This document shows positions 1 to 24,534 of a DNA stretch of 24,534 nt, in pieces. A program made the translations under genes and the position numbers. Origin of the DNA: a virus. The notes beneath the pieces are model-generated. The model was not told the origin of the DNA, made no database searches, and saw only the letters and a list, made by a program, of their open reading frames with translations. How positions within the stretch are numbered: the first letter of the stretch is position 1; each line of letters begins with the position of its first letter. The stretch lies in IMG/VR virus record IMGVR_UViG_3300025616_000041, positions 1-24,534 of that record. One strand, given 5' to 3'.

Positions 1-246
1 ACATAACGTATGGTGCTTTGCGAAGGCGGGGCATCGAAGCACAAATGTTGAATTAACCACAAAAGATAATTAGATGCAGAAAGTTGAAAATATAGACGAA
101 ACCCCCGCTTTTGCAAAGCGGTCGAGGCTAAAAATAGGCAGGGATAACGAGCGATACCCTTTCAGCCTACACAAATGATAAAACGAAGCTCACAGGCTTG
201 ATTAAGCACATACGCCCTGCTTATTTTTAGCCTTTGTTATAGGGCG
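1..246 (+). repeat. attC-like element 1, compound two-arm hairpin
   Basis: The element opens with ATAAC (3-7) and closes with GTTATAGGGCG (236-246). Between them are two separate stems. Stem A pairs 15-21 with 113-119 (GCTTTGC/GCAAAGC) and 26-31 with 103-108 (GCGGGG/CCCCGC). Stem B pairs 126-136 with 222-232 (GGCTAAAAATA/TATTTTTAGCC) and 138-143 with 215-220 (GCAGGG/CCCTGC). The first 16 bases closely match the start of element 2 (ATAACGTATGGTGCT). The double arm suggests fusion of two elements. The left end may be cut by the window edge. A 34-codon frame at 74-178 is inside this structure and is not called as a gene. Confidence 0.55.
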
Positions 247-261
247 TTTATTTTAATCAAA

Positions 262-591
262 ATGATAACTGAAAAAGAATATTTAGAAGCTGTTAAAATT
301 GTGAAAGAATACCACCAGCAAATAAATTCAATTATTAATGAAATGCCAAAATTGAATGTAAAATCATCTAAAAAAGTCAAATGTATAAATACTCATGCAG
401 GTGGACATGATTTATACTTTTTAACATTTGGAAAAGAGTATGACGTTGTTCATAATCCATATAAAAGAGCATCTAATAGAAGGGATTGGAATAACGAAAG
501 AAATTTTGGCGTTATTGACGATAATGGAAAAATGAGATATTTTCTATACGATAATCCAAGTCATGTATGGGAGTTTTTAAATGCCCTATAA
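262..591 (+). CDS. small hypothetical protein, cassette gene 1
   Basis: This gene encodes 109 residues and I do not recognise a named family. The N-terminus (about 1-30) is a predicted amphipathic helix rich in Lys and Glu. The remainder has the pattern KCIN...LTFGKEYDV...FGVIDDNGKMRYF, resembling small SH3-like beta-barrel proteins found in phages and mobile elements (an 'LT.GK.Y.V ... .DDNG' pattern); this is a weak analogy. There is no signal peptide or membrane segment. The gene fills almost the whole space between attC-like elements 1 and 2, and its TAA stop (589-591) is embedded in the closing box GCCCTATAAC, a tight fit typical of gene cassettes. The ATG at 262 follows an A-rich stretch (AATCAAA) without a Shine-Dalgarno sequence, usual in Bacteroidota. 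No promoter is seen in front of it. Confidence 0.7.
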   Translation: MITEKEYLEAVKIVKEYHQQINSIINEMPKLNVKSSKKVKCINTHAGGHDLYFLTFGKEYDVVHNPYKRASNRRDWNNERNFGVIDDNGKMRYFLYDNPSHVWEFLNAL

Positions 592-718
592 CGTATGGTG
601 CTATGAGAAGTAGCGGAATACGAAGCGATGTCCTGTCAATTTGCGACAATGATAATGCGAGTACGAACCTACGAATACCTACACAACCGCTATTTTTTAT
701 AGCACGTGTTATACCCCG
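583..718 (+). repeat. attC-like element 2
   Basis: This is an imperfect hairpin of about 136 nt. The outer boxes are CCCTATAAC (584-592) and GTTATACCCC (708-717), sharing six complementary bases within the element. Inner arms pair 598-604 with 699-705 (GTGCTAT/ATAGCAC) and 611-616 with 687-692 (TAGCGG/CCGCTA), with unequal spacers between them (6 bases against 6 T) and a large loop. Outer box, short unpaired spacer and inner arm match the general layout of integron attC sites, and the length is in the range of long ones. The T-rich run after 718 could also help termination. It occupies the first part of the 540-base gene-free stretch 592-1131. Confidence 0.55.
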
Positions 719-820
719 TTTTTCATTTTGCTCTTATCTCATTTAATTATCTCATTTTCAAATACTAATATTTAGAATAATTATAAATAGATTAAATCTA
801 TAAAAATAAGTGATTAAATA

Positions 821-852
821 TTTGCACAATTAAAAAACCCGTTGTATATTTG
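821..852 (+). promoter_or_regulatory. Bacteroidota-type promoter
   Basis: TTTG at 821-824 is followed after 20 bases by TATATTTG at 845-852. This matches the Bacteroidota sigma consensus TTTG / TAnnTTTG with normal spacing. Transcription should start near 858, giving an untranslated leader of about 270 nt before the gene at 1132. The bases between 719 and 820 are very AT-rich and show nothing else recognisable. Confidence 0.75.
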
Positions 853-857
853 CAGAG

Positions 858-1131
858 TAATTAAATGATAAAGTTCTTTGAAAATATAAAAAAGGGTGGC
901 AAGCCAGACCGCACCCATCACAAATGAAAAATAGTAGTTTGTGGTTAAAGACAAAGCTGGGGGTAGCATAGATACCTTACGAGTAATAATCAATGCCGTT
1001 GAAAGGTCAGTTAGTAACTGAATACGTGTTGGCACAGAGTAACAAGTCACTCTTGTATGGTGCAGGGATTAAGAATGCCTGTCGAAAGTTACCTGAAAGA
1101 CTTTAATTTTAAACTTTAAAAAAAAATAAAA
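858..1131 (+). ncRNA. structured 5' leader RNA, candidate regulatory RNA
   Basis: Between the promoter and the gene at 1132 there is a non-coding stretch packed with short hairpins: 894-898/912-916 (GGGTG/CACCC), 919-924/938-943 (CACAAA/TTTGTG), 962-965/973-976 (GGTA/TACC), 977-986 (TTAC-GA-GTAA), 1008-1020 (CAGTTA-G-TAACTG, perfect), 1036-1040/1049-1053 (AGAGT/ACTCT) and 1085-1089/1100-1104 (AAAGT/ACTTT). The sixth hairpin has an exclusive alternative, 1042-1046/1052-1056 (ACAAG/CTTGT), as expected of a switching element. It is less AT-rich than the flanking DNA. I do not recognise it as a known RNA family. It could be a riboswitch-like leader or a separate small RNA. Individual stems are short and pairing was judged by eye. 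Confidence 0.4.
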
Positions 1132-1494
1132 ATGGAAACTTTAAAAATACAAACCAAAACCGTTGGGCAAAACGGGTTCTTTGATTTAAGAAATCAAATG
1201 AGCGAATTTGTAGAAAGCAAATTCGCTCTACTGTACGAAGGTGCAGTTCGGTTAGGATGTGCAATATCATCCGACTATTACGCTCCCGAAAGAATACAAA
1301 TCGGGAATACGAGGCTGCACGCTTCGCAAAGTTTGAAATATGCCGATGGGCATAAATATTCAGATGATGCAGCCCCTACTGAAAGTCAGCTCCGCCAAGC
1401 GGTTATTGACATTCAGAAGTTAATTGATGCTGCTTCTGAAGTAATACCTGCCCCTTTCACCCTTAATATCATTGAGAATGAAAAGCAAGGTTAA
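1132..1494 (+). CDS. hypothetical protein, cassette gene 2a
   Basis: This gene encodes 120 residues of no family I recognise. The protein is soluble, without signal peptide or membrane segment. Residues about 12-75 (FFDLRNQMSEFVESKF through RLHASQSL) look mixed alpha/beta, and 85-110 form a likely helix (ESQLRQAVIDIQKLIDAASEV). It is the first gene behind the promoter at 821-852 and the structured leader, so it is the likely regulated product. The start ATG at 1132 follows a long A-rich run (TTTAAAAAAAAATAAAA), a common Bacteroidota initiation context. It overlaps the next small gene by 17 bases, so the two are probably translated together. Confidence 0.7.
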   Translation: METLKIQTKTVGQNGFFDLRNQMSEFVESKFALLYEGAVRLGCAISSDYYAPERIQIGNTRLHASQSLKYADGHKYSDDAAPTESQLRQAVIDIQKLIDAASEVIPAPFTLNIIENEKQG

Positions 1495-1645
1495 GAAGTC
1501 CAACGCTGGCAGAAAACCTGTACCCGATAAGAAGGTACAGGTTTCTCTGTATGTGCCAAACTCTCAAATTGAAAAATTAGGCGGTTTAGATGCGTTCAAA
1601 GAGAAAATTATCGCATATGTAGAACGATCGTGTAAGGCTTCTTAA
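1478..1645 (+). CDS. small ribbon-helix-helix-like protein, cassette gene 2b
   Basis: The frame encodes 55 residues starting MKSKVKKSNAGRKPVPDKK and continuing with VQVSLYVPNSQIEKLGG and a C-terminal helix. A basic GRKP(x)PDKK tail, an alternating beta strand (VQVSLYVP) and a following helix are the usual design of short ribbon-helix-helix DNA-binding proteins and related phage or mobilisation-element regulators. It overlaps the upstream gene by 17 bases in another frame, indicating coupling. The stop codon lies six bases before the box GGTATAAC that closes this cassette unit. It could autoregulate the promoter at 821-852, which is inference. An unrelated small basic protein remains possible. 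Confidence 0.6.
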   Translation: MKSKVKKSNAGRKPVPDKKVQVSLYVPNSQIEKLGGLDAFKEKIIAYVERSCKAS

Positions 1646-1648
1646 AAT

Positions 1649-1700
1649 GTGGTATAACGTGTTGCAGCTATGCTGCTGAATGGGGATTTTACCCACAAAA
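1649..1700 (+). repeat. attC-like half site without a closing box
   Basis: GGTATAAC at 1651-1658 is the reverse complement of the box opening this unit (708-715), with nine of ten bases matching in the longer comparison. It is followed by two small hairpins: GCAGC-TAT-GCTGC at about 1664-1676, then TGGG and CCCA around 1681-1694. No GTT-type closing box follows before the next gene, so this junction looks truncated or rearranged compared with elements 2 and 3. Confidence 0.4.
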
Positions 1701-1722
1701 TTAACAACGAAAAACAAAACTT

Positions 1723-2256
1723 ATGAATACTGATAATTTATCCAACGAGAACGAAAACCCCATTTTGCGTATAGGTGCGGTTAGCACCAGTTTATCTTAT
1801 CTCGATATTGAATTAGCAATTGCAAAACACTACAATACAAGGCAACATATAATAGTTCCTAATTGCTACATTAATTTCGGAACAAGTGCAGACCATGAAT
1901 GCGATTTGATTATAATTAAACGCTCTGGATATGCCGAAGAGATTGAAATAAAAATGAGCAAGAGTGATTTAAAGGCTGATTTTAAAAAGAAACATGGACA
2001 TATTGATGAAAGATTACAGCACTTATATTATGCAATGCCTCTTGAATTATACGAACAATGCAAAGATTTAATACCTGAACATGCAGGGATTTTCACAATT
2101 ACAAAGTATGAAGATAGATGTTTTGCAAGATGCGTAAAATCAGCACCTAAAAAGCAATGCAGAAAACTAACAACCGATGAACAATTAAATATCGCTCGAT
2201 TGGGAGTTATGCGAATATGGAATTTAAAACAAAAGTATCAACGATGCGCTGTTTAA
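1723..2256 (+). CDS. MmcB-like PD-(D/E)XK superfamily protein
   Basis: The 177-residue product resembles MmcB-type DNA-repair-related proteins, which have a restriction-endonuclease-like fold. The core is LSYLDIELAIAKHY (about 24-37), then IVPN, the acidic pair HEC-D61, the strand with E75-I-K77 (EEIEIK) and SKSDLKADFKKKH. This gives a PD-(D/E)XK pattern of D61, E75 and K77. In the family these residues could bind metal and cleave DNA, but the reaction is not established here. The C-terminal part (about 100-177) is basic, with Cys residues at 132, 137 and 146, possibly for nucleic acid binding. The gene lies between a half site and attC-like element 3, and follows an A-rich start context. In a phage such a protein may act in DNA repair, recombination or counter-defence; this is inference. 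Confidence 0.7.
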   Translation: MNTDNLSNENENPILRIGAVSTSLSYLDIELAIAKHYNTRQHIIVPNCYINFGTSADHECDLIIIKRSGYAEEIEIKMSKSDLKADFKKKHGHIDERLQHLYYAMPLELYEQCKDLIPEHAGIFTITKYEDRCFARCVKSAPKKQCRKLTTDEQLNIARLGVMRIWNLKQKYQRCAV

Positions 2257-2259
2257 ATT

Positions 2260-2356
2260 GGTGCTAACGGTTTGTGTATGAGCAGTGGCACTTGTACGCA
2301 CTTTCAAATTAGTACACCGCTTATGTGCCATTGCTTATACACGGTGTTAGTAGCCG
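2260..2356 (+). repeat. attC-like element 3
   Basis: This is a clean imperfect hairpin of 97 nt. The outer boxes are GGTGCTAAC (2260-2268) and GTTAGTAGCC (2346-2355), sharing five complementary bases. The arms 2274-2291 and 2325-2342 (GTGTATGAGCAGTGGCAC against GTGCCATTGCTTATACAC) pair over 18 positions, counting two G-T pairs. An inner GTAC/GTAC match (2294-2297, 2312-2315) extends the stem. The closing box is followed by CGTTTTTT, so the structure could double as a transcription terminator for the MmcB-like gene. Confidence 0.6.
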
Positions 2357-2384
2357 TTTTTTATTCATCTTTTAATCAATTTTT

Positions 2385-3008
2385 ATGATAGTATTGATAA
2401 CACACGAAGAAAGCCAAACAGTAATGGAAGCGTTTTTAAATGCCGGACATGATGCTTATAGTTGCGATTTATTGCCAGCAAGTGGAAAGCACACTGAAAG
2501 ACATTTACAAATGGATTGTTTTAAGGCAATAGAACTTATTAAACCTGATTTTTTAGGGATGCACCCAGAATGTACAAGGCTAACAGTTGCAGCAAATAAA
2601 TATTATAAACCTGAATATGCTAGACGATTTCCAAATATAAACGAACAAAGAGCCGAAGCAGTTGACCACTTTTTGAAGTGTGCCGAAGCATTATATGAAA
2701 TTGGCAAAGGTTATATTGAAAACCCGATTGGAATAATGAGCCGGATTTATAAAAAGCCAACTCAAATAATACAACCTTACCAATTTGGACACACTGAACG
2801 AAAAAGCACTTGTTTATGGATTGCAGGTTTACCAAAATTACAACCTACAAACATTGTTGAACCTGACATTATAGTGCATAAAAGCGGTAGAACAGACAGT
2901 CGATTGCATTATGAAACATTCAAATTACCAAAAGAAGAGCGAAGGAAAGCCCGCTCAAAAACCTTTACCGGAATTGCAGAAGCGATGGCGTTGCAGTGGG
3001 GTTCTTAA
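2385..3008 (+). CDS. DNA cytosine methyltransferase-like protein
   Basis: The 207-residue product belongs to the short phage proteins usually annotated as cytosine methyltransferase-like. The N-terminus (ITHEESQTVMEAFLNAGHDAYSCDLL, in part) is the Rossmann-type cofactor region with the D at 28. HPECTRLT (60-67) corresponds to the PPC motif that carries the catalytic cysteine, here Cys63, but the second proline is a glutamate. IENPIGIMSRIY (about 111-122) corresponds to the ENV/ENP motif. The C-terminus has RKSTCLWI and a basic tail. The family is much shorter than standard C5 methyltransferases and lacks an obvious target-recognition domain, so activity is uncertain. The likely role is modification of phage DNA against restriction. 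The gene is flanked by exact complementary boxes (2346-2355 and 3012-3021), marking a cassette unit. Confidence 0.75.
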   Translation: MIVLITHEESQTVMEAFLNAGHDAYSCDLLPASGKHTERHLQMDCFKAIELIKPDFLGMHPECTRLTVAANKYYKPEYARRFPNINEQRAEAVDHFLKCAEALYEIGKGYIENPIGIMSRIYKKPTQIIQPYQFGHTERKSTCLWIAGLPKLQPTNIVEPDIIVHKSGRTDSRLHYETFKLPKEERRKARSKTFTGIAEAMALQWGS

Positions 3009-3011
3009 AAT

Positions 3012-3075
3012 GGCTACTAACTAATCGCTACACGCAATGCTCATAGCAACCCATATTGGAATGTAACACGCAATT
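3012..3075 (+). repeat. closing cassette box with degenerate remainder
   Basis: GGCTACTAAC (3012-3021) is the exact reverse complement of the box opening the methyltransferase unit (2346-2355). The following bases (GCTACACGC, ATGCTCATAGC and TAACACGC at about 3028-3071) do not form a convincing long hairpin and no GTT-type closing box is seen. This appears to be the right end of the cassette block. Confidence 0.4.
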
Positions 3076-3085
3076 AACAATAAAC

Positions 3086-3092
3086 AAGGAGG
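3086..3092 (+). promoter_or_regulatory. strong Shine-Dalgarno sequence
   Basis: AAGGAGG lies eight bases before the ATG at 3100. A full Shine-Dalgarno sequence is rare in this window, where most starts have only an A-rich context. It decides the start of the small membrane protein and implies strong translation. Confidence 0.7.
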
Positions 3093-3099
3093 AAACAAA

Positions 3100-3261
3100 A
3101 TGGACTATTTAATTGACCTGACTATTTTAACCCTATGGATCACCGGAATAGTGATCATACTACTTTTAATCGCTTTCTTTGCGCTTAGAGAACCCGATCA
3201 ACCATCAGAATGGAATGAGATCGACGGTCACGATTACACCGATCAAGAAGAATGGCGTTAA
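3100..3261 (+). CDS. small single-pass membrane protein
   Basis: The frame encodes 53 residues. Residues 3-28 (YLIDLTILTLWITGIVIILL and following) form one strongly hydrophobic membrane segment. The remaining 25 residues are acidic and hydrophilic (REPDQPSEWNEIDGHDYTDQ). There is no cleavage site, so it is probably an N-in or N-out anchored peptide of the inner membrane. The start is supported by a perfect Shine-Dalgarno sequence at 3086-3092. It is the first gene after the cassette block. Small one-helix proteins like this can be spanins, holin partners or superinfection-exclusion peptides in phages, but nothing in the sequence identifies which. Confidence 0.65.
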   Translation: MDYLIDLTILTLWITGIVIILLLIAFFALREPDQPSEWNEIDGHDYTDQEEWR

Positions 3262-3293
3262 TTTGATATTGTTAAAAATATTATTTAATTTTG
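3262..3293 (+). promoter_or_regulatory. possible Bacteroidota-type promoter
   Basis: TTTG at 3262-3265 and TAATTTTG at 3286-3293 are 20 bases apart and match the consensus. Transcription would begin close to the ATG at 3299, giving a leaderless or nearly leaderless message. The stretch is AT-rich, so a chance match is possible. Confidence 0.4.
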
Positions 3294-3298
3294 ACAGT

Positions 3299-3445
3299 AT
3301 GAAAAAGTGCATTGAATGTCATGATATATTTGATGACGATCTGATCAACGAGGACGGTCTATGCGAAATGTGTGCAGAAGCCGACCCTTGCGAAGACTGC
3401 ACCCTGGTTTGTAAGTCAAGATGCTTAAAAGGACTTAAATTTTAA
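3299..3445 (+). CDS. small cysteine-rich zinc-ribbon-like protein
   Basis: The gene encodes 48 residues with eight cysteines: CxxC at 4/7, CxxC at 22/25, CxxC at 31/34 and single cysteines at 38 and 42. The pairs of CxxC knuckles suggest one zinc ribbon (4/7 with 22/25) and possibly a second metal site. The centre is acidic (FDDDLINEDG). Such small proteins in phages often bind nucleic acids or act as transcription adaptors, but no specific family is recognised. The frame stays open upstream to 3179 from a TTG codon, but that part overlaps the membrane gene and reads as non-coding, so the ATG at 3299 is chosen. The gene ends three bases before the next one. Confidence 0.65.
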   Translation: MKKCIECHDIFDDDLINEDGLCEMCAEADPCEDCTLVCKSRCLKGLKF

Positions 3446-3448
3446 ATT

Positions 3449-3670
3449 ATGTATTATTTCCTGAAATCACAGCACTTTATGTTTTCCCGGGTCGGTCACA
3501 CGAACGAAGAGATAATAATCGACAAGCTCAACACAAGGGTGATACAGTTTATGACAATCGAAGACCCTTATGCAACCTTTGACATCGAACAGGTCACAAA
3601 AGAACAGTACATGAGATATAAGAAATTAGCCTTATTTAGACTAAATAAAAATAATGAAAACATTAATTGA
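3449..3670 (+). CDS. hypothetical protein
   Basis: The 73-residue product is not recognised. It begins MYYFLKSQHFMFSRVGHTNEE, contains a probable beta-rich middle (EIIIDKLNTRVIQFMTIED) and ends with a basic helix (KEQYMRYKKLALFRLNKNNE). No signal peptide or membrane segment is seen. It lies three bases after the Cys-rich gene and overlaps the next small membrane peptide by 17 bases, so these genes are probably co-translated. It may be an early or accessory phage gene. Confidence 0.55.
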   Translation: MYYFLKSQHFMFSRVGHTNEEIIIDKLNTRVIQFMTIEDPYATFDIEQVTKEQYMRYKKLALFRLNKNNENIN

Positions 3671-3764
3671 TATTTTTGAATCAATTTATGAGGCAGTTCT
3701 TTGGGGTTTATTGACTTCAGTGATGATATTTATTATATTTGCAGTAATGGACTCAATTATATAG
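3654..3764 (+). CDS. 36-residue membrane peptide
   Basis: The frame from the ATG at 3654 to the TAG at 3762-3764 encodes 36 residues with one hydrophobic segment (about 14-36, AVLWGLLTSVMIFIIFAVMD). It overlaps the preceding gene by 17 bases in another frame. The promoter for the terminase operon lies inside its coding sequence. It could be a real one-helix membrane peptide, since overlaps of this kind are common in phages, or a chance frame in AT-rich DNA, where hydrophobic codons are frequent. Confidence 0.4.
   Translation: MKTLIDIFESIYEAVLWGLLTSVMIFIIFAVMDSII
3711..3741 (+). promoter_or_regulatory. Bacteroidota-type promoter of the late (packaging) operon
   Basis: TTG at 3711-3713 and TATATTTG at 3734-3741 are separated by 20 bases, a good match to the Bacteroidota consensus. 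The expected start is near 3747, about 35 bases before the small terminase ATG at 3782. It is the best promoter in front of the structural genes and probably drives packaging and head genes. Confidence 0.65.
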
Positions 3765-3781
3765 ACTACAAAGTAAGACTA

Positions 3782-4171
3782 ATGGCGGATGACGGACATA
3801 TAAGAAACCCGAAAGGAAATGGAGGCTTTGGCACTAATCCACAAAACAGAGCTGATGGTCGATGGACCAAAGAAACATCTATCTCGTACTTTCAAAATCT
3901 ATTAATACGAATGGAAGTTGAAGAGTTCAAAAACTTCATACCTCAGACTATTGCCCAACAATTAGCTTATGAATCTGTGAAAAACTCAGCAGTTGAATTA
4001 GTCGAAAGAAAAGAACTACAAGATAGAACAGAAGGCAAGGCACAAGCAAAAATAGATGTAACAACTCAAGGCGAATCTATCCAGTCTAAAATAGACCTTA
4101 CTCAATACTCAGATGATGAATTACGAACTATTGCTGAACTCCAATGTAAAGGCAGAACTGGCGAAGCGTAA
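3782..4171 (+). CDS. putative small terminase subunit
   Basis: The product has 129 residues from the ATG at 3782; the frame extends upstream to 3701, but the extra 27 residues run through the promoter and are probably not translated. The N-terminus (NPKGNGGFGTNPQNRADGRWTK, in part) resembles the Gly/Asn/Pro-rich start of DUF5681-type phage proteins that commonly precede large terminases. The middle (SYFQNLLIRMEVEEFKNF) and C-terminus are helical, with a Gln/Lys-rich linker. The role inferred is recognition of phage DNA and regulation of the packaging motor. The main support is position: its 3' end overlaps the large terminase by 59 bases. No helix-turn-helix is obvious by eye. Confidence 0.55.
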   Translation: MADDGHIRNPKGNGGFGTNPQNRADGRWTKETSISYFQNLLIRMEVEEFKNFIPQTIAQQLAYESVKNSAVELVERKELQDRTEGKAQAKIDVTTQGESIQSKIDLTQYSDDELRTIAELQCKGRTGEA

Positions 4172-5687
4172 TTATCTCGACTTTGTCCGGTATGTAAAAT
4201 TAGATTATGAGGCTAATTGGCATCATATATTACTTTGTAGATACTTGCAATTGTTTGTAGAAGGGAAGATAAAAAGACTGATGGTATTTATGCCTCCTCA
4301 ACACGGCAAGAGTGAATTAGTGAGTAGAAATCTACCAGCTTATATCTTAGGTCGAAATCCTAAATCAAAAATAGTATTAGCATCTTATAGTAGTGATTTA
4401 TCAAGCACATTTAATCGTGATTGTCAAAGAATTATTGATAGCGAACAATATAAAGATGTGTTTCCCGAAACATACTTAAATAGTTCCAATGTAGTTACAA
4501 TATCGGGGTTATGGTTGCGTAATAGTGATAAGTTTGAAACAGTAGGACATGGGGGATTTTTAAAAACGGTCGGAGTGGGGGGATCATTAACAGGTACACC
4601 TGCTGATTTCGCTATTATAGATGATCCGGTAAAAGATTCAATTGAAGCAATGTCAGGAACTTATCAATACCGCAATTGGAATTGGTATAATGATGTTTTA
4701 TATACTAGGATTCACAACAATACAGGTATATTAATAACACAGACAAGATGGGATATTAATGATTTATCAGGACTATTACTTAAAAAAATGCAAGATCAAA
4801 GTGGGGAGCAATGGGTAATCTTAACACTTCCTGCAATTAAATTAAATAACGATGACAAAGAAGACCCAAGACAAATTGGGGAGGCACTATGGAGTAATAG
4901 ACATGATTTGGCAAAGCTAAATATGGTTAGGTCGCAAAGCATAAGAACATTTCAGAGTTTATATCAGCAAGACCCCAAACCGACAATGGCAGGGGGTGAA
5001 TTTTACAAGCAATTTAACATTGCCCGACAAGTGAAAGAATTGGTATATAATATTGATCTTCCATTGCATTTTACATTCGACTTTAATGTTAATCCATATA
5101 TAACCTGTTGTGTATGGCAGATATTAGGGAAAAAGGCAAAGCAAATAGCAGAAATATGTACAAAGAGTCCCGTCAATACAACGAAAGGTATATGCAATGA
5201 AATTAAACGACTTTATCAAGGGCATTCAGCAGGTGTTTTTATATATGGAGACCCGGCAGGGCAGCACGAAGACACAAGAACAGAAAAGGGGGCAAATGAT
5301 TACACTATTATTCGCAAAGAATTAGAAATATATAGACCTAATATGAGAGTCCAAAGTAAAGCTCCATCTGTTGTGATGAGAGCTAATTTTATAAATACTA
5401 TATTTCAATCGGGGTACAATGGCATAGATATCGAAATTGATAATAAATGTGAAAATACTTTAAATGATTATTTATATCTCAAAGAGGATTCAGACGGAAC
5501 TAAGAAGAAAGAAAAAGGCAAAGACCCAAGCACCGGAATCAGTTTTGAAAAGTATGGGCATACAAGTGATGCTAATGATTATTTAATCTGTACTTTATTT
5601 GCACAGGATTATATAGAATATCAGCGAGGTGGAAGAGTGATGATTCCAACGCTTGGGAAAAATATATCAAAAAATGCGTATAATTAA
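4113..5687 (+). CDS. terL: terminase large subunit
   Basis: The 524-residue protein is the ATP-driven DNA packaging motor and headful or cos nuclease. The ATPase domain has Walker A MPPQHGKS (60-67), Walker B FAIIDDP (166-172, with the catalytic acidic pair) and a coupling motif TQTRWD (209-214). The C-terminal RNase H-like nuclease shows the three acidic positions: D323 in FTFDFNVNP, D380 in IYGDPAG and D486/D489 in HTSDANDY. Length fits the family. It acts with the small subunit and the portal at the procapsid vertex. The start overlaps the preceding gene by 59 bases; two consecutive ATG codons are possible (4113 or 4116). About 50 bases of AT-rich spacer follow before the next gene. Confidence 0.95.
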   Translation: MMNYELLLNSNVKAELAKRNYLDFVRYVKLDYEANWHHILLCRYLQLFVEGKIKRLMVFMPPQHGKSELVSRNLPAYILGRNPKSKIVLASYSSDLSSTFNRDCQRIIDSEQYKDVFPETYLNSSNVVTISGLWLRNSDKFETVGHGGFLKTVGVGGSLTGTPADFAIIDDPVKDSIEAMSGTYQYRNWNWYNDVLYTRIHNNTGILITQTRWDINDLSGLLLKKMQDQSGEQWVILTLPAIKLNNDDKEDPRQIGEALWSNRHDLAKLNMVRSQSIRTFQSLYQQDPKPTMAGGEFYKQFNIARQVKELVYNIDLPLHFTFDFNVNPYITCCVWQILGKKAKQIAEICTKSPVNTTKGICNEIKRLYQGHSAGVFIYGDPAGQHEDTRTEKGANDYTIIRKELEIYRPNMRVQSKAPSVVMRANFINTIFQSGYNGIDIEIDNKCENTLNDYLYLKEDSDGTKKKEKGKDPSTGISFEKYGHTSDANDYLICTLFAQDYIEYQRGGRVMIPTLGKNISKNAYN

Positions 5688-5735
5688 TTGCATATGATAA
5701 AATAATATTAATTTTACATTAAAATACGCCTACTT

Positions 5736-6680
5736 ATGGATTCATTTCTGTTTATCGGAGACTACACGAAACAAATACAAGCCGATAATTTACAGGCTAT
5801 TATTGGCAGTAATCAAATCATCTTAGATGGAATTCAACTTGCAGCAGTTGAAGAATGCCGATCCTACTTAAAGCAAAAATACGAAGTAAGCGAATCACTT
5901 AGCGCAATCACACAACACGTTACAACAAAGACTTACAACGCAGGCCAGTCTGTATATCTTAATGCTTCAGCGTATGATGCAACAGCGTCTTATCTATTAG
6001 GTGCTGAAACTCTGTATCTTGGCAATGTCTATCGTTGCACAACAGCGATAGTGACTCACGAAGCATGGAACGCACTTCATTGGTCTTTGCTTGGTGTACA
6101 ATACACGATCTATTATGCTCTTTATCCTCAATCAATATTTGATTATCAAAAGATTTACGCAGTCGGGGACAAAGTCTTATGGAGCAATAAAGTCTATACA
6201 GCACTATTAATGACTCAGATACTTGATCATGAGGCAATGCTTCAGATCGGACAATCTAATGTTGATCAGATAGTAAATATCTTCCCTGATGATATCGTAA
6301 AGGGTGTTCAGTATTGGGGTGCAGGGGTCTCTTATGTAGTGCCAACAACAACATTAATCACTAACACTACTTATTGGACATTGGGAGATAATAGAGATCA
6401 AAAGCTCTTAATGACTTGTATAGACATAGCTCTTTATCATGTTCATTGCAGAATCTCACCTCGCAATATACCAGAGTTAAGAGTGCATCGTTATATGGGT
6501 GTACATGAAGATCGAATCAATATTGGCGGTCATGTTGTATATCCGACTTACTCAGCGTTAGGATGGTTACAGGCATCGGCTCTTGGTGAAGATATAACTC
6601 CACAAATGGCACTTATACAGCCTAAATCAGGAAGAAGGATTCGATTTGGTGGCAACATGAAGAACGAAAATAATTATTGA
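5736..6680 (+). CDS. gp36-like (DUF1320) protein with carbohydrate-binding-like inserts
   Basis: The ends of this 314-residue protein match the Mu gp36/DUF1320 family: N-terminal helices (IQLAAVEECRSYLKQKYEV, about 33-51) and a C-terminal block (DIALYHVHCRISPRNIPELR and following). The family is thought to act in head-tail joining. The middle is much longer than in Mu. It contains Trp/Tyr-rich segments of the type 'G..V...N.VY.A....W..L' (about 66-120 and 130-160) that resemble carbohydrate-binding modules of families 5/12. This could create surface-exposed, glycan-binding decorations at the neck; that is inference. It follows the terminase after about 50 bases and ends two bases before the portal gene. 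Confidence 0.75.
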   Translation: MDSFLFIGDYTKQIQADNLQAIIGSNQIILDGIQLAAVEECRSYLKQKYEVSESLSAITQHVTTKTYNAGQSVYLNASAYDATASYLLGAETLYLGNVYRCTTAIVTHEAWNALHWSLLGVQYTIYYALYPQSIFDYQKIYAVGDKVLWSNKVYTALLMTQILDHEAMLQIGQSNVDQIVNIFPDDIVKGVQYWGAGVSYVVPTTTLITNTTYWTLGDNRDQKLLMTCIDIALYHVHCRISPRNIPELRVHRYMGVHEDRINIGGHVVYPTYSALGWLQASALGEDITPQMALIQPKSGRRIRFGGNMKNENNY

Positions 6681-6682
6681 TT

Positions 6683-8026
6683 ATGGAACAATCAAATATA
6701 TCACAATGGCTTCAGGCTATCAACCCATTTGGACGAACAGAAACAAGACCCGAAAAGGTTGAAAAGAATCTTGCAGGATTTATCGCTCCCGTACAACTTC
6801 AGCGACTTAAACAAGATGTTCAGTCATGGCGTGAGGTATTGACAGAAGCCGAGAATGTCTGGTTTCCACATCGTGTGAAAGCACAGCGATTATTTATCGA
6901 CACTATTAATAACGGTCATGTATTCGCTTGTATGGAGCGTAGAAAAGATTTAACTCTTCTTCGTAAGTGGGATTTTGTGAATGCTAAAGGTGATATTGAC
7001 GAGAAAGTAACTGCACTATTCTTAGATACAGTAAACGGGCAATCACAGAATAAGGAGTGGTTTAATAAGTTCTTAAATTATTCGATTGATTCAATTTACT
7101 TTGGTTATTCGCTCATCTCGCTTGGTGACATAATCGAGAATCAGTTCCCGGAGATTGAGGTTATTAAACGATGGAACATATCACCCGATAGATTGAACGT
7201 TACTAACTTCACTTATTCGATTAGTGGGGCGATGTTCCTTGAAGAACCTTATAAGAATTGGCACGTTTACGTTAAAACATATAACGATATTGGAGCATCA
7301 AAGGCAGGGTATGGACTACTGTATAAAGTAGCTCTTTATGAGATATTTCTTCGTAATTTATTAGGCTTTAACGGTGATTTTGTTGAACTCTTTGCACAAC
7401 CGTACAGACTTGGAAAGACAAGTAAGAGCAATGAATCAGAGAGAGCTGAACTTGCAAACGCTATTCAGATGATGGGGTCTTCAGGTTGGGCAATGATCGA
7501 CCCTGAAGATGAGATCACATTTCTTGAATCGGCATTAGGTGGCACAGGATATAAAGGATATGACAATCTTGAGCAACGACTCGAAAAGAAGATCAGTAAG
7601 ATCATTCTTGGTCATGCCGATGCTATTGATTCAATAGCTGGTAAACTTGGTAATTCGGGCGAGAAATCACCAGCAGAACGATCGTTAGAAGACAAACAAA
7701 CTAAGGACGGATCATTTATTGCCAATGTAGTTAATAATGGACTGATAGTTAATATGAGAGCGTTAGGATTCAAGATTCCTGATGATATAAGAGCATTGTT
7801 AAAGAACGATGCTGAGATGATGGAGATTAATAACGCTGTAATTGCTCAGGCTGTCGAGATGAACAAAGCAGGTTTGATCATGGATAGTGCTTATTTCACC
7901 AAACAAACAGGCATTCCTGTTGCTGTCGCTGTTGCTCCAGTAATAGCACAATCACCAATAACATCATCTATTAAGAGTAAACTTGAGATGATCTACAACA
8001 AGACATCTTGTAATCATTCGCACTGA
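6683..8026 (+). CDS. portal protein, Mu gp29-like (DUF935)
   Basis: The 447-residue product resembles the DUF935 portal proteins of Mu-like phages. Typical segments are RVKAQRLFIDTINNGHVFA and MERRKDLTLLRKW in the N-terminal part, the wing with NWHVYVK and FLRNLLGFNGDFVELF, and near 300-340 the helical GxxN-S-G-K-S region (KIILGHADAID...KLGNSGEKSPAERSLEDK, in part). It forms the dodecameric ring through which DNA enters and leaves the capsid. The ATG at 6683, two bases after the upstream stop, is preferred over a TTG at 6677. The 3' end overlaps the next ATG by one base (TGATG). Position directly before an F-like gene matches the Mu gp29-gp30 order. Confidence 0.85.
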   Translation: MEQSNISQWLQAINPFGRTETRPEKVEKNLAGFIAPVQLQRLKQDVQSWREVLTEAENVWFPHRVKAQRLFIDTINNGHVFACMERRKDLTLLRKWDFVNAKGDIDEKVTALFLDTVNGQSQNKEWFNKFLNYSIDSIYFGYSLISLGDIIENQFPEIEVIKRWNISPDRLNVTNFTYSISGAMFLEEPYKNWHVYVKTYNDIGASKAGYGLLYKVALYEIFLRNLLGFNGDFVELFAQPYRLGKTSKSNESERAELANAIQMMGSSGWAMIDPEDEITFLESALGGTGYKGYDNLEQRLEKKISKIILGHADAIDSIAGKLGNSGEKSPAERSLEDKQTKDGSFIANVVNNGLIVNMRALGFKIPDDIRALLKNDAEMMEINNAVIAQAVEMNKAGLIMDSAYFTKQTGIPVAVAVAPVIAQSPITSSIKSKLEMIYNKTSCNHSH

Positions 8027-8805
8027 TGGAGTATAGCGAAAAGCAAATAAAAGATTTATTACGAGGTATTTACTCTGGTGACATAACATCAGAAGAATTG
8101 CCAGAAGGTCTTTATCTTGCTATTGCTGATTATCTCAAGACAGGAGTCTATAAAGGGTTCGGTGGTCCATTGACAGATTTTAAAGGAAAAGACTTAGAAC
8201 TACTTAACGAGTTGAGGGAGAACATATATATGTTTTCAGCTGCGAAGACTTATCAAGAAGTAAAAGACATCTCATCCCTGCTTGTCACTGAGTCAGGCGA
8301 ACGCAGAACGATGAGAGAATTTAATCAAATCGGTTCGCAAAGATATGACACTTGGAATAACGATTGGGGACGCACTGAGTACAATACAGCAGTAGCTCAA
8401 GCAACGATGGCGAGTAAGTGGAATGAGATACAAGCGAATAAAGATATATTGCCAAATCTCACCTATTCGACTATTGGAGATGCTTGTGATATCTGCGCTC
8501 CTCTTGAAGGGTTGACAGCTCCTGTTGATGATCCGATATGGAATAGTGTTTATCCGGTAAATCATTTTAATTGTCTATGTGTAGTAACACAAGAAGAATC
8601 AAGCGTTAAGTTAACACCCGATGACGAGAAGGAGACGATCTTTGATTCAGTTACTAAAGAAATGAATGATACTTTCAAGATGAACTCAGGCAAAGAAGGT
8701 TATATCTTTTCACCTGATCACCCTTATTTTGAAGTCGCACCGGAAGACGAGAAATATGCAAAAGAAAACTTTAATTTACTAATTCCTGAAACAGACGAAG
8801 AATGA
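8026..8805 (+). CDS. phage head morphogenesis protein, Mu F-like
   Basis: This 259-residue minor head protein corresponds to Mu gpF (gp30). The hallmark is in the C-terminal half: EYNTAVAQATMASKWNEI (about 118-135) followed by GDACDICAPLEG (151-162) and NHFNCLCVV (179-187), giving a probable metal site of C154, C157, H180, C183 and C185. Members are thought to enter the capsid or stabilise the portal vertex. The protein is shorter than Mu gpF because the N-terminal part is reduced. It sits directly behind the portal gene with a one-base overlap and overlaps the next gene by four bases (ATGA). Confidence 0.85.
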   Translation: MEYSEKQIKDLLRGIYSGDITSEELPEGLYLAIADYLKTGVYKGFGGPLTDFKGKDLELLNELRENIYMFSAAKTYQEVKDISSLLVTESGERRTMREFNQIGSQRYDTWNNDWGRTEYNTAVAQATMASKWNEIQANKDILPNLTYSTIGDACDICAPLEGLTAPVDDPIWNSVYPVNHFNCLCVVTQEESSVKLTPDDEKETIFDSVTKEMNDTFKMNSGKEGYIFSPDHPYFEVAPEDEKYAKENFNLLIPETDEE

Positions 8806-9161
8806 CACCAATTACAGTTCAACAGAAATTATTCGAAGCAAGAGATCAGATACATTTGATTCATTTGAATACTACTTCATATGCAGAGCATAAGGCATTA
8901 AATGCTTTTTATGATTCATGGCTCTCATTAGTCGATTCATTTATCGAAACATATCAAGGCAAATATGGTCGTATTGGTGGAGTAGCTCAGATAACTATAG
9001 ATTCAATTGTCAATAGTCGTGTTTATTTGATAAATTTGATGGTATTTATCAATGAGTACGCAGAGCCTATCGTATCGGAGGCTGATAGTGACTTACTTAA
9101 TATTATCGCAGATATGAAAGGATTAATCAATGAGACACTTTACTTATTAACGCTTAAATAA
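8802..9161 (+). CDS. hypothetical protein between head morphogenesis genes
   Basis: The 119-residue protein is not assigned to a family. It appears all-helical, with a long helix at 5-25 (QQKLFEARDQIHLIHLNTTS), a second at 28-55 and a third region rich in Leu and Ile (STVN-type) near the end (LNIIADMKGLINETLYLL). No charge clusters, signals or cysteines are present. It overlaps the F-like gene by four bases and the next gene by one, so it is made in step with head and tail completion proteins. A connector or small helical chaperone is plausible from position only. Confidence 0.6.
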   Translation: MTPITVQQKLFEARDQIHLIHLNTTSYAEHKALNAFYDSWLSLVDSFIETYQGKYGRIGGVAQITIDSIVNSRVYLINLMVFINEYAEPIVSEADSDLLNIIADMKGLINETLYLLTLK

Positions 9162-9622
9162 TGGATAAGTTCGGACTTGATAAAGTAATCTCTAATCTTG
9201 CACGTTCACAGCGCGAAGTGCTTGTATTGCTTTCTAATCAAGCATCGAAATACTTTCTTGACTCGTTTACAAAACAATCATGGGATGGCCAGTCATGGAA
9301 GCAAGTACAAAGAAGAGAATCAGGAACAAAAGCATATAAATATCCAAAGACAAAAGGACTGCAAAGAAGAACATCACCCATTCTTGTAGGGGCAGGATAT
9401 AAAACAAGAGGCGGAACATTAAGAAGAGCTGTATCAACAATGGCAAGAACGGCAGAGGTATCAAGCGACAAAGTACGAATGATAGTTGATCTTCCATACG
9501 CTCAAAGACATAACGAAGGACTTGATATGCCTAAGAGGACATTTGTAGGGCAAACAGATGATTTAACAAGAATGCAAATTGAAAAAATAAAAGAAATAAT
9601 GGATAAAATATGGCAACGCTAA
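9161..9622 (+). CDS. virion morphogenesis (tail completion) protein, Mu G-like
   Basis: The 153-residue product matches the phage virion morphogenesis family (Mu gpG, P2 gpS). Characteristic features are the early FLDSFTKQSWDGQSWKQVQRR (in part, about 32-52), a basic middle (TKGLQRRTSPILVGAGYKTRGGTLRRAV in part) and the end MPKRTFVGQTDDL (about 124-136). It is highly basic. In relatives it acts at the head-tail joint or tail completion step. Coupled to both neighbours: one base overlap upstream and 13 bases downstream. Confidence 0.8.
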   Translation: MDKFGLDKVISNLARSQREVLVLLSNQASKYFLDSFTKQSWDGQSWKQVQRRESGTKAYKYPKTKGLQRRTSPILVGAGYKTRGGTLRRAVSTMARTAEVSSDKVRMIVDLPYAQRHNEGLDMPKRTFVGQTDDLTRMQIEKIKEIMDKIWQR

Positions 9623-10194
9623 AAGACCCGATTCAAGACATATTAACAAAGCTCTCTACTATCTCGATGAGAACACCAGAAGGGGTTGTATCTCCGATCT
9701 ATGCCCGTATATGGAACAATCAACTCCGGGACTTGAGAGAAGGAAAGCTATATGAGTTTCCTCGTCCTGCTGTTTTTGTTGAGATTTCATCTCCTATCAA
9801 TTTTGAAAATGTTGGTGTAGGTATTCGCTCTGCCGATCTTTATATCAGATTCCATTTGATACATGATTTCTTCAATCTTGACGGATCGATGGAACAAGAC
9901 CTGATCATTTATGATTTAAGAGATCAGATATTACTTGCTTTTTCGCAGTATTGCCCTACTGGGTGCGGTACTTTACTTTGTTTGTCAGAAACGCAAGATT
10001 ACGATCATGATAATCTTTATCATTATGTCATGGAATGGAAAACAAATTTCAGAGATTCGAAATCATCACCATATGATCCACAAGCAGGTAAATATATAGA
10101 TACAGCCGATCCTCTTCTTGACGCAGAGATCATCTTTGGTGGATTTGGATCAACACCTAATGTTACAAGTACAGACTATTACATAATCAAATAA
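9610..10194 (+). CDS. putative tail terminator / neck protein
   Basis: The 194-residue protein shows an N-terminal helix (DPIQDILTKLSTI) followed by alternating strands: RPAVFVEISS, ADLYIRFHLIHDF, LIIYDLRDQILLAF, then a cysteine-containing loop and strands near YHYVMEWKTNF and LLDAEIIFGGF. The helix plus mixed sheet pattern with a terminal helix-strand pair is like tail terminators and gp37-type proteins of Mu-like phages, which cap the tail tube. This is a fold-level guess supported by its place behind the G-like gene. It overlaps that gene by 13 bases. Confidence 0.5.
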   Translation: MATLKDPIQDILTKLSTISMRTPEGVVSPIYARIWNNQLRDLREGKLYEFPRPAVFVEISSPINFENVGVGIRSADLYIRFHLIHDFFNLDGSMEQDLIIYDLRDQILLAFSQYCPTGCGTLLCLSETQDYDHDNLYHYVMEWKTNFRDSKSSPYDPQAGKYIDTADPLLDAEIIFGGFGSTPNVTSTDYYIIK

Positions 10195-10196
10195 AA

Positions 10197-11066
10197 ATGG
10201 CACGAACAGTATCAGATATTCAAACACAGATAGAATCGTCATTAGTGGCTAACTTTGCAACGATAGGTATAACAATAGATGGAACAAAGTGGAGTAAACG
10301 TAATATGCTTCGTATGCTTTGTTTTACATTTGCTATTGTCTCGGCATATGTTGAGCAGTTAATGGATGCGTTGAAACTTTCACTTGAAACGACAGCTTCA
10401 CAGAGTGCATCTGCATCGCCGTTATGGATTCAAGCGCAAATGTTTGCTTTTCAATATTCATCGACTAATCCACAAGTCCTGCAGTTGGTTGATACAGTGC
10501 CGATATATCCCGTTATTGATCCTTCGTTAAGAATTATAACGGCTTGTTCTGTAACTTCGACAGCTCCAAATGAAGTGATTATTAAAGTCACAAAAACGGT
10601 AAGTGGAGTGTTTGTTAAACTTGATGCGCCTGAGATTGCAGCAGCACAGGGTTATATTAATACAATCGGATCAGCAGGTATCAATTACTCTATCATATCG
10701 CTTGATTCAGACAAGATTTATGTAAATGCAAACGTTTATTATCAAGGACAATATGCATCTGTTATATCAGTTAATATGATTGATTCAATTAACTCTTTTC
10801 TTGATAATCTTTCGATTACAAATTTCAATGGAGCATTAAAAATATCTGATCTTGAAAATATCATGCGTAATGTAACGGGAGTAAATGATATTGAACTCTT
10901 GAATGTTAAAATAAGAGACAATGCGACTATCTTTGCTTCTGGTGTTGACATGGTTCTCAATCAGCAGACTAAATTAAGATTATGGAACTCTATCGCCGGG
11001 TATATAGGCGAAGAGACAACATCAGGAAAAACTTTTGTAGATTCACTTAATTTCATTGCAGAATGA
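10197..11066 (+). CDS. baseplate J-like protein
   Basis: The 289-residue protein resembles baseplate J family proteins, the wedge component that links the hub to fibres in contractile tails. Features: an N-terminal helix (ARTVSDIQTQIESSL), a helical segment that contains WSKRNMLRMLCFTFAIVSAY (about 32-51), a beta-rich middle (VTSTAPNEVIIKVTKTVSG) and the diagnostic C-terminal part GALKISDLENIMRNVTGVND (about 211-230), which matches the J-type 'l..s.l...i..v.GV.dv' ending. It starts two bases after its neighbour and overlaps the next gene by four bases. It is placed in the head region, away from the other baseplate genes at 20455-23032. Confidence 0.7.
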   Translation: MARTVSDIQTQIESSLVANFATIGITIDGTKWSKRNMLRMLCFTFAIVSAYVEQLMDALKLSLETTASQSASASPLWIQAQMFAFQYSSTNPQVLQLVDTVPIYPVIDPSLRIITACSVTSTAPNEVIIKVTKTVSGVFVKLDAPEIAAAQGYINTIGSAGINYSIISLDSDKIYVNANVYYQGQYASVISVNMIDSINSFLDNLSITNFNGALKISDLENIMRNVTGVNDIELLNVKIRDNATIFASGVDMVLNQQTKLRLWNSIAGYIGEETTSGKTFVDSLNFIAE

Positions 11067-11734
11067 CAACATACGATATTGATGTTAATAAAACATCTAT
11101 TGAGATATTGCCACCCGACAAGCGTTACCCTGCTAATATCGCTTTAATCGAATCGTTGATGTCTGCTATGCAATGGATTCATGATGCTTTTTTTAAATCA
11201 TATTACGAAGGATCGACGGCTCTTGAATATACGCCGGGTACTTATGCTTATCAAGCGGAAGTGACATATAACAATCAAGTTTATTCAAGTCTTAAATCAA
11301 ATAATACAGATGCGCCAACAGTTGCTACTTCATGGTATATGATTCAAGATAATTTCATCGGAATCAAAGAACGGGTCAAGTATAACGGCGGTCGTTTGAT
11401 TCTTGAGTACGCTCTGAATAAAGAATATGGTACTACGTTCAGACAGCCGACAACACCAGAAAGAATCACAGATATAAAGAGCGATATATACTTAACAAAC
11501 TCATCGAGTTTAAAGACAGGTTTTTTTGTTGGTCAAACAGAACCTTTCTGCTCAAGCGTTGGTCAGACTACGGCATCGGACTGGATTGGGTCGGTTCTTC
11601 CGTTTGTTTATACTAATAATTTTGTTATACATATTCCTTCGGCTACTCTTGCTTTGACCAATGACCAAGCGATAGGTAATTTTGTAAATAAATACATTCC
11701 TGAATCACTTCTATTCACTATTATAAGCTATTAA
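11063..11734 (+). CDS. tail protein (gpI-like) with a carbohydrate-binding-like insert
   Basis: The 223-residue protein lies directly behind the J-like gene, the position of gpI in P2 and Mu-like phages. Its N-terminus has PPDKRYPANIALIESLMSAM (about 18-37) as an amphipathic helix. Residues about 55-95 (TPGTYAYQAEVTYNNQVYSS and SNNTDAPTVATSWYMI) form a clear carbohydrate-binding module 5/12-like motif: G, V, YN, VY and a terminal W. The rest is beta-rich with aromatic residues and no metal motif. I infer a baseplate or fibre-connecting protein that may contact glycans. The same motif type occurs in the gp36-like protein. Confidence 0.5.
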   Translation: MTTYDIDVNKTSIEILPPDKRYPANIALIESLMSAMQWIHDAFFKSYYEGSTALEYTPGTYAYQAEVTYNNQVYSSLKSNNTDAPTVATSWYMIQDNFIGIKERVKYNGGRLILEYALNKEYGTTFRQPTTPERITDIKSDIYLTNSSSLKTGFFVGQTEPFCSSVGQTTASDWIGSVLPFVYTNNFVIHIPSATLALTNDQAIGNFVNKYIPESLLFTIISY

Positions 11735-11735
11735 C

Positions 11736-12536
11736 ATGAAAATACTTGATGTTTCTTCGGTCACAGATTCGGCACAAATCAAAATAAAACAAGGGACTTT
11801 AAAATTCCTGCAAGATGCAAACCATGAAGGATTCTCCGCCATCATGAAAGCACTCATAGGCTCTACTTATAACTCATTGACTGCATATATGATTTATGGA
11901 GGGGTAAACTCCGGGGCAGGGACAAATTATATAATCAGCGAAGGAGTTTGTTTTTATAATGGTGAAGTTTATCTTGTTGATGCAATATCTTTTGCTACTA
12001 CTGGGATAGATGTTGCAATATTGACAATTGATATAACGCAATATACAATATATGCCGATCCTGTTACTTTCTCAGACTCTTCTATTCATAATGTTCACAA
12101 CATCCGTAAAGTGGGCGTAAGTGCAGGAGTTTCGGGAAGTGGTATAGCTAATTACGCAAGTGTTTATTTTAAAAATTGGAATATACCAGAACAAGTAGTC
12201 ATAACGGGTACAGGAATCGTGACAGTATCGGGTGTTTATCCTTCAGTTGTGGTTAATGTACCTGCCTCATCAAACCTTCATCCTGTGCTTTATGCGAGTA
12301 ATTTTAATATTGGCGATGTAAGTGGTGGTCAAAGCTACTTAGTTACTTTCCCATCGGTAGGGACTGCTGATTACTATGTAATGGGAACTATTATAAGTGC
12401 AGGAACATTAATGAATGATGCTAATGTCTATTGGGTGATCAAGAATCCAACAGCAACAGGATTCACAATATATGTAAGAGAGGCTTCCTCTTCTGCTAAT
12501 AATATATCACTTGATTACATACTATTTCACAAGTAA
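11736..12536 (+). CDS. tail fibre-like / receptor-contact protein
   Basis: The 266-residue protein begins with IKIKQGTLKFLQDANHEGFSAIM (in part), a pattern found at the start of tail fibre proteins of Bacteroidota phages and prophages. The rest is rich in Gly, Ser, Thr and Val with long beta-strand patterns (VVITGTGIVTVSGVYPSVVV) and ends with YILFHK, typical of trimeric fibres. No enzymatic motif is visible. It follows the gpI-like gene after one base, as fibre genes often do. The stop overlaps the ATG of the next gene (TAATG). Confidence 0.6.
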   Translation: MKILDVSSVTDSAQIKIKQGTLKFLQDANHEGFSAIMKALIGSTYNSLTAYMIYGGVNSGAGTNYIISEGVCFYNGEVYLVDAISFATTGIDVAILTIDITQYTIYADPVTFSDSSIHNVHNIRKVGVSAGVSGSGIANYASVYFKNWNIPEQVVITGTGIVTVSGVYPSVVVNVPASSNLHPVLYASNFNIGDVSGGQSYLVTFPSVGTADYYVMGTIISAGTLMNDANVYWVIKNPTATGFTIYVREASSSANNISLDYILFHK

Positions 12537-12721
12537 TGAATAAGACGAAAGATCAGTCTGTAAGAGCGTATTTGCCTCCTCTGTATGCACGACTTACAAA
12601 GGGGTATGCAAACTACACAGGCATGAGCGAATCATCTATTGTAGCTTCGGCAGTTAAAAAAGTATTTGACGAAATGCCACTTTCAGAGCGGGATCGGATT
12701 CTTTCAATTACGAAAAAATAA
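12536..12721 (+). CDS. small ribbon-helix-helix-like DNA-binding protein
   Basis: The 61-residue protein has a short strand (QSVRAYLPPLYARLTKGYAN) followed by helices (SESSIVASAVKKVFDEMPLS), the typical arrangement of ribbon-helix-helix regulators: 'v...lp...y..l...a...g.s.s.iv..avk'. It is basic and lacks other domains. It sits between fibre and capsid protease genes, an unusual place for a regulator. A near-palindrome (12731-12746) lies ten bases after its stop, before the protease gene, and could be its operator; this is inference. The start overlaps the previous stop by one base. Confidence 0.6.
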   Translation: MNKTKDQSVRAYLPPLYARLTKGYANYTGMSESSIVASAVKKVFDEMPLSERDRILSITKK

Positions 12722-12730
12722 ATATTAATA

Positions 12731-12746
12731 ATGTCATATATGGCAT
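12731..12746. promoter_or_regulatory. 16-bp near-palindrome, candidate operator
   Basis: ATGTCATATATGGCAT matches its own reverse complement at 14 of 16 positions. It lies in the 65-base gap between the ribbon-helix-helix gene and the head protease gene, followed by an AT-rich stretch (TAATTTTA at about 12776-12783) that only partly matches a Bacteroidota promoter. Confidence 0.35.
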
Positions 12747-12786
12747 ACTTTCAAGGCGCAATTTTACAAAGACTTAATTTTATATT

Positions 12787-13920
12787 ATGATATACTGCAT
12801 AGACCCCACAGCGGATGAGCCAATCTTGTTAATTAACAAGCATATAGGCTATGATGATATCGATGGAATGGGTATCGATGGAGGCTTATTTCTTCAAGAA
12901 CTACTTCAAATTGATACGCTTGGCAAGAAACGAATACAAGTGTGGATCAACTCTCCGGGGGGAGTCGTTACTGATGGATATTCTATTTATTCAGCAATAT
13001 TGAAATCTAAGACACCTGTTGACACTTACGCTATCGGTGCTTGTGCCTCAATTGCAGGAGTGATTTTTCAAGCAGGACGCAAACGCATCATGAGTGACTA
13101 TGCTTGGTTAATGTATCATAACCCTTTTGGGGGTGATAATTCCGATCTCCTAAAGACGATGAAGGCATCTATTATAAAGATGATAGAGCAACGATCAGGA
13201 CTCACAGAAGAGGAAGTACGGTCAATGATGGCAAGAACATCATTTATCCAAGCAGACGAAGCACTTGATCTTAATTTATGTGATGCGATTGAACAAAGCG
13301 AAAGCGCAAATACGAAATATTTAAGGCAAATCACCAATAGTGGTGAATATATCAGAGAATGCAACTTAGTTTTAAACAAAATTATTAACATTAAATCATT
13401 TACAATGACAAAAGTAACCAATCGTTTGAATTTGAACGAGTCTGCTACTGAGGAAAGTATCGTAAAGGCGATTGACGAACTTGATCGCAGAGCTGCGAAA
13501 GCAGAAGCAGACCTTGAAGAAGTCATCAATAAATCAATAAAAGATGATGATGAACTTGCAGAATTGAAAGCAAAGTTTGAAAAAGCTAAAGCTGATTATC
13601 AAGATTGCAAGTCTAAGTGTGATGCGATGGAAGAAGAAAAAAACGTAATCGAAAATAAATTAGTCGAAGACAAAGCGATTAATCTTGTTGAAGACTATGC
13701 TGCTTCAGGACGCATAAAAAATGAAGAGTCAATCAAAGCATCATGGATCAACTTAGCTAAGAGCGATTTTGAAACAGCAAAAGCAATGCTTGAGACACTT
13801 CCAATAAATAAAATAGCTGTAAAAATTGAAAATCACGTTAAATCAAACGTTACTGATCTACCAACTACAGCGATGGGCCTTGCAATCAAGAATCAGATGA
13901 GACGAGAAGGCAAACTGTAA
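12787..13920 (+). CDS. ClpP-like head maturation protease fused to a scaffold-like domain
   Basis: The 377-residue protein has two parts. Residues 1-170 are a ClpP/S49-like capsid protease: INSPGGVVTDG (54-64), nucleophile Ser88 in GACASIAG and His111 in MYHNPFGG. The position of the third catalytic residue in ClpP (ERDNFMSA) reads ARTSFIQA here, with Thr151 in place of Asp. Residues about 210-340 are highly charged helix and coiled coil (DELDRRAAKAEADLEEVIN, then AELKAKFEKAKADY), as expected of a scaffold. The pair cleaves and clears scaffold during capsid maturation. An internal ATG at 13405 (MTKVTNRLNLNESA), behind an A-rich context, could start a separate scaffold protein as in lambda. 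It precedes the capsid gene by 43 bases. Confidence 0.85.
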   Translation: MIYCIDPTADEPILLINKHIGYDDIDGMGIDGGLFLQELLQIDTLGKKRIQVWINSPGGVVTDGYSIYSAILKSKTPVDTYAIGACASIAGVIFQAGRKRIMSDYAWLMYHNPFGGDNSDLLKTMKASIIKMIEQRSGLTEEEVRSMMARTSFIQADEALDLNLCDAIEQSESANTKYLRQITNSGEYIRECNLVLNKIINIKSFTMTKVTNRLNLNESATEESIVKAIDELDRRAAKAEADLEEVINKSIKDDDELAELKAKFEKAKADYQDCKSKCDAMEEEKNVIENKLVEDKAINLVEDYAASGRIKNEESIKASWINLAKSDFETAKAMLETLPINKIAVKIENHVKSNVTDLPTTAMGLAIKNQMRREGKL

Positions 13921-13963
13921 AAAAAAAGAACAATTAATATAAATTTAAAAAAAACAAAACATT

Positions 13964-14974
13964 ATGGCATTAGTAATTAACGATACCACCTATGCAGGAA
14001 CATTTGCTTCCTACTTCTGGTTACCAGCAACATTTGGAATGGACACCTTACAAAAAGGTGGCGTATATGTACAAGACGGGATTAAGAAACAACATACTAT
14101 TGGTCGTGTTGATTTCGCAAATCCACTACAATCAAGGATAGCAACTCCAACTTCTTCGGGAACATTCACCGTTGATGGTCGTGTACTTGCTCCACAAGAC
14201 CTAATGGTATATACTGAGTTCAACCCGAGAGACTACGAACAACATTGGTTGGCGGAAGAATTGTCTCCTACTCTTCTTGCTCGTGAACTTCCTGTTACTG
14301 CTGAAAACTATATGATGCAGATTGGACTTCAAAGAGCATTTGAGCAGATCGAAAACGGTCTATGGATGGGTTCAACTACTTACACCGCTCTTCCGGGTAC
14401 AACTGGAAATGGTCAGTTAGTCTTTTTTGATGGATTCTTAAAAAAGATGGTATCTGATACCGGCGTTCTCAAAGTTGGTTCTCCACTTCCTTTGTCTGCT
14501 GCCGCCACCAGTGGTTCTGTTTATAATATCGTTGATGCGATGAACGCTCTGCTTCAATTGGTTTCTACTAATAAAAAAGCGTTGCTTTCTCGTCCAACTC
14601 GTTATCAGAGATTGAAATTCTTCATGTCAATCGATGCAGAACAAATCTATCAGACATATATTACGACTTCTCTTACTTTCAAAGGCGTTAATACTACAGA
14701 GCGTGGTATTAATCTTTTCAAAGGATATGAGATTGTTGCTCTTGCGGGACTTCCTGTTGATACTATTCTTTTCTGCGAAGGACTGAATGATGTTTCATCT
14801 AACCTTTATGTAGGTATGAACTCAACCGAAGACAACAACTTACAGTTGATGAGATTACAGAACAATTCAGAACTTTTCTTCCTTAAAGGGTTGATGAAAT
14901 TTGATGTCCAGTACGGTTTTTCAGATCAGGCTTTCTTATTTACCACTTTAACGGCAGGTACTTTCACAGCATAA
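13964..14974 (+). CDS. major capsid protein
   Basis: The 336-residue protein has the length and layout of HK97-fold capsid proteins of Mu-like phages. A short N-terminal arm is followed by strands and the E-loop-like region (DGIKKQHTIGRVDFANPLQS, about 38-57), then ELSPTLLARELPVTAENYMM and the spine-helix region (IGLQRAFEQIENGLWMGST). The second half has domain A-like beta segments (YEIVALAGLPVDTILFCEG). It forms the icosahedral shell. The assignment rests mainly on position right after the protease/scaffold, on length and on the isolated terminator behind it. It is preceded by an A-rich leader of about 40 bases, typical of a highly expressed Bacteroidota gene. Confidence 0.8.
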   Translation: MALVINDTTYAGTFASYFWLPATFGMDTLQKGGVYVQDGIKKQHTIGRVDFANPLQSRIATPTSSGTFTVDGRVLAPQDLMVYTEFNPRDYEQHWLAEELSPTLLARELPVTAENYMMQIGLQRAFEQIENGLWMGSTTYTALPGTTGNGQLVFFDGFLKKMVSDTGVLKVGSPLPLSAAATSGSVYNIVDAMNALLQLVSTNKKALLSRPTRYQRLKFFMSIDAEQIYQTYITTSLTFKGVNTTERGINLFKGYEIVALAGLPVDTILFCEGLNDVSSNLYVGMNSTEDNNLQLMRLQNNSELFFLKGLMKFDVQYGFSDQAFLFTTLTAGTFTA

Positions 14975-14976
14975 AT

Positions 14977-15003
14977 AAAAGAGGGGGTTAAAATCCCCTT
15001 TTA
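14977..15003 (+). terminator. Rho-independent terminator after the capsid gene
   Basis: AAAAGAGGGGG, loop TTAAAA, then TCCCCTTTT form a GC-rich stem of four to five pairs flanked by A and T runs. It lies three bases after the capsid stop and may reduce readthrough into the tail operon. Confidence 0.75.
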
Positions 15004-15040
15004 GATGCTTTTTAATGTTTAACAATTAAAAAAAATAGTC

Positions 15041-15472
15041 ATGAAAAAATTATATTTTATTTTAGTTTTATTAATGGTTGCTTCTTGCGTGTTTGCACAA
15101 TCTACATCACCCCGATTTGGAACCACCCCAAATTCGGATAACACAGGACGAGTACTGAATTATAAACTTGTTACTGTTGTTGATGTTGCTGGTGCTGATT
15201 CTATTATTGCTAAAACAGACGCATGGACAACAATCTATAAGATCACATTGCTTGATTCTTTGACGCTTAAACAACCCGTTGTGACTCTTTGCAAGTATGG
15301 AGATAATATTGAGATCATAGCTACTTGTGTGACCGGCACACCAAAACTTAAATTCACGGGATCGAAATGGATGAGTGCAGGAACTGCAATACTATCTACT
15401 AATAAAAAAGCTGTCATTAAGTTTGTCTTTGATGGCGTTGAGTGGATTGAAACAGGAAGATACGTTCAGTAA
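15041..15472 (+). CDS. secreted or lipoprotein-type beta-rich phage protein
   Basis: The 143-residue protein starts with a signal peptide: MKKLYFILVLLMVASCVFAQ. Cleavage after AFA-like 'CVFA' before Gln21 is typical of Bacteroidota; alternatively VASC (13-16) fits a lipobox. The mature part is beta-rich and resembles small beta-sandwich virion proteins: LTLKQPVVTLCKYGDNIEI, LKFTGSKWMSAGTAI and KFVFDGVEWIETGRYVQ ('f..dG..W.e.gr' ending). A signal peptide on a gene between capsid and tail genes is unusual, since virion proteins are made in the cytoplasm. It may be a moron expressed in the envelope, or a decoration protein that acquired a signal. It overlaps the next start by one base. Confidence 0.6.
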   Translation: MKKLYFILVLLMVASCVFAQSTSPRFGTTPNSDNTGRVLNYKLVTVVDVAGADSIIAKTDAWTTIYKITLLDSLTLKQPVVTLCKYGDNIEIIATCVTGTPKLKFTGSKWMSAGTAILSTNKKAVIKFVFDGVEWIETGRYVQ

Positions 15473-15666
15473 TGGACGCAAAAGAAGTCTTCACCGCTTT
15501 GCCTCATATCAACGTGATATGGGTAACAGATGATGGTCATTTTCATTTGCACTCTTCTTATGGTGGGCAAGCTATTCATCGGGATAGTGTGAATGAAGAC
15601 CCAAAGACTTTAAAAAAAGTAATTGAACATAAACAAGTCCATCGCAGGACGCAAAAACATAAATAA
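15472..15666 (+). CDS. small histidine-rich hypothetical protein
   Basis: The 64-residue product is not recognised. It has several histidines (HFHLHSS, then HKQVHRRTQKHK at the end), an N-terminal VFTALPHINVIWVTDDGHF and a strongly basic tail. It could bind metal or nucleic acid. It overlaps both neighbours by one base (TAATG on both sides), so it is part of the tail operon. The small size and context suggest a neck or tail-assembly helper, which is inference only. Confidence 0.55.
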   Translation: MDAKEVFTALPHINVIWVTDDGHFHLHSSYGGQAIHRDSVNEDPKTLKKVIEHKQVHRRTQKHK

Positions 15667-17195
15667 TGAGAGGTGATATAACATTTATCAAAGGACAAGG
15701 AGCATCGAAGAGAGTAGCCGCAGGGCAAGACTTTATTTCGGGACTCGTTCTATACAGCAATACACTTCCATCTGGGTTTACTACAGGAGCTAATATCAAA
15801 CAGTTTTTTAGTGTCATTGACGCTGAGAATGCAGGTATATTAGCAACGTATGCAGATGAGACAAAAGCAGCAGGAATCTATCTTGTGACCAATAAAGGAA
15901 CAGATGGAGATACTGTTACAATCAAAATTACTGAGCCATTTGGTATTGTTGTTGATCTTGGTACTTATCTTAAAGTATCGGGCGATTCAACTGTTGACAA
16001 AGTAGGTATCGGCATTGCATTAGTGATCAATTCAGGCACTGCCACGCATGGTTATACTGCAATTAATACAACGGGGTCTCTTGCTATCACAGCAAGACCA
16101 GGACTTGGCATATTCTTAAATACAGGATTGCCGATTGTCGTTACGCTTGGCGGAAACGCAGTCCCTTCAATCGCTGGTACGATCACTCAGTTCACGGGTG
16201 GTGTTTATTCGAAACAAGCTATATGGCATTATCATATCTCGGAGTTTTTCAGAGCAAATATCGCTGGTCAACTTTGGATAGGTATATTTCCTGTTGTCTC
16301 TCCGGCTGTGTTCACTGAAATCACTCTTCTTCAGACTGCCGCTTCTGGTGCAATTCGCCAAGTTGCTATATGGAATTTAACAACTTATGCAACTGGAGAT
16401 ATTACAAAGATCGACACGGTGATTAAGACTTACAATGATGCTAAACATAAGCCAATGTCTGCGCTTTATGCTGCTAATCTTAGCGCAACAACAGACATTA
16501 CTCAAGTTGCTGATTTAGCTTCGTTGACAGCAAATAAAGTAAGTTCAATCATTGGTCAAGATGGTGCAGCACTTGGAGCTTTTCTATACTTAACAACAGG
16601 GGTATCAATTACTCAGTTAGGTGTTGCGCTTGGGATGCTTTCTCTTTCTGCTGTATCGGAAGACTTCGGAGAACCTGCTAAGTTTAATTTATCGAATGGT
16701 ACTGAGAATGATGTTCCCTCATTTGCGAATGGACAACTCCTTTCAGCTCCTGCTCTATCGGATTCAGCTCTTGATGCAATTGATGCGAAGCGTCAAATCT
16801 TTGGACAGACTTATGTTGGTTATGCAGGGACTTATTTTAATGATAATCATTGCGCTGTTGCTCTTACAAGTGACTATGCTTACATCAATGACAACAGAGT
16901 GATTGACAAAGCAATCAGAGGCGTTTATTCGGCTTTGATTCCTTACTTAAAATCGAAGTTGCTTAAAAATGCCGATGGAACTCTCGCTTTAACGACAGTC
17001 GCTTTTCTTGAATCTCAAGCTCTTCAGCCATTGTATCAGATGGCAAGAGATCAGGATTTAGGATCAATAGTTCCGTCAGATGTATATATTGATCCGTCTC
17101 AGAATGTGACAATAACAAGCACATTAACGATTAATATCGTCTTGAATGAGAACGGAATAGCGAGGAATATAGTAGTACCAATCTCTTTTAAATAA
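15666..17195 (+). CDS. tail sheath protein (DUF2586-like)
   Basis: The 509-residue protein resembles the DUF2586 family, the contractile tail sheath of Bacteroidota phages and related injection systems. The N-terminus is IKGQGASKRVAAGQDFISGLVLY (in part); the middle holds repeated beta segments and a long insertion; the C-terminal part has RQIFGQTYVGYAGTYFNDNH (about 381-400), then NRVIDKAIRGVYSALIPYL and the sheath-like ending (VDP/IDPSQNVTITSTLTINIVL). Subunits form the outer tube that contracts to drive the tail tube into the host. It lies immediately before the tube gene, the usual order. This gene establishes the myovirus-type tail. Confidence 0.8.
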   Translation: MRGDITFIKGQGASKRVAAGQDFISGLVLYSNTLPSGFTTGANIKQFFSVIDAENAGILATYADETKAAGIYLVTNKGTDGDTVTIKITEPFGIVVDLGTYLKVSGDSTVDKVGIGIALVINSGTATHGYTAINTTGSLAITARPGLGIFLNTGLPIVVTLGGNAVPSIAGTITQFTGGVYSKQAIWHYHISEFFRANIAGQLWIGIFPVVSPAVFTEITLLQTAASGAIRQVAIWNLTTYATGDITKIDTVIKTYNDAKHKPMSALYAANLSATTDITQVADLASLTANKVSSIIGQDGAALGAFLYLTTGVSITQLGVALGMLSLSAVSEDFGEPAKFNLSNGTENDVPSFANGQLLSAPALSDSALDAIDAKRQIFGQTYVGYAGTYFNDNHCAVALTSDYAYINDNRVIDKAIRGVYSALIPYLKSKLLKNADGTLALTTVAFLESQALQPLYQMARDQDLGSIVPSDVYIDPSQNVTITSTLTINIVLNENGIARNIVVPISFK

Positions 17196-17201
17196 TACAT
17201 T

Positions 17202-17615
17202 ATGACACCATTAATTAACGGTATAGCATATTCCTGGTCAACGATTCAATTTACTTTGTTCGGTGTTCCGGTAGCTGGTATTACTAATATAGAATACAAG
17301 CGCAAACAGACTAAAACGAATAATTACGGAGCAGGTCAAGAGCCGGTCTCTCGTGGTTATGGTAAAAAAGAGTATGACGGATCAATTGAGATTTATCTCG
17401 ATGAATGGAAAAAAATCATTAATGCTTCTCCAAATCGTGATCCATTATCTATCGGATGGTTCAATATTCCTGTTGTTTATGGGAATTCAGTAGCAGACAT
17501 AACGACAGATGTTCTTCGTGGTGTTGAGTTTCTCGAAGATCCATTCACAGCAAAAGAGGGCGACACTAAGCTCACAGTAAAGATTCCATTAATTATTGCA
17601 CAAATAGATCGATAA
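17202..17615 (+). CDS. tail tube protein
   Basis: The 137-residue protein has the short beta-sandwich profile of phage tail tubes: GVPVAGITNIEYKRKQTKTN (22-41), GAGQEPVSRGYGKKEYDGSI and LRGVEFLEDPFTAKEGDTKL before a final strand KIPLIIAQI. The pattern 'y.r...n.yg.G..P.srg.G..ey.gsi....' is common to tube proteins behind DUF2586 sheaths. It polymerises around the tape measure. It lies six bases after the sheath gene and is directly adjacent to the chaperone gene. Confidence 0.8.
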   Translation: MTPLINGIAYSWSTIQFTLFGVPVAGITNIEYKRKQTKTNNYGAGQEPVSRGYGKKEYDGSIEIYLDEWKKIINASPNRDPLSIGWFNIPVVYGNSVADITTDVLRGVEFLEDPFTAKEGDTKLTVKIPLIIAQIDR

Positions 17616-18023
17616 ATGACAACAACAAACGAACAACAACAAAAAGAGTTAACAGAAGAGTTAACAGAAGAGTTAACACAAGACGAGATCAATTATTATG
17701 AAGAGATTGCAAGTCAATTAGCAAAGAAGTATAATGTAAACAAAGTACACGTGTATATCGGAGTCGAACAAGGCACTAACGAGCGAGTTGTTGGTTATCT
17801 TCGGGAGCCTAATTATATGCAGAAAATCTTTGCAATGGACAAGATCGCAAGTGTGGGGATATTCGCAGCAGGTGACGAGTTACGCTCTGCTCTTACACTC
17901 CAAGAAGAGAGCGATCCGAAGACATATAGCAGTGCTTCAAGTTGTGATGGCTATCGTCTCGGAATGACTTCTACTTGCATCCCTATCATTGATGTGATCA
18001 AGAACTCGTTTAAAAAAAAATAG
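17616..18023 (+). CDS. tail assembly chaperone, short product (gpG-like)
   Basis: The 135-residue zero-frame product lies between tail tube and tape measure, the canonical place of the tail assembly chaperone. The N-terminus has acidic repeats (three 12-base repeats encoding ELTE, ELTE, ELTQ at 17646-17681), then a helical and strand region (EIASQLAKKYNVNKVHVYIG, EQGTNERVVGYLREP) and ends with DVIKNSFKKK. The final three Lys codons form a run of nine A, followed by TAG. It should bind the tape measure protein during assembly. A longer frameshifted product is listed separately. No cysteine-metal or enzymatic motif is present. Confidence 0.75.
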   Translation: MTTTNEQQQKELTEELTEELTQDEINYYEEIASQLAKKYNVNKVHVYIGVEQGTNERVVGYLREPNYMQKIFAMDKIASVGIFAAGDELRSALTLQEESDPKTYSSASSCDGYRLGMTSTCIPIIDVIKNSFKKK

Positions 18024-18190
18024 CTGATGCTGAGATCAGCAACTCAAGCGCAGTTCACGCACGAATGGCGGCCCTCATTCGGGGCTGCCTTCATGTTTCA
18101 GTAGATGACTTATCGGAAGACGAGTTTATCACGGCATGGGTTCAGACAAAATATTATCTTGAAACTGTTCATCAAGTTAAATTCTCATAA
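17616..18190 (+). CDS. tail assembly chaperone, -1 frameshift product (gpGT-like)
   Basis: If ribosomes shift back one base at A9 (18012-18020), reading resumes with ATA at 18020 and stays open for 56 codons, ending at TAA 18188-18190; the fused product is 191 residues. The extension reads IADAEISNSSAVHARMAALI, RGCLHVSVDD and LSEDEFITAWVQTKYYLETV, which looks like the acidic-aromatic helix of T domains. The alternative +1 frame closes at once (TGA at 18025-18027). The extension otherwise leaves an unexplained gap before the tape measure gene. Programmed -1 frameshifting in this gene pair is well known for long-tailed phages (lambda G/GT). The -1 reading is directly seen; its use is inferred. 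Confidence 0.75.
17646..17681 (+). repeat. three 12-base tandem repeats in the chaperone gene
   Basis: GAGTTAACAGAA occurs three times in a row (the last copy has GAGTTAACACAA), each encoding ELTE or ELTQ. Because the unit is 12 bases, copy number can change without breaking the frame. Each copy contains the palindrome GTTAAC. Confidence 0.8.
18009..18040 (+). promoter_or_regulatory. programmed -1 frameshift site with hairpin
   Basis: TTT AAA AAA AAA TAG gives a slippery run of nine A (18012-18020) directly before the zero-frame stop. It is followed, starting at the third base of the stop codon, by a perfect hairpin GCTGAT (18023-18028), loop GCTGAG, ATCAGC (18035-18040). Slippery run plus adjacent stem is the usual arrangement; polymerase slippage on A9 could also contribute. 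Confidence 0.7.
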
Positions 18191-18220
18191 ATTCTCATAA
18201 ATTCTCATAAATTCTCATAA
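18181..18220 (+). repeat. four perfect 10-bp tandem repeats before the tape measure gene
   Basis: ATTCTCATAA occurs four times without mismatch, ending one base before the tape measure ATG at 18221. The first copy supplies the last sense codons and the TAA (18188-18190) of the frameshifted chaperone. As the unit is not a multiple of three, copy number changes the distance between this stop and the next start by 10-base steps. Confidence 0.9.
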
Positions 18221-19819
18221 ATGAGTACATTAGTTGAATATATATTAGGCGTTAAAGACAACATGAGTGCAGGAGTCAACACTGCAAAAAGTCATGTAAA
18301 TCAACTTGAGGGAGCAATCGGAGGAGTTAATAAGGTGCTTGGAACGCTTGGTGTTGCGTTTGGAGCTTTTCAGATTGCATCATTTGTAAAAGGTGGAGTA
18401 GAGAAATTTCATGAACTTGAACAAGTGACAGCAAAAGTTGAGGCGAATCTTAAAGCAACAAGTGGAGCTGCGGGGATGGGGATGGAAGAAATTCAAAAGT
18501 TTGCCACAGATTTACGGAATAAAACAGGCGAAAGCAGAACGACTATTCTTGATATGCAATCGCAACTATTAACTTTTCCTGCAATCACGAAAGATGTATT
18601 TTCGCAATCTATGGGACTTGTTGCTGATATTGCAAAACAAACAGGTCATGAGTTGCGAGAAACTGCAATTATGTATGGGAAAGCTCTTAATGATCCTATT
18701 GATGGTCTTCAAAAAATGATGCGTTATGGCGTTATGCTCACTGATAACGATAAAGCGAGAATAATCAAACTTCAAGAATCTGGCCATTTGATCGAAGCGC
18801 AAAAAGCAATGATGGATGCTATCGCAGGGTCAGGGTATGCAGGGGTTGCTGAAGCAATGTTTAATGCCGATCCAATAAAACGATTTAATATGATGATGGA
18901 ATCGGCTCAAGTTGCTGTGGGAAAATATGCAACAGAGATACTTATAGAGATAATGCCTGCTCTCATGGCAATGGCTGAAGGCATAGAATCAGTAGCTGGA
19001 TGGGTCGGAGAACACGGTAAAGCATTAATGACTATTGTTGGCATTTATACAGCTTACAAAGCAGTAATAATAGGACAAATAGCTCTTGAAAAGTCAATAA
19101 TAATGATAAAAGGATTAAGTGCTATAGCGAGTGAAGTTCTGCTTGGATGGGAAATTGCAAGAGCAGAAGGACTTGGAATAGTTGCTGCCGCACAATGGGC
19201 ATTAAATGTCGCTATGAATGCTAATCCTATCGGATTAATAGTTGCTGGTATCGCTGCACTTGTCGCTGTTCTTGTCTGGGCATGGGAAACATTCTCCGGC
19301 TTTCGGGAGACAATTCTTGGTGTATGGGAAGTGGTTAAATCGTTTGGATCGTCGTTGTATGACATATTTGATGGCATCGCAAAGATTTACAAAGGAATGT
19401 TTACTTTTGATCTTGGCGAGATGGAAACGGGATTAAGTCAAGTCATTGATGCTGTTGGGTCTGCTGGTGCTAACATGGGTAAAGCATGGTCAAAAGGACA
19501 AAAAGAAGGAGCAGAAAGTTTCGCTTCATCAATGTATGGATCAGATGCTGACAAAGCGATTTCATTAACTAAAGCGAACAAAGGCGCAACGGGAGCAAAG
19601 GGAGCAACAGGAGAAGCAGTAGAAGCAGTAGCATCACCGAAAACAAAAGCTGAGGGGCAAAAGACAATAAATATACATATTGCTTATAATGGGCCATTAA
19701 TTAAAGACTTCACTATTTCGACAACAAACATAAAAGAAGGACTTTCATCACTCAAAGAAAAAGTTACTGCAATACTCACAGAAGCGACTCGTGACAGTGT
19801 CATGGTTGCCGATAATTAA
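18221..19819 (+). CDS. tail tape measure protein
   Basis: The 532-residue protein has the usual tape measure design. The N-terminus is helical (MSTLVEYILGVKDNMSAGVN, then NQLEGAIGGVNKVLG), followed by a Gly/Ala-rich helical core with matches to the TMP family (AMYGKALNDPIDGLQKMMRYG about 150-170) and two hydrophobic segments (about 255-275 and 325-355, PIGLIVAGIAALVAVLVWAW). Near 455-470 there is a collagen-like GATGAKGATGEA stretch. It fixes tail length and exits ahead of the DNA on injection. At about 0.15 nm per residue the tail would be near 80 nm, short for a contractile tail (inferred). It starts directly after the 10-bp repeats and ends seven bases before the next gene. Confidence 0.9.
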   Translation: MSTLVEYILGVKDNMSAGVNTAKSHVNQLEGAIGGVNKVLGTLGVAFGAFQIASFVKGGVEKFHELEQVTAKVEANLKATSGAAGMGMEEIQKFATDLRNKTGESRTTILDMQSQLLTFPAITKDVFSQSMGLVADIAKQTGHELRETAIMYGKALNDPIDGLQKMMRYGVMLTDNDKARIIKLQESGHLIEAQKAMMDAIAGSGYAGVAEAMFNADPIKRFNMMMESAQVAVGKYATEILIEIMPALMAMAEGIESVAGWVGEHGKALMTIVGIYTAYKAVIIGQIALEKSIIMIKGLSAIASEVLLGWEIARAEGLGIVAAAQWALNVAMNANPIGLIVAGIAALVAVLVWAWETFSGFRETILGVWEVVKSFGSSLYDIFDGIAKIYKGMFTFDLGEMETGLSQVIDAVGSAGANMGKAWSKGQKEGAESFASSMYGSDADKAISLTKANKGATGAKGATGEAVEAVASPKTKAEGQKTINIHIAYNGPLIKDFTISTTNIKEGLSSLKEKVTAILTEATRDSVMVADN

Positions 19820-19825
19820 TCTGTT

Positions 19826-20455
19826 ATGGCGCAAAGTTTTTTTATTCCTCGTGTTTCTAATCAACAATTAGCTACTATTGCTTCCCGAACAGCAGGTATT
19901 ATAGCTGTTGATCTTGCTTCTGATGCCCGAAGAATGGCATCGTCAAATAATAAATATCAAGGACAGATTAATCAAATAACGGCTGCTGACTTTTCTGTTG
20001 CTACTTCACCGCTAGGAACAAAAGTATTTTCTGATGTTACATTTGGATCGGTTACATATGTTGATAAATCTGGCAATACGATCACAACAAATAAAGTAAC
20101 ATTCGAAACGATTCTTATTAATGTGACATTCCCTAAGAGAGTAGTAAAGACAGAGATTCAAGGCAGAGATGGAACGATTAAGGAATATATTGGCCGTGAT
20201 GATGCTCAGGTTTCATTCAAGGGTGTGATAGTCGGAAAAAACGGTGAATATCCTTTCATAGAAGTAGGATGGTTAAAAGATATCACTAATGCACCTGTTC
20301 CGATCCCTGTTATTTGCGCTTATCTGCAAAACTTCGATATTGATTCGGTTGTATTTGATTATTCATCATTCGATCAGGACGAAGGAGGATACTCATATCA
20401 GGCATTTACACTCTCTTGCATCTCGGATGTTCCACAAGAACTAAAAATACTGTAA
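19826..20455 (+). CDS. DUF6046 family protein, probable baseplate/tail hub component
   Basis: The 209-residue protein matches the DUF6046 family of Bacteroidota phages. The typical core is FETILINVTFPKRVVKTEIQ (about 89-108), GRDGTIKEYIGRDDAQVSF and FKGVIVGKNGEYPFIEV (to about 146), followed by VPIPVICAYLQNFDIDSVV and a Tyr/Gln-rich end. This 'k.iv.T.i.gr.GtvKEyi..gDy.v...G...' pattern resembles the connector between tail tube and hub. It is probably functionally close to LysM-containing or gp53-type proteins, which is inference. The stop shares bases with the next ATG (TAATG). Confidence 0.75.
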   Translation: MAQSFFIPRVSNQQLATIASRTAGIIAVDLASDARRMASSNNKYQGQINQITAADFSVATSPLGTKVFSDVTFGSVTYVDKSGNTITTNKVTFETILINVTFPKRVVKTEIQGRDGTIKEYIGRDDAQVSFKGVIVGKNGEYPFIEVGWLKDITNAPVPIPVICAYLQNFDIDSVVFDYSSFDQDEGGYSYQAFTLSCISDVPQELKIL

Positions 20456-21657
20456 TGTATAGAGTAATAACAGATATAACTATTATTCAAGCTACTCAAA
20501 TTGAAGGTAAAGCAGTTCGCAATAAGACGATAAAATTCGACTTTGCAACTGATTATTCGTGTTCGGATACCTGGAGAGATTTCACCAATCAAGGCAAGAT
20601 CACAGTACCTAAAAGTCTTTATGTAAGAGATGTAAATAATAAGTTAGTTCCGTTGTTTGGCACAAATGTAAATATAGGAGGGTTCTCTTCTAATCCACCT
20701 TTGATCATGCGGGGGGATCGGGTTATCATTGATTGGGGGTATCGCTATTATAAAGATGATAAAGAAATATTTGAAGGCACTTTTAATCCACAAAAAAAAA
20801 CACATCTATTTGAAGGATTTGTAGCTAAAGTAGATTCAAAAAAGCCTATTACATTTGAACTTGAAGACAATATGTGGAAGCTCAAGCAGCTCTCCGTTCC
20901 TACTCATTCGTTTACCGCTAAAGACACATTAGAAGACATTATGCGCTATCTGCTGAAAGATACGCTTTACACAGTGTCTGCAACTACTTCTACTTCATTT
21001 GGCGCATTTATGGTCGGCAACGAGACAGTAGCAGAAGTATTGGCAAGGCTGAGAAAACAGTTTAAATTTGAAGCATATTTCAAAGGCGATGAATTACGAG
21101 TTGGGATCAATATGTATAAAGAATCAGATGTTAATCGATTTGTATTTACTTTTCAACAAAATATCATATCTGATTCGCTTGAATACAAAAGGAAAGAAGA
21201 TATTTCGCTTTCTGTATTAGCTCACAATACAGTAGAAGAAGACACCGGGAAGACCACAAAAGACGGACAATCGAAGACGAAACGTAAAAGAATAGATGTA
21301 CTTGTTACTCTTTCGATGGGCAATGACACTCCGGTTGTGTTTCAGAAAACTAAAGATAACCAATATCCGCCAAATGTGGGAGGTGAAAGAATGGATTTGC
21401 CATATCCTGAAGCGAATACTGTTGAGAAACTTGTGGAATTAGCAACAGCGCAATTAAAGAAATTTTATTATACGGGTTTTAAAGGGAAATTTATTACTTT
21501 TGGAATACCATATGTTAAGATGGGTGATCTTGTTGAATTTAAAGATCCGATTTTACCTGAACGCAATGGTGTATATCGGGTGAGAGGTGTAGAATACGAA
21601 GGAGGGACAAAAGGACTTCGGCAGACGATTGAACTTGATTATAAAATTCTTGTATGA
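20455..21657 (+). CDS. baseplate hub protein (gpD / Mu gp44-like)
   Basis: Using the ATG at 20455 gives 400 residues; the frame is open back to 20416 but that part overlaps the previous gene. The protein resembles late control gene D/gp27-like hub proteins: the N-terminus (FDFATDYSCSDTWRDFTNQG, about 28-47) and LIMRGDRVIIDWGYRYYKD are the entry strands, LFEGFVAKVDSKKPITFELE (about 117-137) is typical of the first hub domain, and HSFTAKDTLEDIMRYLLKD is followed by the second domain with DELRVGINMYKE. The end (GDLVEFKDPILPERNGVYRV) is the closing tube-like domain. It forms the central trimer that holds the spike. It overlaps the next gene by four bases. Confidence 0.75.
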   Translation: MYRVITDITIIQATQIEGKAVRNKTIKFDFATDYSCSDTWRDFTNQGKITVPKSLYVRDVNNKLVPLFGTNVNIGGFSSNPPLIMRGDRVIIDWGYRYYKDDKEIFEGTFNPQKKTHLFEGFVAKVDSKKPITFELEDNMWKLKQLSVPTHSFTAKDTLEDIMRYLLKDTLYTVSATTSTSFGAFMVGNETVAEVLARLRKQFKFEAYFKGDELRVGINMYKESDVNRFVFTFQQNIISDSLEYKRKEDISLSVLAHNTVEEDTGKTTKDGQSKTKRKRIDVLVTLSMGNDTPVVFQKTKDNQYPPNVGGERMDLPYPEANTVEKLVELATAQLKKFYYTGFKGKFITFGIPYVKMGDLVEFKDPILPERNGVYRVRGVEYEGGTKGLRQTIELDYKILV

Positions 21658-22199
21658 GCGACAGATCGATAATAGAGGCAATCACTAAGATGACGGGTAT
21701 TCATCGCATCACTCCGATGTACTATTTGAATGCCACTGTCGAAAGTGTTGATCTTCTTTCCCGAACTTGTATCTGCACTGCTATTGATTTAAAGGATGCC
21801 TACACTATTAACGGTGTTCGCTTAATGGCTGTTATTGATGATGGCTTGTTGATAGAGCCATCAATCGGGAGTACAGTGAAAGTGATCTATTCAGATGCCG
21901 TCGAGCCTTTTATTTGCCAATACTCCGAGATTGAGAACATCACAATAATAGCTAATTCAAAAATAAAGTTCAATGATGGCTCAATGGGTGGTATGGTTCA
22001 GGTCACTCCTCTCGTAGCTAAGATCAATAAGTTAGAAAGTGATTTAAATACGCTTAAAACAGCGTTTAATTCATGGGTAGTAATTCCTTCAGATGGAGGC
22101 GCAGCGTTAAAATTAAGTGCGTCTGTGTGGGCGGCACAAGCGATTTCCACAACAGTAGTAATAGACTTAGAAAATAACACCATACAACATGGCATATAG
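21654..22199 (+). CDS. baseplate spike protein (Mu gp45 / gpV-like)
   Basis: The 181-residue protein has an OB-fold-like N-terminal part with TVESVDLLSRTCICTAIDLK (about 28-47), GVRLMAVIDDGLLIEPSIGS (54-73), and VKVIYSDAVEPFICQYSE. This matches the base of membrane-piercing spikes in Mu gp45 or P2 gpV. The end has a helix (LVAKINKLESDLNTLKTAFN) and short beta stretch rather than the usual long beta-helix, so it may need a separate tip. No His-x-His iron motif is seen at the end. It lies directly behind the hub gene, and overlaps the next gene by 11 bases. Confidence 0.65.
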   Translation: MSDRSIIEAITKMTGIHRITPMYYLNATVESVDLLSRTCICTAIDLKDAYTINGVRLMAVIDDGLLIEPSIGSTVKVIYSDAVEPFICQYSEIENITIIANSKIKFNDGSMGGMVQVTPLVAKINKLESDLNTLKTAFNSWVVIPSDGGAALKLSASVWAAQAISTTVVIDLENNTIQHGI

Positions 22200-22491
22200 A
22201 TACGATATTCAGCTTTACAATAACGATGTAGTTATCGCTACTAATGATCTTGTGTATTCGCAGAGCGATGATCAGCATATTGCAGATACAATAAATGCTT
22301 GTCCCGGATGGTGGAAAGAAACCTATTCAGAGGGGGTCGCTATACTTACTTACCTCAAAGGTCGCAACATCGAACAAGAACTTGCAAGATCAATAAAAAT
22401 ACAATTGAAAGCAGATAATTACAACGCAAGACCATTAATCGGGTATGATCAATATGGAAAATTAACAATCGATCCAAATGTTACAATATAA
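22189..22491 (+). CDS. gp25/W-like baseplate wedge protein (Mu gp46-like)
   Basis: The 100-residue protein follows the short wedge family pattern: DIQLYNNDVVIATNDLVYSQ (6-25), SDDQHIADTINACPGWWKET, GVAILTYLKGRN and a final helix and strand (IEQELARSIKIQLKADNYNA). Such proteins form the wedge that holds the sheath to the baseplate; despite the old name gp25 lysozyme, enzyme activity is not expected. It overlaps the spike gene by 11 bases and the next gene by 14, which is typical of baseplate operons. Confidence 0.7.
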   Translation: MAYRYDIQLYNNDVVIATNDLVYSQSDDQHIADTINACPGWWKETYSEGVAILTYLKGRNIEQELARSIKIQLKADNYNARPLIGYDQYGKLTIDPNVTI

Positions 22492-23032
22492 CACTGTCAC
22501 CGGGCAAAGTCTTTTAGATATTTGCTTGAATACTTATGGTTCATGCGATCTTCTTTATAAGCTAATCTCTGATAATGCGATTTCAGACATTAATTATACT
22601 CCAATGTCGGGCGAATCGTTCACATGGGATGAAACACTCACTTCCGATCAAGCTATAAATCAGACTTCGATTAATAATAATATACGATATGCGACAGCAA
22701 CTCAAGCGAATGGTTCTGTACTTTCAATCGTTGAGTCTTCATCTCAGGGTGGTGGCATTAATCCGCCATTATATCAGCCACCTAAAGTATCAAGTGGGGT
22801 GCTTTACCAAAAAACAAGCGAAGTTCAATATATCGGAGCTGGTGGAGAGTCACTTTTTATACTTTCAGAGCTTGTCGGAGGGACAATAGTTCAGATTACA
22901 AGGGAGGTTCAGCCTCTTCTTGCTTCAATGTATTCTTTTAATCAATCATCGGGGCAGATCACTCTTACGGGAAATGCTCTTGTTCAATATGAAGTTGTTT
23001 ATATTATTTACAATCAAATGATTACGATATGA
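22478..23032 (+). CDS. LysM-like baseplate/tail protein
   Basis: The 184-residue protein begins with NTVTGQSLLDICLNTYGSCD and LLYKLISDNAISDINYTPMS (about 5-45), a pattern similar to LysM modules ('..GqSl.diA...yG....l..l...N'), which in phage tails often connects baseplate parts rather than binding peptidoglycan. A flexible Gly/Pro-rich segment (SSSQGGGINPPLYQPPK) leads to a C-terminal beta-rich part (VQYIGAGGESLFILSELVGG and YSFNQSSGQITLTGNALVQY). It follows the gp25-like gene with a 14-base overlap and overlaps the fibre gene by four bases. Confidence 0.6.
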   Translation: MLQYNTVTGQSLLDICLNTYGSCDLLYKLISDNAISDINYTPMSGESFTWDETLTSDQAINQTSINNNIRYATATQANGSVLSIVESSSQGGGINPPLYQPPKVSSGVLYQKTSEVQYIGAGGESLFILSELVGGTIVQITREVQPLLASMYSFNQSSGQITLTGNALVQYEVVYIIYNQMITI

Positions 23033-24534
23033 TACCTATCATACTGCAAAAGAATATGAAAGTTGAGGATTCAAAGCCTCTTGATGCTAAATATTTCAAC
23101 ACTTCGAATGTGCCTTATACGAACACGGTGGAGGTGTTGGCTCAGATTCCCGTTGCAGAACGATATGAAGGGTTAACTGTTAATGTCGCTTCGATTGAGT
23201 ATTGGTTTCTATCTGGAATACTTACAATTAAGAACTATTCCGATCCATTAAAAGAAGACAAAGCAAATAAAAGCACATCAGTCATAACAGATGGAACAAG
23301 TGATGTAAAATATCCTTCGGTCAAAGCTGTCAAAGATTATGCTGATAGTTTAGTTGAAGGACTTCTTGATTTCAGAGGTGGTTATGATGCTTCGGGCAAT
23401 ACATTTCCTTCAACGGGAGGATCGGGCATATTGGGAGTTATTATGAAAGGTGATATGTGGATCATATCAGTGGCTGGTGTACTTGGTGGCGAACCAATTC
23501 AAATTGGGGATTCAATTGTAGCAATGATAAATACTCCGGGCCAAACTGCATCAAATTGGGATAAATTAAATTCAAATATCTCTTATGTTCCAGAAGATCA
23601 AGCGAACAAAGTAACATCAATCTCGGGTAGTTCAACAGATATTCAATATCCGACTGCAAAACTTTTGTTTGATCAGTTAGCTACCAAAGAGCCATCAATC
23701 ACAATCGGGACATCCTCTCAATATTGGAGAGGTGATAAAACTTTTCAAACACTTAATACAACTGCTGTAGCTGAAGGAACTAATCTTTATTATACAGATG
23801 TAAGAGTAGCAGCTAATTCTGCTGTTGCTCTAAATACGGCAAAAGTATCATTTCCTGGATTTGGTACTACTCATGTACTTGCAGCTTATGGAGATCATAA
23901 CCATAATGGAACTTATGAAGTTCCTCTTACTTTCTCAACAGGGTTAACAAGAACAGGTAATACAATCACTAACAACATAACTCAATATACTGATGCAATG
24001 GCAGATAGTAGAGTAGTTGCAGGTATTACTGGGAAACAAAATACAATAACATTAGGTACTATTGCTCAATACTTCAGAGGCGATTTATCTCTTGCAACAA
24101 TGCCAACTACTTTACCTGCAAGTGATGTTTATGCTTGGGCAAAAGCAATATCTAAACCATCTTACAATACTTCAGAAGTAAGTGAAGTTACCAATCTTTA
24201 TTACACAGATGCAAGAGCAAGAGCATCTATTAGTTTAACAACAACAGGCAGTTCAGGTGCATCTACTTATGTTAGTGGTGTATTGAATGTACCTACATAT
24301 ACACTTGCTGGACTTGGTGGACAACCTGCATTAAATGGAACGGGATTCGTTAAGATCAGTGGCACAACTATAAACTACGATAATAGTATTTATTTAACAT
24401 CAGCATCATTAACAGGTTATGTCCCTTACACAGGAGCAACAGGAGCAGTAAATCTTGGTGCTTATGATCTCACACTTCAAGGTATCACAATAGGTCGTGG
24501 TGGTGGCTTAATTGATGGTAATACAGTAATGGGA
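23029..24534 (+). CDS. tail fibre protein, cut by the window end
   Basis: The frame opens at the ATG at 23029, overlapping the previous stop (ATGA), and stays open for 502 codons to the window end. It has typical fibre features: SGTSDVKYPSVKAVKDYADS-type segments (about 88-107), two copies of an SQYWRGD / AQYFRGD motif (23716-23740 and 24064-24084), two copies of TNLYYTDVRVA / TNLYYTDARAR (about 23778-23811 and 24192-24225), and GYVPYTGATGAVNLGAYDLT near the end. The sequence is rich in Thr, Gly, Ala and Ser. It is likely the trimeric receptor-binding fibre. The C-terminal tip, chaperone and any diversity-generating repeat would lie beyond the window. Confidence 0.85.
   Translation, partial: MIPIILQKNMKVEDSKPLDAKYFNTSNVPYTNTVEVLAQIPVAERYEGLTVNVASIEYWFLSGILTIKNYSDPLKEDKANKSTSVITDGTSDVKYPSVKAVKDYADSLVEGLLDFRGGYDASGNTFPSTGGSGILGVIMKGDMWIISVAGVLGGEPIQIGDSIVAMINTPGQTASNWDKLNSNISYVPEDQANKVTSISGSSTDIQYPTAKLLFDQLATKEPSITIGTSSQYWRGDKTFQTLNTTAVAEGTNLYYTDVRVAANSAVALNTAKVSFPGFGTTHVLAAYGDHNHNGTYEVPLTFSTGLTRTGNTITNNITQYTDAMADSRVVAGITGKQNTITLGTIAQYFRGDLSLATMPTTLPASDVYAWAKAISKPSYNTSEVSEVTNLYYTDARARASISLTTTGSSGASTYVSGVLNVPTYTLAGLGGQPALNGTGFVKISGTTINYDNSIYLTSASLTGYVPYTGATGAVNLGAYDLTLQGITIGRGGGLIDGNTVMG
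23761..24228 (+). repeat. duplicated fibre module (two copies about 410 bases apart)
   Basis: The segments at about 23764-23811 and 24174-24224 share long stretches of identical or near-identical DNA, including AATCTTTATTA(T/C)ACAGATG, and encode TNLYYTD(V/A)R. Together with the paired WRGD/FRGD motifs upstream of each, they mark repeated shaft modules in the fibre. Confidence 0.65.

What the first reader, a model, noticed from the sequence alone, without database searches (positions are those of the whole stretch)
1..3075. Integron-like gene-cassette array embedded in a phage accessory region
Three gene units have opening and closing boxes that are reverse complements across the gene (236-245/583-592 10/10; 708-717/1649-1658 9/10; 2346-2355/3012-3021 10/10), and each is bordered by long imperfect hairpins. 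Self-folding terminators would not create complementarity between the two ends of a gene, but recombined circular cassettes would. Genes and stops fit tightly between the boxes. The cargo looks protective (methyltransferase-like, nuclease-fold). A cassette system feeding a phage genome, with no recombinase visible, would be unusual.
Basis: partly seen in the sequence, partly recalled or inferred. Interest (0 to 1): 0.85.

Follow-up and report, generated by a model that had tools for sequence, protein, structure and literature searches.

The report
Inverted integron-type cassettes in phages
A bacterial virus carries a row of swappable gene cassettes with integron-type joints, and the same joint type in bacterial chromosomes sits beside an integron-like recombinase that lacks the domain thought essential for integrons, which bears on how integrons arose.

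Summary
The window starts with four contiguous units, not three (236-592, 708-1658, 1780-2268, 2346-3021), each with complementary 10-nt boxes at its ends and attC-like hairpins between them (chain of four: 0 of 2000 shuffles). A covariance model built only from other phages finds two of the hairpins at E<1e-8. In cultured virulent Flavobacterium phages, 18 of 18 clean gains and losses are whole cassettes cut at the box. So it is an integron-type cassette array without its own integrase. Two things go beyond known phage CALINs. (1) Genes are inverted relative to attC polarity: the mobile unit is upstream attC plus gene, and genes point toward the insertion point. (2) The same attC family in Bacteroidota chromosomes lies not beside canonical IntI but on the 3' side of an IntI/Xer-like tyrosine recombinase ("REC") that lacks the IntI-specific domain, in 26 of 42 loci. 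These attCs mostly lack the classical extrahelical base that this domain reads. My best explanation is a cassette array moved in trans by a host recombinase, probably REC-type. REC activity is inferred, not shown. Only open-access literature was searchable.

The parts
9..235 (+). attC0: upstream recombination site of cassette 1, apparently two decayed attC hairpins fused (first hairpin about 14-120, second 125-233)
   Evidence: Two strong hairpins on folding; not found by the covariance model; fusion is inference from reading
236..592 (+). Cassette 1, box to box (GTTATAGGGC ... GCCCTATAAC)
   Evidence: 10/10 complementary boxes
262..591 (+). Gene of cassette 1, 109 aa, phrog_4927 (unknown function)
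593..707 (+). attC1: TAACG-spacer-stem ... stem-spacer-GTTA
   Evidence: Model R1, trained without the window, E=6.7e-10 at 586-714; scanner
708..1658 (+). Cassette 2, box to box (9/10)
   Evidence: homologue in L117 starts at the same box, window 706
1132..1494 (+). First gene of cassette 2, 120 aa, no family
1478..1645 (+). Second gene of cassette 2, 55 aa, no family
1659..1779 (+). attC2; contains the start codon (1723) of the gene of cassette 3
   Evidence: Homologous site in L114 3931-4058 scores 38.9 bits, E=1.9e-5; window 1652-2271 is 90% identical to L114 and the match ends within about 7 nt of TAAC on both sides
1780..2268 (+). Cassette 3, box to box (GTTAGCACCA ...
   Evidence: 10/10 boxes
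1723..2256 (+). Gene of cassette 3, 177 aa, MmcB-like (PF06319, 4e-4, below the Pfam cut-off; phrog_2776, 2e-29)
2269..2345 (+). attC3
   Evidence: Model R1 E=3.8e-9 at 2262-2352
2346..3021 (+). Cassette 4, box to box (GTTAGTAGCC ... GGCTACTAAC)
   Evidence: 10/10 boxes; L031 and L032 share about 90% nt identity exactly from 2344/2345 to 3021
2385..3008 (+). Gene of cassette 4, 207 aa, DNA methyltransferase (phrog_757, 3e-57)
3022..3099 (+). Anchor: phage backbone at the growing end of the array; possibly attI-like
   Evidence: Homologous in L117 from the box on (3018-3100, 73.8%), although L117 has a different last cassette; attI similarity inconclusive

Best explanation
Window 1-3021 is an integron-type gene-cassette array, at least four cassettes long and running off the contig, in a Bacteroidota phage with no integrase found. 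Each mobile cassette is an upstream hairpin (attC) plus the gene that follows it, up to the gene's last box. In the excised circle the two 10-nt boxes would pair and complete the attC. SHOWN by comparison of relatives: cassettes are gained, lost and moved as whole units cut at AA^C of the TAAC box, and the array abuts a fixed backbone point. SHOWN: the attC polarity is opposite to the genes compared with bacterial arrays of the same attC family, so phage genes point toward the insertion point and new cassettes are added at the 3' end of the operon. INFERRED: recombination happens in trans, on folded single-stranded phage DNA, by a host tyrosine recombinase. The likeliest one is the REC family, because the same attC family lies beside REC genes in Bacteroidota chromosomes; canonical IntI is possible. 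INFERRED: the role is rapid exchange of small early genes (methyltransferases, a nuclease-fold protein), probably against host restriction.
For: Box chain 0/2000 shuffles. Independent model E=6.7e-10 and 3.8e-9, one strand only; training set 95.6% of cells paired, covariation 0.804 against 0.161 shuffled, one G.T pair in 24/25. Unit boundaries in the window: L114, L031/L032, L117. 18/18 clean indels at boxes, and one 439-bp cassette in two different places, among cultured phages. Same backbone junction TAAC|TACAATATTACATG behind at least five different last cassettes. Polarity: viral sites with genes on the model strand 74, opposite 2, mixed 1; REC arrays 5, 71, 8. A model from canonical chromosomal attCs in bottom-strand polarity hits phage array sites on the gene-sense strand. 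No IntI or other tyrosine recombinase found in 25 viral records. REC: 26 of 42 loci have the attC family downstream, against 2 of 37 canonical IntI loci. REC lacks the IntI insertion in 13/13 aligned and is a separate clade. attC bulge pattern: phage 0/+1/-1 = 52/26/7, REC arrays 40/8/1, IntI-adjacent 7/0/34.
Against: No recombination was observed experimentally. REC activity and the REC-phage link rest on shared site type and adjacency only; 16 of 42 REC loci show no such sites (several lie at contig ends). Qi et al. 2023 (PMC9892861) recombined one site of a related Polaribacter phage with the canonical integrase IntI1, so REC may not be needed. The methyltransferase unit in the window, L031 and L032 shares the gene but neither flanking attC, so attC bodies are also replaced. 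The phage anchor is not convincingly attI-like. Scanner sites were chosen partly for stem pairing, so part of the covariation is built in. Sites within one array are not independent, so the Fisher values overstate certainty. Flavobacterium-phage sites often have a bulge on the arm next to the crossover box, opposite to classical attC.
Confidence: 0.72

Rival explanations
1. The array is an ordinary CALIN moved in trans by canonical host IntI; the REC association is secondary.
For: IntI (TIGR02249 over cut-off) is in 105 of 395 Bacteroidota genomes. Qi et al. 2023 (PMC9892861) recombined Polaribacter phage P12002L attC2 with IntI1; the same attC family is present in that phage. G300 carries both IntI and REC.
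Against: The phage attC family was not found next to canonical IntI in 17 loci and only weakly twice in 20 more, but lies beside REC in 26 of 42. IntI-adjacent sites have the classical bulge (34/41); window-type sites do not.
Confidence: 0.22
2. Phage mosaicism: terminator-like hairpins between early genes give short homology, and general recombination swaps genes at them.
For: All breakpoints share TAACG(TT) microhomology; attC sites can act as weak terminators (stated in PMC9892861); phages are mosaic.
Against: It does not explain 10-nt complementarity between the two ends of one gene with different sequences in every unit, 18/18 breakpoints at the same base, intact relocation of a 439-bp unit, or the fixed anchor.
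Confidence: 0.05
3. A single-strand (HUH/Y1, RAYT-like) transposase rather than a tyrosine recombinase moves hairpin-plus-gene units.
For: Units carry a 5' hairpin and insert after a short motif (TAAC), which superficially resembles IS200/IS605-type insertion (own knowledge).
Against: Circle-closing box complementarity and attC layout are those of integrons; the same sites sit beside tyrosine recombinases with a fixed first-cassette position about 50-126 nt after the stop codon in most loci. HUH genes were not searched for.
Confidence: 0.03

Closest known systems
CALINs in phages (Qi et al. 2023, PMC9892861), including virulent Polaribacter phage P12002L
   Same: attC arrays without integrase in virulent phages; methyltransferase cargo; the P12002L sites belong to the attC family found here
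   Different: Those authors report 17 CALINs with at least two attC sites each and 'divergent directions' in P12002L; here arrays of about ten cassettes are found in a group of cultured phages, natural gain and loss is mapped to the base, genes are consistently inverted relative to attC, and the sites match a non-IntI recombinase
Classical integrons (class 1 IntI1/attI1/attC; sedentary chromosomal integrons)
   Same: G^TTRRRY / RYYYAAC boxes complementary across the gene, paired hairpin with 5-6 nt versus 1-3 nt spacers, variable terminal structure, crossover at AA^C of one strand, insertion at a fixed end
   Different: No IntI; most sites lack the extrahelical base on the classical arm; phage genes inverted; REC faces the array and lacks the IntI-specific insertion
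Xer/XerA-like tyrosine recombinases (NF040815 recomb_XerA_Arch, best NCBIfam match of REC)
   Same: Core fold and sequence: 205.6 and 217.5 bits against a 220 cut-off
   Different: REC sits next to cassette arrays with an attI-like site after its stop codon, in a separate clade of the sampled recombinases
CTXphi integration by host XerCD (discussed in PMC4792948)
   Same: A phage using a host recombinase without the I2 domain on a folded site without extrahelical bases
   Different: CTXphi integrates itself; here single cassettes move within phage genomes

Membership tests
Integron gene-cassette array (CALIN) | Contiguous single-gene cassettes with RYYYAAC/GTTRRRY-type boxes complementary across each gene | tested here: met
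   Four units, 10/10, 9/10, 10/10, 10/10
Integron gene-cassette array (CALIN) | attC hairpins with paired L boxes and asymmetric spacers | tested here: met
   Clear for attC1 and attC3, by homologue for attC2, not for attC0
Integron gene-cassette array (CALIN) | Recombination exactly within the R box | tested here: met
   Comparative only:
Integron gene-cassette array (CALIN) | Score with the IntegronFinder or HattCI attC model | not testable with these tools
   That model is not available; own models used instead
Classical IntI integron | IntI integrase with IntI-specific additional (I2) domain | tested here: not met
   Absent from window and 25 viral records; REC lacks the insertion
Classical IntI integron | Extrahelical base on the R''-L'' arm of attC | tested here: not met
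   Window attC1 and attC3 have none; phage family mostly none or on the other arm relative to the crossover; definition from PMC2727003
Classical IntI integron | attI beside intI receiving new cassettes | tested here: inconclusive
   Fixed anchor exists; similarity to REC attI rank 12 of 450 in the window, 4 of 135 in L117, about 106 of 211 in L036
Classical IntI integron | Cassette = gene followed by its attC, genes pointing away from attI | tested here: not met
   Phage units are attC followed by gene, genes toward the anchor
REC-type integron-like platform | attC family shared with REC-adjacent arrays | tested here: met
   Phage-trained model hits REC loci (16 hits E<0.01); same mismatch and bulge signature
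REC-type integron-like platform | REC recombinase acts on the phage sites | not tested
   Needs an experiment

The most novel reading that the evidence does not exclude
Bacteroidota harbour a second integron-like lineage: a tyrosine recombinase without the IntI-specific I2 domain, with its attI just after its own stop codon and attC sites mostly without the classical extrahelical base. Virulent phages carry a recombinase-free, gene-inverted form of its cassette array that grows by appending cassettes to the 3' end of an early operon. This would be a living example of the pre-I2 state that the integron literature treats as a chicken-and-egg problem (PMC4792948).
Probability: 0.55. Interest if true: 0.92.

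Novelty: new variant of a known kind. Interest (0 to 1): 0.85.

Why it matters
Integron integrases are set apart from other tyrosine recombinases by the I2 domain, said to recognise the extrahelical bases of attC. How the domain and the bases could each have arisen without the other is described as a paradox, and a viral origin of integrons has been speculated (PMC4792948). Cassette arrays whose attCs mostly lack those bases, beside a recombinase that lacks that domain, make the question directly testable. For phage biology, cultured virulent phages with mapped one-cassette gains and losses show how phages can reshuffle anti-restriction and other early genes. Detection tools that require the IntI-specific domain (IntegronFinder's IntI definition, PMC9668308) would score REC loci at most as orphan attC clusters.

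Tried and rejected
Rfam and tRNA searches of the window: nothing. Pfam tyrosine integrase in the window and 12 relatives: none near the array (one in a 76-kb record, L111, not followed). The idea that the hairpins belong to canonical IntI integrons of the hosts was tested on IntI loci: their arrays use a different attC type. An early reading in which each cassette carries its attC downstream (classical) was dropped because homologous units share the upstream hairpin and differ right after their last box. attI-like nature of the phage anchor by weight matrix: inconclusive. Homologues of the window's cassette genes in REC arrays: none in the loci held, so no direct traffic was seen. Solved structures for two cassette proteins: no match. 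Genome-wide searches with the phage model score few candidates per genome, so their counts are lower bounds. Searches with wrong coordinates returned nothing. L031 and L032 come from IMG/VR and were not separately proven viral; the conclusions do not depend on them.
Full report
WHAT IS THERE. The window is a linear virus record of 24.5 kb with phage structural and packaging genes on the + strand (TerL 4128-5684, phrog_38). The first 3021 bases hold four contiguous units. Each begins with GTTA plus six bases and ends with the reverse complement of those ten bases (one mismatch in unit 2); between units lie 77-121 nt hairpin regions. A chain of four such units was not seen in 2000 shuffles.

ARE THE HAIRPINS attC-LIKE? 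A stem scanner with fixed box and spacer rules finds attC1 and attC3 in the window and nothing in ten shuffled windows. I collected sites from related phages, left out the window, and aligned 25 of them. The alignment shows invariant TAACG and TGTTA, 95.6% of cells paired, a covariation score of 0.804 against 0.161 shuffled, and a G.T pair at one position in 24 of 25 sites. The stem pairing was part of site selection; the invariant G.T was not. The model (R1) then hit the window at 586-714 (E=6.7e-10) and 2262-2352 (E=3.8e-9), gene-sense strand only, next best 0.48. With filters off only attC3 was reported well, so I rely on the default run. attC2 is found only through its homologue in L114. 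attC0 is not found and looks like two decayed sites.

WHAT MOVES. Relatives of each cassette give the unit. Unit 3: L114 shares window 1652-2271 at 90% identity, the upstream hairpin included, and diverges just after TAAC on both sides. Unit 4: L031 and L032 share it exactly from box to box, but neither hairpin. Unit 2: L117 shares it from its first box. The right end of the array is a junction to backbone, since L117 has the same backbone behind a different last cassette. The cultured virulent Flavobacterium phages (Lillamyvirus, Muminvirus, Hattifnattvirus and others; PMC7077304) carry arrays of about ten units. Among 13 of them, all 18 clean gains or losses of at least 100 bp were whole cassettes bounded by the TAAC box, and one 439-bp cassette occurs at the anchor in lillamy9-3 and internally in sniff9-1. 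Nine loci with at least five different last cassettes end in the same backbone, TAAC|TACAATATTACATG. Cassettes far from the anchor tend to be shared and those near it differ, as expected if new cassettes enter at the anchor.

POLARITY. In these recombinants the shared part is the upstream hairpin plus the gene, and the sequence changes right after the unit's last box. With the crossover at AA^C, the attC points the other way from the gene compared with a classical cassette (classical crossover in R': PMC2727003). Two independent lines agree. First, a model (R2) built from canonical IntI-adjacent Bacteroidota attCs in bottom-strand polarity hits phage array sites on the gene-sense strand. Second, the phage attC family in bacterial chromosomes has genes on the opposite strand. 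Counts relative to the model strand (same/opposite/mixed) are 74/2/1 for viral sites and 5/71/8 for REC arrays. So phage genes are inverted and run toward the anchor. A possible benefit, which is inference, is that new genes are appended to the far end of an early operon instead of next to the promoter.

WHICH RECOMBINASE. No IntI-like or other tyrosine recombinase was found in the 25 array-bearing viral records. Canonical IntI is frequent in Bacteroidota, 105 of 395 genomes over cut-off, but its neighbouring attCs are of another type. The phage-type attCs in chromosomes led to a different tyrosine recombinase, here called REC. It scores 192 and 199 bits with the IntI model (cut-off 265) and 206 and 218 bits with XerA (cut-off 220). 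It lacks the insertion that IntI1 and Bacteroidota IntI share, in 13 of 13 aligned, and forms its own clade in a small tree. It occurs in 96 of 395 Bacteroidota genomes at E<=1e-60. In 26 of 42 loci phage-type attCs follow its 3' end, against 2 of 37 canonical IntI loci (Fisher p about 7e-8; two of the 42 were found through their attC sites, so they are not an unbiased draw); 80 of 84 such sites have one polarity. The first cassette usually starts about 50-126 nt after the REC stop codon, often at ATATAAANAA|GTTRGC. Three pairs of related REC loci stay homologous through this point and end within about 20 nt after it.

FIT WITH KNOWN BIOLOGY. The IntI I2 domain is described as reading the extrahelical bases of attC, and the two as coevolved (PMC4792948); strand choice depends mainly on the first such base (PMC2727003). 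IntI-adjacent sites here have a single-base bulge on the expected arm in 34 of 41. REC-array sites mostly have none (40 of 49), and phage sites 52 of 85, with an excess of G.T mismatches on one strand. A recombinase without I2 and attCs without the base fit each other. This is a correlation, not proof.

WHAT IS KNOWN AND WHAT IS NEW. Phage-borne CALINs are known, including P12002L, whose attC2 was recombined by IntI1 (PMC9892861). I found no paper in the open-access library on Flavobacterium phage arrays, on consistently inverted phage cassettes, or on cassette arrays beside a recombinase without the IntI domain. Subscription papers and preprints could not be searched. I therefore rate it a new variant of a known kind; the REC platform, if active, would be a larger step.

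LIMITS. All evidence is comparative. REC activity, host identity and the function of the cargo are inferred. Gene strands in the polarity tables are from automatic ORF calls.

Noticed in passing
L193, L194, L196, L187/L253: A nearly identical 59-62 nt hairpin (AACGGTTTGGCTATGCGCAGTGTCCCGAAGGGCATTGCGTATAGGTGTTGTT) recurs in several Bacteroidota genomes and scores with the phage attC model; it may be a solitary attC or a dispersed repeat.
   Followed up: no
window 830-1131: Cassette 2 has a long leader with a Bacteroidetes-type promoter-like motif (TTG...TATATTTGC) and a boxA-like GTTCTTTGAAA, conserved in L117; possible structured or antitermination leader.
   Followed up: no
L197:13980-14070 and L237 after the recombinase stop: Palindromes of the type AATACAAAATGCGCATTGCGCATTTTGTATT lie just after the REC gene; they could be recombinase binding sites or terminators.
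   Followed up: no
window 1723 and L039 unit 1665-2439: Start codons lie inside the attC, so the N-terminus (...IGAVS...) is encoded by the hairpin and box; cassette exchange could make N-terminal fusions.
   Followed up: partly
L032 about 5400-5900 and 7640-7950: Repeated transposase-like fragments flank cassettes in this 120-kb IMG/VR contig, which may be partly chromosomal.
   Followed up: no
395 Bacteroidota genomes: Canonical IntI passes its curated cut-off in 105 of 395 sampled Bacteroidota genomes, several with long arrays (for example L175, L159), which seems more common than generally stated.
   Followed up: partly
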